From Spirochaetales bacterium (GTDB lineage Bacteria > Spirochaetota > Spirochaetia > SZUA-6 > JAFGRV01), in assembly GCA_016930085.1 (NCBI GenBank), contig JAFGHO010000107.1, positions 62,001 to 126,000 on the forward strand: 64,000 nucleotides of DNA. Direction: 5' to 3'. The notes under the pieces are model-generated. The model did no database searches. It had not been told where the DNA came from and saw only the letters and a program-made list of their open reading frames with translations. Shown here one piece after another: positions 1 through 64,000 of this stretch. A program made the position numbers and the translations under genes. The first letter of the stretch is position 1. Each line of letters begins with the position of its first letter.

Positions 1-264
<264 letters not shown>

Positions 265-701
265 ACCGGCCCGATTTCCTGAGGCAATCCATACACTTGT
301 GAAAGCGTGCGGCGGATGGATCTGAAGATGTAGAGCCGGTTAACGGCGGAGAAAAGGAATCCTTCCCGTTTGAAGACATATAAAATAATCGGAGGTTACC
401 GGTTGTTTTGCGCAGAAAATACCTGAAGGTTTGCGAAATTTAAGGCAAAAAAGGCGATTCCTGTAAAAAAAAAATAATTACCCCCTTGCCATAATATTAT
501 AAATATGTTACTTTAAGCCAATGTGATGGAGTCCAGAGGAACTGGATGATGGAAGAGAGCTTCCGTTATTAAAGGGTAGGAGAAAAAGCAAGCTATTGGC
601 AGAAAAAAGGCAATTCTTTTCATTTTTTTGGAGGGAAAGGATTGACTTTTTTTTATGTAATTGCTAATATCATCTGCTCAAAATAGTTTGAAGGGAGAGG
701 T
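265..701 (+). other. rpoC-rpsL intergenic region
   Basis: This 437-nt stretch has no convincing gene. It holds two small hairpins without a T-run, CCAG/CTGG near 533-545 and GGAAG/CTTCC near 552-565, and at its end the rpsL promoter. No intrinsic terminator for rpoC could be recognised, so read-through from rpoC into rpsL remains possible. Confidence 0.6.
642..670 (+). promoter_or_regulatory. sigma70-type promoter of rpsL-rpsG
   Basis: TTGACT at 642-647 and TAATAT at 665-670 are separated by exactly 17 nt, close to the housekeeping consensus. A start near 677 would give a leader of about 25 nt before the rpsL ATG, which has the purine-rich ribosome site AGGGAGAGG. The position directly before rpsL suggests the ribosomal genes are transcribed independently of rpoC. 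Confidence 0.7.
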
Positions 702-1076
702 ATGCCAACAATAAATCAGCTTGTAAGATTGGGACGAAAAAGGGTCGGTAAAAAGACAAAGTCGCCCGCATTGATGTCCTGTCCGCAGAAACGAGGCGTA
801 TGTACAAGGGTGATGACAGTAACGCCCAAAAAACCGAACTCTGCCCTTAGAAAAGTCGCGAGAGTAAGACTCACGCATGGCATCGAAGTGACGGCATATA
901 TTCCGGGAATCGGCCATAACCTTCAGGAACACTCGGTTGTCATGATTCGAGGGGGAAGGGTTAAGGACCTGCCGGGTGTGCGGTATCATATTATCAGGGG
1001 TACCAAGGATACACTCGGTGTCGACGATCGCAAGAAAGCGCGGTCGAAATACGGAACAAAAAAGCCGAAGGCTTAA
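702..1076 (+). CDS. rpsL: 30S ribosomal protein S12
   Basis: Decoding-centre protein S12, 124 residues, the usual length. The N-terminus [14 protein letters not shown], the central motifs [21 protein letters not shown] and [20 protein letters not shown], and the basic tail [13 protein letters not shown] are all diagnostic. The Lys and Pro residues whose changes confer streptomycin resistance in other bacteria lie in the normal KKPNSA and [10 protein letters not shown] contexts, so nothing suggests natural resistance. The ATG is preceded by AGGGAGAGG. rpsG begins 19 nt after its stop. Confidence 0.98.
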
Positions 1077-1095
1077 GGAGTGTAAGGAGAAAAGA

Positions 1096-1566
1096 ATGCC
1101 GAGAAGAAGGATACCGCCGAAAAGACCGATCGCATCAGATCCCAAGTACGGAAGCGATATGATCGCCAAATTCGTCAATCGTATGATACTGAAGGGAAAA
1201 AAATCGGTCGGCTATCATATTCTCTATGATGCGCTTGAAGAGATTAGCAGCAAAGTGAATAAAAATCCGCTTGAAATTTTTACACAGGCATTGAATAATG
1301 TAAAACCGCTTATCGAGGTGAAATCACGGCGTGTCGGCGGCTCGACATATCAGGTTCCTGTCGAAATTAAAGAGGATAGACAGAATGCCCTTGCAATGAG
1401 ATGGATTATTTCATATTCACGGCAGCGGCACGGTAAATCGATGAGTGAAAAATTACGTGATGAAATACTTGATGCTTTTAATAATACCGGTTCTTCAGTA
1501 AAGAAAAAAGAAGATACACATAAAATGGCGGAAGCGAACAAGGCGTTTGCTCATTACCGCTGGTAA
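1096..1566 (+). CDS. rpsG: 30S ribosomal protein S7
   Basis: Head-nucleating 16S rRNA-binding protein, 156 residues. The start [12 protein letters not shown] after AAGGAGAAAAGA is chosen because it matches the family N-terminus; the open frame extends upstream into rpsL without support. The motifs [29 protein letters not shown] and [19 protein letters not shown] are typical. It ends with the usual [15 protein letters not shown]. fusA, which usually follows in bacteria, is absent; tuf comes next after a 118-nt spacer with two hairpins. Confidence 0.98.
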
Positions 1567-1584
1567 AAGAAAGCTCAAGAAGGA

Positions 1585-1599
1585 CCAGGGGTTCCCTGG
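1585..1599 (+). repeat. 6-bp perfect hairpin after rpsG
   Basis: CCAGGG, loop GTT, CCCTGG starts 18 nt after the rpsG stop. The arms are perfect and GC-rich and there is no following T-run, so it looks like an mRNA-stabilising or processing structure, not a terminator. The role is inference. Confidence 0.5.
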
Positions 1600-1616
1600 C
1601 AGGTAAAAAAGGAAAT

Positions 1617-1661
1617 AATAACGGTTTCCATCATGAAAGAGATGCCATAAAAGCCGTTATT
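1617..1661 (+). promoter_or_regulatory. inverted repeat in the rpsG-tuf spacer, possible attenuator
   Basis: AATAACGG (1617-1624) pairs with CCGTTATT (1654-1661), with three further A-T pairs possible across a bulged G, and is followed by the T/A-rich TTATTTAAATT. It ends 23 nt before the tuf ATG. The long loop makes it a weak terminator; partial attenuation between rpsG and tuf is a guess. No clear tuf promoter was seen. Confidence 0.35.
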
Positions 1662-1684
1662 TTATTTAAATTAAGGAGGATAAA

Positions 1685-2875
1685 ATGGCAAAAGCTAAAT
1701 TCGAACGGAAGAAACCCCATATAAACGTAGGGACAATCGGGCATGTCGATCATGGGAAAACGACGCTGACTGCGGCAATTACCATGTATTGTTCCGGAAA
1801 GTATGGCGATAAATTGATGAAGTTTGAAGATATAGATAATGCGCCCGAAGAGAAGGCACGGGGTATTACGATAAATACACGTCATGTCGAGTATCAGACG
1901 GAACAAAGACATTACGCCCATGTCGATTGTCCGGGACACGCAGACTATATCAAAAATATGATCACCGGTGCCGCCCAGATGGACGGTGCGATTCTCGTCG
2001 TTTCGGCACCCGATTCCGTCATGCCGCAGACGCGTGAACATGTTCTTTTGGCACGGCAGGTCGGTGTTCCGGCGATTATTGTCTTTTTGAATAAAATCGA
2101 TATGGTTGACGATCCGGAACTCATCGATCTTGTTGAAGAAGAAATCAAGGATGTTCTCAATGAATACAAGTTTCCAGCGGATGAAATACCGATTATCAGG
2201 GGCTCGGCGGTCGAGGCAATGAACAATCCGGACGATCCTGAAAAAATGAAGTGCATTGAAGCATTACTCAATGCGATGGATTCATATTTTCCGCTTCCGG
2301 AACGCGCAATCGACAAGGATTTTCTCATGCAGATAGAGGATGTTTTTTCGATTTCCGGCCGCGGTACCGTTGTCACCGGAAGAATCGAGCGCGGTAAAGT
2401 CAAAGTCGGTGAAGAAGTCGAAATCGTCGGTATCAAGGATACAAGAAAAACGGTTGTGACCGGTGTCGAAATGTTCAACAAGATCCTCGATGAAGGCCAG
2501 GCCGGAGATAATGTCGGCTGTCTGCTTCGAGGTATTGAAAAGGACGAAGTACAGCGTGGACAGGTTATTGCAAAACCGGGGTCGATCACACCGCATAAAA
2601 AGATAAAGACTCAGGTGTACGTTCTGACAAAAGAAGAAGGCGGAAGGCATTCGCCGTTTTTTACCGGATACCGGCCGCAGTTTTATTTCAGAACAACGGA
2701 CGTAACGGGGACGGTTTCGCTTCCTGAAGGAAAGCAAATGGTAATGCCCGGCGATAATGTCGAACTCAATGTCGAACTGATCTGTACAATCGCAATCGAA
2801 AAAGGACTTCGTTTCGCTATCCGCGAGGGTGGAAGAACGGTTGCGGCAGGAGCGGTAACGGAAATTATCGAATAA
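1685..2875 (+). CDS. tuf: elongation factor Tu
   Basis: GTPase that delivers aminoacyl-tRNA to the ribosome; 396 residues, full length. The G-motifs are visible: G1 GHVDHGKT near residue 19, switch [15 protein letters not shown]3 DCPGHADY, G4 NKID and G5 in GSAVEA. Domain 2 has [20 protein letters not shown] and domain 3 ends [21 protein letters not shown]. An insertion-like stretch after [12 protein letters not shown] is a common variation. The start has AAGGAGGATAAA upstream. In spirochaetes tuf often heads the S10 operon without an adjacent fusA, as here. Confidence 0.98.
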
Positions 2876-3216
2876 GGGGATTGATGTTTCGCCGGATTGG
2901 AGAACAGATAGCTTTTTTCCGTTCATTCAACCGGGCTGTAAAGTCGGGACGATGGTGCAGGATTGAGATAAAAAAGTCAAAAACATGCATAAGTTGAGGT
3001 CCTTATGCTGTACTTGGATGATCGGTGGTCCGGTCGCTGTGTGTCAACAAGGAACCAAACCGTGTTTGTCGGTAAACAACAGCGGATCGTAATCTTCATT
3101 CCGGTAGGATGGAGATCACGAGGTGAGATAAATGTATTATTGATTATGCATGATGAATTATATTAAGTATCATCCCGGGGGATGGCATATCTCTTTCGGG
3201 ATCGATATCAGGAGGA
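2876..3216 (+). promoter_or_regulatory. tuf-rpsJ leader region with hairpin
   Basis: A 341-nt non-coding stretch before the S10 operon. It contains CATCCC-GG-GGGATG at 3171-3184, about 30 nt upstream of rpsJ, and a loose TTGATT...TATTAA pair at 3140-3166 with only 15 nt spacing, too short for a confident promoter. In enterobacteria L4 represses the S10 operon through a leader structure; I cannot show a similar fold here. The length suggests an independently regulated leader. Confidence 0.4.
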
Positions 3217-3528
3217 ATGATGATAAAAGAAAGGATACGCGTACGCTTGAGAGGTTTCGATGTTGAACTGATAGACCAGAGTTCCAAAGCGATCGTTGAT
3301 ACAGTACTGAAAGCCGGATCAAAAGTATCCGGTCCAATTCCTTTACCGACTCGAATCAATAAGTTTACTGTACTCAGATCCCCTCACGTGAACAAGAAGT
3401 CGCGTGAACAGTTCGAGATGCGGACACATAAACGCTTGATCGATATCATCGAACCTACTTCTGCGGTTATGGATGCACTTATGAAGCTCGAGCTTCCTGC
3501 AGGTGTAGATGTTGAAATTAAAATGTGA
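3217..3528 (+). CDS. rpsJ: 30S ribosomal protein S10
   Basis: S10 (NusE), part of the 30S head and also of transcription antitermination complexes; NusB, its partner, is encoded at 26176. The motifs [50 protein letters not shown] and the C-terminus [11 protein letters not shown] identify it. Two ATG codons are adjacent (3217 and 3220); the AGGAGG at 3210-3215 is only one base from the first, so the second, giving 102 residues, may be the true start. First gene of the S10 string. Confidence 0.97.
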
Positions 3529-3536
3529 GGAAAAAA

Positions 3537-4196
3537 ATGGTAGGGCTAATCGGAAAGAAAATCGGCATGACTCAGGTATTCGACGAAAGCGGAAACATTA
3601 TTCCGGTTACCGTCGTCGCCGTACCGCAGAATGTCGTTATCGGTGAGAGGAATACCGAAAAAAACGGATATGATGCAGTGATACTCGGTGCATTCGAACA
3701 AAAAGAATCGAGGGTGATTAAGCCGGTGAAGGGGCAGTTCAAAGACGGCCTTACTCCTCAAAAGGTGATGATCGAAATTCGTGATTTTGAGAAAGAGTAT
3801 GAAATCGGTAAGGCGCTGACCGTTGATGTTTTTCAGGGTATTGATTTTATCGATGTCCGGGGCGTAACAAAAGGTAAAGGATACCAGGGTGTCATGAAGC
3901 GGCATGGATTCAGCGGCGGAAGAAAAACGCATGGATCGAAATTTCACCGGGCACAGGGTTCAACGGGAAGTTCCAGTTTTCCCTCCAGAGTATTCAAGGG
4001 GTTGAAAATGGCGGGAAGAATGGGCGGTGCTGCAATGAAGGTTCAGAATCTTCGCCTGGTGAAAATCGACACTGAAAAGAACACGCTTTTGATAAAAGGT
4101 GCGATTCCGGGCCCTAAAAATGCGACGGTCGTCATTCTCAAAGCGAAAAAGAAGGGTCATATAACTGTCAAAAAAAGCAGTGAAGAAAATAATTGA
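3537..4196 (+). CDS. rplC: 50S ribosomal protein L3
   Basis: Early-assembly 23S rRNA-binding protein, 219 residues. The start [15 protein letters not shown] is the family N-terminus, with GAGG 6 nt upstream inside the rpsJ stop region; an in-frame GTG four codons earlier overlaps rpsJ and is less likely. [20 protein letters not shown] and [17 protein letters not shown] form the conserved extension reaching toward the peptidyl transferase centre. The tail [16 protein letters not shown] is slightly long and charged. Confidence 0.97.
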
Positions 4197-4212
4197 TGAT
4201 AAGGATAGTTGA

Positions 4213-5064
4213 ATGAAAGCACAGGTTTTTGCCGTTGACGGCAGCCAATCAAAAAAGATCGAACTTTCAGATGATATATTTAACGGTAAAGTAAGTATGG
4301 GTTCAATCTATTATGCGATCAGAAACGAGCTGGCCAACAAGAGACTCGGGACCGCCCATACGAAAACGAGAAGTGAAGTTCAGGGCGCGCACAAGAAAAT
4401 GTACAGGCAGAAAGGCACGGGCCGGGCGCGTGCGGGTACGCGTCGATCTCCGCTTAGGGTCGGCGGCGGTATTGTGTTCGGCCCCCGGAAGCGAAGTTAC
4501 AAGTATCATATACCAAAGAAGATAAAGCAGCTGGCAATGAGATCGATATTGAGTATGAAAAACGCCGAGAACAAATTGAGGATTATCGAGGATTTCGGAA
4601 TCGAAAGCGGAAAGACTAAGGATCTGGTTCAATTATTAAGGAAGCATATCACCGAAATGAGAACGGTTTTTGTTCTGAAAGACGATGATATGATGATAAA
4701 AAGAGCCGGTTCCAATATACCGTGGCTCAGGATGCTGACCTTTAACAGGTTGAATGCCCATGATCTGTTTTACTGTAAAAATCTGATTTTTCATGAAACG
4801 GCAATACGGTCGCTCAATGATATGTACGGCAGAACTGTTACGGAAAAGAAGACTGAAAAAAAGGTTGGGGAAAAAACCGTTGGAAAGGCTACTGAAAAGG
4901 TAGAAAAAAAGGCTGAAACAACGGTAGAGAAGAAGACCGTTGAAAAGGTGACGGAAAAGACCGAAAAGAAGGCGGAAAAAACGACTCGGAAAAAGGTTGT
5001 CGAAAAGGTTGAGAAAGCGGAAAAGAAGGCAGATAAAAAGACTGATAAAGGAGTGCAGGAATAA
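4213..5064 (+). CDS. rplD: 50S ribosomal protein L4 with long Lys/Glu repeat tail
   Basis: L4, whose loop lines the exit tunnel. The body is normal: KRLGTAHTKTRSEVQGAHKK, RQKGTGRARAGTRRSPLRVGGG and FGPRKRSYKYHIPKK are the conserved tunnel loop and flanks. At 283 residues the protein is about 75 longer than typical L4. From about residue 212 the chain consists of irregular repeats of the type TEKKV, VEKKT, TEKTEKKAEK, made almost only of Lys, Glu, Thr and Val. This tail is coded continuously up to a TAA that overlaps the rplW ATG by one base, so it is part of the reading frame and not a misread. It may be a disordered or helical surface extension; its role is unknown. Confidence 0.95.
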   Translation: MKAQVFAVDGSQSKKIELSDDIFNGKVSMGSIYYAIRNELANKRLGTAHTKTRSEVQGAHKKMYRQKGTGRARAGTRRSPLRVGGGIVFGPRKRSYKYHIPKKIKQLAMRSILSMKNAENKLRIIEDFGIESGKTKDLVQLLRKHITEMRTVFVLKDDDMMIKRAGSNIPWLRMLTFNRLNAHDLFYCKNLIFHETAIRSLNDMYGRTVTEKKTEKKVGEKTVGKATEKVEKKAETTVEKKTVEKVTEKTEKKAEKTTRKKVVEKVEKAEKKADKKTDKGVQE

Positions 5065-5351
5065 TGGAATATACGGAAGATATCATTCTGGAACCTGTCG
5101 TTACTGAAAAATCGAATGTCCGGCGGGAACAACACAAATATACCTTCAAGGTCGATGCACGGGCGAATAAAAAACAGGTGGTAAAGGCGATCGGAGAGCT
5201 TTTTAACGTGAAACCGGTGAAATGCAATATCATAAATATAAAAGGCAAACCCAAAAGGGTAAGATATAAAAGAGGATATACATCTGCATGGAAAAAAGCG
5301 ATTATCACCCTGCACGAGGGAGAGAAAATCGACATATTCGAAGGTGTATAA
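5064..5351 (+). CDS. rplW: 50S ribosomal protein L23
   Basis: Exit-tunnel rim protein, docking site for trigger factor and SRP; 95 residues. DIILEPVVTEKSN at the N-terminus, YTFKVDARANKKQVVKAIGELFNVKPVKCNI in the centre and the basic loop KPKRVRYKRGYTSAWKKAIITL are typical. Translation is probably coupled to rplD because the two genes share one base. Confidence 0.97.
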   Translation: MEYTEDIILEPVVTEKSNVRREQHKYTFKVDARANKKQVVKAIGELFNVKPVKCNIINIKGKPKRVRYKRGYTSAWKKAIITLHEGEKIDIFEGV

Positions 5352-5380
5352 CCGATCGAGAGTAAGGAGCAAGGGATACA

Positions 5381-6226
5381 ATGGGGATCAAGAAATATAA
5401 ACCTCATACGGCCGGGATGAGATATAAGACAGGATTGACGTTCGAAGAGGTGACGACGACGCGGCCTGAAAAAAACCTCTCGAAAGGAATGGCGTTCAAC
5501 GCCGGACGGGATACGAACGGCCGGATAAGCGTTCGGCGAAAAGGCGGCCGTCACAAGAGAAAATATCGGTATATCGATTTTAAACGGGATAAATATTCGG
5601 CAGATGAGGCGATGAAATCGATTCCCGGAAAGATCGTGTCAATAGAATATGATCCAAACAGAAGCGCGAATATCGCCCTGGTTCATTACGTCGATGGTGA
5701 CAAACGGTATATCCTTGCACCAAAAGGTTTGAAAGTCGGTATGGTAATTCAAAGCGGAAATGACGCCCCATTGGAAATAGGGAACGCACTTCCGCTCGAA
5801 AAAATCCCGCTCGGGATGAACGTCCATAATATTGAATTACAATACGGAAAGGGCGGACAGCTTTCACGGTCCGCCGGAACAAGTGCGACGATCGCCGCAA
5901 AAGAAGGGGATTACGTGACGATCAAGTTGCCGTCGGGCGAAATGAGAATGGTTTTCAGGAAATGCTTTGCGACAATCGGAGAGGTCGGAAACGAAGATCA
6001 TATGAACGTTTCGCTGGGTAAAGCGGGGAGAAGCAGATGGATGGGGAAGCGGCCGAAGGTGAGAGGTGTCGCCATGAATCCGATTGATCATCCGCATGGC
6101 GGTGGAGAAGGGAAATCGTCCGGTGGACGGCATCCGGTGACTCCCTGGGGTGTCCCGACAAAAGGATACAAGACCAGGAAGAAGCGGAAGAATTCCACCA
6201 GGTTTATAGTCAAACGAAGAAAGTAG
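5381..6226 (+). CDS. rplB: 50S ribosomal protein L2
   Basis: Peptidyl transferase-centre associated protein, 281 residues, slightly above the usual 273-277. It begins [14 protein letters not shown] and has the conserved [26 protein letters not shown], and the universally conserved [25 protein letters not shown] containing the catalytically important His. The start follows GTAAGGAGCAAGGG. Nothing unusual. Confidence 0.98.
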
Positions 6227-6236
6227 GAGAAAGATT

Positions 6237-6518
6237 GTGTCAAGATCGATAAAAAAGGGACCGTTTATCGAAAAAAGTCTCTACAGGAAAGTCCTTGATA
6301 TCAGGAAATCGGGAGACAAGAAAATGATAAAAACATTTTCACGGTGTTCAACGGTCATACCCGAGATGGTGGGGCTTACTATCAGCGTTTATAACGGGAA
6401 GACCTGGGTGCCTGTGTATGTGACGGAAAATCTCGTCGGACATAAGCTGGGAGAGTTTTCTCCCACGAGGATTTTTCGAGGGCACGCCGGTTCGGATAAA
6501 AAGGCAAAGAAGAAGTAG
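6237..6518 (+). CDS. rpsS: 30S ribosomal protein S19
   Basis: Head protein near the A-site finger; 93 residues. [14 protein letters not shown] and [18 protein letters not shown] core (here [15 protein letters not shown]), then [19 protein letters not shown], are diagnostic. The start is GTG, supported by AGGAGAAAGA upstream and by the family N-terminus, since no ATG is in range. The KKAKKK tail is normal. Confidence 0.97.
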
Positions 6519-6527
6519 GGGTTCTGA

Positions 6528-6893
6528 ATGGAGACAAAAAAGGGTTACAAAGCACATTTGAGGTTTATACGGATTTCTCCCTCAAAGGTAAGAAGGATAG
6601 CGAACAACATCAGAAAAAAGCCTTATACAGAGGTGTTATCGATACTCGAAAATCTGCCTCACAAGGGCGCGAAATTCCTGAGAAAGGCGATTATGTCCGC
6701 CGTCGCGAATGCATTATATCACAATGATAAACTCGATGAAGATACAATTTATATAAAGGAATTACAGGTGAATGACGGTCCGCGTATGAAACGTATCTGG
6801 GTGCGCGGACGAGGACGGGCCGACCGGTTGATAAAACGATTGTGTCATATTTCCGTCGTTATCGATGAAATAGGGGAGGTTAAAGGGAAATAG
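6528..6893 (+). CDS. rplV: 50S ribosomal protein L22
   Basis: L22 spans the large subunit and contributes to the tunnel constriction; 121 residues. Recognisable by [22 protein letters not shown], the helix [18 protein letters not shown], and the hairpin loop [22 protein letters not shown] with the macrolide-interacting tip. The TAG stop shares its last base with the rpsC GTG start, so the two are translationally coupled. Confidence 0.97.
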
Positions 6894-7594
6894 TGGGACA
6901 AAAAGTACATCCTTTCAGTATGAGACTGGGTATTATAAGAACCTGGAAATCAAAATGGTATGTGGATCCGAAAGAATATGCGGATACGTTGCATGAGGAT
7001 CTGACAATACGAAAGATAATCATGGACTTTCCTGAAACAAAAACAGCCGATGTGGCCGACGTCGAGATCGTGCGACATCCGCAGAAAGTGACCATCATTA
7101 TTCACACCGCCCGTCCCGGGGTTATTATCGGGGTAAAAGGTGCGAACATCGATAAACTCGGAAATGAAATCAAAAAGGTGGTAACGAAGAAAATCCAGAT
7201 CAAAATCAAGGAGATCAAACGTCCGGAACTCAATGCACAGCTGGTGGCGATGAATGTCGCCAAACAACTCAAGGCGAGGGCATCCTTTAGGAAGGCGATG
7301 AAAATGGCGGTGGCCAACGCGATGAAAACCGGTATTCAGGGCATAAAAATAAAGATATCAGGGCGTCTCGGCGGTGCGGAAATGGCGAGAAGCAGTGAAT
7401 ATAAAGAGGGAAGGATTCCCCTTCATACATTCAGGGCGGATATTGATTACGGATTCGCGGAAGCAATCACCACCTTTGGTACCATCGGTGTGAAGGTCTG
7501 GATATGCAACGGTGAATTATACGGAAGAGAGAAAAAGGAAGACGCGGGAATATTGTTGAAAAAGACGAAATCACAAGCGGAAGCTAAGGAGTAA
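6893..7594 (+). CDS. rpsC: 30S ribosomal protein S3
   Basis: mRNA-entry protein with helicase function, 233 residues. The start is GTG: the family start [14 protein letters not shown] lies directly at the rplV stop. The KH domain motif [17 protein letters not shown] and the C-terminal [37 protein letters not shown] are clear. The tail [14 protein letters not shown] is short. Confidence 0.97.
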
Positions 7595-7600
7595 GAAAGC

Positions 7601-8020
7601 ATGCTCAGTCCAAAGAGAACGAAATACAGAAAACAGCAGCGCGGCAGAATGAAAGGGAAAGCGACGAGGGGAAACAGTATTGCGTTCGGCGATTTTGCAC
7701 TTGTCGCACTCGAAAGAAAATGGATTACCAATCGTCAGATTGAAGCGGCACGTATCGCGATTACCCGTCATATAAAGCGCGGCGGAAAAGTGTGGATTCG
7801 AATTTTCCCGGATGTTCCATATACAAAGAAACCGGCGGAAACGAGAATGGGAAAAGGCAAAGGGAATCCTGAATACTGGGTGGCAGTGGTCAAACAGGGA
7901 ACGGTCATGTTCGAAGTCAGCGGTGTCGCGATGGAATTGGCGCAGGCGGCAATGAAACTCGCAAGCAGCAAGTTGCCGATAAAAACCAAAATAATGACGA
8001 GAAGGGATTACGTGCAATAA
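7601..8020 (+). CDS. rplP: 50S ribosomal protein L16
   Basis: Protein near the A-site tRNA of the 50S; 139 residues. [66 protein letters not shown] and the C-terminal helix [14 protein letters not shown] are characteristic. Starts six nt after rpsC. Confidence 0.98.
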
Positions 8021-8022
8021 TT

Positions 8023-8271
8023 ATGAAAGAATCATATAACGATCTGACATTTAACGAACTCCTGACAAAACGTGAGGAGCTGAAAAAGAAATACAGAGAT
8101 ATACGCTTCAATATGGTGATTGGACATGTGGATAATCCTCTTCAGAAGAGGGTATTACGAAGAAGATTGGCCAGGCTGAACACATTGATAAACGAGTATC
8201 AATGCGGTATCAGAAAAGCGAACGTTGCCGGAGAAAGAGGACAGAAGGATGAACAAAGACAAAGCGAATAA
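8023..8271 (+). CDS. rpmC: 50S ribosomal protein L29
   Basis: Small two-helix protein at the exit site: [20 protein letters not shown] and the second helix [20 protein letters not shown]. At 82 residues it is longer than the common 60-70; the added tail [19 protein letters not shown] overlaps the start of rpsQ by 23 nt. An overlap this long suggests either coupled translation or that the tail is a by-product of the stop lying inside rpsQ. Confidence 0.92.
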
Positions 8272-8509
8272 AAAGATTTTCACCGGACGGGTAGTCAGTA
8301 ATAAAATGAATAAGACGATTGTCGTTGCAATTGAAAGGAAAAAGCTTCATCGACTTTATAAAAAGTATGTCACGAGAACGAAGAAGATAAAGGCGCATGA
8401 CGAGAAAAACGAATGCAATATCGATGATATTGTTCGGGTGATCGAATCAAGGCCTTTGAGTAAGGAAAAATCCTGGCGGTTATTAGAGATCGTTGAAAAG
8501 GCAAAATAG
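8249..8509 (+). CDS. rpsQ: 30S ribosomal protein S17
   Basis: Primary 16S rRNA-binding OB-fold protein, 86 residues with the chosen [65 protein letters not shown] and the ending VEKAK match the family. Purine-rich AGAGGACAGAAGG lies just before the ATG, within rpmC. An upstream TTG is in frame but not needed for the fold. Confidence 0.95.
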
Positions 8510-8530
8510 AGCGGAAGGCAGGAAGCAGAT

Positions 8531-8899
8531 ATGATCCAAACGATGAGCTATTTAAATGTTGCGGATAACAGTGGCGCAAAGCGTGTAGCATGTATAAAGG
8601 TACTCGGGGGAACCAGAAGAAAAGTGGCGGACGTCGGTGATATAATCGTGGTCGCCGTAAAAGACGCCTTACCGAATGCGCCGATAAAAAAGGGATCAAT
8701 TGAAAAGGCAGTGGTCGTGAGAACAAACAAGGAACACAGAAGACCAGATGGAACGTATATTCGCTTCGACGATAATGCATGCGTCATTATCGATGCGAAT
8801 AAAAATCCGAAGGGAAAGAGAATTTTCGGTCCGGTTGCGCGGGAACTCAGGGACAAGAATTATATGAAAATCGTTTCGCTTGCACCGGAAGTATTATAG
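8531..8899 (+). CDS. rplN: 50S ribosomal protein L14
   Basis: Intersubunit-bridge protein, 122 residues, normal length. [27 protein letters not shown] is the classical N-terminus (shown here in two parts: [17 protein letters not shown] and [10 protein letters not shown]), followed by [20 protein letters not shown] and [13 protein letters not shown]-like [19 protein letters not shown]. The ending is ASLAPEVL-type (VSLAPEVL). Nothing unusual. Confidence 0.98.
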
Positions 8900-8921
8900 A
8901 GGGTGATGAGGTAATAAAGGC

Positions 8922-9245
8922 ATGAACGGTGATAAAGGAAAACTCAGGATTAGGAAGAACGATCAGGTGACGATTGTCTCGGGAAAAAGCATCGGGAATT
9001 CGGGAAGGGTATTGAAGGTCGATCGGAAAAAAGAAACCGTGATCGTCGAAGGACAGAATATGGTCAAAAAGGCGATGAGACAACGAAAGCAGAATCAGAA
9101 AGGCGGTATTGTCGAGATTGAAGCCCCTGTTCATATATCGAATGTGATGATCAATTGCAAGAAATGCGGAAAGACTAAAATCGGCGTTAAAATGGTTGAC
9201 GATAAAAAGGTGCGGGTATGCAGAAAATGCGGGGAGGAATTGTAA
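8922..9245 (+). CDS. rplX: 50S ribosomal protein L24 with zinc ribbon
   Basis: Assembly initiator with a KOW motif ([21 protein letters not shown]). 107 residues. Four cysteines in two CxxC pairs, C79/C82 (CKKC) and C100/C103 (CRKC), make a C-terminal zinc ribbon; this C+ form occurs in some bacteria and is lost in others. The last base of its TAA is the first base of the rplE ATG. Confidence 0.96.
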
Positions 9246-9799
9246 TGTCGAAGAAGAATCTGCCAACAGTAAAAAAATATTACGAAGAGACGGTGAAAAA
9301 GGAACTCGTCAAAGAGTTCGAGTATAAAACAATCATGCAGGTACCGAAGCTGCAAAAAATTGTCGTGAGCATGGGAATGGGAGACGCCATTCAAAACAAA
9401 AAACTTCTCGACTCGGCGGTCGATGAGGTGTCGCAGATTACGGGCCAGCGGGCCGTGAAAACAAAGGCGAGAAAATCAATTGCCGGATTCAAGGTAAGGG
9501 CTGGCATGGAAATCGGTGTCATGGTAACCCTTCGCGGAGATATCATGTATGAGTTTTTCGACAGACTGATTAATGTCGCTATTCCGAGAATAAAGGATTT
9601 CAGGGGAACTAATCCGAACTCGTTCGACGGACACGGTAATTATTCGATTGGTATCACGGAACAGATTATTTTCCCGGAAATCGATTATGATAAAATCGAA
9701 CGGATCAATGGTTTGAATATTTCCATCGTTACATCGGCCAAATCCGACAGGGAAGCTAAAAGTCTTCTTGAAAAACTTGGAATGCCGTTCCGAAAGTAA
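9245..9799 (+). CDS. rplE: 50S ribosomal protein L5
   Basis: 5S rRNA-binding protein, 184 residues. [59 protein letters not shown] and the C-terminal [19 protein letters not shown] identify it. The ATG after GGGGAGGAATTGTA is preferred to an upstream in-frame ATG inside the rplX zinc ribbon. Confidence 0.97.
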
Positions 9800-9817
9800 T
9801 GAAATGAGAGGATGAAC

Positions 9818-10003
9818 ATGGCGAGAAAAGCAATGATTTTAAAATCGCAAAAAAAACCCAAGTTCAAAACGAGAAAGGTGAACAGGTGTCGCCTGTGCGG
9901 AAGGGTTCGGGGATATATGAGAAAATTTCAGATGTGTCGCATCTGTTTCAGAAAACTTGCCAGCGAAGGATTAATTCCTGGTGTGACGAAATCTAGTTGG
10001 TAA
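9818..10003 (+). CDS. rpsN: 30S ribosomal protein S14, zinc-binding short form
   Basis: 61 residues, the short type Z form of S14. The zinc ligands C24, C27, C40 and C43 are in CRLC and CRIC, followed by [18 protein letters not shown]. The second ATG ([13 protein letters not shown]) is chosen because it is the family start and lies seven nt after GAGAGG; the first ATG six bases upstream sits too close to that site. Confidence 0.96.
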
Positions 10004-10015
10004 GGGGAGAAAACT

Positions 10016-10414
10016 ATGAGTCTTTCAGATCCGGTAGCAGATATGCTAACGAAAATAAGAAACGCAAATGGAGCGAAATTCGAGAAAGTCGATATCGCGA
10101 CATCACGGATGAAACTCGAAATCACAAAAATACTGAAAAACGAAGGATATATAAAAACCTTCAAAAAGATAAATCAAAGCGGTAAAAACTATATCAGGAT
10201 ATTTCTAAAATATACGGATAAAAACAAGCCCGTGATCAATGATTTGCAGCGGTTATCGAAACCGGGAAGGCGTGTGTTTGTCGGGTATAAAAAAATGCCG
10301 CGTATATTTAACGGCTATGGAACGGTCATCATAAGCACATCTGAAGGTGTGATAACAGGTAAAAAAGCCGCGGAAAAAAAAGTCGGCGGCGAGCTTATCT
10401 GCAGCGTCTGGTAG
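10016..10414 (+). CDS. rpsH: 30S ribosomal protein S8
   Basis: 16S rRNA-binding protein and, in enterobacteria, the repressor of the spc operon; 132 residues. [18 protein letters not shown] is the typical start, and the C-terminal [27 protein letters not shown] has the conserved STSxG loop and the VxSVW-type end. Ribosome site GGGGAG precedes the ATG. Confidence 0.97.
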
Positions 10415-10435
10415 GAAGGAGTTTGAGAGGAAACA

Positions 10436-10978
10436 ATGTCAAGAATAGGAAGACTTCCTGTCGAGGTAAAACAGGATAATATAAAGGTGACAATCGAAAA
10501 CAATACGATCACGCTGGAAAGTTCCGGAGGAAAACTCAGCCAGCGGTATGAAGAAGAAGTAGAAATTACCTATGAAAAACCGTATATCTATATTTCAAGG
10601 AAGAATGAAACAAAACGTGCGAAATCAATGCACGGTTTGTACAGAAATCTCATTAGAAATATGATGATCGGCGTCACTGAAGGATTTACACGAGTCCTGC
10701 AAATTATTGGTGTGGGATATAAGGCTGAGTTGAAAGGAAATATACTGGTGTTGAATCTCGGTTACGCGAATCCGATCGAATACACGATTCCCGACGGGAT
10801 AACGTGCCGGGTTGAAGCAAACACCAAATTGGTATTACAGGGGATCGACAAGCAGAAGCTTGGAAAAGCGTGCGCGGAAATCAGGGCTTTCAGGCCGCCT
10901 GAACCGTATAAGGGGAAAGGTATCAGATATGAAAACGAATATGTCCGCAAGAAGGTCGGAAAAACAGGAGTCAAGTAG
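10436..10978 (+). CDS. rplF: 50S ribosomal protein L6
   Basis: Sarcin-ricin-loop region protein with two similar domains; 180 residues. MSRIGRLPVEV, the middle MHGLYRNLIRNMMIGVTEGFTR and LQIIGVGYKAELKGNILVLNLGYANP, and the end PPEPYKGKGIRYENEYVRKKVGKT are classical. Nothing unusual. Confidence 0.97.
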   Translation: MSRIGRLPVEVKQDNIKVTIENNTITLESSGGKLSQRYEEEVEITYEKPYIYISRKNETKRAKSMHGLYRNLIRNMMIGVTEGFTRVLQIIGVGYKAELKGNILVLNLGYANPIEYTIPDGITCRVEANTKLVLQGIDKQKLGKACAEIRAFRPPEPYKGKGIRYENEYVRKKVGKTGVK

Positions 10979-10987
10979 GGTAGTATC

Positions 10988-11347
10988 ATGAAACATGTGA
11001 AAGAAAAGATCAGACGTCGGGTCAGACGTAAAATAGGGATACGAAAAAAGATAAAGGGGACCGAACAGTGTCCGAGATTGAGTATCTATAAAAGCAACAA
11101 GAACGTCTATTTGCAGGTGATCGACGATATAGCGGGAAATACGCTTGTATCTGCATCGACGTTGGAAAAGGATTTGCGGAAGATAAAGACAACGGTCAAG
11201 GAAGCCGGAAAACTTGGAGAAGTGATCGGACAGCGGATGAAAGATAAGAAAATTTCCCGGATCGTATTCGACAGAAACGGGTATAAATATCATGGTGTTG
11301 TCAAGGCAATCGCCGATGCAGCAAGAAAAACCGGGATACAGTTTTAG
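10988..11347 (+). CDS. rplR: 50S ribosomal protein L18
   Basis: 5S rRNA-binding protein, 119 residues. [49 protein letters not shown], and the end [31 protein letters not shown] (conserved FDRxGxxYHGRV) identify it. Nine nt separate it from rplF. Confidence 0.97.
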
Positions 11348-11355
11348 GAGGAAAC

Positions 11356-11853
11356 GTGGTAGAAGAAAGGGTTGAAAAAGAGTTTATTGAGAAACTGGTA
11401 AAACTCAATCGCGTCGCGAAAGTCGTGAAAGGCGGACGGCGGTTTTCCTTTTCCGCACTCGTTGTTGTCGGTGATCAAAACGGCCATGTCGGTTATGGAT
11501 TCGGGAAGGCGAATGATGTCTCTGAAGCGATAAAAAAGAGTCTCGAGAAAGCAAAGAATAGTATTATTTCGATAAACAGGCAGAAATCGACTATTCCGCA
11601 CAAGGTCATCGGGAAGTTCAAGAGTGCGACTGTTTTATTGAAACCTGCTGCGCCCGGAACCGGAATCATAGCGGGAGGTGCGGTAAGGGCGATCATGGAC
11701 GCTGCCGGTATCAAGGATATTCTCGCGAAATCGCTCGGTTCAGAGAATGCCATCAATATACTCAAGGCTGTTTTTAATGGTCTCGAATCACTCAAAGACG
11801 CGAAAGAAATAGCGGCGATGAGGGGAAAGACTATAAAGGAAATGTGGGGTTAG
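11356..11853 (+). CDS. rpsE: 30S ribosomal protein S5
   Basis: Accuracy-related 30S protein, 165 residues, GTG start with AGGAGG four nt upstream. [20 protein letters not shown], the [22 protein letters not shown] loop and the C-terminal [31 protein letters not shown] are diagnostic. The four-nt spacing to rpmD suggests coupling. Confidence 0.97.
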
Positions 11854-11857
11854 TGTC

Positions 11858-12091
11858 ATGGCAGTAAAAAAGGGGTCGAAAGCCGGAAAAACATCACAAA
11901 GCAAAAAAGGGAAGATGGTACAAATCCGGCTAAAGAAAAGCATCATCGGAAACAAGCCGCAGCAACGAAAAACAGCGCTGGCTTTAGGACTCGGCAGAAT
12001 AAACAAAGTGGTGCGGAAAGAAGCGACGCCGCAAATAATGGGAATGGTAAAGGTTATAGCTCATCTTGTTGAGGTCGAGGAGTTGTCGTAA
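11858..12091 (+). CDS. rpmD: 50S ribosomal protein L30 with basic N-terminal extension
   Basis: The L30 core begins around residue 20 (MVQIRLKKSIIGNKPQQRKTALALGLGRINKVV) and ends ATPQIMGMVKVIAHLVEVEEL. At 77 residues the protein is about 17 longer than usual because of the N-terminal MAVKKGSKAGKTSQSKKGK. An alternative start at the internal ATG of residue 20 would give standard length, but the first ATG has the better spacing from the rpsE stop. One base overlaps rplO. Confidence 0.93.
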   Translation: MAVKKGSKAGKTSQSKKGKMVQIRLKKSIIGNKPQQRKTALALGLGRINKVVRKEATPQIMGMVKVIAHLVEVEELS

Positions 12092-12609
12092 TGGAGAAGA
12101 TTGTATTGAGAGCGCCGAAGGGCGCAACGAAAAAAAAGAAAATAATCGGACGAGGCACAGGAAGCGGTCACGGTTCGACGGCCGGGAGGGGTTCCAAGGG
12201 ACAGAGGTCCCGTGCCGGCGGCGGCGTACGTCCAGGTTTCGAAGGCGGGCAAATGCCGCTGTTCAGAAGAATCGCGCGAAGGGGTTTTTCAAACGACAGA
12301 TTTAAAAAAACCTATATCGTCATAAAATGCGGCTATCTGGAAGTCTTCGATGATGGGGCCACCGTCACCACGGAAACCTTGATACAGAAAAATATCATAT
12401 CCAAAAAACAAATGCCGGTAAAACTTCTTGCGGGAGGAACGCTGACCAAAAAGCTCAGCGTCGACCTCGATAAGATAACGAAAGGCGCACGTGAACAGGT
12501 TGTCGGTGCCGGGGGTACGATTATCGAAAAAAAGGCGACGCCCGTTAAAGATCCGGCGCTGAAAAAACATAAAAAACCAAAGAAAAAGGTAGAAGAGAAT
12601 GGCGAGTAA
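12091..12609 (+). CDS. rplO: 50S ribosomal protein L15
   Basis: 172 residues, longer than the usual 145 or so. The glycine-rich start KKKIIGRGTGSGHGSTAGRG, KGQRSRAGGGVRPGFEGGQMPL and the C-terminal KLLAGGTLTKKL/VGAGGTIIEKK are typical. The last 25 residues are a Lys/Pro tail (PVKDPALKKHKKPKKKVEEN) absent from most L15. Its last eleven bases overlap secY. Confidence 0.96.
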   Translation: MEKIVLRAPKGATKKKKIIGRGTGSGHGSTAGRGSKGQRSRAGGGVRPGFEGGQMPLFRRIARRGFSNDRFKKTYIVIKCGYLEVFDDGATVTTETLIQKNIISKKQMPVKLLAGGTLTKKLSVDLDKITKGAREQVVGAGGTIIEKKATPVKDPALKKHKKPKKKVEENGE

Positions 12610-13921
12610 TCCAATTATCGATATTTTCAGAATAAAAGATCTTCGCAACAGGATACTTTTCACGATATTTGTGCTTGTCATATTCAGGCTGGGAGCTTTT
12701 ATCCCCATTCCGGGAATCGACAGGACGGCGGTATTGAATTATTTCGAGGCGGGGGCCGGCGGCTTCGGGGAAATTTTTAATTTCCTTGATTTTTTTGTCG
12801 GCGGGGCCTTCAAAAATGTTTCTATTTTCATGCTCGGCGTCATGCCGTATATTACCACATCGATTATCATGAATCTGCTGACGATCATTTTTCCGAAACT
12901 GAAGAAGATATCGGAAGAAGAGGGGGGCAAAAAGAAAATACAACGGTATACGCGTTATATAACGATACCTGTCTGTATGATACAGTCGTTTACCGCGACG
13001 CGGCTCGCGGTCGAAATCAAGGCCTTGACGATCGATCCGCTCTTTTTTACTTTTGTGGCAATGCTCACCGTCACCACCGGTACCGTTTTTCTCGTCTGGC
13101 TTGGCGAACAGATTACGCAGCGGGGGATCGGGAACGGGGTTTCGATTCTTATCTTTGCGGGAATCGTCGCTCGAATGCCGGAGGCGGTGATCACGATGTT
13201 TCAGGCGGTCAGGGATCCGAGTTCCGATTTCAATCCCGTTTTTCTCATCATCGTTCTGGCGGTGTTCACCGTGGTTGTCGCGCTTGTCATCTACGAACAG
13301 CAGGGACAGAGGAAAATACCGGTGTATTATGCGAAACGGGTCATCGGAAGAAAAATATACGGTTCACAGAACACCTATCTCCCGTTCAAAATCAATCCCT
13401 CAGGGGTTATCCCCGTTATTTTCGCGAGTGCGCTTTTGACATTTCCGATCCAGCTTATCCAGGGTCTCGGCAAGAATATTACTTTTTTACAGAACATCGT
13501 ACGAGCGCTCGCATGGGACAAACTGCCCTATAATCTACTGTACGGACTCCTTATCGTATTTTTTGCATATTTCTATACGCAGGTAACACTGAATCCCTTT
13601 GAGATTTCAAAAAATATCAGGGAAAACGGGGGATCGATACCTGGAATCCGGTCTGAAAAAATGGAAGAGTACCTGACGAGAATATTGAACAGGATTATTT
13701 TACCCGGTTCACTTTTTCTCGCATTTATAGCGATCATCCCGACAATCGTCTCGATTTTCTTCAAAGTGCCCAGATCGGCGGCCATGTTGATGGGCGGGAC
13801 GTCGCTTTTGATTATGGTCGGTGTCGATCTCGATACCATGTCGCAGATTGAAGGACATCTTCGTATGCATCATCACGAAGGGCTTGTTAAAAAAGGAAAA
13901 TTGCGATCGAGAAATCTATAG
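12599..13921 (+). CDS. secY: protein translocase subunit SecY
   Basis: Channel of the Sec translocon, 440 residues, about ten membrane segments. FRIKDLRNRILFTIFVLVIFRLGAFIPIPG is the family start (FRIKDLRNRILFTIF), with GNGVSILIFAGIVARMP, YYAKRVIGRKIYGSQNTYLPFKINPSGVIPVIFASALL and the end GTSLLIMVGVDLDTMSQIEG. The ATG lies within the last codons of rplO, a standard arrangement. adk, map and infA, which follow secY in many Firmicutes, are missing here; map is at 28949. Its partner SecG is at 22167. Confidence 0.98.
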   Translation: MASNPIIDIFRIKDLRNRILFTIFVLVIFRLGAFIPIPGIDRTAVLNYFEAGAGGFGEIFNFLDFFVGGAFKNVSIFMLGVMPYITTSIIMNLLTIIFPKLKKISEEEGGKKKIQRYTRYITIPVCMIQSFTATRLAVEIKALTIDPLFFTFVAMLTVTTGTVFLVWLGEQITQRGIGNGVSILIFAGIVARMPEAVITMFQAVRDPSSDFNPVFLIIVLAVFTVVVALVIYEQQGQRKIPVYYAKRVIGRKIYGSQNTYLPFKINPSGVIPVIFASALLTFPIQLIQGLGKNITFLQNIVRALAWDKLPYNLLYGLLIVFFAYFYTQVTLNPFEISKNIRENGGSIPGIRSEKMEEYLTRILNRIILPGSLFLAFIAIIPTIVSIFFKVPRSAAMLMGGTSLLIMVGVDLDTMSQIEGHLRMHHHEGLVKKGKLRSRNL

Positions 13922-13933
13922 TGAGGTAATGAT

Positions 13934-14047
13934 ATGAAAGTAAGAGCTAGTGTAAAACCGATTTGCGAGAAATGCAAAGTCATACGGCGACGAGGAGTAT
14001 TGCGAATCATTTGTAAAAATCCGAAACACAAACAAAGGCAGAAATAG
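13934..14047 (+). CDS. rpmJ: 50S ribosomal protein L36, zinc form
   Basis: Short gene of 37 codons plus stop: [14 protein letters not shown] then [20 protein letters not shown]. The zinc ligands C11, C14, C27 and H32 are intact, so this is the C+ form. It starts 12 nt after secY with GAGG upstream, the usual place before rpsM. Confidence 0.97.
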
Positions 14048-14059
14048 GAGGAGAATAAC

Positions 14060-14428
14060 ATGGCAAGAATTGCTGGCGTCGACCTGCCTAACAAACATAT
14101 TGATATCGCACTTACCTATATCTATGGAATCGGCAGGTCGTCGGCGAAACTGATATGCAAGAAGACCGGTATCGATACTGAAAGACGAATCAACGATCTG
14201 CCTGCCGACGAAATAAATAACCTGAGAAAGGTTATCGAGAACGAATTCAAAGTGGAAGGCCGTCTCAGAACTGAAATCGCCCTCAATGTCAAACGATTGA
14301 TCGATATCGGCTGTTACCGCGGGCAACGGCACAGAAAAGGATTACCGGTTCGCGGGCAGCGGACACGCACAAACGCGCGCACGAGAAAGGGAAAACCGAA
14401 AACCGTTGCAGGCAAGAGACGGAAATAA
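14060..14428 (+). CDS. rpsM: 30S ribosomal protein S13
   Basis: Head protein contacting the P-site tRNA and L5; 122 residues. [36 protein letters not shown] and [28 protein letters not shown] are diagnostic ([13 protein letters not shown] is near invariant). AGGAGGAG precedes the ATG. Confidence 0.98.
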
Positions 14429-14449
14429 TTTAGCGGAGGATTACGTATA

Positions 14450-14833
14450 ATGGCAAAGAGAAAAGGCAAGAAAGAAAAAAAGAAAAATATACCTTCAGGG
14501 TGTGTCTATATTCAGGCGACATTCAACAATACAATGGTTACCATTACCGATCTGAAGGGCAATGTGATATCATGGGCCTCGGCAGGCGGACTCGGTTTTA
14601 AGGGCGCCAAAAAATCAACGCCTTTTGCCGCACAGACAACGGCGGAAAATGCCGCAAGCAAGGCGATCGATCATGGACTGCGTGAAGTGAATGTCTTTGT
14701 GAAGGGTCCTGGTGTCGGCAGAGAGTCGGCTATCAGGGCACTCGGGGCGCTCGGACTAAAGGTGAAGTCCATCAAGGATATAACCCCGATACCTCATAAT
14801 GGATGCCGGCCCCAAAAAAGCAGAAGGGTGTAG
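14450..14833 (+). CDS. rpsK: 30S ribosomal protein S11
   Basis: Platform protein, 127 residues. After a Lys-rich N-terminus ([13 protein letters not shown]) come [40 protein letters not shown], and the end [18 protein letters not shown], all typical. Followed by a spacer with two hairpins before rpsD. Confidence 0.98.
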
Positions 14834-14847
14834 CAATAATATAAAGT

Positions 14848-14924
14848 TATACCAGTAACATAGGTATATGAAAAAACGTAACTAATTAATTCCTGCCGGA
14901 TCGGTTGAAAGATGGGGCGGGAAT
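14848..14924 (+). promoter_or_regulatory. two hairpins in the rpsK-rpsD spacer
   Basis: The 124-nt spacer carries TATACC (14848-14853) pairing with GGTATA (14863-14868), and ATTCCTGCC (14889-14897) pairing with GGCGGGAAT (14916-14924) with one G-U pair. Neither is followed by a T-run. Ribosomal protein S4 represses its own operon through leader folds in other bacteria, so a role in S4 feedback is possible but unproven. Confidence 0.4.
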
Positions 14925-14957
14925 ATGAGTATATGTGAGATAAGAAGGAGTAAGTGA

Positions 14958-15593
14958 ATGGGAAGATATTTGGGACCTCAGTGCCGCTATTGTCGGACGG
15001 AAAAAGTGCAACTTTTTTTAAAAGGAGAACGATGTAAAGGGCCAAATTGTCCGATAACTAAAAAGAGAGGTGCACCGGGAAAGGGAATGCGGGCGCGAAT
15101 TCGAAAAATATCTGATTACGGGTTACAGCTCAGAGAAAAGCAGAAATTAAAACGAATGTACGGAATGCTGGAAAAACAGTTCAAAATATTCTTTTCAAAA
15201 GCAGCCAGAATGAAGGGTGTAACGGGCGAGAATTTAATTCGCTTACTGGAGAGAAAACTGGATAATATTGTCTATCGAATGAGATTTGCTTCGTCACGAA
15301 AACAGGCGCGGCAGCTCGTTTCGCACGGCCATGTCAGCGTCAATGGAAAAAAGGTCAATATACCTTCTTTTCTTGTGCGTGAAAACGACAAGATTGAAAT
15401 AAAGGAAAACAGCAAAAAGCTTGTTTCGGTGAAAGAAAGTCTCAAGGAATATTCGAGATCGGGGGTCGTGCCATGGCTCGAAGTGGACCCGGACAATATG
15501 TATGGTGTCGTGAAAAAAATACCCGCGCGCAATGATGTTATAGATCTGGCTGATATAAAAGAACAATTAATTGTCGAGCTTTACTCAAAATAA
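14958..15593 (+). CDS. rpsD: 30S ribosomal protein S4, zinc form
   Basis: Primary assembly protein, 211 residues. The N-terminal zinc finger is complete: C9, C12, C26 and C31 in QCRYC and [24 protein letters not shown], the S4 RNA-binding domain [29 protein letters not shown] and [15 protein letters not shown] are typical. AAGAAGGAG precedes the ATG. Its place between rpsK and rpoA is the classical alpha-operon order. Confidence 0.98.
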
Positions 15594-15603
15594 AGGAGTA
15601 ACA

Positions 15604-16650
15604 ATGCCCAGGAAAAATTTATTAAAAGGGTTTAAAAGGCCAAAGGGTATAATCTTCGATCACAAGGAAGAGGACAGTTTCTACGGCAAGTTTACCGCAT
15701 ATCCGTTCGAACGGGGATATGGAGTCACCATCGGAAATACCTTGCGGAGAATTCTTCTTTCATCAATTCAGGGATATGCCATCACTGCGATAAGAATCAC
15801 GTATTACGATGATGACGGTAACCCGACAGTACTCTCGAATGAATTCGAATCGATTCCGGAAGTTGTCGAGGATACACCGGTTATCATCAACAATTTGAAA
15901 AAGGTGCAGCTGCAGCTTGCCAATGATCTCGAATCCGAGACGATTCTGGTTGAATTGAAAGGCAAGGGGGATTTCACTGCCGGAGATATTGAAAAAGGGG
16001 GAAATGTTAAAGTCATAAACAAGGACCTCCATATTGCCACCCTTGAAGATAAAGCAAACCTCGAGATGGAAATTCAGATAGATCTCGGCAGGGGATATGT
16101 CTCGGCGGAGCGAAACGAGAAATATATCGATGTGATCGGAACAATACCGATCGACGCGATTTTTTCACCGTTACGGAAGGTGAAATACAGTGTCGAGAAC
16201 GCCAGGGTAGGTCAGAGAACCGATTACGATAAACTGATTATCGAAATCTGGACCGACGGGGCTATATCGCCCTCAGACGCACTTGCGGAAGCATCGAAAA
16301 TAGCAAAAGAACACTTTACTATTTTTATCAATTTTGATGAAGATGATATTCTCAAAGAAGATGACAGGGACGACGAAGAGGAAAGAATAAAGAAATTTCT
16401 GGAGACACCGGTCGAAGAACTCGAACTGTCCGTACGCAGCAGTAATTGCCTTAAAAACGCTAATATAAGGACGATAGGAGATTTGACCAAAAAAACGGAA
16501 GAAGATCTGGTAAAGACACGTAATTTCGGAAAAAAATCACTGCAGGAGATCAAGGATAAACTGAAAGAATGGCATCTGTCACTCGGGATGATTGATTACA
16601 GTGTTCTGAAACAAATAAAGAAGCGAGAACCGGAGAAGGACGAAACATGA
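15604..16650 (+). CDS. rpoA: DNA-directed RNA polymerase subunit alpha
   Basis: 348 residues. [18 protein letters not shown] is chosen as start, with AAGGAG at 15594-15599; an in-frame GTG-type start further up overlaps rpsD. The alpha N-terminal domain has [29 protein letters not shown], and [17 protein letters not shown] closes it. A very acidic linker ([19 protein letters not shown]) leads to the C-terminal domain [31 protein letters not shown], which contacts UP elements and activators. Overlaps rplQ by four bases. Confidence 0.98.
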
Positions 16651-17060
16651 AACACAAAATCGGGTTTAACAGATTAGGGAGAAAATCGGCCCATAGAAAA
16701 GCACTGCACCGTAATATGGTGAGTTCACTTTTTCGATTCGAAAGGATACGGACGAGTATCACGAAGGCCAAAGCGGTACGTGTGAAAGCGGAAAAACTCA
16801 TTACAAGGGCAAAAACAGACTCGGTACATAACAGACGAATCGTGGCGAAAATAATTCAGAACGAGTCTATTCTCAACAAGCTGTTCAAGGATATCGCCCC
16901 TAGGTTTAGTGAACGACCTGGCGGTTATACACGTATATTGAAACTCGGCAAACGTTCGAGTGACGCGACGGAAATGGTATTTCTGGAACTGGTTGAACGC
17001 AAGGAACGGCCGAAACGAAAAAAGAAAAAGAAAAAGGAAGAAATGCCGAAAATCGCATGA
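16647..17060 (+). CDS. rplQ: 50S ribosomal protein L17
   Basis: 137 residues. [44 protein letters not shown] and the ending [26 protein letters not shown] are diagnostic. A basic tail [19 protein letters not shown] follows the core. ATGA overlap with rpoA indicates coupled translation. Last gene of the ribosomal string; no clear intrinsic terminator follows in the 90-nt spacer. Confidence 0.97.
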
Positions 17061-17150
17061 GATAGCAGGTGAACGGACGTTCAGCCGCAAAACGAACGGT
17101 ACGCAATATAAAAAAAATCACGCATAACGCACTGTCTTGTGAGATAAAAG

Positions 17151-18119
17151 ATGAATATATTGGTATACGGAGGCGGAGCCGTCGGACTCGGTATAGCAAG
17201 CTGCCTTATCAAAGCCGGCGGTAACGTGGATATTATTGCAAGAGACGAAACCGTAGCACTCCTCAAAAGGCAAGGTCTCAGTCGGGAAGGCATACTGGGG
17301 AGGTATCTCGCAACACCGGATAAATTTAATGCATATACGGTAATCGACCGGAGCAAAGCGACGCACTATGATTATATTTGTGTATGTGTAAAATCCTTCG
17401 ATACTGAAGCAGCAGCTTCAACGCTATACAAAAACAAGGCGATATTAAAACATGGGGCGCGGATCGTGTTATTCCAGAACGGCTGGGGGAATTCGGAAAA
17501 ATTCTTCCGATTTTTCGGGGAAGAGTGTATTTATAATGCGCGGGTGATTACCGGTTTTAAAAGATTAAGACCGAACACGGTGGCGATTACCGTTCATGCG
17601 GATGATGTTCATGTCGGCCATCTCGCGGGGGGTGAAGGCGAACGAAAGAATGTGGAACCGCTTGCCGAAGCGATTTTTTCGGGTGATCTTCCGTGCAGGA
17701 CTGTTTCGGATATCGCAAAGGATCTTTGGGCAAAGATGCTGTACAATTGTCCTTTGAACCCGCTGGGGGCTGTTTTGAACGTACCGTACGGTATTCTGGG
17801 AGAATATGAAGAAACACGACATATCATGAATATGATAATCGCGGAGGTATTCCTCGTCATGCAGGCAGAAGGATACTCGACGCATTGGGACACGAAAGAA
17901 GGATTCATCGATGTATTTTATAATAGCCTTATTCCACTCACAAAAGACCACGAATCATCGACACTCCAGGACGTAAAAGCCGGAAAAAGGACAGAGATCG
18001 ACGGACTTAATGGGGCATGTATAATGTTGGGAAAAAAACATGCCATACCTGTCCCCTCCAATACGATAATGTATAACATGGTCGGCGCCATCGCCGGAAT
18101 CAGTAAAAAACAACGGTAA
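17151..18119 (+). CDS. ketopantoate reductase family protein (PanE/ApbA-like)
   Basis: 322 residues with an N-terminal Rossmann fold: MNILVYGGGAVGLGIASCLI gives the GxGxxG nucleotide loop, and DYICVCVKSFDTE and VLFQNGWGN follow in the order seen in the family. The helical C-terminal half contains KMLYNCPLNPLGAVLNVPYG and ESSTLQDVKAGKRTEIDGLNG, the conserved substrate and cofactor segment with the KxxxE-like signature of 2-dehydropantoate 2-reductases. The reaction would be NADPH-dependent reduction of 2-dehydropantoate to pantoate. This fits the CoA operon at 46334-50484, which starts from pantoate, but the family also includes enzymes with other substrates. The 3' end overlaps the opposite-strand lipoprotein gene by 20 nt. 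Confidence 0.8.
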   Translation: MNILVYGGGAVGLGIASCLIKAGGNVDIIARDETVALLKRQGLSREGILGRYLATPDKFNAYTVIDRSKATHYDYICVCVKSFDTEAAASTLYKNKAILKHGARIVLFQNGWGNSEKFFRFFGEECIYNARVITGFKRLRPNTVAITVHADDVHVGHLAGGEGERKNVEPLAEAIFSGDLPCRTVSDIAKDLWAKMLYNCPLNPLGAVLNVPYGILGEYEETRHIMNMIIAEVFLVMQAEGYSTHWDTKEGFIDVFYNSLIPLTKDHESSTLQDVKAGKRTEIDGLNGACIMLGKKHAIPVPSNTIMYNMVGAIAGISKKQR

Positions 18120-18819
18120 AATCTGCGCTTACTTCAACATGCGATGTGTCTTTCACTTTAGCGGCTTTCAGGGCTGAAATATAAACGCTCCCCCCGATGA
18201 TTGCATTGTCCATGTCCGATTGAGGCAGCTTTCTGAAGGCGTTGAGAACAGCCTGCTGTCTGAGCGTGAAAAGTGTCGTAATCACACTGTCGCCGCCTGA
18301 TGAAAGTGTTACGGGTCCGGTACCGCCGCCGGTTACCCATTCGACATCGGTTTTGCATTCCATTATGATAAAGGCGTTCCATAGCCCGCCCGCCTCCCAC
18401 GTTTCTTCATGACGCACGCGGGTAAACGACAGATCCGTATCGTCCGTTTCGGATGAAAAGACAATGGTGCCGGAGGCCGTTTGCAGTGTAAAGGGATTTC
18501 CCTTCAGTTGTAACGCAATGGCAAGCCTCGCCTCGTTCTTTGCCCACATCACCGTTCCTGTTTTACTTTTACCGGATGAAAAACCGTATCCGGTCGTTTG
18601 AACTGAACGGGTTTCTGTACGGATCGGACGATGTGAATCCCGGTGGGGAGATTTATTATTGAGACAAGAGATAGTGAGGACGACAAGCAGCAAAAGAGGG
18701 GCAATAAACCGTTTTAATCGGTTTATCTTAAGCGGATACGGATGCATATGTGGGATTTGTTCAAATGGCAACTCGTTCGCCATGGATATACGCCGGGACG
18801 TTATACTCCTGTACGCCAT
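18100..18819 (-). CDS. putative lipoprotein of unknown function
   Basis: 239 residues. A hydrophobic stretch RFIAPLLLLVVLTISC ends in a lipobox-like LTISC, so the protein is probably a lipoprotein. AAGGAG stands seven nt before the ATG used here, but this leaves about 36 residues before the hydrophobic core, unusually long for a signal peptide; the internal ATG at residue 25 (MHPYPLKINRLKRF) would give a normal one. The mature part is rich in Thr and Ser, with TEARLAIALQL-like (NEARLAIALQLKGNP) and AFRKLPQSDMDNAIIGGSVYISA segments. No domain recognised. It converges on the PanE-like gene. Confidence 0.65.
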   Translation of the reverse strand: MAYRSITSRRISMANELPFEQIPHMHPYPLKINRLKRFIAPLLLLVVLTISCLNNKSPHRDSHRPIRTETRSVQTTGYGFSSGKSKTGTVMWAKNEARLAIALQLKGNPFTLQTASGTIVFSSETDDTDLSFTRVRHEETWEAGGLWNAFIIMECKTDVEWVTGGGTGPVTLSSGGDSVITTLFTLRQQAVLNAFRKLPQSDMDNAIIGGSVYISALKAAKVKDTSHVEVSADFTVVFY

Positions 18820-18860
18820 ATATAACTCCTTAAGAGAAAAAAATCGTATGCACTCTCTTA

Positions 18861-18889
18861 TACATACTTCATATAATGTGAAATTTCAA
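18861..18889 (-). promoter_or_regulatory. possible promoter of the lipoprotein gene
   Basis: On the minus strand TTGAAA (18884-18889) and TATGTA (18861-18866) are 17 nt apart, about 40 nt upstream of the ATG. The -10 element is weak; moderate support only. Confidence 0.4.
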
Positions 18890-18951
18890 TGTTTTGGGTC
18901 GGGTTTCGATATTTTTCGTTTTTTTGCCGGTAAAAACTGATCTCCGGTCAA

Positions 18952-18980
18952 TTGACACTCGTAGAACAATAGTGTATATT
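18952..18980 (+). promoter_or_regulatory. sigma70-type promoter of the gap-pgk-tpiA cluster
   Basis: A perfect TTGACA (18952-18957) and TATATT (18975-18980) lie 17 nt apart. The gap ATG follows after about 43 nt of leader with AGGAGG at 19020-19025. A strong constitutive promoter fits highly expressed glycolytic genes. Confidence 0.8.
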
Positions 18981-19005
18981 CGCGCTATCCATATTAAAAA
19001 TCTAA

Positions 19006-20022
<1,017 letters not shown>

Positions 20023-20033
20023 GGAGTGCGATA

Positions 20034-21221
20034 ATGCCGAAAAAGACTATTGAAGATATTGATCTTTCACGAAAACGTGTTCTGATGAGGGCGGATTTCA
20101 ATGTGCCCATTAAAGAAGGCCGCATTACCGATGATACGAGAATCAGGGCCGCGCTGCCGACAATCAACTATATCCTGAAACAGGAGGGGTGTTCCCTGAT
20201 TCTCATGAGTCATCTCGGCAGGCCGAAGGGAGAGGTAAAAGACGAACTGAGACTCAAACCGGTGGCGGACCGCCTCGCGGAATTGCTGAGTAAAAATGTC
20301 ATCATGGCTCCGGATTGTACGGGTAGCGACGTTAAAAAACTTGCCGAAGCCTTAAGGCCGGGTGAAGTCATGCTGCTTGAAAATCTGCGTTTCAACAAGG
20401 GAGAAACGAAAAACGATTCCGGTCTCGTCAAAGAGCTTGCCTCACTCGGGTGCGACGTTTATGTGAACGACGCATTCGGGACCGCGCACCGCGCGCACGC
20501 TTCGACGGAAGGAATCGCCCATGTCCTGCCGGGCGTTGCCGGATTTCTTATGTCCAGAGAGATAGAATTCTTGAGTAAAATCGTCGAAAATCCGGTGAAA
20601 CCGTTTGTCGCCATTATAGGCGGCGCAAAAGTATCGACAAAAATCGCGGTATTGGAATCTCTCCTTTCAAAAGTCTCGACACTCATTATCGGCGGCGGAA
20701 TGGCGTATACCTTTCTGAAGGTGAAGGGGTACGGTATCGGTAAATCACTTCTGGAAGATGAGTTTTTGCACACCGCCAAAGATCTTCTCGCAAAAGCCGA
20801 AAAGATGGGGGTGGAGATACTCCTTCCCGTTGATCATTATGTGGGTGATGAGTTTTCGGAGAATGCAAAGGCCCAACTCGTCAGTGATGTGAATATTCCC
20901 GAAGGAAAAATCGGAATGGATGTCGGACCAAAAACACTTTCGACATATCGGGAAAAGCTTGCGAATGCAAAGACGATTCTCTGGAACGGACCGTTGGGGG
21001 TATTCGAGTTTGATGCGTTTGCGAAAGGAACACTCGAAGTCGCGAAAATGGTGTCGGAAAGCAGGGGGGTAAGTGTCGTCGGCGGGGGTGATTCCGTTGC
21101 CGCCGTCAATAAATTCCACCTTGCCGATAAAATCGATCATGTATCCACAGGTGGAGGCGCTTCGCTTGAATATCTGGAAGGGAAGTCACTGCCCGGAATT
21201 GCCGCATTGCAGGATAAATAA
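20034..21221 (+). CDS. pgk: phosphoglycerate kinase
   Basis: ATP-forming kinase of lower glycolysis, 395 residues. [20 protein letters not shown] with the RADFNVP motif, [38 protein letters not shown] and the nucleotide-site end [12 protein letters not shown] and [13 protein letters not shown] followed by [18 protein letters not shown] are all present. AAGGAG lies eight nt before the ATG. Twelve nt separate it from gap, so the two are cotranscribed. Confidence 0.98.
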
Positions 21222-21334
21222 CAATCGCGACCACGGCCGCTGAGATTGAAATTCTTTTTTCAATTGACGGATACGGAGGCGCGTGCGGTAAAAAAAGACC
21301 AGTGCCTCACAACGGGTGAATTATAAACGAATGT

Positions 21335-21360
21335 CAGGGGAACGGTCCGGTGTTCCCCTG
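21335..21360 (+). repeat. 9-bp perfect hairpin between pgk and tpiA
   Basis: CAGGGGAAC (21335-21343) and GTTCCCCTG (21352-21360) flank the loop GGTCCGGT. It ends 26 nt before the tpiA start and is followed by A residues, not T, so it is not a plus-strand terminator. An mRNA processing or stability element that sets relative levels of pgk and tpiA is possible. Confidence 0.6.
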
Positions 21361-21386
21361 CGATAAAAAATGAAAAGGATGGAAAT

Positions 21387-22139
21387 GTGAGAATAACATT
21401 TATAGCTGGTAACTGGAAAATGCATAAAACAGTAGAAGAAGCTGTTTCATTGGCAAAAGCGCATGTTGAAGTGTTCAGGAATGAAAACAAGAAAATAATG
21501 ATCGCTCCACCGTATACGGCGCTTTCTGATGTCGGTAACGTAGTTAAAGGAAGCAATATAAAGATGGGTGCTCAGAATATGGCACGGGAGGAAAAGGGCG
21601 CCCATACCGGTGAAATCTCTCCGCTTATGCTGAAGGATGTCGGCGTTGAAATCGTCATTCTCGGACATTCGGAACGGCGTCATGTTTACGGAGAACAGGA
21701 CGAGCTTATTAATGCAAAGGTGAGACTTGCATTGCAGCACAACCTGGAGGTCATTCTCTGTGTCGGTGAAAAAATCTCGGAACGAGAGGCCGGCAATGCG
21801 GAATCGGTTGTCGAACGTCAGGTGAAAAGCGGATTGGCATCGGTTTCATCGAGTGAGATGAAGAAGATTACCATAGCGTATGAACCGGTCTGGGCGATCG
21901 GAACCGGTAAAACTGCAACGCCGCAGGATGCCGATGCTATGCATCTCGCCATACGAAAGATAATCACACAACTATACGATCGGGATATTGCGGATCGGCT
22001 CGTTATTCAATACGGCGGGTCGGTAAAGCCGGGAAATATACGGGAACTGATTGCAATGGAAAATATAGACGGTGCACTTGTCGGGGGGGCGTCCCTGACC
22101 ATGGAAACATTCGCACCAATCGTGCAATATGATTCCTGA
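21387..22139 (+). CDS. tpiA: triosephosphate isomerase
   Basis: Interconverts dihydroxyacetone phosphate and glyceraldehyde 3-phosphate; 250 residues, TIM barrel. FIAGNWKMHKT carries the substrate-binding Asn and Lys, LGHSERRHVYGE the electrophilic His, and AYEPVWAIGTGKTATPQDA the catalytic Glu and the flexible lid; YGGSVKPGN and GALVGGASL bind phosphate. The start is GTG with AAAAGGA eight nt upstream; no ATG is suitably placed. Separated from pgk by 165 nt that hold a strong hairpin. Confidence 0.98.
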   Translation: MRITFIAGNWKMHKTVEEAVSLAKAHVEVFRNENKKIMIAPPYTALSDVGNVVKGSNIKMGAQNMAREEKGAHTGEISPLMLKDVGVEIVILGHSERRHVYGEQDELINAKVRLALQHNLEVILCVGEKISEREAGNAESVVERQVKSGLASVSSSEMKKITIAYEPVWAIGTGKTATPQDADAMHLAIRKIITQLYDRDIADRLVIQYGGSVKPGNIRELIAMENIDGALVGGASLTMETFAPIVQYDS

Positions 22140-22166
22140 ATCGTATAAAAGAATTGGAGTGGGAAA

Positions 22167-22577
22167 ATGGATATAATATTTCTTATCTTGATTATTTTAA
22201 GTGCAATTTTACTCGTCATTATCGTCATGATGCAGGATGAACAGGGCGAGGGCCTGGGGGGGATATTCGGGGGCGGAAGCAGTACCCCATTCGGTTCCCG
22301 TTCTGGAAATGTTCTTACGAGGATTACCGCGATACTCGCCGTGGTATTTCTTCTCAGCACGCTCGGGCTGGCATTTATGAAAAGAACGCCGACCGAATCA
22401 AGGGGGGCTGTTGAGAAGAGTATCGAGGACATGTATGAAAGCAGTTCCGAAGAACTCTGGTTCGCCGATGTCGAAGAAAAAACGAAACAGGATGAAGAAA
22501 GCACACTTGAAATGCCGATGGATGATGAATCGGTATTTACTTCCGATACAACCCCGGGTGAAGGGGAAGGGGAATAA
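22167..22577 (+). CDS. secG: protein-export membrane protein SecG
   Basis: Two membrane segments (IIFLILIILSAILLVIIVMM and a second near LTRITAILAVVFLLSTLGLA) flank the cytoplasmic loop MQDEQGEGLGGIFGGGSSTPFGSRSG, the signature of SecG. It improves Sec-dependent export and pairs with SecY at 12599. At 136 residues it has a long, strongly acidic C-terminal tail of about 50 residues (for example VEEKTKQDEESTLEM) not found in short SecG. The link tpiA-secG is common in bacteria. Confidence 0.93.
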   Translation: MDIIFLILIILSAILLVIIVMMQDEQGEGLGGIFGGGSSTPFGSRSGNVLTRITAILAVVFLLSTLGLAFMKRTPTESRGAVEKSIEDMYESSSEELWFADVEEKTKQDEESTLEMPMDDESVFTSDTTPGEGEGE

Positions 22578-22786
22578 TGCCAGGCAGGCGTGCAGGGTGA
22601 CGGATTCACGACGTTTTATCGAATTGTACTGCAATACCGCTTTGAAAATATCGGGTTATCGATCGATTGTTTTCACGGATTAACAAAACTCTTTATATGG
22701 CCGGTTTAAAGCGAAGCAAACACGTACCGTTTTTCTCTGTCATATAAAAAGGTCGAACCTTTTTCTACTACAAAGGAGGGAACCTT
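22578..22786 (+). other. secG to flavodoxin-like gene spacer with hairpin
   Basis: Holds AAAAAGGT-CGA-ACCTTTTT at 22746-22764, a small A/T-flanked hairpin just upstream of the ribosome site AAAGGAGGG of the next gene. Too weak to be called a terminator with confidence. No other feature seen. Confidence 0.4.
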
Positions 22787-23200
22787 ATGAGATGCGCCGT
22801 TATTTTTTTCAGCAGAAAAAATCGGATAAAAATATGCGATATTGCCAAGGGACTGGTGAAAGGGATTGAATCCCAGGGGCACCAGGTGGATTTGATAGAC
22901 GGTTACAAGGAACAGGAAAAAAAACTTACCATGTACCGGTATATCGCGTTGGGGACGGAAGCGATGGATTTTTTCGGAAAGATACCGGAGGTTATCCCGA
23001 AATATCTGACAAACGCCGGAATCGTCGCGGGGAAACCGGGTTTCGCCTTTATCATCAAGTCGTTCACCGGTTCACAAAAAGCGCTGATGAGGCTGATGAG
23101 GACAATGGAACACGAGGGGATGTTTCTCCGTTTTTCGGAGGTACTGGAAAGTCCGCAGCACGCAGAGGCGATCGGAGAAAAATTACACATCCAGCAATAA
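22787..23200 (+). CDS. flavodoxin-fold protein of unknown function
   Basis: 137 residues. The pattern of strand, loop and helix at the start, CAVIFFSRKNRIKICDIAKG, followed by VDLIDGY, YRYIALGTEAMDFFGKIPE and GKPGFAFIIKSFTGSQKAL, resembles the flavodoxin-like fold, with the N-terminal loop in the place of the FMN phosphate loop, although the usual Ser/Thr-rich TGxT pattern is missing. It may bind flavin weakly or not at all. AAAGGAGGG precedes the ATG. Converges on the next gene with 17 nt between stops. Function not assigned. Confidence 0.55.
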   Translation: MRCAVIFFSRKNRIKICDIAKGLVKGIESQGHQVDLIDGYKEQEKKLTMYRYIALGTEAMDFFGKIPEVIPKYLTNAGIVAGKPGFAFIIKSFTGSQKALMRLMRTMEHEGMFLRFSEVLESPQHAEAIGEKLHIQQ

Positions 23201-23217
23201 CAACGCCTCACGCATCA

Positions 23218-24000
23218 TTACTCCTTCCACGGAAAGATCATTCCCTTTAATGTCCGTGTTCCGACTTTCTCCCTGTCATCGATCAGGAGTTGTTCCCATG
23301 GAATTTTTTTTGCTTCAGGATTTTTCTCGAGATAATCATATTTATAGAGTCTGAGTTTTAACGCGACATTGTGAAGCAGCAGTATGAAAGCGGGACCCGG
23401 TATTATAAACAGGGTGAAAAACGAAATAATCATGATAATCGGGGTGAATATAAGCAGGATGAATGAAAAAAGAACATTATCAAAGAAAATGATAAACATC
23501 TTTTTGAGTATTTTTAAAAATCGCTTGTCGAGTCCGTAAAAAATAGGAAAGAAGTATTGTCCGGCGGTAAATAGGGTGATGAGGAGAAATACGAGAATGA
23601 TTTGCGCCGAGAATTTGAAAAAGAAGTCCATATAACTATAGAGAAGGATCGAAAGAACCAATAGCACGGTTATTGCGATCATACCGAGGGCATATCCGAG
23701 ACTGATTAAAACGCTTTCTTTCAGATACACGAAAAAGTCCCTGAAACCGGGACTTTTATAATCTGCGATATCACGAAGAACGCCATGAACCGCGCCGCTG
23801 TAGATAAAAAGAAGAATGATCGTTAATGATATAAATAATATACTCTGGATGGTAATCGTCATATGTGGAACCAGGCCAAGGATAAAATATAAACCGCTTG
23901 AGAGAATGATAATAAGAATGAATCCCACATTGCAAAAAAAGATGTGAAACAGATTATCCCAAAAGTTGAAAAAGGTCTTTTTTAGCATAAAGAAAAACAT
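23218..24000 (-). CDS. multi-pass membrane protein, function unknown
   Basis: 260 residues with five or six hydrophobic segments, among them FILIIILSSGLYFILGLV, SILFISLTIILLFIYSGAV, ALGMIAITVLLVLSILL, IILVFLLITLFTAGQYFF and a final pair around IMIISFFTLFIIPGPAFILL. The C-terminal 50 residues are hydrophilic and end KGMIFPWKE, probably cytoplasmic. The arrangement resembles the YesL/DUF624-like membrane proteins often found near sugar-utilisation genes, but similarity is only by layout. Divergent from the J-domain gene. Confidence 0.6.
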   Translation of the reverse strand: MFFFMLKKTFFNFWDNLFHIFFCNVGFILIIILSSGLYFILGLVPHMTITIQSILFISLTIILLFIYSGAVHGVLRDIADYKSPGFRDFFVYLKESVLISLGYALGMIAITVLLVLSILLYSYMDFFFKFSAQIILVFLLITLFTAGQYFFPIFYGLDKRFLKILKKMFIIFFDNVLFSFILLIFTPIIMIISFFTLFIIPGPAFILLLHNVALKLRLYKYDYLEKNPEAKKIPWEQLLIDDREKVGTRTLKGMIFPWKE

Positions 24001-24117
24001 AATCGTTACTATATATGAAAGAAAAAGTAATGTCTATAAAACTTTTAACGGAATCGGGCATATAGAAGTGAATTTAACGTGATGTGTAACCTTTTTGCGG
24101 TATATCCCTTTATATAA

Positions 24118-24146
24118 TTGACTTTTTGTTGTTTTATATATATAAG
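24118..24146 (+). promoter_or_regulatory. promoter of the J-domain gene
   Basis: TTGACT (24118-24123) and TATAAG (24141-24146) are separated by 17 nt, 35 nt before the ATG. Good match to the housekeeping consensus. Confidence 0.65.
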
Positions 24147-24180
24147 TCACAATGTAGGTCCATTGTGTGAAAGGATATCG

Positions 24181-24987
24181 ATGTACAGGGATTACTATGA
24201 GATACTGGGTGTCGAAAAGGATTCCTCATCCAGGGACATTAAACGCTCGTTCAGAAGAAAGGCAAAAGAATTGCACCCCGATATAAGCGTCTCATCGAAA
24301 AGAGCGACGGAAGATGCTTTCAAGCTTCTGCTTCGGGCATATGAAGTTCTCAGTAATCCTGCAAAACGGGAGTTATACGACAGGACGCTTTCCCATATCA
24401 ATGCAACATGGTTTGATTACCGGGAATTTCTTAAAAAAAAGCAAAAAGATATGAAAAGCCAGTCAAAGCTGATTTTTTACGATTTGCTGCATGATAATCC
24501 GGATGAAGCGATCGAATTGTACTGTTTCCTTTCTTCAAATCCGGCGTACCAGATGCATAAATATCTGGATTATGGTGATTATCTCGAATGTATCTTTCTG
24601 CTTGCCGAGGAGTTCGAAAAACGGGGCGAATATATCAGGGCGTATGAGTTTTTAAAAAAAATTTATACATTCGAGCAAAAGATACCTTTTTTCAAACAAT
24701 ATATGGTTGAAATTATGATGAGGTTAAAAACTCTTGTGTGCGTGAAAATGACGCGGTATTTGTCTCCGCTGACGGCAGTCAAATATATCAACGAATTGAT
24801 TGCATTGAATTATCCAAAAAAAGAAACGGCTAAATTCTATAGAATCTGCTCGGAGCTATATCTTGCAGCAGGGGAAAAGGAGAGCGCCGAAATCGTTCTG
24901 AAAAAGGGGTTGGAACTTGATAGAAAACTAAAAGGGATCAAGAAATTGATGGATAAAATCAATACACCTGAAAATATTCGGGTTTGA
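24181..24987 (+). CDS. J-domain (DnaJ-like) protein
   Basis: 268 residues. The first 65 form a J domain: YRDYYEILGVEKDSSSRDIK, the HPD tripeptide in AKELHPDISVS, and AYEVLSNPAKRELYDRTL. The rest has no Gly/Phe region, zinc domain or DnaJ C-terminal domain, so it is a class C J protein; it is helical, with CLF-type repeats (YLECIFLLAEEFEKRGEYIR, ICSELYLAAGEKESAEIVLK) that look like TPR units near residues 120-265. It likely recruits DnaK to a specific client. The start has AAAGGA upstream; an earlier in-frame start would place 21 residues before the J domain. Confidence 0.85.
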   Translation: MYRDYYEILGVEKDSSSRDIKRSFRRKAKELHPDISVSSKRATEDAFKLLLRAYEVLSNPAKRELYDRTLSHINATWFDYREFLKKKQKDMKSQSKLIFYDLLHDNPDEAIELYCFLSSNPAYQMHKYLDYGDYLECIFLLAEEFEKRGEYIRAYEFLKKIYTFEQKIPFFKQYMVEIMMRLKTLVCVKMTRYLSPLTAVKYINELIALNYPKKETAKFYRICSELYLAAGEKESAEIVLKKGLELDRKLKGIKKLMDKINTPENIRV

Positions 24988-25117
24988 TGCTATATTTTTA
25001 CTGGCTTCTGAATTGATTACCATTCTGTGATTGAAATAACACGGGACAGCCATGGATCGTATGATAAGGTAAGCCAATGCAAAACATATAACCACTTCGT
25101 AGTAAGGAAGGAGTATC

Positions 25118-26173
25118 ATGAGATTGAAAACAAATATGTTCGTACTTCTGTTTATCATTATATTGTTGCAGGCGGTGCAAGTACAGGGAATCGACAAGCC
25201 CGTTGCACGAATAAAACTGATAAAGACAGAAGTGATTTATCAGACGACATTCAAGACGATTGTCGAGAGTATGGAAACCCGAATGAAACGGGAATTGACG
25301 AGTGACGAGAGGAAAGTCATTTTAGACAAGCTTATTGAAGAAAAACTTCTCGTGCAGGCAGCCAAAGAGGAAAACGTCAATGTTACCCAATCAGCGGTTG
25401 ACGCAAAGGTGAAACAAATAAAACAGCTGCTTGAACTCCAGGAAGGCAGAAAATATACCGACAAAGAATTCCAGGAAAGGGTTACGCGGGAGGGAGACAC
25501 GACCTGGGAAGAGTTTCTCCAGCAGATCAAGAACTCGGTTCTCCAGGAAGGATATATCCAGGCCAAGAAGGGGGCCGAGCTTTCGGATTCAAGAAAACCG
25601 ACGGATGAAGAAGTCGTCGCCTATTACGAAGAGAACAGGACGATTTTTGTCGCTCCGGAAATGATCAAATTCAAACAGATATTTATCGTAACCAAGGGCC
25701 TCCCGAAGGACAAGAAGAATGCGTACTACAAGAGGGCGGAGGAAATATATTCCTCGATTATAGAAGGGAAATCGTTTGATGATTACTCCGAGGTTTATAT
25801 AAAAGGGTCTACAAGTAAAATAGGAAGCATGGTAATCGAAACATGGCAGCGGGATGATGAAAGCAGAAAGGTCACCTACGGAAAAGATTTTTTTAACACG
25901 CTTTTCAAGCTAAAAGACGGAGAATTGAGCAACATTATAGAATCGAATCTCGGTTATCATATAGTTCAGGTATTGAAAAAATACCCCTTTTCAATTCTCG
26001 GGATTGACGATAAAATACCCCCGCAATATACAATGACAGTGAGGGATAAGATAATGACCGCGTTAAAACAGAAAAAGGATCTCGAAGCGTATCAGAATGC
26101 CTACAAGGAGTTGATCGAGGACATAAAAGCAAAAGCGGAAATTAAAATATACGAAGAAAACCTTACCTGGTAG
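25118..26173 (+). CDS. SurA/PrsA-like periplasmic peptidyl-prolyl isomerase
   Basis: 351 residues with a signal peptide (MRLKTNMFVLLFIIILLQAV, probable cut near VQG). Residues about 50-150 form the helical SurA N-terminal chaperone region (VILDKLIEEKLLVQAAKEE is the usual first motif). Residues about 175-290 form one parvulin domain: PEMIKFKQIFIVTKG, FFNTLFKLKDGELSNIIESN and GYHIVQVLKK. It would assist folding of exported or outer-membrane proteins. AAGGAAGGAG precedes the ATG. nusB follows after two nt, so both are probably on one transcript. Confidence 0.85.
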   Translation: MRLKTNMFVLLFIIILLQAVQVQGIDKPVARIKLIKTEVIYQTTFKTIVESMETRMKRELTSDERKVILDKLIEEKLLVQAAKEENVNVTQSAVDAKVKQIKQLLELQEGRKYTDKEFQERVTREGDTTWEEFLQQIKNSVLQEGYIQAKKGAELSDSRKPTDEEVVAYYEENRTIFVAPEMIKFKQIFIVTKGLPKDKKNAYYKRAEEIYSSIIEGKSFDDYSEVYIKGSTSKIGSMVIETWQRDDESRKVTYGKDFFNTLFKLKDGELSNIIESNLGYHIVQVLKKYPFSILGIDDKIPPQYTMTVRDKIMTALKQKKDLEAYQNAYKELIEDIKAKAEIKIYEENLTW

Positions 26174-26175
26174 CT

Positions 26176-26607
26176 ATGGGCGTAAGGCACCAGGGAAGAA
26201 TCATAGCTTTTCAAACGCTCTACCGGTACGAGTTTACCCATGAAGGGATGGAAAGCCTGCTTGATTTTTCATGGCTTGATGAGCATAAAAAGGAGACGAT
26301 AAAGGCAGAGTCCTACGATTTCGCACGGCTGATTATCCGGGGGACGATGGAAAACCTCGCCGTCATCGACAGAATGATACAGGAACATCTGGAACATTGG
26401 GATTTTTCCCGGCTTTCGCGGGTGGACCTGGCCAACCTTCGTATCAGTGTCTATGGACTGATGTTTCAGCATGATATCCCCGCTTCCGTCACGATAGATG
26501 AAGCAATCGATATCGCAAAGGAGTTTGGCGCCGATGATTCATATCGGTTTGTCAACGGCGTACTCGACAGTATCAATAAAAATAAAAAACCCGGACAGGC
26601 CGGGTGA
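26176..26607 (+). CDS. nusB: transcription antitermination factor NusB
   Basis: 143 residues, helical. RHQGRIIAFQTLYRYEF is the typical arginine-rich start, and SRVDLANLRISVYGLMF, ASVTIDEAIDIAKEFGADDS and YRFVNGVLDSINK are the family signature. NusB binds boxA RNA together with S10 (NusE, encoded at 3217) to support rRNA transcription. The codons for its last residues form the GC-rich inverted repeat ACCCGG/CCGGGT. Confidence 0.95.
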   Translation: MGVRHQGRIIAFQTLYRYEFTHEGMESLLDFSWLDEHKKETIKAESYDFARLIIRGTMENLAVIDRMIQEHLEHWDFSRLSRVDLANLRISVYGLMFQHDIPASVTIDEAIDIAKEFGADDSYRFVNGVLDSINKNKKPGQAG

Positions 26608-26654
26608 TATGGTCGGGCCTCCGCCATTTACGCAGTAACATAATGGATTGATGG

Positions 26655-26671
26655 AAGCCGTTTCGCGGCTT
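26655..26671 (+). repeat. hairpin after nusB
   Basis: AAGCCG, loop TTTCG, CGGCTT. Followed by TAGTCG, without a T-run. Weak terminator or processing site. Confidence 0.35.
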
Positions 26672-26717
26672 TAGTCGTTCCGTTGCATACTATCGTTCAA
26701 ATGGAAATTAGGAAAAG

Positions 26718-28406
26718 GTGGCAGGAAAAATTAAAAAACCTCTTCTCATTGGCATATCCATTATCGTTTCCCTCATCATTTCGGCCGGGGCGGTCGTTTT
26801 TATCATGTACCTTGGATCGATTGGCAGAGCGCGGGATCTGAGTGAAGCCCTTGAAAAAACGGACGGTGCCCTCTCGTACGGTTATCTGAGTAAAGCGGAA
26901 CGCCATCTCAGGGAAGCCGCGGACTACGCGGACAATAAATATGACCATATGAGGGTGTTGAAGCGCGCTTACCGCATATCAGAGGGCAGACAGGATATGA
27001 CGTTGCTGGCGGAACTGGCCGCATACGCGGTCAAATCGGTCGGTGCAAACGATGAACTTCTCACGATAAAAAGCTTTGCTGATTTGAGAAGCAATCGATT
27101 CGAACGTGTTCATCAGCCTTCCGATACCCGTGGCCGATCGCTCCCGCTGGCATCTCTTGCCGTCGAAGCGTTTCTTCGTTCTGGAGCGGTGAAAGAGGCG
27201 CAAGAAATAAGAAGACCTGGATTCCCGTTTACCATGCTCAAGCTTCTTCAATCCGATGATCCGGCTTTGTTTGAGGAATCCGGCATAAAAAACTCCGAAG
27301 CGAGGCTACTGCTCGACAGCGCGCTTCTCTCTGCGTACGACGGTAAAATGAAAGAAGCATTCCGAATCGTAAAAGAGAGCAATCGGGAGCCGTTTTTCTA
27401 TGAGCCTTCCGTGTTTATCGCCTATGACGTCGGCGAGTTCGAATATGCGCGGGATATGAGCGGGAAAATCTTCGCGATGCACCCCGACCGGACCGATATT
27501 TTGATTTTGTCCGGTGATATGGCTTTGCTCGAAGGGGACCTCGGGACGGCAAACGATTTCTACAACCGTGCGATAACAATCGGGAAAGATTATGCGCCGC
27601 AGCCTTATCTCAATAACGCATACATCTATCAAAAGCAAGGGGATGACGGGGCCGCACTCTCTTCCCTGAGATCGGCCTATTCCCTCTTTCCCGATGATGC
27701 CGGTGTCGTTATCGAAGCTGCAAAACTGCTTTTCACGCTTTCAAAAACTTCAGAAGCCGGGGAAATCCTCTCATCGTATGTCGCGGATCATCCCGATAAT
27801 CCGGACGCGGCTTTGATGCTCATCAATCTGCGGCGGCCCTCCATGCAACCGAAACAATACCGCGCTGAACTATGGGAGCTTTTCAACCGGCACCCCGCGG
27901 AAAAGAAGATATGCACGATGCTTTTGACATACCTTTTGGGAATACCTGATATTGACGGCGCGGAGAATGCACTTAACATTTACCGGATCACCTTCCGTGA
28001 AGGAAAGGAAAAGCAGCCACGGGAAGCGTGGGTTTTCCATTTCGCCGGTATTATCAACGCGCTAAAAGGGAACTATACGGCGGCGGTTTCGGACTTAAAT
28101 GAGAGTATCGCGCTTGAAGAGAACGAGGTTGTCCGTTATCATCGCGCCTTCGTTCATTATATATCGGGAGATCTTGCGGAAGCGAGGGATGATTGCCGTC
28201 ATGCCCTGCGCGTCGAACGATCGGAACTTTCGAAAAACAGAATATTCTATTCACGCGTCGTTACCCTCATGGGAGAAACCTTTTCCGCTTCCCGTGACGA
28301 CGAACAGGCGGCGAGGCAGTTCGAGTATGCCCTCGATATTAATCCCGAAAATTATCGTGCGCAGGCGCTGTTGAAACAGCTTGAAGAAAATAATAAAAAG
28401 GAGTAA
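26718..28406 (+). CDS. membrane-anchored tetratricopeptide repeat protein
   Basis: 562 residues, GTG start behind AGGAAAAG. One N-terminal membrane segment (LLIGISIIVSLIISAGAVVF) anchors it, with the remainder probably periplasmic. From about residue 220 to the end run TPR-like units, such as ILSGDMALLEGDLGTANDFY, AYIYQKQGDDGAALSSLRSA, FAGIINALKGNYTAAVSDLN and AFVHYISGDLAEARDDCRHA. TPR arrays bind partner proteins; no enzymatic domain is visible. Bactofilin follows, so it may belong to a cell-envelope or cytoskeletal assembly; that is inference from position alone. Confidence 0.75.
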   Translation: MAGKIKKPLLIGISIIVSLIISAGAVVFIMYLGSIGRARDLSEALEKTDGALSYGYLSKAERHLREAADYADNKYDHMRVLKRAYRISEGRQDMTLLAELAAYAVKSVGANDELLTIKSFADLRSNRFERVHQPSDTRGRSLPLASLAVEAFLRSGAVKEAQEIRRPGFPFTMLKLLQSDDPALFEESGIKNSEARLLLDSALLSAYDGKMKEAFRIVKESNREPFFYEPSVFIAYDVGEFEYARDMSGKIFAMHPDRTDILILSGDMALLEGDLGTANDFYNRAITIGKDYAPQPYLNNAYIYQKQGDDGAALSSLRSAYSLFPDDAGVVIEAAKLLFTLSKTSEAGEILSSYVADHPDNPDAALMLINLRRPSMQPKQYRAELWELFNRHPAEKKICTMLLTYLLGIPDIDGAENALNIYRITFREGKEKQPREAWVFHFAGIINALKGNYTAAVSDLNESIALEENEVVRYHRAFVHYISGDLAEARDDCRHALRVERSELSKNRIFYSRVVTLMGETFSASRDDEQAARQFEYALDINPENYRAQALLKQLEENNKKE

Positions 28407-28457
28407 AATATAACTTATCCCGTTGTTGTTTTTGTGTTGCACGCGTAAGGAGGAGGT

Positions 28458-28916
28458 ATGGCTAAGACACCGGAAAACACTCAATGTGTGATTGGTGAAG
28501 GGTCGGTATTCGACGGCAGGTTTTATGTGAATGGTTCCATTCTTATTGAGGGAAAGTTTCAGGGTGATATCAAAACGGACGAACAACTCATTGTCGGCCC
28601 GACAGGTAAAGTCAAAACCGATATCACTGCAAAAAAAGTGACCATTGCCGGAACTATAATCGGCAATATCACGGCAACGGAAGAAGTCAGTCTTCTTGAA
28701 AGCGGGAAAGTGTTCGGTAATATAACGACGCCAAGACTCGTTGTTGAGGCGGGCGTCATAACGGAAGGTAAAGTCGTTATTACCGCGGGAAAAAATGAAA
28801 GTCTGAAGCATATTATCGAACAGGATTTCGGCCAGAATGCGGAAGACATATTCAAAACAATAGGGCAACCCAAAAAACCGGTAAAAAAGGTGACGGAGGA
28901 ATCATCGAATTCCTGA
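28458..28916 (+). CDS. bactofilin (polymer-forming cytoskeletal protein)
   Basis: 152 residues. The central right-handed beta-helix shows repeating six-residue steps: VIGEGSVFDGRFYVNGSILI, GKFQGDIKTDEQLIVGPTGK and ITAKKVTIAGTIIGNITATE, then GKVFGNITTPRLVVEAG. Short disordered ends flank it. Bactofilins polymerise without nucleotide and in spirochaetes and other bacteria influence cell shape and peptidoglycan work. AAGGAGGAGG precedes the ATG. Confidence 0.93.
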   Translation: MAKTPENTQCVIGEGSVFDGRFYVNGSILIEGKFQGDIKTDEQLIVGPTGKVKTDITAKKVTIAGTIIGNITATEEVSLLESGKVFGNITTPRLVVEAGVITEGKVVITAGKNESLKHIIEQDFGQNAEDIFKTIGQPKKPVKKVTEESSNS

Positions 28917-28948
28917 AAGCGGCCATTAGGTAAGACTGTCGAAAAGGT

Positions 28949-29701
28949 ATGATCAAATTAAAGAGTCTGGATGAAATAGCGAGAATTCGGGAATCCGGAA
29001 TTCTCCTTGCTAAAACACTCGTTAAAATCAGGGACCTCATTGCTCCGGGAATTACGACAAAGGAACTCGATGAGGTCGCCTATGAATATATTCGTTCTCA
29101 CGGGGGCAAGCCGGCATTTCTCGGATATTTCGATTATCCGGCGAGTCTTTGTATTTCCATCAATGACGAAGTGATCCACGGCATACCCTCACATAGAAAA
29201 CTCGAAGAAGGCGATATTGTCGGCATCGATCTGGGCGTCGACCTAAAGGGATTCTACAGCGACGCATGTTTTACCGCGGGAGTGGGGGCGATCTCGAACG
29301 ACCGGAGGAGGTTGTGTGAAGTGACGAAAGAATGCCTCTACCGCGCCATCGGAGAAGCCCGGCCGGGCAACCGCCTTCACGCAATTTCACGGGCGGTCTA
29401 CGATCACGCGCGTGAATACGGGTATGACGTCGTGCGTAAGTTCTGCGGCCACGGTGTCGGCTTCGAATTGCATGAAGATCCGCAGGTGTTCAATTATATC
29501 AACTCCGGCCCCAATCCGCGCTTGAAGCCGGGTATGGTCCTGGCAATAGAACCGATGGTCAACGCGGGAACCTACGATATCAATATTCTCGAAGATGGAT
29601 GGACCGTCGTTACGGCCGACGGTAAGGATTCGGCGCATTTCGAACATACGATTGCGATCCACTCGGATTATACGGAGATTCTTACCGATGGATTTATTTG
29701 A
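28949..29701 (+). CDS. map: methionine aminopeptidase, type I
   Basis: Removes N-terminal Met from new proteins; 250 residues. The five metal ligands are present: two Asp in GIDLGVDLKGFYSDACFT, His in CGHGVGFELHEDP, Glu in VLAIEPMV and Glu in SAHFEHTIAI. No N-terminal zinc-finger extension, so type Ia. In many genomes map follows secY or adk; here it stands between bactofilin and htrA. Confidence 0.97.
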   Translation: MIKLKSLDEIARIRESGILLAKTLVKIRDLIAPGITTKELDEVAYEYIRSHGGKPAFLGYFDYPASLCISINDEVIHGIPSHRKLEEGDIVGIDLGVDLKGFYSDACFTAGVGAISNDRRRLCEVTKECLYRAIGEARPGNRLHAISRAVYDHAREYGYDVVRKFCGHGVGFELHEDPQVFNYINSGPNPRLKPGMVLAIEPMVNAGTYDINILEDGWTVVTADGKDSAHFEHTIAIHSDYTEILTDGFI

Positions 29702-29917
29702 TCGCATCATGTGATGTACCGGCAATGCCGCAATGGTTCGAAGAACGTTCTCTACGTGCGTATTTTCCAAAGAAAACAACATGAAGCCGGATGTTCGTGT
29801 GTAACGAATTCTTGATTATGGATATTTATACTATAGCAAACGAAAAGCACAAATGATTCAGGGTACATAACACCTTGATATCGTGTAAACATCTGATCGA
29901 TAAAGGAGATACCTGAT

Positions 29918-31414
29918 ATGGGATTGAAAAGTTTATTCAAATCCGAAAAAGTCATGCTCGTGAATATCGCGTTGGCATGCATTATTATCGGATTTCTCAT
30001 TGGTGTGGTTTCTTTTTCCTGTTCCACGAAAGTTTCTTCCAATGGATTCGCGCAGGCACAGGACGAAAGCAGGTCGCAGGAAGGAATCGAGGCCCTCGAG
30101 AATATTCAATATTCTTTTCGCAAAGTAGCGGAAAAGGTTCTTCCTGTCGTTGTCGAAATAAATGTCGTTGATATCGTAACACAGGATATTCCGGAAGGGT
30201 GGGGGTTTCCTTTCGAATTCTTCTTCGGCCCCGAGAAGGAGGACAATGATGAACCACGGCAAAAAGAATACCGGCAGCAGGGGCTCGGTTCGGGAGTGAT
30301 CGTGCGGCAGACCGGTGACAAGGTCTATGTTCTGACAAACAATCATGTCGTGGGTGAGGCGGAAGAAATAAATGTGACACTGTATGAAGGAAAAACCTAT
30401 ACGGCCAAACTCGTGGGAAAAGACGAACGGAAGGACATTGCCCTCGTCGTTTTTAACGAATCGAAAAAGGTTCCCGTTGCGGATATCGGTGATTCGGATT
30501 CCTGTTCGGTCGGGGACTGGGCGCTTGCGATCGGGAATCCGCTCGGATATGCCTATACGGTAACAGCCGGGATCATCAGCGCGCTGGGCAGACGGGGCGG
30601 ACCGGGTGAAAATATAAGCGATTTCATCCAGACGGACGCGGCAATCAACCAGGGCAACTCCGGCGGCGCGCTTGTCAATATCAGGGGCCAGGTTATCGGT
30701 ATCAATACCTGGATCGCCTCACGTACCGGGCTTTATGCGGGATATGGATTCGCGATTCCCATCAATAATGCAAAGAAAGCGATCGATGATTTCATACAAT
30801 TCGGAAAAGTCGAATACGGATGGCTCGGCGTGCAGATTTCGGATACGAACGAGGAAGTGAAAAAGGCGCTCGGTCTCGGAGACACGAAAGGATCGTTCGT
30901 TTCTCAGGTATTCAGGGATTCACCCGCATATAAAGCCGGGATGCAACCCGGTGACTATGTCGTTGAGGTCGACGATACCCCGATCATCGACACGAACCAT
31001 CTCCTCCGGGTGATAGCGGATATTCCGGGAGGAAGAAGTTCGAAATTCGAAATAATCAGGCTCGGGGATACCGTTTCCCTGACAATCAAGCTCGGTATAC
31101 GGCCGGAAGAGAAAAAAATCGCGGGCCAGAACAAGAATCTCTGGCCCGGTATGTCGGTCATTCCGCTGACGGATGAAATAAAGGAACGCCTTGAGATTTC
31201 TTCCTCAAAGGGAGTAATTATTTCCCTTGTCCTCGATGATACGCCCGCGGATATCGCCGGATTCGAAGAGGGAGATGTCGTTAAAAAAATAAACGATAAG
31301 GAAATACGGACAATCGGGGATTTCTATACCGCACTCAATGATAAAAGCAAAAAGGATCTCATGTTTCTCTTTGAACGGAAAGGAGTTGAACTAAAGATAG
31401 GACTTGTCCGATAA
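29918..31414 (+). CDS. htrA: HtrA/DegP-type serine protease
   Basis: 498 residues. One N-terminal membrane segment (VNIALACIIIGFLIGVVSF), then a trypsin-like domain and two PDZ domains. The triad is complete: His in LTNNHVVGEAEE (near residue 142), Asp in DERKDIALVVF (near 172) and Ser in NQGNSGGALV (near 248). PDZ1 starts near GWLGVQISDTNEEVKKALGL and PDZ2 near IISLVLDDTPADIAGFEEGD. It degrades or refolds damaged envelope proteins. The 216-nt upstream spacer has the palindrome AGAACGTTCT (29742-29751), meaning unknown. A strong terminator lies about 100 nt downstream. Confidence 0.95.
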   Translation: MGLKSLFKSEKVMLVNIALACIIIGFLIGVVSFSCSTKVSSNGFAQAQDESRSQEGIEALENIQYSFRKVAEKVLPVVVEINVVDIVTQDIPEGWGFPFEFFFGPEKEDNDEPRQKEYRQQGLGSGVIVRQTGDKVYVLTNNHVVGEAEEINVTLYEGKTYTAKLVGKDERKDIALVVFNESKKVPVADIGDSDSCSVGDWALAIGNPLGYAYTVTAGIISALGRRGGPGENISDFIQTDAAINQGNSGGALVNIRGQVIGINTWIASRTGLYAGYGFAIPINNAKKAIDDFIQFGKVEYGWLGVQISDTNEEVKKALGLGDTKGSFVSQVFRDSPAYKAGMQPGDYVVEVDDTPIIDTNHLLRVIADIPGGRSSKFEIIRLGDTVSLTIKLGIRPEEKKIAGQNKNLWPGMSVIPLTDEIKERLEISSSKGVIISLVLDDTPADIAGFEEGDVVKKINDKEIRTIGDFYTALNDKSKKDLMFLFERKGVELKIGLVR

Positions 31415-31515
31415 TATGAGAGAGGAAGCGGCGGAACGGACGATGACGAAAAATCGGGAACCGTGACTTCGTTCCGCTTTGATAGCATGTGTTTTACGTT
31501 ATCGCCATTGAAAAC

Positions 31516-31551
31516 ATTAAAATCCACCCGGCCGGCCGGGTGGATTTTTAA
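31516..31551. terminator. strong bidirectional intrinsic terminator
   Basis: AAAATCCACCCGGCC (31519-31533) is immediately followed by its exact complement GGCCGGGTGGATTTT (31534-31548), with a T-run on the plus strand and the mirror T-run on the minus strand. This is the clearest terminator in the window and ends the htrA transcript. Confidence 0.9.
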
Positions 31552-31572
31552 TACGGATTTCCGTCGGAAAAA

Positions 31573-31596
31573 ATACACGTAACGTGTATCGATATT
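31573..31596 (+). terminator. second hairpin with T-run before the phosphoribosyltransferase gene
   Basis: ATACACG, TAA, CGTGTAT (31573-31589) is followed by CGATATTTTTTT. The A/T content makes it weaker than the preceding one. It covers an in-frame GTG at 31584, which argues that translation of the next gene begins later. Confidence 0.45.
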
Positions 31597-31658
31597 TTTT
31601 TATCGATGTAAGGCATCGTTGCCGGCGGGCCGAAACAACGACGAAGGACAGATTGGAC

Positions 31659-32270
31659 GTGAAGAAAGAGTTTGTACCGTACGAAGTGATACGAGACAAT
31701 GCCGTCAAACTGGCGTATCGGATCTATATGTCCGGTTTCATTCCCGATGTCATCTATGTCTGTCTGCGGGGCGGCGTATACATCGGGAATATATTGAGTG
31801 AATATTTTAAAATAATCAAAGGACATGATGCGCCGCTTTTTTATGCGGCGGTTGTCGCGCGCTCCTATTTTTATACGGGCGGGAAAAACGAGGTGGTTGT
31901 CGACGGATGGACATATGATCCCTCCTTTCTCAAAAAGGGAGAAAAAATACTTTTTGCCGATGATATTTTTGATTCTGGTAATACAATTAATCACCTGATA
32001 CATATCATCCTCGGGCACGGCATAAAGAGGGAGGATATCAAGATCGCCGTCCACGACTATAAAGTGAGGACATATCTGGAGGATAATCCTGAAATTAAGC
32101 CTGATTTCTGGTGCCGGTACCGTGAAATAAACAATCCCCGTGACGATACATGGATTCATTATTTGAGTCACGAAATCGACGGGCTTTCGAAAGCAGAATG
32201 CCGCTGTTATTTTACCATGGGCGATGAAGAACTTGAAAAAGCCCTGGAGTTTGTCGGGGATAAGCTTTGA
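31659..32270 (+). CDS. phosphoribosyltransferase-domain protein
   Basis: 203 residues with the GTG start chosen (VKKEFVPYEVIRDNAVKLAY); a TTG two codons earlier is also possible and both lie behind GAAGGA. The PRPP-binding motif is KILFADDIFDSGNTINHL, and FIPDVIYVCLRGGVYIGNIL is the helix-strand segment that binds pyrophosphate, as in hypoxanthine-type phosphoribosyltransferases. The C-terminal FWCRYREINNPRDDTWIHYL resembles WIVFPWE ends of xanthine/hypoxanthine enzymes. Substrate base unknown. Its stop overlaps the start of the giant secreted protein gene by one base. Confidence 0.75.
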   Translation: MKKEFVPYEVIRDNAVKLAYRIYMSGFIPDVIYVCLRGGVYIGNILSEYFKIIKGHDAPLFYAAVVARSYFYTGGKNEVVVDGWTYDPSFLKKGEKILFADDIFDSGNTINHLIHIILGHGIKREDIKIAVHDYKVRTYLEDNPEIKPDFWCRYREINNPRDDTWIHYLSHEIDGLSKAECRCYFTMGDEELEKALEFVGDKL

Positions 32271-35200
32271 TGCTTCGATTAGCACGCTTTGGCGTTTTTA
32301 TATGTCTCTTTGGACTCCTTTTTTTTGCCTCTTACCCTTCCTTGTCACAGGCGGAACCGTACATTTCCCTATCCGCCGATTCCGGTACGTATAAAGAGGA
32401 TGTGATACTCTCAATAGAAACAATCGCCGGATATGACCGGGTGTTCTACAGTTTTTCGGACAGTGAAGGGAATAACGGTCCGTGGATACCATTTGACGAG
32501 GGGCTGCCGCTTACATCGAGCGACGGTGAGGAAATGGAATACCGAATCGGGATATGGCTGTTCCGTTCCGGCGCCCTGCATGGAGAACGAAACCTACGCT
32601 TTGTCATCGACAAGAAAAAACCCTCTCCCCCGCTTCTCGCCGTACCGCCGGGTGAATACGCTAATGATGTTTCGGTCTCTTTCCGGAAACGGGACGGTGA
32701 GTCCGTCGTATATGCGATCAACAGTATTGTCGTCGAATCGGGGATTGTTTGGGACGGAAACGGTATCCGTCTGCGGGGTGATACGGGCGGGAAGACAAGG
32801 TATGTCATTCAAGCCTACTCGAAAGACGGAGCGGGAAACAAAAGCAGCGTTACTACCGGCCGGTATGTGATCGACAAAAAAAGAAAACCCGACGACGTTG
32901 CTGTTGTCGAAATTAAAAGCCCGGTTGCGGGAACTTTCGGCAACAAACAGCTTCTCTATATTACATCGAAGAACACGGGCGCGATATACTACACAACAGA
33001 CGGAGGCGACCCGGCGACGGGCGGTATACCGTACACCGGACCGGTCATACTCGATGCTGAAGGAAGCGTTCTTCTTCGTGTCGCAGCGGAAAACCGGTGG
33101 CGGGACGCCGGTACGGTCTCAGCGCGGGTATCGTACCGCGTCCGCCCGGCTGATGTCAATCCGGTGTTACCGGATGAAGCGGGCGGAAATTTGTTCGGCG
33201 ACGCAGTCGTCACCCTGAAAGGAGGAGGAGCGAGCCGTTATCGATTCACCCTCTCGGAAAAATCTCCCGCCGGAGGGGACAGCCTTACCGACGGCCGCTT
33301 GACGCTTGCAGGCAAACCCGGTGAATCGGTTTACCTGCCGCTCCGGGTGAAACCCGTGTATCAGGACGATTCCACGGGACCCGAATACCGTTTTTTTTAT
33401 TGCATTAACAGAAAAAAAACGGCAATTAAGGGTATATTCGTCGAGGGCGGCGGGCCGGAATCCGGTCCCGCCCGTGTCACTATTGGAGGGACGGGGGACT
33501 CATCGATCTTTTACACCCTGGACGGGACGATTCCGGATGAGGAAGCCCTCCCATATGACGGCCCGTTCGTTCTGCCGATGCGGTGTATGGACGAGTATGG
33601 CGCCGTGTGGATAACTGCGGCAGCCTTTGATGGCGCAAGCGGCATGGGCGAAGTGGTACGGCGGCACTTCGTCATCATCCGGCGAAAACCAAAACCGCCG
33701 GAAATCCGTGTCCTGGCGCAACCCAGAAAAAGGGATTATGTCAAAATAGGATTCGACGAAAAAACGATCGTTTTCTGCGAAATCACTTCCGACGGCACGA
33801 AGCCCGGGATCCCGGGAAGTGATTCGCATAAGGTGGGCGCCGATCTGGCTTTTACCGTACCCTTCGGGATGGAAAAAACGGTACGCTGCGCGTTTTCCTC
33901 ATACGATACCATTACGGGCGGAATGAGCGACCCCGTTTACTCGGAATATTTTCTGGACAGAAAACCGCCGGCCAATCCGGAAATCGGCAGTCTGGCTGAA
34001 GGAAGGTATTCCCGGAATCCGGTTGTGGTTTTTATCAGGGAGGACGTTGAGGAGGACGCGGATAGTTCGGTCTCCTACGCCATTACCGATGACGGAGAGG
34101 AACCGGTACTGAAAGAAGACGGGGGAATCAGGTATACAGGCCCGTTTGAACTCAGGTCAAAAGACCAGACGGAGACGACATACAGGATAACCGCCCGTGC
34201 CGTCGACCGGTACGGCAATGTCTCGTATTCCGTTGAGGATTTTTATTGTAAAATCGACAGGAAGCCGCCGCCCCCGCCGCCCGCCCCGTTTATCACGCCG
34301 TCGGGAGAAGCGATGGAACGGCGCTATTCGATCCGGTGGGAGAAGGCGGCCGATGAAGAAATACTGTACCGGTTGTATATCGAAGGGGAGCCGCCCGGGG
34401 ACTTTATACTGTACCGTTCACCGATTCCCTATGACGCGTCCCAATATCCGAGGGGGATTATGCTCGAGAGTTATTACAGGGATATGGCGGGAAACGTCGG
34501 GGAACCGTTCATTTTCAGACTCAAAGGCGATCCGAAAGATTTTATCGATGTGCTTTATGTGACGGGAATAACGGACGGGAGTCATTACAACAGACCGGTA
34601 AGCTTCGAAATAAAGGCAAAGGAGGCGGGGATCATCCGGTATGAATTGACCGATGACGGAAGCCTCCCGCCGGGTGTCGGTATCACCTCGCCGGTGTATG
34701 CAGGAAAGATGAGCCTCGATGTTCCCGACGGGGCTTCCCGTCGATACGCGGTCCGCGCGCGGATTATGGAGCGTGATATCTGCGATCTGTCGCGGGGCGA
34801 ACTCCTTCTCTCATTCGCCGTCGATAAGGAACCGCCTCCGCCGCCCGAAGTGGAAGGGATCGAGGAGGGGGGATACTACTTCGATGCGAGGGAGTTGACC
34901 TTCACCTCGGATAACGCCTCCGTTTATTATGCCGTCAGGACAGAGTATGAAGATACGGCAAAACGGTACCCTAAAACGTTTGCCAGATATTCGGAACGTG
35001 TCGTCCTCGATGTCCCCGAAGGTCGAACCGAACATTTTATCGTTTCGGCGTATACCATGGATAAAGCCGGCAACCTGAGCAGGGAAGTGCGGCAGTGGGG
35101 GATTCATATCGATAAAAACTCCATATATGTGTCTTCCGGGGGTGACGACAGCCATGAAGGCACGCGGGACCGTCCGTTACGGACATTGCGTGGGGCATTG

Positions 35201-36730
35201 CGGTATTCCGATGAAACGGGCAGAAGGCAGCTGGTATTCTCATGCGGGTCGTATTCGCTGGATAAGCCGATTGAAATAAACAGCGATATTGAAATCCGGG
35301 GCGGATTACGGGCAGGCGACTGGGAGCGATGCGGTCCGGTCCAGGCCACGATTATCGAAACGGGAAACCATTTTCAGGCGGAAGGATCGCTTTTACACAT
35401 AACGGGCGGAACGGTGAAACTCCACGGCGTAACATTGCGTGACGAGTACGGTCTCTGTTCATCGCTTGTCGATCTCGGGGGGGGCAGGCTTTCAGTCAGC
35501 CGTTCGACATTGCGGTTCAATCGGAAGGCCTGGGGAAGCTGTATCGGTGCCGGCGGCGGAATATTGACGATCGACAGGTGTTATTTTGACGGCGGTGAGA
35601 CCGGGAACGGCGCATTTATCGACGGAAGCGGAGTGGAGCTTACGATAGACGATTCGGAGTTTATCGGGCCCGAGAACGGCTATGATTTTGTCTGTCTCCG
35701 GTTGAAAGCATGCGGCGGAGTCCTGGTGAACAATTCCGGCTTTTTCCCCGGTGAGGGCGGTATCACCCGTGGCATCGAATGCTCGGATTCGACCGTCGAT
35801 TTTAACAATACCCGGATCGATTCGGGAAGCGGTGTGCGAAACGCAATCGGGATGAGCGTCAGGGATTCATCGATACGAATCAAAGATAGTATCGTGAACG
35901 GCAACAGGGCATCGTCCTACGTTATCGGGATCACCTGCGCGAATACCGCGTTGACACTCGATCATTGTACCGTGAACGTGAACGCACGCAGCGGTGCGCA
36001 GGGAATTCGGGTAAGGGGAGGAACGGTCGAGGTAATGAGAAGCACGATAAAAAGCGGCGGAACGGGAGAGTTCCTTTCGCTGTTCGACTGCGACGGAGAA
36101 CGGGGAAGCTATTGCAATAATCTGGTTTTATCCGGCGCATCCCCGGACACAGTCTGTGTCACGATACACGACTCGGAATCCTTCTGGATTAATAATACCA
36201 TTGTCGTCGGCAGGGAGTGCGAAAAACCGGCGGGGTTTGTTTTCAGGTCGCAATCATCATGCCGCCTATTGAACAATATCATCATACACGAAGGGACCCC
36301 TGCGGGAAGCGCGATCCGGTTTGTCGGGATTATGCCGGATGCGGCCGTTATTTCCTGCAACAATCTGAGCGGATGGGAACATCTTCTCGCGATCGATCAT
36401 AGCGGAAGGTTGTCGCAGTATTCCGGCGACGGAGGCGGGGCGGGTATATATAAAAGCGACATAGAAGCATTCAATGCATCAGACGGAGATAACGGCGGAG
36501 GGAGCCTGCACGGCAATATAAGCGAACAATTTCGCGACACATTCGGGGGCACCCCGGATGCGTTATTTCACCTTTCTGCGTCTTCGCGATGCATCGATGC
36601 GGGCCTTGATGTGGGGTCTTTCGGCGGGGAAGGGGTGAAGCGCGATATCGACGGGGAAACCAGGCCTTCCGCCGGTAACGGAAGCAGACGTTTATACGAC
36701 ATCGGTTCCGACGAGGTGCACAGGAAGTAA
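32270..36730 (+). CDS. giant secreted repeat protein with chitobiase-C-like domains and beta-helix
   Basis: 1486 residues. Signal peptide ends near SYPSLSQA. Residues about 30-940 are a chain of roughly nine beta-sandwich units; several carry the CHB_HEX_C-type motif, for example IYYTTDGGDPATGG (near 238), IFYTLDGTIPDEE (near 413), ITDDGEEPV (near 602) and LTDDGSLPPGVG (near 791), linked by Pro-rich turns (KPPPPPP-like). From about 949 (IYVSSGGDDSHEGTRDRPLR, DUF1565-like) to the end a right-handed beta-helix follows with ladders such as LTIDRCYFDGGETGNG and IRIKDSIVNGNRAS, closing with CIDAGLDVGSFGGEG and DIGSDEV. Likely a surface or exported carbohydrate-binding or adhesive protein. The ATG overlaps the upstream TGA; an adjacent TTG is less likely. 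Confidence 0.8.
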   Translation: MLRLARFGVFICLFGLLFFASYPSLSQAEPYISLSADSGTYKEDVILSIETIAGYDRVFYSFSDSEGNNGPWIPFDEGLPLTSSDGEEMEYRIGIWLFRSGALHGERNLRFVIDKKKPSPPLLAVPPGEYANDVSVSFRKRDGESVVYAINSIVVESGIVWDGNGIRLRGDTGGKTRYVIQAYSKDGAGNKSSVTTGRYVIDKKRKPDDVAVVEIKSPVAGTFGNKQLLYITSKNTGAIYYTTDGGDPATGGIPYTGPVILDAEGSVLLRVAAENRWRDAGTVSARVSYRVRPADVNPVLPDEAGGNLFGDAVVTLKGGGASRYRFTLSEKSPAGGDSLTDGRLTLAGKPGESVYLPLRVKPVYQDDSTGPEYRFFYCINRKKTAIKGIFVEGGGPESGPARVTIGGTGDSSIFYTLDGTIPDEEALPYDGPFVLPMRCMDEYGAVWITAAAFDGASGMGEVVRRHFVIIRRKPKPPEIRVLAQPRKRDYVKIGFDEKTIVFCEITSDGTKPGIPGSDSHKVGADLAFTVPFGMEKTVRCAFSSYDTITGGMSDPVYSEYFLDRKPPANPEIGSLAEGRYSRNPVVVFIREDVEEDADSSVSYAITDDGEEPVLKEDGGIRYTGPFELRSKDQTETTYRITARAVDRYGNVSYSVEDFYCKIDRKPPPPPPAPFITPSGEAMERRYSIRWEKAADEEILYRLYIEGEPPGDFILYRSPIPYDASQYPRGIMLESYYRDMAGNVGEPFIFRLKGDPKDFIDVLYVTGITDGSHYNRPVSFEIKAKEAGIIRYELTDDGSLPPGVGITSPVYAGKMSLDVPDGASRRYAVRARIMERDICDLSRGELLLSFAVDKEPPPPPEVEGIEEGGYYFDARELTFTSDNASVYYAVRTEYEDTAKRYPKTFARYSERVVLDVPEGRTEHFIVSAYTMDKAGNLSREVRQWGIHIDKNSIYVSSGGDDSHEGTRDRPLRTLRGALRYSDETGRRQLVFSCGSYSLDKPIEINSDIEIRGGLRAGDWERCGPVQATIIETGNHFQAEGSLLHITGGTVKLHGVTLRDEYGLCSSLVDLGGGRLSVSRSTLRFNRKAWGSCIGAGGGILTIDRCYFDGGETGNGAFIDGSGVELTIDDSEFIGPENGYDFVCLRLKACGGVLVNNSGFFPGEGGITRGIECSDSTVDFNNTRIDSGSGVRNAIGMSVRDSSIRIKDSIVNGNRASSYVIGITCANTALTLDHCTVNVNARSGAQGIRVRGGTVEVMRSTIKSGGTGEFLSLFDCDGERGSYCNNLVLSGASPDTVCVTIHDSESFWINNTIVVGRECEKPAGFVFRSQSSCRLLNNIIIHEGTPAGSAIRFVGIMPDAAVISCNNLSGWEHLLAIDHSGRLSQYSGDGGGAGIYKSDIEAFNASDGDNGGGSLHGNISEQFRDTFGGTPDALFHLSASSRCIDAGLDVGSFGGEGVKRDIDGETRPSAGNGSRRLYDIGSDEVHRK

Positions 36731-36738
36731 ATAAATTC

Positions 36739-36771
36739 TTGACATTGACAGCGGTGTTGACTAAATTTAGT
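36739..36771 (+). promoter_or_regulatory. promoter with palindromic operator candidate, before the LacI-MCP gene
   Basis: TTGACA (36739-36744) and TAAATT (36762-36767) are 17 nt apart. The -10 element lies inside a perfect 12-bp palindrome, ACTAAATTTAGT (36760-36771), a likely binding site for a dimeric regulator. Further TTGACA and TTGACT copies overlap at 36745 and 36757. Confidence 0.6.
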
Positions 36772-36787
36772 TTAGCGAGGAGGCAAT

Positions 36788-39070
36788 CTGGCAGGCAAAC
36801 GTCGAATAGCATTCCTATTGGTAAATATTTATGATATTTATCATTCGAACACATGGCCCGGCGCGGCTCAGGCGGCGGAAGATCTGGGGTACGACATATT
36901 CTTTTTCCCCGGAAACGAACCGAATATCCGCAATCTCGACGAACGCCAGCATAATATCGTCTATCAGATGTTACATGAGTTTCCCGTCGACGGGTTCATT
37001 ATCGCCTCGAACGATTTCGGGGCCAGCAATACGCGGCGGGACCTCGAGGACTTCATACGCCCTTTCGCACATGTCCCCCATGTCTGTATAGGCACACAGC
37101 TCAGTGAGGCGCCGACAATCGTCGTCGACGACAGGGCGGGATTCGAACATATCCTCGAACACATGATCAACGTTCACAAGATCAAGACATTCGCCTGTCT
37201 GCGCGGTCCGTCCGGACATCCGGAAGCGGATATCCGTTATAAAACATTCATAGAAACGCTGGCAAAGTACAATATACCTTTCGATGAATCGTTGCTTTAC
37301 ACGGGCAATTTCCTCCCAGAATCCGGACACAGGGCGATCGAGGAGTGGATCGACCGGAAACATAAACGCTTCGAGGCCGTGATCGTTTCGAGTGATTTGA
37401 TGGCGCTCGCCGCGATTGAAGCCCTCGAAGCAAGGGGGATTTCTGTGCCCGATGACGTGGCGGTAACGGGATTCGACGATATCAGTGAATGCCGGTTCAT
37501 CAAGGCGCCCCTTACAACGGTCGCACAGCCGCTTTCAAGGATCACCTACGAGGCTGTCATGAAGCTTGACAGGATGCTCCGTCACGAAGAGGTAAGGGAA
37601 CGGCATGTTTTCCCGACAGAGGCGGTCATCCGGCGTTCGTGCGGTTGTTTCAGTTCGATGATAGAAAATATCGGAAAGATATCTATCGGATTATCGTTCG
37701 AGGAAGCCCATGATTACCGTCTGCTCGCACGAACCATCGCGAAGAAATACTCGAAATCCGGGACCGAACTGGAAAACGACATCGAAACGATTATCAGGGT
37801 CATCGTCGATTCGTCCGGGGAAGGAATTTTCAGCCAACGCCTCATCAAGGTTCTCGACGGGATCATGTCACGCGAATTGAAGAACGCCATGGATATACAT
37901 ATGTGGCACGATATTTTCAACAATATATTCGGCTACCTTTCCGATCATCTCAAACACATCTCCCCGGAAGATATATCGACGGGGATGCAGAAAATAAGGG
38001 TCTATATCGGAGAAATGCTCGAACGGAGCCAGGCCATTTTCAGGATACAATCCGTCGACGAGTACCGCCGGCTTTACGAGGTGCTTGAACATATCAGCAA
38101 CGCCCTGGAAAAGGAGAAGATAGCCTCCATCATCAATGATCGGTTACACGACAACAAAATACCTGCCTTTTTACTCATCCTCTACAACCGGCAGTCTCTC
38201 TACCGTGAAGGGGAGAAATGGGACGTTCCCGAACAGAGTCATTTGTTCGCCGGGTACATCGATGAAAACAAAACGGTTCTTACCGATACCGAACCGTTCC
38301 CCACGAAAGAGGTGATGAGGCCCGAATGGTTCGAACATGAGACGCCGGGGACATATGTGATTCAGCCGCTTTTTTTCGAATACACACATATGGGATATAT
38401 GATCGCAAAGATGGGACCGAAAAACGGATTGGTCTACGAATCACTGAGGGCGCATCTTTCGAGCGTGTTGTCCTCGTCGATTATGTTCGAAGAGAACAAG
38501 AAAAAGGAGATTACCGCGGTTCAAAAACGGGAGCAGATCCAGTCGGTGATACTCCCGATGTTCGATTCGATCATGCAGGTTTCGACAATCGCCACGAATA
38601 AAGTCGAAGCGATCTCGACACTTGTGAAACAGGCCGAGCAGAGCAGCGGCAAGCTCCAGACCGCGAAGGAAAGCGTTCAGCGTATTTCCGCCCACATCAA
38701 GGGCATGATCGATCTGATCAACCTCATCGACGATATAGCGACGAAAATCAACCTGCTTTCCATCAACGCTGCGATTCAATCAGCGCGCGCGGGCGAACAT
38801 GGAAGGGGATTCGCGATCATCGCCTCTGAAATACGGAAACTCGCCGATTCGACGGCGGTAAACGCGAAAAAGGCCGCTGAAACCCTCACCAACGTCATTG
38901 AAAACATACATCAATCCCAGACGACGAATGAAGACAGTATTTCATCGTTCCAGAATTTGAAGAAAGAGATTATCGCCGTTTCGGGATCACTCTCGGAAAT
39001 ATCCGGAAGAATGGAATCCCTCTCGGATAACAGTCGAGAAATATACGAAATGATCAAAGAGGAAGAATAA
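36788..39070 (+). CDS. cytoplasmic LacI-type ligand-binding domain fused to chemoreceptor signalling domain
   Basis: 760 residues if begun at CTG 36788. Residues 1-280 are a LacI/RbsB-type binding fold: KRRIAFLLVNIYDIYHSNTW, FPVDGFIIASND, IVVDDRAGFEHILEHMINVH, SSDLMALAAIEALEARGISV and DVAVTGFDDISECRFIKAPL, ending in RRSCGC, as in LacI-like sensors. No helix-turn-helix precedes it. A middle region (about 290-590) resembles a GAF-like sensor. Residues about 600-760 form a coiled coil with the chemoreceptor tip IDDIATKINLLSINAAIQSA and RGFAIIASEIRKLADSTA, which binds CheA/CheW. No signal peptide or membrane segment, so it is cytoplasmic. Start: the SD GAGGAGG is four nt from CTG; a TTG at 36818 has no SD and would delete the first strand. 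Confidence 0.8.
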   Translation: MAGKRRIAFLLVNIYDIYHSNTWPGAAQAAEDLGYDIFFFPGNEPNIRNLDERQHNIVYQMLHEFPVDGFIIASNDFGASNTRRDLEDFIRPFAHVPHVCIGTQLSEAPTIVVDDRAGFEHILEHMINVHKIKTFACLRGPSGHPEADIRYKTFIETLAKYNIPFDESLLYTGNFLPESGHRAIEEWIDRKHKRFEAVIVSSDLMALAAIEALEARGISVPDDVAVTGFDDISECRFIKAPLTTVAQPLSRITYEAVMKLDRMLRHEEVRERHVFPTEAVIRRSCGCFSSMIENIGKISIGLSFEEAHDYRLLARTIAKKYSKSGTELENDIETIIRVIVDSSGEGIFSQRLIKVLDGIMSRELKNAMDIHMWHDIFNNIFGYLSDHLKHISPEDISTGMQKIRVYIGEMLERSQAIFRIQSVDEYRRLYEVLEHISNALEKEKIASIINDRLHDNKIPAFLLILYNRQSLYREGEKWDVPEQSHLFAGYIDENKTVLTDTEPFPTKEVMRPEWFEHETPGTYVIQPLFFEYTHMGYMIAKMGPKNGLVYESLRAHLSSVLSSSIMFEENKKKEITAVQKREQIQSVILPMFDSIMQVSTIATNKVEAISTLVKQAEQSSGKLQTAKESVQRISAHIKGMIDLINLIDDIATKINLLSINAAIQSARAGEHGRGFAIIASEIRKLADSTAVNAKKAAETLTNVIENIHQSQTTNEDSISSFQNLKKEIIAVSGSLSEISGRMESLSDNSREIYEMIKEEE

Positions 39071-39115
39071 ACCCGGAGATCCATCCTGCAAAGAACGGCG
39101 CTTCCCGCATTATTG

Positions 39116-39144
39116 TTGCTTTTTTTCCGCGGTTTTATTACTAT
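39116..39144 (+). promoter_or_regulatory. possible promoter of the LacI-kinase gene
   Basis: TTGCTT (39116-39121) and TACTAT (39139-39144) are 17 nt apart. Transcription would begin about 10 nt before the ATG, which has no Shine-Dalgarno sequence. Moderate support. Confidence 0.4.
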
Positions 39145-39160
39145 ATGTATGTAACAAACG

Positions 39161-41773
39161 ATGAAGAGACATAAAAGGATTACAATCGGTTTTTTTATCG
39201 ACTGGATAGAGAATCCATATCAGTGCAGTCTTTATTCCGGTATCAAGGAGAAGGCACTGGAAAAGGATGTCAATCTCCTCACCTTTATCGGGGGTGCGAT
39301 CGAATCACCCAGAAAGCATGAACATCTGAAGAACTCCATTTACCGTGTCGTGAATAAAGATAATGTCGACGGATTGGTCGTTTCATCGGGTTCGGTAAGC
39401 CATTTCGTCAACCCCGAAGAGTTTTCCGGATTTATGCATGAATACATCGATATCCCGACCGTCAGCATATGCCAGCGCGTCGAAGGAATTCATTCGATTC
39501 TCATCGATAATCTCTCCGGCCTTTACCGGATGATTGTCCATCTCGTCGAAGACCACGGATACCGGGATATCGCCTTTATCAGCGGACTGAAAGGGAATTA
39601 TGACGCGGATATCAGGTTCAACATATACCGCAAGGCGCTTACCGATTTCAATATACCGTTCAGGCCGGAACTGGTTCTGCCCGGTGATTTTACCCCGCAG
39701 GCCGGTGTCAAGGCGGTCCGGCATATACTCGATGAATTGAAAACAAAACCGCAAGCGATAATCGCGGCCAATGACGATATGGCGTTCGGCGCGATAGAAG
39801 AACTTCAGCGCCAGAATGTTGTCATTCCGAGGGATATCGCGGTTACCGGTTTTGACGACCAGGTTTCAAGTGAAATCATGAACCCGCCTTTGAGTACCGT
39901 CCGACAGCCGACATATCAAATGGGAACGAAAGCCCTGGAAATCGTCCTTGATATCATCGATCGCAGGGAAGTACCGCTTGAAATCTATCTGCCAACCGTT
40001 CCGGTCATCCGTGAATCATGCGGGTGTTACGGGGAATCCATTTCACAAAAAACGATCGGACTTAATCTGTCCGCGCCGATTGAAAGCGGCGTCGCAACCG
40101 GTGAAAATACAGGCAGCCCGGCGGATCATCTCGAAACCATTGTTCGGACTATCCCGGATCAAATGGAGGGAAAGTATGCTGCCGGGACGCAAAGCCTGAA
40201 ACCGGAACATATCAGGGAGATCGTGCAATCATTGTTTCATGCCATGGAGGAGGATGACTTCAACATATTTACCACGACACTGAAAGCGTATCTCTATATG
40301 ACCGCTTCATTCGACCGTGAAAAGGAAGTGATGTGGCAAGTATTTGTTTCCGCATTGAGAAAAGCGGTGCTGCCCTTTTTCCCGTATCACGAACATCATG
40401 TTATCGAACATATTTTTCACAAAACGCGGCTTTTAATCGACGATTATGCCGAACGCGTTTATTTACACAAGGCGATCAAGGAAGAACAGGCATACCAGAT
40501 TTTCAGGGATATCGGCGAACACATTATTTCACTCGAATCGATGGAAGACGTGCTCGAAATCCTCGCGCTGCATTTTCCGGAATTGGGGATTCAGTCGTGC
40601 TACCTTTCACTATATGAGGGAAAAGGGAATAAGGGAAAACACTTTCGGGATTCGAGACTGCTTTTCGCACTCAACCCGCGGGGGCGCATTACAATCGGGA
40701 AGGAGGGAATCACCTTTCCGACCAGGAAACTCCTCCCGGACGGCGTGATACCGGACGAAAAACCGTATTCCCTCCTGGTCGAATCGATATTTTTCGGTAA
40801 AAATCAGCTTGGTATCGTGCTGTACGAACCGGGAAGCCAGAAAAGTTTTACATCGGAAATCATGAGGCGGCTGCTCCTTAACAGCGCGTTGAAAGGGGCC
40901 GCTTTCATTCAGCAGATACAGAACCAGGCGAAGCATCTCGAAGCGGCGAACATGGAACTGCATAAAACCCTGCATACCCTTAAAAACACCCAACAGAGGC
41001 TGGTCGAATCGAAGAAGATGGCGGCGCTGGGCGGGCTGGTTGCGGGGGTCGCCCATGAGATCAATACGCCGATCGGAATCGGTGTTACCGCCGCATCGCA
41101 TCTCGCGAAAAAAACGGAGGAACTGCTTCTTAAAATCAACTCGAATGAATTGAGTAAATCCGAATTGGCCGATTATATCGAGATCGCCAATGAATCGACA
41201 TCCATGATTCTTTCAAATCTGAAGCGCTCCCACGAACTTATAAAAAGTTTCAAGGGCATCGCCGTCGATCAATCGAGTGAGGAGAAACGGTCGTTTCATC
41301 TCAAGGAATATATTCAGGACATCCTGTTGAGTCTGAGGCCTCGATTGAAAAAGATAAATCATGAAATCGTCATCAATTGCCCCGATGACGTCAAGATATT
41401 CAGTTATCCGGGCGCGTTTTCCCAGATTATCACGAATTTGATTCTCAATTCGCTTTTCCATGCCTTTGAGGACATCGAACACGGAAGAATGGAGATCGAT
41501 ATCAAAACGGTCGACGATGAAATGATTTTCACCTATTCGGATAACGGCAAAGGGATAGAGGAGAAAAACATGCAGAAAATTTTCGATCCCTTTTTTACCA
41601 CAAAACGGGCCCAGGGCGGTACCGGCCTTGGCCTGCACCTCATTTACAATATCATCACCCAAACCCTCGGCGGCACGATAAAGTGCAAAAGCAAACAGGG
41701 AAAGGGAACCAGGTTTATCATGAGGCTTCCGCTGGACAACAAAAAAAAATCGGCGGCCCAAACGGCGATGTAA
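39161..41773 (+). CDS. cytoplasmic LacI-type ligand-binding domain fused to histidine kinase
   Basis: 870 residues. Residues 1-290 form a LacI/RbsB-type fold: KRITIGFFIDWIENPYQCSL, VDGLVVSSGS, AIIAANDDMAFGAIEEL, DIAVTGFDDQVSSEIMNPPL and the closing RESCGC motif shared with the preceding protein. The middle (about 290-600) includes a GAF-like segment (YQIFRDIGEHIISLESMEDV). A coiled coil leads to the kinase: H box GLVAGVAHEINTPIGIGV (near residue 632), N box IITNLILNSLFHAFED (near 760), G1 SDNGKGIEEK, F box FDPFFTTK and G2 GGTGLGLHL. No signal peptide or membrane segment. Sugar binding in the cytoplasm is probably converted into phosphotransfer; no response regulator is adjacent. Confidence 0.85.
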   Translation: MKRHKRITIGFFIDWIENPYQCSLYSGIKEKALEKDVNLLTFIGGAIESPRKHEHLKNSIYRVVNKDNVDGLVVSSGSVSHFVNPEEFSGFMHEYIDIPTVSICQRVEGIHSILIDNLSGLYRMIVHLVEDHGYRDIAFISGLKGNYDADIRFNIYRKALTDFNIPFRPELVLPGDFTPQAGVKAVRHILDELKTKPQAIIAANDDMAFGAIEELQRQNVVIPRDIAVTGFDDQVSSEIMNPPLSTVRQPTYQMGTKALEIVLDIIDRREVPLEIYLPTVPVIRESCGCYGESISQKTIGLNLSAPIESGVATGENTGSPADHLETIVRTIPDQMEGKYAAGTQSLKPEHIREIVQSLFHAMEEDDFNIFTTTLKAYLYMTASFDREKEVMWQVFVSALRKAVLPFFPYHEHHVIEHIFHKTRLLIDDYAERVYLHKAIKEEQAYQIFRDIGEHIISLESMEDVLEILALHFPELGIQSCYLSLYEGKGNKGKHFRDSRLLFALNPRGRITIGKEGITFPTRKLLPDGVIPDEKPYSLLVESIFFGKNQLGIVLYEPGSQKSFTSEIMRRLLLNSALKGAAFIQQIQNQAKHLEAANMELHKTLHTLKNTQQRLVESKKMAALGGLVAGVAHEINTPIGIGVTAASHLAKKTEELLLKINSNELSKSELADYIEIANESTSMILSNLKRSHELIKSFKGIAVDQSSEEKRSFHLKEYIQDILLSLRPRLKKINHEIVINCPDDVKIFSYPGAFSQIITNLILNSLFHAFEDIEHGRMEIDIKTVDDEMIFTYSDNGKGIEEKNMQKIFDPFFTTKRAQGGTGLGLHLIYNIITQTLGGTIKCKSKQGKGTRFIMRLPLDNKKKSAAQTAM

Positions 41774-41855
41774 TTATAAAAAACGTCGGCGGCCTTGTCG
41801 CGCGGTTTTTGGACGGGAATGTTTCCGTGGAATATCAGGTGCGGCGCAGGTAGAA

Positions 41856-43895
41856 TTAAAAACCGTCGATCAGTCCCACGTAGTATTGGGCGATACGCAG
41901 CGCGTCGACAATGTTGATCGTTCCGTCGCCGTTGACATCGGCTGCGCCCGGAATGAACCCGTCCGGATCGAGACCGACGTAATACTGGGCGGTAATAAGC
42001 GCATCGACGATGTCGACCGTGCCGTTCCCGTTCGCGTCGCCCGGCAGTGACGGGGGGGCGGTGGATGAGGGTGGCTGCGTCGGTGCCGCGGTCGCGACGC
42101 TGCCTGAGGGTTCGATGCCGAAGATCAACGCCCCTTCATGATAGGCGGTTATTTTCGTGTTAACGGTGAAATCGTTCGGCGAACTTGAATTAAAGGAATA
42201 ATCGTTGCTCTGATCGTATTCGGCCCAATCCGGTTTCGTGATTCTGATCTGCATTTCTCCCGTATCCGTCCCGATCTTGAGAACGGGCGCCGAATCGAGG
42301 AATCCGATTTCGAGGAACCCGTCGTAGACGTTTCCCGTAATATGTTCCCGGCCCATCGAAGCCCAATCCACGAAAAACTCGTCCGGTCCGTTTCCTTCCG
42401 TGGTGAACCAGTAACGGATCGTAATCCCGCTCAGGGTAATGGGGACCGGTCCCGGGTTTTTCACCTTCATAAAAGGCTTGATCTGGTTCGATGCGGAGTT
42501 GGCCTCGGCCGGGCGGTAGAGAATTTCGAGCGTCGGGTGTTCCGGAGGGACGGGAGAAGGTGCGGGTTCACCGCCCGATTCGAAATATATCATCCCGGCC
42601 ATGCCCAAAAGGTACGAGGCATTGTAGTCGATCGCGACTTCGTTCATCGTATAGTCGTTCACGTCGTCGGTATACCCGTCGCTTTCGTTCGGTCCGCCGA
42701 CAAGGGCGCCGACCATACCGTTCGTCGACGATGAGTTTTTGTCCGGCTGGTTCGCCCTGTGGTGCGGGTGGCGCGGAGGATTGTTGAGGTAGTTGGTGAT
42801 GTAGGAGCCGTTTCTCGGGTTGCTTCCGAGAATGTAGTCCATTGTTTTTTCCCCTGTTTCGTTATACAGGTTGATACCGACGAGTTTGCTTGCGAGAAAA
42901 CCCAATCCGGCTTCGGCGGACGCGTACCGGAGAACGCCCCATGAATCGAGCCATGGGAGTCCGCCCGGTGTTTTATTGAGATCGCGGCTGTACCATGTAA
43001 GGTTATTCTCGACACCGATCATATATTTGAAGTTTTCAGTCAGTTGGGCCATTTTCAGCATGGCAAAGAGGGCAACATCGTCCCATGCGGGGGCCCATTC
43101 CTTCGCGTAATTGTCGTCCCCGTAATTGTTTCGTTCGTCCAGGTAGCCGTCGACCGGTTCGAGGTAACTCTCGTCCCCGGTCGCGACGGCGAGCCAGACC
43201 GCGGCCCAGGCAAGGTCGTCATAGTGGGACGACGATTTGTAAAAGTCGCAGGTGGTCTGCCCGAGATAATTCCTTCCGAGATCGTAGAGTTCCTTCGCCC
43301 CCTGAAGGCACATGGCCGCGTACGACGAATCGGTGTTGCGATAATTGAGGTACATCAGGGAGAGGGCAGCCGACGCTTCGCCGCAGACATCCGTGCCGGG
43401 ATTGGACGCATTGATTATTTTAACCGGGCGGTCGTCCGTCTGTGTTTCCGGGGGGCCCCAGTAAGCGTGATCGGAATGACCGTCACCGACTTCCCAGTAA
43501 AGGACATGAGCCGAGGGATGGCTTTTCAAAATGAAATCGGTAAATCGCTTGATCACCGACATGAGCTTCGGGGTAAATCCGTTTCTGTCAAGGGTCGATT
43601 TGTATTCATAGAGGATCCACCCCAACACACCGGCCGTCCAGAATTGCGGAAGCCCGAATTTGACATGGTCGCCGGCGTCGTGATATCCGCCGGTCAGGTC
43701 GATCGAACCGTCGCCGTCTCCGGTATGACAGTTTCCCCGCCATGAAAAAACATTGTCCTGCCTCACATCGGTGCCGCATTTATTGGCGTCGAAAAACCGG
43801 ACCCCCTTTTCAAAGGCATCGGCATAATCGTACGCCCACGCGAGAGAACCGATAAAAAGAAAAAGGAAAGTCAATAGAAAAAAATATTTTTTCAT
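41856..43895 (-). CDS. secreted GH9 endoglucanase with CBM3 and type I dockerin
   Basis: 679 residues. A hydrophobic signal peptide ends near GSLAWA. The GH9 domain (about 22-445) has YADAFEKGVRFFDANKCG, the DAGD nucleophile motif in LTGGYHDAGDHVKFGLP, the PRHPHHRANQ His region and the catalytic Glu in DYTMNEVAIDYNASYL. A family 3 cellulose-binding module (about 455-590) includes IKPFMKVKNPGPVPITLSG and IRYWFTTEGNG. A Pro/Thr/Ser linker leads to a dockerin (about 618-679) with two repeats, GDANGNGTVDIVDALITAQY and ADVNGDGTINIVDALRIAQY, each keeping the Asp/Asn calcium ligands. It would cut cellulose and dock onto a cohesin partner not encoded here. Confidence 0.95.
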   Translation of the reverse strand: MKKYFFLLTFLFLFIGSLAWAYDYADAFEKGVRFFDANKCGTDVRQDNVFSWRGNCHTGDGDGSIDLTGGYHDAGDHVKFGLPQFWTAGVLGWILYEYKSTLDRNGFTPKLMSVIKRFTDFILKSHPSAHVLYWEVGDGHSDHAYWGPPETQTDDRPVKIINASNPGTDVCGEASAALSLMYLNYRNTDSSYAAMCLQGAKELYDLGRNYLGQTTCDFYKSSSHYDDLAWAAVWLAVATGDESYLEPVDGYLDERNNYGDDNYAKEWAPAWDDVALFAMLKMAQLTENFKYMIGVENNLTWYSRDLNKTPGGLPWLDSWGVLRYASAEAGLGFLASKLVGINLYNETGEKTMDYILGSNPRNGSYITNYLNNPPRHPHHRANQPDKNSSSTNGMVGALVGGPNESDGYTDDVNDYTMNEVAIDYNASYLLGMAGMIYFESGGEPAPSPVPPEHPTLEILYRPAEANSASNQIKPFMKVKNPGPVPITLSGITIRYWFTTEGNGPDEFFVDWASMGREHITGNVYDGFLEIGFLDSAPVLKIGTDTGEMQIRITKPDWAEYDQSNDYSFNSSSPNDFTVNTKITAYHEGALIFGIEPSGSVATAAPTQPPSSTAPPSLPGDANGNGTVDIVDALITAQYYVGLDPDGFIPGAADVNGDGTINIVDALRIAQYYVGLIDGF

Positions 43896-44038
43896 TTCAC
43901 ACCCCCCTGCATAAATTTGTTTTCATTGTTCGCTGTGAATCATGCGGACGTCTTTTTGTGTTCATTTTCTGTATTCGAAAAAATGATGAGACCTTTTCAT
44001 CTATTAAAATTCCTTATTGGCCTCTTTTACTGAAAATC

Positions 44039-44067
44039 ATTATACCATTTGTCCGGCCCCATGTCAA
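44039..44067 (-). promoter_or_regulatory. consensus promoter of the GH9 gene
   Basis: On the minus strand TTGACA (44062-44067) and TATAAT (44039-44044) are separated by 17 nt, a perfect housekeeping match. It implies a leader of about 140 nt before the GH9 ATG, long enough for post-transcriptional control. Confidence 0.8.
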
Positions 44068-44182
44068 ATGACTTCGATTATTCGAAGAAGACAGAGGGTC
44101 CAGTCATACCCGGCAGGTCGGCGGATTGTTAAAAAAAAGGAGATAATCGTGCAAAATAGTTATACATAGAGGAGTCCTTCAT

Positions 44183-44444
44183 ATGGAAAACAAAGCTTTT
44201 TTCTTTCAACTTTTTTCTCTTGTCCTCGCTTTCATGATTCTGCCGTTATTCCCATTACAGTCGGAGATCGTATCGGATCAATATTATCGACGCCCTGCTT
44301 GTGGCACGGTACTATGTCAGCCTTATCGGGCCCGATAGCGTCAATGTCGATACGGCGGACGTGAACTGTGACAATAAGGTCGATATTATCGACGGTTTGC
44401 TCATCGCCAGATTCTACGTGGGTCTCGTCTCGCAGTTTTGTTGA
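44183..44444 (+). pseudogene. broken gene: signal peptide plus dockerin
   Basis: An ATG with AGGAG upstream opens a 51-codon frame that begins MENKAFFFQLFSLVLAFMIL, a signal peptide, and ends at TAG 44336-44338. Inside it, in a different frame, lies a dockerin: INIIDALLVARYYVSLIG from 44277, then TADVNCDNKVDIIDGLLIAR and FYVGLVSQFC to a TGA at 44442-44444. The preceding GGAGAT, the usual GD of the first repeat, is in the third frame and about 10 nt of its calcium loop are missing. It is thus a decayed gene with at least two frame breaks whose catalytic part is lost, on the opposite strand to its two intact neighbours. Confidence 0.75.
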
Positions 44445-44468
44445 AACCTTAACGGGCGCTTCGGAACA

Positions 44469-46178
44469 TCATGCCTGGCAGAAGCGGTCGATCAAGCCCA
44501 CGTAATACTGTGCAACTAATAGGGCATCGACGATATCGATATTACCGTTACAGTTCGCGTCCGCACGACTCCGGTTGAATCCCTGTGGATCGAGACCGAC
44601 ATAGTACTGGGCCACGAGAAGGGCGTCCACGATATTGATCGCCCCGTCATCGTTCACATCACCGATAGCGCCGGTCGATCCGGGAGGATAATTTGAGAGC
44701 GTGAGGATTTCGGAGCCGCCGAGCTGCCTGTTGTAAATCAGGAAATCGTCGACGCTGCCGTTCAGATAGGGATCGCCGGCATACTGCGACCGGCCGATAT
44801 AATTGCAGAGCGTGCCGCCCAGATCAACGGGGCTGAGGGTCATCGAAGTGTTCCTCCCCGCTTCGCTTCCGTTCACGTAGAGGATTCCCGTGTTTCCGCT
44901 TTTGGTCACGGCTACATGCTGCCACGAGCCCGTCGGAAACGATGAACCGTCGATGCGCTGTTCGTCCGAGTTGCCGGCGACGGTAATGGCAAACCGGATC
45001 GTCCCGGAATCGCATGAAGGGGTGAGAAACATGTTGCATGTCGTATCGGAGCCGAAATCGAAAATTCTCGACCAGGTGCCCGCCGAAACGAGATTGACCC
45101 AGGCGGCGATGGTAAAATCGTAGAGTTCCATCGTGATGTTGTCCGGTACATCGATATAATCGTCCGTTCCGTCCAGCGTATACGGCCCGCCGCTCCAGAC
45201 GGGATTCTGTGATGCAGGCGGCGGCGTCGGTGCGGCTGTCGGAACAGCGGTCGGTTCGTCGATGCCCCCGCCATTGTTGTCTGTGTAGACGATTCTTTCT
45301 ATTGTGGTTCCATTGACGTACATTTTGTCCACGCACACCGACCTGCTGTAAGGGTTGTCGTTCGATAATTCCTCCGTATGGTAGGCGTACCACCACTGAC
45401 CCTTGTAATATGCGGCGCCTTCGTGATTGGTTCCCGAACCGGTCGGGGTACCGATGACCCCCCGGTACTGCCACGGGCCCGTGATACCCGAACTTGTCGC
45501 GTAGCGGATTTCGGACGGCCACGGGGAGTCGGCATACATGAGGAAATAGGTACCGTTTTCCTTGATGACAAAGGGGGCTTCGAGATAGGAGGTGAGTCCG
45601 GGGACATCCATGACACTGCCCGCGAGTGAGGTCATGTTACTTTCAAGCCGCGCGTAGCGGCAGTTGCCGTCGCCGCCCCAGAACAGATAGGCCTGTCCGT
45701 CGTCGTCGATAAAACACATGGGATCGATATCCCGTGCCGCGTGGCCCGGTGTATTACCGTCGATAATCGGCCCGCCGTTTATGTCTTCATAAGGACCGGT
45801 GACCGATGTACTCCTCAAGACCCCGATCTGCCGGTCGTTACTCGCGTAAAAATAAAAATAACCGTTTCGATAGACGATGGACGACGCCCACGCGCGGTTG
45901 TCCGGCATCCAGTTTATCTGGTCAGGCCGCAGAATCTGGCCGTGATCGGTCCAGTCCCTCATGTTTGTCGACGACAGCAGCCTCCACGCGTACATATTGA
46001 AGCCGTCCGTGTTGACCTCGTCCTGACCGCAGACAATGTAAAATCTGTCGTTATAGACAAACGGATTAGGATCTGCCGTACGTACGTTTGTCACGAGCGG
46101 ATTTCCGGCATACCCCGCCGATATGACGATAAAAAGCAGCATGAGCGAGATACAGACCGTCATTGCTTTTTTTTTCAT
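44469..46178 (-). CDS. secreted GH43-family glycosidase with LamG-like and dockerin domains
   Basis: 569 residues from the ATG behind GGAGGAAC. Signal peptide ends near VISAGYAG. The five-bladed GH43 catalytic domain (about 26-310) shows the catalytic base Asp in VRTADPNPFVYNDRFYIV (D36), the pKa-modulating Asp in ARDIDPMCFIDDDGQAYLFW and the acid Glu in SYLEAPFVIKENGTYFLMY. After a Pro/Thr linker (near 313-335) comes a LamG/concanavalin-like module (about 336-490; YTLDGTDDYIDVPDN, FTIAAWVNL, WQHVAVTKSG, DDFLIYNRQL). Residues from about 506 are a dockerin: GDVNDDGAINIVDALLVAQY and ADANCNGNIDIVDALLVAQY. Probably arabinan- or xylan-active; exact substrate open. Confidence 0.93.
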   Translation of the reverse strand: MKKKAMTVCISLMLLFIVISAGYAGNPLVTNVRTADPNPFVYNDRFYIVCGQDEVNTDGFNMYAWRLLSSTNMRDWTDHGQILRPDQINWMPDNRAWASSIVYRNGYFYFYASNDRQIGVLRSTSVTGPYEDINGGPIIDGNTPGHAARDIDPMCFIDDDGQAYLFWGGDGNCRYARLESNMTSLAGSVMDVPGLTSYLEAPFVIKENGTYFLMYADSPWPSEIRYATSSGITGPWQYRGVIGTPTGSGTNHEGAAYYKGQWWYAYHTEELSNDNPYSRSVCVDKMYVNGTTIERIVYTDNNGGGIDEPTAVPTAAPTPPPASQNPVWSGGPYTLDGTDDYIDVPDNITMELYDFTIAAWVNLVSAGTWSRIFDFGSDTTCNMFLTPSCDSGTIRFAITVAGNSDEQRIDGSSFPTGSWQHVAVTKSGNTGILYVNGSEAGRNTSMTLSPVDLGGTLCNYIGRSQYAGDPYLNGSVDDFLIYNRQLGGSEILTLSNYPPGSTGAIGDVNDDGAINIVDALLVAQYYVGLDPQGFNRSRADANCNGNIDIVDALLVAQYYVGLIDRFCQA

Positions 46179-46267
46179 GGGTTCCTCCTTTTTTCGTGAA
46201 AGGCATGTCGTGTTAACGTAAACGCCGGCGACAAAAAACACACTTTTTTAGTTTTATGTTCGACATT

Positions 46268-46295
46268 ATTATATCCTGTTTGCGGATAATGTCAA
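46268..46295 (-). promoter_or_regulatory. consensus promoter of the GH43 gene
   Basis: On the minus strand TTGACA (46290-46295) and TATAAT (46268-46273) are separated by 16 nt, about 90 nt before the ATG. This separates GH43 transcription from the CoA operon upstream on the same strand. Confidence 0.75.
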
Positions 46296-46333
46296 GGAAA
46301 AAGCGTGGTTTAAGGGTTTCGGTACATCCGGGC

Positions 46334-47596
46334 TTACCGATTCCTCTTTTCAAGCCCGCGGTTTATCGCTTCGATTATTTTCACGGCCACCTCCGTCTTC
46401 GATGAAGGCCCCACATGAAGGACGTTCCTTTTATGATCGACGATAAACACCTCGTTCGTGTCTCCTTCGAATCCCGATCCTTTTCTCGCCACGTCGTTTG
46501 CGACAATGAGGTCGGCATCCGCCTTTTGAAGCCGGACGAATGCGTCCGCAATTATTTGTTCGTCCTCGAGCCCGGTCACGGCCCGGAAACAGACGAGAAA
46601 AACCTCAGGACTCTTTTTCCTGATTCCGTCGATGATCTTTGGCGTGGGAACAAGGTCGAGTGAGAGTGTCTTCCGTCCGGAGGTGGCGATTTTTGTATCT
46701 GATGATTTTTTCACGGTCCAGTCGCCGACAGCCGCGGCCGCGATCACGATATCGACCCCTTTCGATTCGAGCCGTCGAGAGACCTCTTCCTGCATCTGTG
46801 CGGCCGTCTCGACGCGCACCACGCGGACGCCGTACGGCAACGGCGCGGTCCCCCTACCATAGACGACCGTCACATCCGCACCGGCCAGATGAGACGCGGC
46901 TGCCAGCGCCATCCCCATTTTTCCGGAACTTCTGTTCGTGATGATTCTCACCGGATCGATATATTCGATCGTTGCCCCCGCCGTAATAAGGACACGCAAG
47001 GATTCGAGGCGTCCTGCGGAAGAAAACCGGGTAATAACATGTTGAATGATTGCATCCGTGTCCGGGATTTTTGCCTTTCCCTCTTCGACAAGAGGATCGA
47101 GGACATCGATGCCCATTTGTCTGAGACGAAGAATATTTTCCCTGAGAATGGGGTGATTGTACATGGATTCATGCATCGCCGGGACGATCACCAACGGTAT
47201 TCCTTCACCGATGGCAGTCGTCGCCACCGTCGTTACCGGTGTGTCGTCGATGCCCGATGAGATCTTGCCGATGGTATTTGCCGTCGACGGGGCAATGAGA
47301 ATGAGGTCCGCCTTTCCCGCGACATTCCCTGCGAGACGCACATGTTCCAGCGCGCCGGTCAGTTCCGTTACCGCGGGATTCCCTGTCGCCCAATGCATGA
47401 GATCGGGATGTATGATACGGCACCCCGCGGCCGTCATGACCGGATATACCTCGTAGCCGCGCCGCATGAGACCCCGCGCGATATCGGGTGATCTGACCGC
47501 GGCGACGCTTCCCGTTATGCAAAGAACGATCTTTTTGCCTTTACCGGATTCTTCGATCGAACCGGTAATATCCTTTGACGGGTGACAGTTTTTCAC
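46334..47596 (-). CDS. coaBC: archaeal-type CoaBC: phosphopantothenate-cysteine ligase / phosphopantothenoylcysteine decarboxylase
   Basis: 420 residues from a GTG overlapping the mfnA stop (GTGA), behind a G-rich ribosome site; the frame is open further up but lies inside mfnA. The CoaC flavoprotein half has IVLCITGSVAAVRSPDIARG, the His in TGALEHVRLAG and IAPSTANTIGKISSGIDDTP, then PAMHESMYNHP. The CoaB half has ITAGATIEYIDPVRIITNRS, the SSGKMG dinucleotide loop and ADLIVANDVARKGSGF. The SSGIDDTPVTTVATTAIGEG stretch and IIHPDLMHWATGNPAVTELT resemble archaeal CoaBC more than bacterial Dfp; this is my recall and needs a tree. Last gene of the four-gene CoA operon. Confidence 0.9.
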   Translation of the reverse strand: MKNCHPSKDITGSIEESGKGKKIVLCITGSVAAVRSPDIARGLMRRGYEVYPVMTAAGCRIIHPDLMHWATGNPAVTELTGALEHVRLAGNVAGKADLILIAPSTANTIGKISSGIDDTPVTTVATTAIGEGIPLVIVPAMHESMYNHPILRENILRLRQMGIDVLDPLVEEGKAKIPDTDAIIQHVITRFSSAGRLESLRVLITAGATIEYIDPVRIITNRSSGKMGMALAAASHLAGADVTVVYGRGTAPLPYGVRVVRVETAAQMQEEVSRRLESKGVDIVIAAAAVGDWTVKKSSDTKIATSGRKTLSLDLVPTPKIIDGIRKKSPEVFLVCFRAVTGLEDEQIIADAFVRLQKADADLIVANDVARKGSGFEGDTNEVFIVDHKRNVLHVGPSSKTEVAVKIIEAINRGLEKRNR

Positions 47597-48768
47597 GATA
47601 CCCCCCTCAGTTTGGCGCATATGTCGCTGAGATCGTCGATAAACTTGTCGATATGCTCGCGATAGACGTGGGGCATGAGGACAATACGGATGTGGTTCGG
47701 AAAAAGCGAGATCGCCCATCCCTTTTTTCTCAATCGTTCCGCGATCGAGCCGACCGGATGAACCTTCGAGGTAATACCGGCGATATTGATCACCGGCTTT
47801 ATCATCATTTCGACATCCTCGATGCCGGCGATTTTTTCAGCGAGGTAGACGGTCGAATCCATACACCTCCTGATGATCGTCCGGTACCCCTGACGCCCCA
47901 GGTGGTTGAGGAGCGACCAGACGGAGAGAACCGACGCCCCCGACCTCGTTCCGACGATCGTCGCCCGAGCGTTTTCTCCGCCCGACAGGTAAGGAACGGG
48001 AATGCGCACCGTCTCAGAGAGTTCTTTCGTCCTGTAGAGAATACCACCCGCCGGAATGACGGCCATGCCCATCTTGTGAGGATCGATGGTCATGGAAGAC
48101 ACCCCCTTGAGTCTGAAGTTGAACGGGGGCTGTTCGTAGCCGAGTTCTTTGAGAAACGGAAGCACATATCCCCCGAAAGCGGCGTCGACGTGAAGGTGGA
48201 TGTCCGCTTCGAGGGCGATCGCGGACAATTCATCGATCCGGTCGACGACACCCAGCCCCGTCGTCCCAGCGGCACCGACGATGGCGATGGTGTTGGGCGA
48301 AAGAGCCCTTTTTACCTTTTCGATATCGATGCGGAATTGTCCGGTCACTTTGATTTTTTTGAGTTTCAGACCGATGAGTTCGGCTGCCTTGTCAAAGGAA
48401 AAATGCGCGTCTTCGGAGAGAATGACTTCGGGCGTTCTCACCTTTTTTTTCATTCTTTTTTTTGCCGTCCACATGGCAAGGATATTGGCCTCAGTCCCCC
48501 CGGTAACGATGTGTCCTGCGGCTTTTCTCAATCCGACCAGGTTCCCGAGCAACGCTATCGCCTCTTTCTCTATTTCTTCCGTCGCGTTGACAAGGCCGGG
48601 GTCGCCGATATTTTTTTCGATGTACCGCATGAATATCTCTTCCGCAAAGGGGTGGGGCCTGGTGCACATCGAGCCGAGTATTTTCCCGGAATTGAAGGTG
48701 AGGTCCTTCATGAGACGGTTTTTCAATTCCGCCGATATAATGTCCTGATCTTTCCCTTTATCTTCCAT
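47593..48768 (-). CDS. mfnA: MfnA-type PLP-dependent decarboxylase (tyrosine/aspartate)
   Basis: 391 residues. PLP-dependent group II decarboxylase fold: FNSGKILGSMCTRPHPFAEE, HIVTGGTEANILAMWTAKKR, LHVDAAFGGYVLPF with the PLP-binding Asp, and the Schiff-base Lys (about K232) in SSMTIDPHKMGM. YLSGGENARATIVGTRSGAS is typical of archaeal MfnA, which makes tyramine for methanofuran and also decarboxylates aspartate to beta-alanine. Here the position between phosphopantothenate synthetase and CoaBC points to beta-alanine supply, replacing bacterial PanD; no methanofuran genes are present. Overlaps coaBC by four bases; 26 nt from the upstream gene. Confidence 0.9.
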   Translation of the reverse strand: MEDKGKDQDIISAELKNRLMKDLTFNSGKILGSMCTRPHPFAEEIFMRYIEKNIGDPGLVNATEEIEKEAIALLGNLVGLRKAAGHIVTGGTEANILAMWTAKKRMKKKVRTPEVILSEDAHFSFDKAAELIGLKLKKIKVTGQFRIDIEKVKRALSPNTIAIVGAAGTTGLGVVDRIDELSAIALEADIHLHVDAAFGGYVLPFLKELGYEQPPFNFRLKGVSSMTIDPHKMGMAVIPAGGILYRTKELSETVRIPVPYLSGGENARATIVGTRSGASVLSVWSLLNHLGRQGYRTIIRRCMDSTVYLAEKIAGIEDVEMMIKPVINIAGITSKVHPVGSIAERLRKKGWAISLFPNHIRIVLMPHVYREHIDKFIDDLSDICAKLRGVS

Positions 48769-48794
48769 AATTAATTACTTTATACACAATATAT

Positions 48795-49574
48795 TCATGG
48801 GATATCCGTCCCGCCTCCGGCGAGCAGAAGCAGCCTGTCGCAGATCGCCCGCAACGCTTCCCCGGTGTTTTTTTTGTTGTCGTAGCTTTCGACGATCCGC
48901 TTGAGGGCGGGACGCGGTGTTGTTTTCAATTCCTTCACCTTTTCAATAAGTGCGGGAAGGGTACGGGTGATATTATCGACAATCGTGATATGCGCCGTCC
49001 GGGAGGTACGGGACAGGGGATTGAGATCGACGGTAATCACCGTTTTACCGCAGCGGACCAGCGCTTTCGTCCTGTCGCCGTCTTCGAGCGGAACGAGAAC
49101 GACATCCGCTTTCAGTATGCCGTCCGGATCGACACGCCTTCTTTCACTTTGAAGTTCGTCGATGACCTCCGACGCCGCTTCGCCAACGCCGTAAATATGC
49201 CGGCCACCGGCATCCAGAAGCGCCTTGCGGACGGCCTCTTCACGTTCGCGCGTCCGGTAGAAAAGGTTGACTTCAAGCCGGGCGCCCGTGATCTCGGAAA
49301 GCCCGACCAGTTCACGGGGCACGAGAACCGCCGTATTGCCGTTGACCGAAATCACCGGTGCGGCGGCATTAAGAAGTGAAGCGGCGGCGGCTTCTATCGC
49401 CCGCTGTGCCTGGGGGATCGTTTTTTCACCGATGAGATAATCGAACGCCTCCCCTCTGCCGTGTGCGATAAGTCCGGCATACGCCACGACATTGTCTTCC
49501 ACACCACGGATGAGTGCCTCACGTATTTTGAGTGAGGCCGCCCTTGGATGTGATTCCGGTATGTTAATTCCCAT
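48795..49574 (-). CDS. 4-phosphopantoate--beta-alanine ligase (phosphopantothenate synthetase, archaeal type)
   Basis: 259 residues from MGINIPESHPRAASLK; an earlier in-frame start at 49607 would add 11 residues and lengthen the overlap with pantoate kinase from 11 to 44 nt. The sequence carries the signature of the archaeal COG1701/DUF137 enzyme: SHPRAASLKIREALIRGVED, GLIAHGRGEAFDYLIGEKTI, VISVNGNTAVLVPRELV, EVNLFYRTREREEAV, VVLVPLEDGDRTKALVRCGK and VDLNPLSRTSRTAHITIVDN. The enzyme joins 4-phosphopantoate to beta-alanine with ATP. It is unrelated to bacterial PanC. Finding it in a bacterial ribosomal-gene neighbourhood is unusual. Confidence 0.92.
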   Translation of the reverse strand: MGINIPESHPRAASLKIREALIRGVEDNVVAYAGLIAHGRGEAFDYLIGEKTIPQAQRAIEAAAASLLNAAAPVISVNGNTAVLVPRELVGLSEITGARLEVNLFYRTREREEAVRKALLDAGGRHIYGVGEAASEVIDELQSERRRVDPDGILKADVVLVPLEDGDRTKALVRCGKTVITVDLNPLSRTSRTAHITIVDNITRTLPALIEKVKELKTTPRPALKRIVESYDNKKNTGEALRAICDRLLLLAGGGTDIP

Positions 49575-50484
49575 CCAGTACCCTTGCTCCCTGATAATCG
49601 ATATCACAGACTATACTATTTTTACTTCCTGTACAAGTAAAAAGAAGATGCCGCACTTTCTCTGCCGCATCCTCCCCGACGATGGTGAACACACCCCGGC
49701 CGAACATCGGCATACCCGCCGTAATTCCTTCATCGTCGAGAACGCGAAGGATGTGATGAGTCGTCGCATCCGCGAGGCCCGTTTTTTCCGTAAAATGGCG
49801 GGAAAGACGCAAAAAAGCGGGGACGGTCGGGTCTTTGACAAGCTGTTTGATGAGTTTTTTGCCGTACCTGTTCACCGCGCGCCTGGTCTTTTTTTGCCGG
49901 AGCAGTTCCTTTGTTTCGAGACCGCCGAGAATGAGGGCGACGGCCTTGTACCGGCGGTCGGGCGGAATCTGAAGCATCCTCCCGGTTCCCGGCGCGCCCG
50001 GCGCGATACGTATCTCGATACCCCCGAATGTTTCTCCGATAACGGTCCCGAGGCCCGTTTTCATTTCAACCTCGGCCCGATGGGCGAGTCCGGCCGCCTC
50101 GATACGTGAAAGTCCGGTCCCAAAAGCCTCATCGAGCGATAAGGCGAGACTCAGGGCCCCGGCCCCGCTCGTCCCGCATCCCGCTCCGATTGGAAGGTCG
50201 ATTGTGTGATCCACCTTGATGCGGCAGGAATCGTCCGTTCCGGTAAGATCGAAAAAAAGATCGATAACCCGTTCGGATACGGCCGCGTTTCCGGCCGGTA
50301 TTCCATTGATGATGATATCGATTGTCCTTTCGGGAGCCGTTTCGACGGTAAGCATGGTGGTGACGCCTTTTTCAAGAGAAAATCCGGCACCCAGCGAACC
50401 GGAGTGAAGCGGTGAGCGTCCGGTATCGTGAATATAAAAAAATCCCGTTATATGGCCGGGGGAAAAGGCCGTTACCGTTTTCAT
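49564..50484 (-). CDS. pantoate kinase (archaeal type, GHMP superfamily)
   Basis: 306 residues from MKTVTAFSPGHITGFFYIHD, with AGAGG four nt upstream; the frame is open for 87 codons further but without a good site. GHMP kinase features: PGHITGFF near the start, the phosphate loop LPIGAGCGTSGAGALSLALS and GLGTVIGETFGGIEIRIAPG. AFSPGHITGFF with HSGSLGAGFSLEKGV matches pantoate kinase more than mevalonate or homoserine kinases. It phosphorylates pantoate at the 4 position, the first committed step of the archaeal CoA route. First gene of the operon, divergent from the radical SAM gene. Confidence 0.9.
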   Translation of the reverse strand: MKTVTAFSPGHITGFFYIHDTGRSPLHSGSLGAGFSLEKGVTTMLTVETAPERTIDIIINGIPAGNAAVSERVIDLFFDLTGTDDSCRIKVDHTIDLPIGAGCGTSGAGALSLALSLDEAFGTGLSRIEAAGLAHRAEVEMKTGLGTVIGETFGGIEIRIAPGAPGTGRMLQIPPDRRYKAVALILGGLETKELLRQKKTRRAVNRYGKKLIKQLVKDPTVPAFLRLSRHFTEKTGLADATTHHILRVLDDEGITAGMPMFGRGVFTIVGEDAAEKVRHLLFTCTGSKNSIVCDIDYQGARVLDGN

Positions 50485-50718
50485 ATAGCCTCTGTTCTTT
50501 CTTTCTATAATCGATTGTACAGCGTAGCTTATTTTTCGCAATGTTACAATATCCGTGATGTCACCGATGCAACAGGTTCGAAATGCGGACACAGGTGTTT
50601 CTAAAATATTGATATGAGTATGATGTAATGAAAAAGGATCGCCCTCTTGAGGATTTGCCGTTTTTAGTACACGTTGATAAAAGCAAAGCGATAGGATACA
50701 CTGTCCGCCTGAGTAATA
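50485..50718. other. divergent spacer between pantoate kinase and radical SAM genes
   Basis: 234 nt. On the plus strand TTGATA (50674-50679) and TACACT (50697-50702) are 17 nt apart, 16 nt before the radical SAM ATG. No equally good pair was found for the CoA operon on the minus strand. No operator-like palindrome seen. Confidence 0.4.
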
Positions 50719-52065
50719 ATGATGAAAACCGCGAATATGCCGCACGCATTGCTTATATTTCCCCCCGTATATGATTTCGCCCTTTTTGATCTTTTCATAA
50801 AACCGTTTCCCCTTCTTACGATAGGGAAAAGCCTCGAACGGGCAGGCTACCGCGTATCGCTTTTGAACTGCCTTGACTACACCGATGAAACCTCATGCCG
50901 TTTTCTCTCTGCTCCCCGCCGTCATGAAAACGGCACGGGAAAATTCTTCAAGCAGCATATCGAAAAGCCCGTGGCGCTTAAAAACATCAAGCGGTATTAT
51001 TCCCGCTATGGAATCATTACGGAAGAAATCGAACGGCGTGTCTCAGGCATCCGGCCCGATATCGTGTTGGTGACGACGGGGATGACGTACTGGTATCCGG
51101 GTGTCCGGGAAGCGGTCCGGATCGTAAGAAAATACCATCCGCGGGTTAAGGTTATTGCCGGCGGTACCTACGCGACATTATGCTCTTCTCATTGCATCGA
51201 GGTAACCGGCGCGGACGAGGTCATAAGCGGTCCGGCCTCGCCCCGTCTCGGTGAAGTGTGCGGCTCACTCGGTCTTCCCGTTCCCGATGCCCCGCACGAC
51301 AGTGACCTGCTCATCCTCTCGGATATTTATTCGGATGCGGCCGTCTTGAAAATTCACAGCGGGTGTCCTTTCAGGTGCAGGTATTGCGCGTCCTCACTGC
51401 TATCGGGAGACTTTCATAACGGCGATCCCGCTTCCGCCTTTGCCCTGCTGCGGGAAACTCACGGCAGGCTCGGAACTCGTGTCTTTGCCTTTTATGACGA
51501 TGCCCTTCTCGCAGACAGGGAACGGGGGATCATTCCATTTCTTCACATGGTATGTGATTCGGGTCTCAATGTGAATTTTTACCTCCCCAACGGCATTCAC
51601 CTCCGGTATCTCGATACGGAGCTGGCGGTATTAATGAAAAAGGCCGGATTCCGTGAAATAAGGATCGGGATAGAGAGTATGCGTCCGGACTTTCACCGCA
51701 GCTATGACAACAAGGTGTCCGTCGGTGCGTTGGGTGACGCCGTCGATCTGCTTAAAAAGGCCGGTTTCGGGGGGCATGAGATCGGGTGCTATATTCTCGC
51801 CGGACTTCCGGGACAATACAGTGAAGACGTCGAGGAATCCGTAAGGACGCTCTCCCGTTACGGGGTGAGAATATACATCGCGGAGTTCTCGCCGGTGCCG
51901 GGAACGCCGATATGGAAGGAATGCGTTCGAACATCGGTGTATCCCCTCGAGGAAGAACCCCTCTTTCATAACAACAGCATTTTCCCCTTTGCATGGAAAC
52001 ATTTCAGGAGAACGGACCTGGAATCGATCAAGCGGTTGGCACGTTCGCTTTCCGTCAAAGAATAG
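50719..52065 (+). CDS. B12-binding-domain radical SAM protein
   Basis: 448 residues. The N-terminal 170 residues resemble the cobalamin-binding fold (ALLIFPPVYDFALFDLFIKP, PLLTIGKSLERAGYRVSLLN, RPDIVLVTTGMTYWYPGVRE, VIAGGTYATLCSSHCIEVTG). The radical SAM core starts near residue 215 with IHSGCPFRCRYCASSLLSGD, the CxxxCxxC iron-sulfur motif. FYDDALLADRERGIIPF, IRIGIESMRPDFHR and GCYILAGLPGQYSEDVEESV follow in the usual order. The DXHXXG cobalamin ligand motif is not evident, so B12 binding is uncertain. Substrate unknown. Overlaps the 3' end of gpsA on the other strand by 11 nt. Confidence 0.85.
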   Translation: MMKTANMPHALLIFPPVYDFALFDLFIKPFPLLTIGKSLERAGYRVSLLNCLDYTDETSCRFLSAPRRHENGTGKFFKQHIEKPVALKNIKRYYSRYGIITEEIERRVSGIRPDIVLVTTGMTYWYPGVREAVRIVRKYHPRVKVIAGGTYATLCSSHCIEVTGADEVISGPASPRLGEVCGSLGLPVPDAPHDSDLLILSDIYSDAAVLKIHSGCPFRCRYCASSLLSGDFHNGDPASAFALLRETHGRLGTRVFAFYDDALLADRERGIIPFLHMVCDSGLNVNFYLPNGIHLRYLDTELAVLMKKAGFREIRIGIESMRPDFHRSYDNKVSVGALGDAVDLLKKAGFGGHEIGCYILAGLPGQYSEDVEESVRTLSRYGVRIYIAEFSPVPGTPIWKECVRTSVYPLEEEPLFHNNSIFPFAWKHFRRTDLESIKRLARSLSVKE

Positions 52066-53179
52066 ACGGCCATATTCCCGTTTTTTTGCTTTCCAACGTC
52101 CCGAATCCCGTACCCCGGGTTATTCCTTTAAGGATCCGCTCGACTTCCTGCATGGGTTTGACCTGACAGTCCAGAATCCTGTACACACCAGTCGATATCG
52201 GCAGCTTGAGTTTCCGTTCCCTGACAAGGTCATGGACGCGCTGTGCGGCCAGAATGCCTTCGGGGAAATAACCGAACGAATTGATATCATCGATCACTTC
52301 CTCGATATTTTTGTAACTCGAAAGCCTTCTCTGGAAAATAATCTCCCTTCCCAGCCTCCTGTTTCGTCCGTAAATGCTTCTGCAGGTGACATCGAGATCG
52401 CCGACACCGGCGATCGACGTGAATGTTTCCTGGTGCGTGGCGCCCATCGCTTGACCGAGGATCTGTATCTCATTGAGCCCGGCAGCGAGAAGCAGACTTT
52501 CGGTGTTGTCCCCGAAGTCCTGTGAAAGCTCCTTGAGGGCGTCGAGGACGCCGAACGCGATCGCGATGACGTTTTTCAGCCCCGCGCTTACCTGGACGCC
52601 GATCACGTCGAAAGAAGAAAAGACGATGAGTTTGCCGCCGGAAAGCAGTTCCCTGAACTTGATCGAATTCACCCCGTTCGACGACGCGCTTATCAGGCCG
52701 GTGATCTTTCCACGCGCCACCTCTTCCGCGTGAGACGGGCCGGATATATAGGTGAGGTTTCCCTTGTAGAAGCCGGGAAGATAATTTTCGAGCGCTTCGG
52801 TGATGAGGAGGGTTCCGGCGTGTGTTTTTATGAAGCCTTTCGTGAGAATACCGATCTGCATCCTGCCTTCGATGATATCCGGAATCTGGAGGATTCGTTT
52901 TGTTATTTCGACGATATAGAGAGAGGGGACGGCGAAGAGGAGGTACTCCTTGCCTGTCACCGCCTTTTGAATGTCCGTGGTGGCCCGTATGTTGGGGGGA
53001 AGCTGCACGCCCATGAGGTACCGGCTGTTGACCTTCTCCCTGTTGATCTGTTCAGCCACTTCCTTTTCAAAACACCATATTTCAACGGGAAAGCCCTTTT
53101 CCGCGATGACTTTAGCCATCGCCGTTCCCCAGGCCCCCGCCCCAAGAATACAGATTTTTCTTTGTTTTTCGGGACCCAT
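52055..53179 (-). CDS. gpsA: glycerol-3-phosphate dehydrogenase [NAD(P)+]
   Basis: Makes sn-glycerol 3-phosphate for phospholipids; 374 residues, somewhat longer than the usual 330-345. KICILGAGAWGTAMAKVIAE is the dinucleotide loop, followed by LLFAVPSLYIVEITKRIL, LTKGFIKTHAGTLLITEALE, LTYISGPSHAEEVARG and the substrate-binding Lys region VSAGLKNVIAIAFGVLDAL, then SIAGVGDLDVTCRSIYGRNR. The ATG used (MGPEKQRKICIL) has AGAGGA eight nt upstream; an upstream alternative adds 16 residues. An extended C-terminus accounts for the extra length. Confidence 0.94.
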   Translation of the reverse strand: MGPEKQRKICILGAGAWGTAMAKVIAEKGFPVEIWCFEKEVAEQINREKVNSRYLMGVQLPPNIRATTDIQKAVTGKEYLLFAVPSLYIVEITKRILQIPDIIEGRMQIGILTKGFIKTHAGTLLITEALENYLPGFYKGNLTYISGPSHAEEVARGKITGLISASSNGVNSIKFRELLSGGKLIVFSSFDVIGVQVSAGLKNVIAIAFGVLDALKELSQDFGDNTESLLLAAGLNEIQILGQAMGATHQETFTSIAGVGDLDVTCRSIYGRNRRLGREIIFQRRLSSYKNIEEVIDDINSFGYFPEGILAAQRVHDLVRERKLKLPISTGVYRILDCQVKPMQEVERILKGITRGTGFGTLESKKTGIWPSIL

Positions 53180-53292
53180 AACCGTATCCTCTGTTACATT
53201 AATATCGTTATCCCGATTATATTCCAAATTATCCGCTTTGCCTATAACCGTATGGGATCAATATGAAAAAAGAAATTTTCGCTTTCTTTTTT

Positions 53293-53321
53293 TTGACATT
53301 TTACTTGAAATCAATTAGATT
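53293..53321 (+). promoter_or_regulatory. promoter of the chemotaxis receptor gene
   Basis: TTGACA (53293-53298) and TAGATT (53316-53321) are 17 nt apart, followed by AGAGGTAGGG before the ATG at 53355. Housekeeping-type. Confidence 0.65.
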
Positions 53322-53354
53322 GTAAGGGTTGAGTCTATCGGAAAGAGGTAGGGA

Positions 53355-54791
53355 ATGAATAAAAAGGCAAACCTAAAAACACTGAACCGAATGCTGGTTT
53401 TTGTTCTCGTCATAATAGTGGTTTTTTTGGTCGACCGGATATTCCTCCTGTTGAGTTTTTCCGGTATCGAGCGGACTATACTATCGACAGAATATGTTTC
53501 TTTTTTCAAAGATGTGACGAACAAGTTCGGGGAGATACGTTTTATTCTTTTCGGTTCAATAGGAGTAATCGTCGTCATCAGCGGTATTCTCCTCGTGAGA
53601 CTCTGGCTGTTATTCAAGCCGGTGACGAGCCTCATATCCGGGATAAGAGATTTCGCTTCGAAGAACCTGACGGTGCGGGTGAATGTCAAATCGAAGGACG
53701 AGATCGGTCAGATCTGTCAGGCATTCGACGGTATGGCCGGGGAGTTCGACGACTGCCTGACATCGATCAAATCCGGTTCGGAAGAAGTCGGGAAGGTCAA
53801 CGAAAACCTCACCACCGCGGTCAATGAATCGAGTGCCGCGGTCAGACAGATGGTCGCTTCAATCGACAGCGTCCACAACAATCTGGAAAAGCATAAGGCG
53901 GTCGTTGATGAAACGATAAAATCGATAAACGGGATGATTTCGATCACCGAACAGATAAAAGGGCATATGGAAAGCCAGGCGGGGGCGGTCGCGGAAAGTT
54001 CCGCGAGTATCGAGGAGATGGTCAGCTCGATCAATTCGGTAAATACGAGTTCCCAGAAAGCGGAGGAGTTCGGGAAGGGACTTTCAATCATCGCACGCGA
54101 GGGCGGTGAAAAAATACAGACAATGATGAACGCGATGCAGGAAATACAGGTCGCCTCCTCCAAGATCGCGGAAGCGATCGGCGGTATCGCCAGGATTGCG
54201 GCAACGACGAATCTGCTTTCCATGAACGCGGCGATCGAGGCGGCGCACGCCGGGGAAACGGGAAAAGGATTCGCCGTAGTCGCGGAAGAGATCAGAAAAC
54301 TCGCCGCCGATTCATCGGGTGAGGCAAAGACGATCAAGCAGATCGTCAAGGAAACAATCGAAAAGATCGAACACGGAACGAAACTTTCTTCGGAAGCCGC
54401 AAAAGCCTTTGAAGAAATCATGGTCGATATCGACAAAACGGCCCATCTTATCATGGAGATTTCGAGTGCCCTCAGTGAACAGCGTTCGGGTGCGCAGGAA
54501 ATCCTGAAATCCATGGAACACCTGGTGCAGTCTTCGGCCGAAATAGGGGAGGCGATCGGCCGTGAAACAAAAGAGGGGAGCAAGGTTATCGAGGCCACGG
54601 GAATGCTCGACCAGGTGGCGACGGAAATTCTTCACGCCTCATCGGAACAGAAGCTGGGAAGCGAGGAAATACTGAAAGCCCTTCAGGTATTGCAGGACGT
54701 GTCGGAAAAAATACAGGAAACCGTAAATAATTTACAATCGACCGTCACTGAGTTCAGGGTATCGGATAACAAGGATCGTGGCGGGAAATAA
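53355..54791 (+). CDS. methyl-accepting chemotaxis protein
   Basis: 478 residues. Two membrane segments ([20 protein letters not shown] and [20 protein letters not shown]) enclose only about 30 residues, so there is no sizeable periplasmic sensor. A HAMP domain follows ([34 protein letters not shown]), then a long coiled coil with the conserved tip [20 protein letters not shown] and [20 protein letters not shown]. It probably senses membrane or cytoplasmic state through HAMP or through partners. Its last 14 bases overlap the M20 peptidase gene, which suggests cotranscription. Confidence 0.95.
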
Positions 54792-56145
54792 AAAATCGGA
54801 AAATAAAGTCGTGTCTCTTCTTCAGGAGCTTATTCGCAACCGGTGCGTCAATGACGGAAGCCCGGATTCGGGAAATGAGATCAAATCCGCCAGGACACTG
54901 AAACGTTTTTTTGAATCAAATAACATAAAAACGGAGATACTCGAATCGCGAAAAGGAAGGGCCAGCATTCTCGCACGGGTCCCCGGAACAAGACCGGGTT
55001 CTCCTTCTCTCATGTATATGTGTCATCTCGATGTTGTTCCGGCGGACGAGGACGGCTGGAAGTTCGATCCCTTCGGGGGAATAAGCCATGGCGGCTATAT
55101 ATGGGGGCGGGGGACGGTCGATATGCTCAATATCGCTTCCTGCCAGGCGGTTGCTTTTGCCGATATTATTAAGGAAAAAAAACGGCTTCCCGGTGATCTG
55201 ATTTTTCTTGCCGTCGCGGACGAGGAGGCGTCGGGAAGATACGGGGCGCGGTGGCTGGTTGAAAATCACTGGAAAAAGGTGAAGGCGGATTACATGATTA
55301 CGGAGGCCGGAGGGTTTTTCGTCAAAGGGAAACACGGAAATGGAATCGTGATTACCACCGGGGAGAAGGGAATCGCCTGGACCAGGCTCACGGCAAAAGG
55401 GAGATCAGGGCACGGAAGTCTTCCCTATATGGCGGAAAACGCGGCTTTAAGGATTTCAGGGGCGATTTCCCTGCTCGCCAATCACGCGATGCGGATAGGG
55501 ATCTGTGACGAATACCGGGAAATGGTACGGAGTATGAATCTGGGAGGCCTCGCGCAGGCGCTTCTCACGAATCCGATTACCCTTGACACCGCTCTCCGCC
55601 GCCTTTCATCCTCATCACCGGGCATGGCGCGGCATCTTCACGCGATTTCACGGATGACATTCAGCCCCAATATTCTAAGGGCGGGCGTAAAAACGAATGT
55701 CATTCCGGATAAGGGGACATGCGAGCTGGACATCCGTATTCTTCCCGGCCAGACAGTGGAGGATGTGACGGAGGAAATAAAGCGGACGTTGGGCCCGGAT
55801 ATGGACAAGTTTGAGATGGAAGTCGTCGATTATTTCCCGTCCAATGTCTCGGAAAAAGACACGCCGCTTTTCGATGCGACCTTCGAGATTGTACAGGCCA
55901 TGTACCCGGGTGCCAGGCCGATTCCCGCTTTATTCAGCGGGGTTACGGACGCGAGGTTCTGGAGGGTCAGGGGAACGATCGTTTACGGATTTTCTCTTTT
56001 TGATGAATCGATGACCATGGACGAATACACGGGAGTACTGCACGGCCGGGATGAAAGGATTTCAATCAACAACCTGGAACTTACCTATCGATATTTTCTC
56101 AAGCTGCCCGAGGTTTTTTACCGTCTTGCCGAAGAGCGGGGATAG
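54778..56145 (+). CDS. M20-family metallopeptidase
   Basis: 455 residues, GTG start within the end of the chemotaxis gene. Zinc ligands and catalytic residues are in [20 protein letters not shown] (His, and the catalytic Asp two residues on), [20 protein letters not shown] (bridging Asp), [19 protein letters not shown] (catalytic Glu and zinc Glu) and the later [20 protein letters not shown] (His). The dimerisation domain lies between about 200 and 340 ([20 protein letters not shown]). M20 enzymes are di-zinc aminopeptidases, carboxypeptidases or deacylases; the substrate cannot be told. Confidence 0.88.
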
Positions 56146-56199
56146 CGGAAAACCTAAAGAAAAACCCAATACGCAACCGAATATAGTCAGTTTTGAAAG

Positions 56200-57096
56200 T
56201 CAAACCGTCTCAATGAGAAACTCAAGATGTTCCCTGATCTTTTGCCTGCAGGAAAACGACAGACCGAAATGGGCTTTAATGGATTCGACATCGAAAAGGA
56301 GTGGTTGTTCATCGTATCCTTTATCCTCCAGAATGACGCTCGTCGATGAACCGGTCATCGTTATCGCTTCAAAAGCGATCGCTTCCCATGTAATATATTC
56401 GCTTCCGAGGCAGAAATAGCATTCCCTGTTCACGTTTGATGCCAGAACGGCTTCATATACTTTCGCGAGGTCGCCCGCCCAGATAAACTGTGTCCCGTCA
56501 TGTTTTGTCAGGGTGAGGGGGTGATGCTTTTTCACGGCGGCGGCAATGTGACGGAAACGGTTGTCGGATTCGATATATGCGCCCGGAATCACGGGATTGC
56601 CGAAGGTATATCCCGGACGGATAATGTTGCAGCGTATCGGGAACATATGGGAGACCGCGTAAAGATACTGCTCGGATGCAGCTTTTGTCGCACCATAGTA
56701 GGTGACCGGTTCACTTTCACGATATCCCTTTCCACGGTGCGGATTATTACCCGTTGCCGCCGTTGATGATGTATAGATAAGGTGTTTCACGCCAGCCCGT
56801 GCGGCCGTCTCGAAAATAAAGACGGAAGGAAACGTATCGTTTTTAAGCATGCTCGTTGCGATATCCCCCCAGCCGAGTGCAATATGGATGCACGCGTCCT
56901 TTTCATGCATATGTTTCTCGATAATATGAAAATCCGTTAAAAGTCCGGGGATAATGGACACACCGGCAAGCGTGTGTAACGCCGGTACCTTGTCCGGATT
57001 ACGGGCAAGAATCGTGATCGAATGACCCGCGTCGGAAAGCCGTTTTACCACGTATGAACCGATAAATCCGGTTCCCCCTGTTACAAATATATTCAT
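56200..57096 (-). CDS. NAD-dependent epimerase/dehydratase family protein
   Basis: 298 residues, extended short-chain dehydrogenase. MNIFVTGGTGFIGSYVVKRL carries the GxxGxxG loop, LIYTSSTAATG the catalytic Ser/Thr, and TYYGATKAASEQYLYAVSHM the YxxxK pair; RCNIIRPGYTFGNP follows. The substrate is probably a nucleotide sugar or related compound. It lies downstream of the kinase-like gene on the same strand, separated by 160 nt containing a strong hairpin. Converges on the M20 gene. Confidence 0.88.
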   Translation of the reverse strand: MNIFVTGGTGFIGSYVVKRLSDAGHSITILARNPDKVPALHTLAGVSIIPGLLTDFHIIEKHMHEKDACIHIALGWGDIATSMLKNDTFPSVFIFETAARAGVKHLIYTSSTAATGNNPHRGKGYRESEPVTYYGATKAASEQYLYAVSHMFPIRCNIIRPGYTFGNPVIPGAYIESDNRFRHIAAAVKKHHPLTLTKHDGTQFIWAGDLAKVYEAVLASNVNRECYFCLGSEYITWEAIAFEAITMTGSSTSVILEDKGYDEQPLLFDVESIKAHFGLSFSCRQKIREHLEFLIETV

Positions 57097-57221
57097 CGCC
57101 TTGACTCCTCATTGGTTTTGCTTTTATCCGTCCCGGGGAACTCCATCCGCCTGTGACAATTCCCTCCCCATTAATATCGTTCATACCGGTGGTATGGTTA
57201 ACCGGTAAAAAACCGTATTTT

Positions 57222-57245
57222 CTTCCCGTGAGTTTTCACGGGAAG
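57222..57245 (-). repeat. 10-bp perfect hairpin downstream of the kinase-like gene
   Basis: CTTCCCGTGA (57222-57231) and TCACGGGAAG (57236-57245) around a four-base loop, 12 nt after the kinase-like stop on the minus strand, followed there by AAAATACGG and a CGGT/ACCG mini-hairpin around a T-run. It may stop or pause transcription before the epimerase gene. Confidence 0.55.
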
Positions 57246-57256
57246 CCTCGCGCGCG

Positions 57257-59062
57257 TTATTGTGCGCTGTTGATCTCCCGTGTGTTATCGGGCATGTCGA
57301 TAAGCGATGACGATTGGCCGCTTGTGGGAAAATGGCGCGCATCCGTTACGCGGGAAAAACGGCCCGCCGGTCGGATTCTGCGAATCAGTTCGAAGTTGCA
57401 GATGATGACGGCGGGTTTTTTATCGATGTCGTGAAGAAGGTTGCCCCTGCTGTCGAGTGAGAGAAGCAGGTGGGACCCCTTCATGTTCAGATCCTCGAAT
57501 CCGGCCTTGAATAATTTCTTTTTTTGCCGCTGTAAAAGCTGTTTGTATTCTTTTTTTGAAATAAGTCCGATTTTACAGGCGTAAATCGCATTGACGCTGC
57601 TGTAATAGTTGCCGTCATACAGGGCAAGCATATCGTCGGGTCCGTTCCAGTAGCCCCAGATCAGCAGATAGTCGCGATCTTCTCTCAGGATCGGCGTGTC
57701 GTCGGGATTGCGAAGATCGCTGTGGGCTATATATCGCCTCTTGTCGCTGAGTGACGAATCGATATCGATGGCGTTGCCGGTCATATAAATGGCTCGCGGA
57801 TATATCGTCTGAATGCCTTTTTTATTCAATTCCAGCGCGATGCTTACCTCTTCGAAGGGGCTGTTATAGCCATGCTCGATAATACGGCGGGCGTGTCCGC
57901 CGAGCGGATCGACATGGGGGAGGAGCCCGACCCGCGATACCTTCCAGACAAGGTGGATATTGTCTTTTGTTACGGTATGGTATATTTCACTTGTGGCGGA
58001 AAGCTTTTTCCTGGGTGTCTTTTCCCATCGTTCGGGAAGAAAATAATCGAACAACTCCGGGTCCCTTCCCACTATCCAGAGGGCCCCGTGGGTAAACTCC
58101 GCGTGCCCGTAAATATAGTCGACACCCATAATCGTCCGTGATTTGAGGTACGGTGGAATGCTTTTAAACCCGCTGTACGAGAAGCGGGTACTTTGTCGTC
58201 TCAGATAATTGGTTCTTTTCGCGTTTTTGACGATTCTATCCCGTTCGGTAGTCCGCTCAAGAAGTTCGAAATCGACAAGCGCATACGGGATGCTGCCGTC
58301 TTTGGTACGTTTAAGGGCGCGGTCTTTTCCGGGTCTGATGATGATGTGATGGGGCTTTCTGTCCCTGACATGAAATCCCTTGTTTCTGAGTTCTTTATCG
58401 ACATGCAGCGTGAACGCTTTCATCGTTTCCCTGTCGACGATCCCGAGGGTGTGGGCTTTTGCGAGGTCGATTCCCTTGACCCATTCATAGATCATAACGT
58501 ATGAACGGTACATATTGAGTTCTATTTCTTCATGGGCGGCGATTTTGTTCCGCATTTTGTACTCACGCCTGCCGGATTCCCAAAGTTCGACGTGTTCGTT
58601 CGGGACATAGACGGCAAGCGGTTTTTGTGTAATGATTCTGCCCGGGGATTCATACTTGGTGTTTCTCAATTCCATGACCAGTGAAAACTCCTCGAAGGGG
58701 CTGTTGAACTCTGCACCTGCAAACTCTTCAAAGTCTTCCGCGCCCGGTATGTCCTGTCCCATTCTATTCCATTTGATTACCACGTCTTTACATACTCCAT
58801 TCACCTCTTTTGTTCTTACACGGTAGGTGCAGCTTGTACCCGATAATCGATCGGAGTGCGCCTGAAACCAGTCCCTGTCGGTCAGAAATTGACGAGGTTC
58901 CAGTTGATGGTAAAATGGTATGCCGTATTTCGTTACATAGAGGTCTTCATTCTCATTGAGACCGATATGGAGGTAATGGATCCCCAGAATTTGTGTGACC
59001 TCCGAGTTTTTAATCGAAAGCGACAGTTTCCCGAATTTCATCACATCGGAAATGTTTTCCAT
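57257..59062 (-). CDS. tandem protein-kinase-like protein (active-like plus degenerate copy)
   Basis: 601 residues, no signal peptide or membrane segment. The first half resembles a protein-kinase-like fold: Lys in DVVIKWNRM (K97), a helix NSPFEEFSLVMELRN (120-134), a hinge-like YVMIYEWVKGIDLAKAH, a catalytic-loop-like HVRDRKPHHIII (231-242) and a metal-site-like ALVDFELLER (261-270). The second half repeats the order: LVWK374, NSPFEEVSIALELNKKG (400-416), DYLLIWGYWNGPDD, GFEDLNMKGSHLLL (521-534) and IICNFELIRR. In this copy D234 and D264 are both replaced by Asn (N526, N556), as in pseudokinases. No close family recognised. Kinase activity, and its substrate, are inference. Confidence 0.6.
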   Translation of the reverse strand: MENISDVMKFGKLSLSIKNSEVTQILGIHYLHIGLNENEDLYVTKYGIPFYHQLEPRQFLTDRDWFQAHSDRLSGTSCTYRVRTKEVNGVCKDVVIKWNRMGQDIPGAEDFEEFAGAEFNSPFEEFSLVMELRNTKYESPGRIITQKPLAVYVPNEHVELWESGRREYKMRNKIAAHEEIELNMYRSYVMIYEWVKGIDLAKAHTLGIVDRETMKAFTLHVDKELRNKGFHVRDRKPHHIIIRPGKDRALKRTKDGSIPYALVDFELLERTTERDRIVKNAKRTNYLRRQSTRFSYSGFKSIPPYLKSRTIMGVDYIYGHAEFTHGALWIVGRDPELFDYFLPERWEKTPRKKLSATSEIYHTVTKDNIHLVWKVSRVGLLPHVDPLGGHARRIIEHGYNSPFEEVSIALELNKKGIQTIYPRAIYMTGNAIDIDSSLSDKRRYIAHSDLRNPDDTPILREDRDYLLIWGYWNGPDDMLALYDGNYYSSVNAIYACKIGLISKKEYKQLLQRQKKKLFKAGFEDLNMKGSHLLLSLDSRGNLLHDIDKKPAVIICNFELIRRIRPAGRFSRVTDARHFPTSGQSSSLIDMPDNTREINSAQ

Positions 59063-59195
59063 AACCTAAATATAGTGAAAAAAAGCCGGTCGATGCAACT
59101 CGAACAGGGCCCGGTTGGGGCGGAGAACATCGATTTTTGTACATACGGCCGGCTTCGGAAAACGTCCTTACCAATGCGGTTTGTTGCCGTGCCGA

Positions 59196-59242
59196 TTTAG
59201 ATTAATATATAAGTTGACAATTTAAATCTAAACGGATATATT
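59196..59242 (+). promoter_or_regulatory. cysE promoter embedded in an inverted repeat
   Basis: TTGACA (59214-59219) and TATATT (59237-59242) are 17 nt apart. TTTAGATT (59196-59203) and AATCTAAA (59225-59232) form an inverted repeat that spans the -35 element and spacer, a plausible operator for a dimeric regulator. The ATG of cysE is 68 nt downstream, with AGGAGG before it. Confidence 0.65.
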
Positions 59243-59309
59243 TATTATAAAAATGGTTATATAAAATGGGAGTATATCGCGCGGCCCGGTATAGGAAAGG
59301 AGGGGACGG

Positions 59310-60254
59310 ATGAAAGAGAAGGATGACTGGAAAAAAACGACAATGCATCATCTTGTCGATATCCTCGGGCAATCGTATGAAAAACAGAGAGGAATAAACC
59401 ATGTTGACGGACTCAATCTACCCACGACCGAATCCGTCGTTGAGATTATCAGGGATTTTTTCAGAATCATATTCCCCGGTTTTATCGGAAATGAGGCCGT
59501 GACCACGTCTTCAGTTCGCTATTATGTGGGATCGATCATCGAACAACTCTATGATAAATGTGTGGAACAAATAACGCGTGCGTTGAAGTATCAGTGTACC
59601 CTGAACAAATGCGACGAATGCGATTGTGAATGGAGGGCGAAACATATTACCGAAAAGCTTCTTCAATCGCTTCCCGAAAACAGGCGATTGCTGAAACTCG
59701 ATGTCGAGGCGGCCTATGACGGGGATCCTGCCGCGAAATCCCTTGACGAGATTATTATGGCCTATCCGTTCATCAAGGCAATCACGGTCCACCGGATCGC
59801 ACATATCCTCTACACCGAACAGGTTCCCCTTATCCCCCGTATCATGAACGAGTGGACGCATTCGGAAACCGCTATCGATATCCACCCGGGGGCGAACGTC
59901 GGTGAATCGTTCTTCATCGATCATGGCAGCGGTGTGGTTATCGGTGAAACGACGGAAATAGGAAACAATGTGAAAATATATCAGGGGGTCACCCTCGGCG
60001 CCCTCTCGTTTTCCAAAGACGAACGCGGTAAGATGATCCGGGGGACAAAAAGGCACCCGACCCTCAAGGATAACGTGACGGTATATGCGAACGCGACGAT
60101 TTTAGGCGGACATACCGTCATCGGCAAGAATGTGGTGATCGGCGGTAATACATGGATAACCGAGTCCGTCGAACCGGATACGGTCGTCACTATCAGCAAT
60201 CCGGAACTCTGTTACCGAAAAAACGGTGAATGTGGAAGCCGTGTCACTTCATGA
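59310..60254 (+). CDS. cysE: serine O-acetyltransferase
   Basis: Acetylates L-serine from acetyl-CoA for cysteine synthesis; 314 residues, the longer EpsC-like type. The N-terminal half is helical; the C-terminal half is a left-handed beta-helix of hexapeptide repeats: IDIHPGANVGESFFIDHGSG, VIGETTEIGNNVKIYQGVTL, and HPTLKDNVTVYANATILGGH. The catalytic His are in the HPGANVG and DHGSG segments. An unusual cysteine cluster, C96, C101, C104 and C106 (CTLNKCDECDCEW), sits in the helical part. Promoter with an inverted repeat upstream. Confidence 0.93.
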   Translation: MKEKDDWKKTTMHHLVDILGQSYEKQRGINHVDGLNLPTTESVVEIIRDFFRIIFPGFIGNEAVTTSSVRYYVGSIIEQLYDKCVEQITRALKYQCTLNKCDECDCEWRAKHITEKLLQSLPENRRLLKLDVEAAYDGDPAAKSLDEIIMAYPFIKAITVHRIAHILYTEQVPLIPRIMNEWTHSETAIDIHPGANVGESFFIDHGSGVVIGETTEIGNNVKIYQGVTLGALSFSKDERGKMIRGTKRHPTLKDNVTVYANATILGGHTVIGKNVVIGGNTWITESVEPDTVVTISNPELCYRKNGECGSRVTS

Positions 60255-60348
60255 AGCGTCTCGGGAAGACGAAGTGCCCCCGCCATTATCGCGGCGTTTT
60301 GCTTCCGGACCGCTTCAGGGGATGGTACGAAATGCGGTTTTCCTGCGC

Positions 60349-61020
60349 CTAATTCGAAATGTTGTTGTTCGACCATTCAATGGCGAACTGGCGTAACTCT
60401 ATGGCGTTTTTCATATGCAATTTTTTCTTGAGGCTTTTTCTGTACGTCTCGATCGTTCCCGGTTTGAGATAGAGTTTCTCCGCGATCTGGTGAGGTTTAT
60501 ACCCTTTTCCGATGAGTCTGAATATCTCGAACTCGCGATCCGATAATCGCTGAATCGGGTCGAATGATTTTGACATGATGCTGTCCACCATTTGGGTGAG
60601 AATGGTGTCTTCCATATCGGGACTGAGATAAATTTTCCCGTCGATAATCGTTTTAATCGCCGAGATGACGCAGGAAGGATCTTCCGATTTCATGACATAT
60701 CCCTGGGCACCGAGGTTCAGGGATCTTGTGGCGAACACCGCTTCATCATACATCGAAAGAACGAGGCAGTAGGTGTCGGGATGGTTGTGGCGGAGAATCT
60801 TCACCAGTTCGAGACCGTTTTTTCCGTTGAGTGAAATATCGATAATGGCAAAATCGAACCGTTCGTTTTCGATGAGTAAAATGGTTTCTTCAAAAGTCGA
60901 GGCCTCTCCGATGACCTCGAATCCTTCTTCGCTGTTTATCAGGTAGGCAAGACCTTTGCGAAAAATCGGATGATCATCGATAATAATGAAACTGACAACA
61001 TCCTTGCATGTTTTTATCAT
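60349..61020 (-). CDS. NarL/FixJ-family response regulator
   Basis: 223 residues. Receiver domain: acidic pair D15-D16 in FIIIDDHPIFRKGL, phospho-accepting D61 in FDFAIIDISLNGKNG, Thr/Ser in CLVLSMYDE and Lys in GYVMKSEDP. LuxR-type helix-turn-helix near 158-210: LSDREFEIFRLIGKGYKPHQ, IAEKLYLKPGTIETYRKSLK. No histidine kinase gene adjoins; the orphan LacI-kinase at 39161 is one of several possible partners. AGGGG-type purine-rich site precedes the ATG. Confidence 0.93.
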   Translation of the reverse strand: MIKTCKDVVSFIIIDDHPIFRKGLAYLINSEEGFEVIGEASTFEETILLIENERFDFAIIDISLNGKNGLELVKILRHNHPDTYCLVLSMYDEAVFATRSLNLGAQGYVMKSEDPSCVISAIKTIIDGKIYLSPDMEDTILTQMVDSIMSKSFDPIQRLSDREFEIFRLIGKGYKPHQIAEKLYLKPGTIETYRKSLKKKLHMKNAIELRQFAIEWSNNNISN

Positions 61021-61421
61021 TGCTTTTTCCCCTTTCGTTTCACTCCGTATCGTGCATCATATGTTCGTTTTTAATGAGTACAACCCCCGCAAACGGACGA
61101 TCCTGTACCCGCGCATTATAACGGGCGGATACACAACCCGGCATGAATGCGCTGGTCACCGTATCACATAAGATTTCATCAGCGTGGTATGGTGTCCTCA
61201 TGATTCTCCGGAACCGATGATGACAGACACCGAGTTAGGTTTCTTCCTCGTTCATCATTATACACCAGAAATTGGTTTTATACAGTAGAATTTTTCAAGA
61301 AATTTTACTATTTTCCGTCAGTGAGGCTTTCGTCAAAGCACCCATTTTTCACGGTGCGGCATACAGGCCGGGGATAAGGAGGCGGTGTATCGTTACGGAT
61401 GACCGGGAACAGGAGGCATTC
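61021..61421. other. intergenic region between the response regulator and exported-protein genes
   Basis: 401 nt with no supported gene. Contains the imperfect inverted repeat AGTAGAATTT / AAATTTTACT near 61286-61309, which is A/T-rich and followed by T residues on the plus strand, and could end transcripts from the right. The response regulator promoter was not located with confidence. Confidence 0.4.
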
Positions 61422-62153
61422 TTATTCGGACAACCCGGGGCCGTCGATTCGGATAAGCACGTCATTTCCCGAAACGAGTCTGTCTCCGTCGATTTTGAGG
61501 CGACGCGGAAACGGGCTCCCGGAACCGAGATCGACCGACACCGAAAGCCCGTCGATGCTGTAACGGCCTTCATACGTTACGGGCATTCTCGCTTCCGGGC
61601 CGAGGATTTCTTCGATGACCACCGATCCGTCCTCCCGGAAACTCCATGTCCACTCACCCGATACCCTCGATTTTTTTCTCGCGGTCATTTTCCAGGTTCC
61701 GATGACCGGATTCATAACGCTCTCCTTTCCCTCTTTTTCGACAAATCCGCCCGCCTCATCTCCATTGTCGTTCGAGAGGATAAAATCATATATTTCATCT
61801 ACCCTGAGTTCCCACGTCGCCCCCTGTATCGGATCCGGGTAAAATAGAAAAAAAGTATCTTCGACGTGTTGTTTTTTCGGGATTTCAAGGTAGACCGGTG
61901 AACGCGGCGTCTCGTCGGTAATATGTTTTTGAGTACCATCGGGAAAAAGGTAAATGGTCGCTGTGAGAGTTTTATCGAGTGAGGTCGTATTTTTAACACG
62001 AACCGTGAAATTGACGATCCCGTCGATACAGGACGGCGCGTGCGAAACTGAAATTTCCAGTCCCTTTTGTTTTATTGTTTTCGCGTGGACAGGTATGAGA
62101 GCAAGGATAACCAAAAGGGATAAAACTGCGTACCATGTTTTCATTTCAAACAC
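61422..62153 (-). CDS. exported protein of unknown function
   Basis: 243 residues. Signal peptide: KTWYAVLSLLVILALIPVHA. Two regions follow: residues 25-140 resemble an immunoglobulin-like or BsuPI-type domain (IVNFTVRVKNTTSLDKTLTA, LEIPKKQHVEDTFFLFY), and 150-240 a lipocalin-like fold start (VIGTWKMTARKKSRVSGEWT, WSFREDGSVVIEEI, YEGRYSIDGLSVSVDLGSG). Start either GTG here (AAGGATGA just upstream) or the ATG three codons on. Function unknown; 140 nt from the next gene on the same strand. Confidence 0.65.
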   Translation of the reverse strand: MFEMKTWYAVLSLLVILALIPVHAKTIKQKGLEISVSHAPSCIDGIVNFTVRVKNTTSLDKTLTATIYLFPDGTQKHITDETPRSPVYLEIPKKQHVEDTFFLFYPDPIQGATWELRVDEIYDFILSNDNGDEAGGFVEKEGKESVMNPVIGTWKMTARKKSRVSGEWTWSFREDGSVVIEEILGPEARMPVTYEGRYSIDGLSVSVDLGSGSPFPRRLKIDGDRLVSGNDVLIRIDGPGLSE

Positions 62154-62294
62154 TCATCCTTTCAGAACGCGCGTTAACCGCCCGTTTATCGTGTGTTAAA
62201 AAAGCGGTATATAAACGACATCCGCCGCTTTTTCAAACGACGTCCGCCGTTATTCCTTTCTCTTCCGCTATTCACGGATGTCGTACGCCATGCG

Positions 62295-63344
62295 TCATTC
62301 CATAAGCACGGCGGTCATGAATGACCGGTACGCCTCCGCCATCTCCGCATTCAGGGGGATATGATCCGGATCGAATCGAAATGAAGGACAGGCAATCGCG
62401 TAGGCGAGGGATTCTCTGTTTTCCTCCCAGGAGGTTTCCCATCGCGAAGCGGGGAAAAAGAGGAGGGGACCGGATGTTTCCCGGTGCGTGAAGGGAAGAA
62501 GGGGATTACTCTCTTCAGCGATCGGGACACATCCCAATGCCCCGGTTTGAAAGAAGGCGTAGCGGTAAACGCCGTTGTTTTCATTGACGCTATTTCGTAT
62601 ATGCAAAGCGGGAATCTCAGGGCCGCCTCCGGGTTCGGGGAGGTCGATGAACCACTCGCATTGCAGGCCGGAAGCCTTGCCTTCTTTTTTTTCGATTATC
62701 CCGGTGTCGGAAAGAAGCCATGTTTCCTCCCGGACCGAACATGTGCCGTTTTCGTCAAGCCCGAGACGGACGAGACCCACGATACCGTTCGTAAGCATAT
62801 CCGGATTGAGACCGATCCAGTTTCCCGTCAGGTCCTCATCCAGATATGCGTTCATGATGTGCGGATGTTTTTCAAGGGGAAATCGCCGGTCCGCGGCGTA
62901 ATCGGATATACATTTTATTGAAAAAGCGATACGTTTCGACGCGAGAACCGCCTCCGTTCCGGAGTCGATGACGGAGAAAAAGCCGTGATACGGTTCGTCC
63001 GGGTTCCCCTTTTTTTCGAGTAAAAGAATGGGATAAAAAAACCATGCCGCCGTTTTCCAATGTGCGGGGTCAAAAGGAACAGCGTGTTCCTCCTGTTGTA
63101 CCGTCGAACCGGAAGGCCATGTATCCTGATCTATTCTGAACGTAAAAATGAGTGAAGCCCCCGGAGAACCGAAAACATAGACATCGGTGACGGTAAACAT
63201 CACCCCCGCCTCTCCGTTCCGGATGTCTTTTTTCATAATGATATTCCCGATTGAACAAAGGGGGGGATCGGCAAAGAGGGGAGAATGACAGGCGGGAAGA
63301 GAGAACCATATAACGATCACGATCGACAGATTTTTGATATTCAT
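62295..63344 (-). CDS. putative lipoprotein of unknown function
   Basis: 349 residues from MNIKNLSIVIVIWFSLPACH; LPAC is a possible lipobox. The same frame is open further up and overlaps the phosphatase gene. The mature part has GEAGVMFTVTDVYVFGSP, LIFTFRIDQDTWPSG and TGNWIGLNPDMLTNGIVGLV, which suggests beta-sandwich modules, and several Trp residues. No family recognised. Ribosome site weak. 16 nt after the phosphatase stop, so probably cotranscribed with it. Confidence 0.6.
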   Translation of the reverse strand: MNIKNLSIVIVIWFSLPACHSPLFADPPLCSIGNIIMKKDIRNGEAGVMFTVTDVYVFGSPGASLIFTFRIDQDTWPSGSTVQQEEHAVPFDPAHWKTAAWFFYPILLLEKKGNPDEPYHGFFSVIDSGTEAVLASKRIAFSIKCISDYAADRRFPLEKHPHIMNAYLDEDLTGNWIGLNPDMLTNGIVGLVRLGLDENGTCSVREETWLLSDTGIIEKKEGKASGLQCEWFIDLPEPGGGPEIPALHIRNSVNENNGVYRYAFFQTGALGCVPIAEESNPLLPFTHRETSGPLLFFPASRWETSWEENRESLAYAIACPSFRFDPDHIPLNAEMAEAYRSFMTAVLME

Positions 63345-63360
63345 TTGTTTTCTGTCTGCC

Positions 63361-64000
63361 TCATTCCCTTTCGATAATAAAAAGTGACGCATCGTCCTTG
63401 TATTCCTGCTTCATGTGCCACCCGCGTTCTTCATTTTCAAGATTACGGATGAGATCCGGAATCTTGATCTTTGTATTGTTTTCGATAAAGGCAACAAGAC
63501 GGTTAAAGCATATCTGATTTATGTCTGCAAACGTGGAATCGATAAGCCCGTCGGAATAGAGAAAAAGCCTGCTTTGGGGTTCAAACGTAAACTCGTATTC
63601 CGACAGCACCGGTTCCGCGGTCATTCCGATCGCGCTCCCGTTTGCCTGGATGATTTTAATCTTACCCTCATGACCCTGATAGATTGGGGAAGGATGTCCG
63701 GCGTTAACGAGACGGGTCGATCCTGTTTTTATATCGGTTATCGCGTATACCAGCGTGAAATATGGATTATCCTTTTCCGCGATAAAGAAGCGGTTGTTCA
63801 ACTCCCGGGCCACTTCGCCGGGAGAACGTATCATGGATTGAGAGCCGTCCTCCGGCTGCCGGACCAGTATGCCCCCCTTGTTCGGGGCCGGAGAAAGGAA
63901 TTGATGCAGATTCATGGAAAAAAGCGCCGTCGTAAAACCATACCCTGAAACATCGAGCATGAAGAAACCGATGTGGTTCTCGTCGAGTGAAAAAAAGTTG
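63361..64000 (-). CDS. SpoIIE-type PP2C-like serine phosphatase, C-terminal part (partial)
   Basis: The frame runs off the right edge: reading from base 64000 gives NFFSLDENHIGFFMLDVSGY, so the ATG at 63960 is internal. DVSGYG holds a metal-binding Asp, NAGHPSPIYQG and FLYSDGLIDSTFA further conserved PP2C/SpoIIE motifs, and KDDASLFIIER the final metal-binding Asp. Such phosphatases (RsbU-like) dephosphorylate anti-sigma antagonists and usually carry an N-terminal sensor, outside the window. A GGDGFTTALFSMNLHQ-like stretch (GFTTALFSMNLHQFLSP) is normal for the family. Confidence 0.88.
   Translation of the reverse strand, partial: NFFSLDENHIGFFMLDVSGYGFTTALFSMNLHQFLSPAPNKGGILVRQPEDGSQSMIRSPGEVARELNNRFFIAEKDNPYFTLVYAITDIKTGSTRLVNAGHPSPIYQGHEGKIKIIQANGSAIGMTAEPVLSEYEFTFEPQSRLFLYSDGLIDSTFADINQICFNRLVAFIENNTKIKIPDLIRNLENEERGWHMKQEYKDDASLFIIERE

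Follow-up and report, generated by a model that had tools for sequence, protein, structure and literature searches.

Eukaryotes provide the best-known cases of a catalytic kinase that is controlled by a pseudokinase on its own polypeptide. Among bacteria, seven pseudokinase families have been described (ActPs1-3, DLHK, GLW, CP1 and DYD), and the word 'tandem' is absent from the bacterial pseudokinase review that covers them (PMC12599244). Minimal kinases are also on record: OspG and NleH lack subdomains VIII–XI and keep their catalytic residues, and OspG is active only with a bound partner (PMC3585378). KINtaro counts 72 PKL families (PMC10870513), and of the ten key PKL residues, all but one are dispensable in some family (PMC1821047). 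We consider it fairly probable that the gene analysed here, from a Spirochaetales bacterium, represents an unnamed kinase-fold family in which a minimal, probably active ATP-dependent kinase is fused to a pseudokinase regulator.

The window, the whole stretch of 64,000 nucleotides that was analysed, carries this gene at 57257 to 59062 as an open reading frame of 601 residues; the sequence-only reading had given its position and length correctly, and the strand, which it did not give, is minus. The frame is a real gene, since full-length homologues with 36–58% identity occur in other genomes. Its exact start codon is uncertain because the ATG at 59062 is not preceded by an obvious Shine-Dalgarno site. 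It is present in single copy in its own genome (5.36 Mb, 135 contigs), with a divergent serine O-acetyltransferase gene upstream and an NAD-dependent epimerase-like gene on the same strand 160 bases downstream. Scans of the protein against Pfam, NCBIfam, PADLOC and PHROGs gave empty results or matches at noise level, and PF00069 reached its Pfam gathering cut-off neither in the window protein nor in 13 relatives. By these profile searches, the tandem protein belongs to a family that is recognized by none of the four collections, and for them the earlier remark that it fits no family holds. The features to which the following paragraphs refer are these.

57257 to 59062, minus strand: coding sequence of the putative tandem kinase-pseudokinase, 601 residues (from the ORF list; homologues align from about residue 18–20)
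58163 to 59005, minus strand: domain 1, kinase-like, residues 20–300 (alignment of 33 sequences; hhalign to Hanks kinases, E 1.7e-6)
58832 to 58849, minus strand: glycine-loop-like RLSGTS, residues 72–77 (G75 in 30/33)
58772 to 58774, minus strand: K97, candidate beta-3 lysine (K in 32/33, R in 1/33; K in 13/13 held-out sequences)
58688 to 58705, minus strand: NSPFEE of domain 1, residues 120–125, at the start of the putative helix C (helix 122–137 in the model)
58466 to 58492, minus strand: putative hinge IYEWVKGID, residues 191–199 (aligned to the kinase hinge)
58340 to 58369, minus strand: putative catalytic loop V-R-D234-R-K236-P-H-H239-I-I (in register with HRDIKPDN)
58259 to 58273, minus strand: DFG-like D264-F-E-L-L (D264, E266, L267 and L268 in 33/33)
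57347 to 58147, minus strand: domain 2, predicted pseudokinase, residues 306–572 (AlphaFold2 model, kinase-fold PDB matches, homology to domain 1)
57941 to 57943, minus strand: K374, counterpart of K97 (K in 21/25, R in 4/25)
57848 to 57865, minus strand: NSPFEE of domain 2, residues 400–405 (P402, F403 and E405 invariant in 25)
57464 to 57493, minus strand: degenerate catalytic loop D524-L-N526-M-K-G-S-H531 (at position 526, N 17, S 3, H 2, L 2 and Y 1; n = 25)
57383 to 57397, minus strand: degenerate DFG-like N556-F-E-L-I (N 21, D 2, S 1 and E 1; n = 25)

The two halves of the protein are homologous over their whole length, far beyond chance. Alignment by hhalign of residues 18–305 with residues 306–575 gave a probability of 99.7% and an E value of 3e-27 over 233 columns, and alignment of half 1 (33 sequences) with half 2 (25 sequences) gave an E value of 2.7e-30, in a register that pairs D234 with N526, K236 with K528, D264 with N556 and K97 with K374. 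In 11 tandem proteins that were left out of profile building, the second half was matched by the domain 1 profile with E values of 1e-11 to 1e-17, and the first half by the domain 2 profile with values of 1e-12 to 1e-19. The secondary structures predicted for the halves agree element by element. All of the motifs named in the sequence-only reading are present, and both its claim that the halves share order and motifs and the match between halves that it called for are borne out by these alignments and by the reciprocal matches in the held-out proteins.

In a tree of 58 domains, every domain 2 copy falls into one clade (support 100/100), opposite domain 1 and the stand-alone forms, so that a single old duplication suffices to account for the architecture. 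Being rooted only at its midpoint, the tree does not distinguish ancestral stand-alone forms from forms that have lost domain 2. Between the closest pair of genomes, domain 1 has a dN of 0.056 and a dS of 0.342 (dN/dS about 0.16) and domain 2 a dN of 0.091 and a dS of 0.419 (dN/dS about 0.22), ratios that indicate purifying selection on both. Two tandem relatives, L144 (protein residues 582–652) and L070 (609–681), carry a third, truncated repeat, in which part of domain 2, its helix E and catalytic-loop region, is partially copied once more.

The residues kept in domain 1 are those on which kinase chemistry would depend. D234 and K236 are present in all 33 aligned sequences and in 13 of 13 held out, as is E125, the presumed helix-C Glu; D264 is likewise kept in 13 of 13 held-out sequences, and R100 is present in 33 of 33. 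K97, D234, K236 and D264, the four positions singled out in the sequence-only reading, are kept in nearly all of 46 homologues. H239 occurs in 32 of 33 sequences, with Asn in the remaining one, and in all 13 held out; position 232, which corresponds to the His of the HRD motif, is Val in 32 of 33. In stand-alone relatives the glycine-loop-like segment reads GTG-VYR. When domain 1 is compared with the key PKL residues, G52, K72, E91, D166 and D184 have counterparts in G75, K97, E125, D234 and D264, which are kept in 12–13 of 13 held-out sequences, and P148 (32 of 33) is a candidate counterpart of P104, matched by eye; H164 of HxD and N171 are replaced by Val at 232 and His at 239, and D220 of helix F has no counterpart because no equivalent helix is present. 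The family is kinase-like and yet falls outside PF00069. A relative at L029 (domain 1, 2907–3749) has the canonical catalytic loop D-G-K-A-D-N in place of D-x-K-P-x-H, which suggests that His239 fills the position of the metal-binding Asn.

Domain 2 has taken the opposite course at the two acidic positions. Position 526 is never Asp in the 25 aligned sequences and is Asp in one of the 11 held out, in which position 556 is Asn; over the 25 and 11 sequences together, Asp is missing from 526 in 35 of 36 and from 556 in 34 of 36. Loss of the HRD Asp and/or the DFG Asp from a kinase-fold domain defines a pseudokinase, and domain 2 shows this loss. The Asn residues reported earlier at both positions are indeed found in the window protein (N526 and N556) and are typical of the family, but they are not universal. 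Across the family, domain 1 has the look of a catalytic domain and domain 2 that of a dead one, a pattern of conservation that in the main supports the earlier suggestion of a catalytic domain with a built-in pseudokinase. In the planctomycetote relatives L063 and L064, domain 2 keeps Asp at the DFG position (CDFKLI and CDFAFI) and its catalytic loop is shattered, which suggests that the decay of domain 2 took a different course in different lineages.

Profile comparisons place domain 1 near the Hanks-type protein kinases. Against 18 bacterial Hanks kinases it scored 50.5 in hhalign (E 1.7e-6), compared with a mean of 14.8 and a maximum of 23.4 for 60 column shuffles and 14.5 for the reversed profile. 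The alignment covers the hinge, helix E and the catalytic loop, and pairs GFHVRDRKPHHIII with GIVHRDIKPDNILI. Domain 2 gave a weaker score than domain 1 (26.7, shuffle maximum 23.5) in the correct register, with NMKGSH opposite DIKPDN and CNFEL opposite DFGI. When 397 genomes were scanned with the domain 1 profile, the only matches outside the family were seven ORFs, all of them Pkinase (PF00069, 1e-34 to 1e-45). In the PDB, the whole-protein profile matched PAK5 and PAK4 from hinge to catalytic loop, with E values of 0.0014 to 0.1; these matches are marginal, since they are lost with a profile of domain 1 only, and sequence searches of the PDB with the single sequence, with domain 1 alone (nothing at E < 1) and with domain 2 alone gave no match. 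APH-type kinases (PF01636) were considered as nearest kin and found no support, their hhalign score with domain 1 (25.7) lying below the shuffle maximum of 30.3. The LPS-kinase model PF06293 gave weak matches in relatives (best E 7.8e-8), several of them in ORFs that PF00069 also matches.

Structure prediction points to the same fold. AlphaFold2 modelled the full protein with a pLDDT of 80.8 and domain 2 alone with a pLDDT of 90.0 and a pTM of 0.89, and all of the top 50 PDB matches of the full-length and half-2 models are kinase folds, an outcome in favour of the sequence-only reading, which had proposed this fold comparison as a check. They include ULK, WbdD, haspin, RIO, the UbiB-like Rv3197 and the TYK2 and BIR2 pseudokinases; matches in a library of viral structures are nearly all Ser/Thr kinases. 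The predicted models thus have the kinase fold that defines PKL proteins, with low TM-scores to solved kinases (0.2–0.4 for domain 2 and 0.14–0.36 for the whole protein), which are expected if the lower lobe is missing and are no proof of a standard kinase.

The lower lobe indeed appears to be missing. In the model, one helix (272–291) is all that comes after DFE in domain 1, and domain 2 breaks off directly behind NFEL; in the stand-alone proteins L060 and L061, the chain stops no more than about ten residues beyond DFE. Because the chain stops at these points, kinase subdomains VIII–XI are absent: neither the sequence nor the model of either half contains an activation segment with APE or helices F–I, and no substrate-binding lobe was recognized in the tandem protein. 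This stop after the DFG-like motif, the conserved His in place of the catalytic-loop Asn and the existence of stand-alone half-1 proteins go beyond what the sequence-only reading had noticed.

The family is sparsely and patchily distributed over at least three phyla. Within the same order, eight of 25 other genomes have full-length relatives, as does one genome of the class that lies further away; among 393 sampled genomes of the phylum, eight had a match, including the window's own genome and one 63-codon fragment. Members also lie on GTDB contigs labelled Myxococcota and Planctomycetota, and wider scans found the family in 6/297 genomes of Myxococcota and 10/294 of Planctomycetota, an eleventh match in the planctomycetote scan, G612, having the motifs of a Hanks kinase; within one class around the planctomycetote genome G623 the family is present in 16 of 397 genomes. 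Some planctomycetote genomes encode a stand-alone domain 1 of about 300 residues. Phage, plasmid and viral collections held no relative and so, as far as those collections go, this is not a mobile-element gene. At 33 loci, no widely conserved neighbour was found besides the family itself; the most widely shared neighbour cluster, which looks like two-component sensors and regulators, occurs at only five of the 33, and the neighbourhood therefore gives no clue to function.

Elsewhere in the window, three adjacent minus-strand genes at 47593 to 50745 resemble, in this bacterial genome, the archaeal-type route to coenzyme A: an MfnA-type decarboxylase (471 bits, cut-off 299), a 4-phosphopantoate-beta-alanine ligase (348 bits, cut-off 227) and a GHMP kinase whose nearest match is pantoate kinase (179 bits, short of the cut-off of 500). 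An ORF of 365 residues at 62295 to 63392, minus strand, has no Pfam match and is flanked by a SpoIIE-type phosphatase ORF and by an ORF whose only matches, lipocalin-like, are weak and do not reach the cut-off.

Since domain 1 lacks the usual peptide-binding lobe, it could conceivably act on a small molecule or a glycan, or carry out another nucleotidyl transfer. We regard as unlikely, though deserving of serious attention, a reading in which domain 1 has a kinase fold without being a protein kinase, and is instead a small-molecule or glycan kinase or another nucleotide transferase, e.g. an AMPylase, with domain 2 aiding substrate binding. The helices with which protein kinases bind their peptide substrates are missing, WbdD and the UbiB-like Rv3197 are among the structure matches, PKL proteins with other activities are known (PMC10870513), and DFE recalls the Glu found at the same position in choline kinases (PMC1821047). 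However, K236, two residues past the catalytic Asp, is invariant, the APH-type score lies within its shuffles while the Hanks score rises above them, and no metabolic gene is consistently adjacent. Lys at this distance from the catalytic Asp is a typical feature of Hanks protein kinases.

D234, K236, D264, K97 and E125 are nearly invariant in at least three phyla. Without chemistry this would be difficult to account for, and it makes improbable the idea that both domains are non-catalytic scaffolds, with ATP bound by domain 1 only as a structural or switch ligand. The His that almost every member has instead of the catalytic-loop Asn, the loss of the HRD His and the missing C-lobe would suit such a scaffold; the canonical Asn in the D-G-K-A-D-N loop of L029 would not. 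A different fold that came to resemble kinases by convergence, as the low TM-scores and the lack of a Pfam match in any member scanned might suggest, is very improbable and largely refuted, because independent profile, genome-scan and structure evidence all point to kinases with the motifs in register.

The reading that we prefer, an active minimal kinase joined to a pseudokinase, can be stated as a sequence of steps. Domain 1, with a core that would comprise glycine loop, beta-3 Lys, helix-C Glu, hinge, D-x-K-P-x-H catalytic loop and DFE metal-binding motif, most likely binds Mg-ATP and transfers phosphate, with H239 in place of the catalytic-loop Asn, a step suggested by residue conservation; the acceptor is probably a protein. 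Domain 2 would have arisen by one ancient duplication followed by loss of the catalytic and metal-binding Asp residues, and would have been kept under purifying selection as a regulator of domain 1 or a docking platform for it on which substrates would dock, a role suggested by the fusion, by the selection on domain 2 and by analogy with other kinase-pseudokinase pairs. Since stand-alone domain 1 proteins exist, domain 2 is not indispensable everywhere. We put forward more tentatively, as a possibility that we rate below this reading, that a bacterial lineage arrived independently at a JAK-like kinase of two domains, built on a minimal core that stops at the DFG motif, in which the pseudokinase supplies the missing regulatory or substrate-binding surface, and that its D-x-K-P-x-H signature marks a new PKL family.

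Our studies suggest that a kinase core can stop at the DFG motif and still be conserved in at least three phyla and, if domain 1 is active, that such a stripped-down kinase carries a built-in regulator. An ancient duplication, catalytic and dead copies and natural stand-alone forms together offer a direct test of what a pseudokinase adds.

With the Hanks-type kinases (PF00069), domain 1 appears to share the glycine loop, beta-3 Lys, helix-C Glu, hinge, D-x-K-P loop and DFG-position Asp; it differs from them in having His for Asn171, Val for the HRD His and DFE for DFG, and the tandem family lacks their activation segment, APE motif and helices F–I. In comprising subdomains I–VII only, the family resembles OspG and NleH, a likeness of subdomain content, whereas no tandem pseudokinase copy is described for those kinases (PMC3585378). 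Domain 2 and the ActPs1-3, DLHK, GLW, CP1 and DYD families are all bacterial kinase-fold domains that have lost catalytic residues, but those families were classified from recognizable bacterial Ser/Thr kinases while the tandem family escapes the Pfam Pkinase model, a separation made by description. The family appears to be a new one within the kinase superfamily, with an architecture that is both unusual and conserved; it is apparently unrecorded and set apart from the published pseudokinase families by description. Like JAK/TYK2, with its JH2-JH1 arrangement, and plant WTK1 (PMC6170490), it joins one active-looking and one degenerate kinase domain in a single chain; unlike both, it is bacterial, its halves are minimal cores and its duplication took place within its own family, and, in contrast to JAK/TYK2, its active-looking domain is the N-terminal one.
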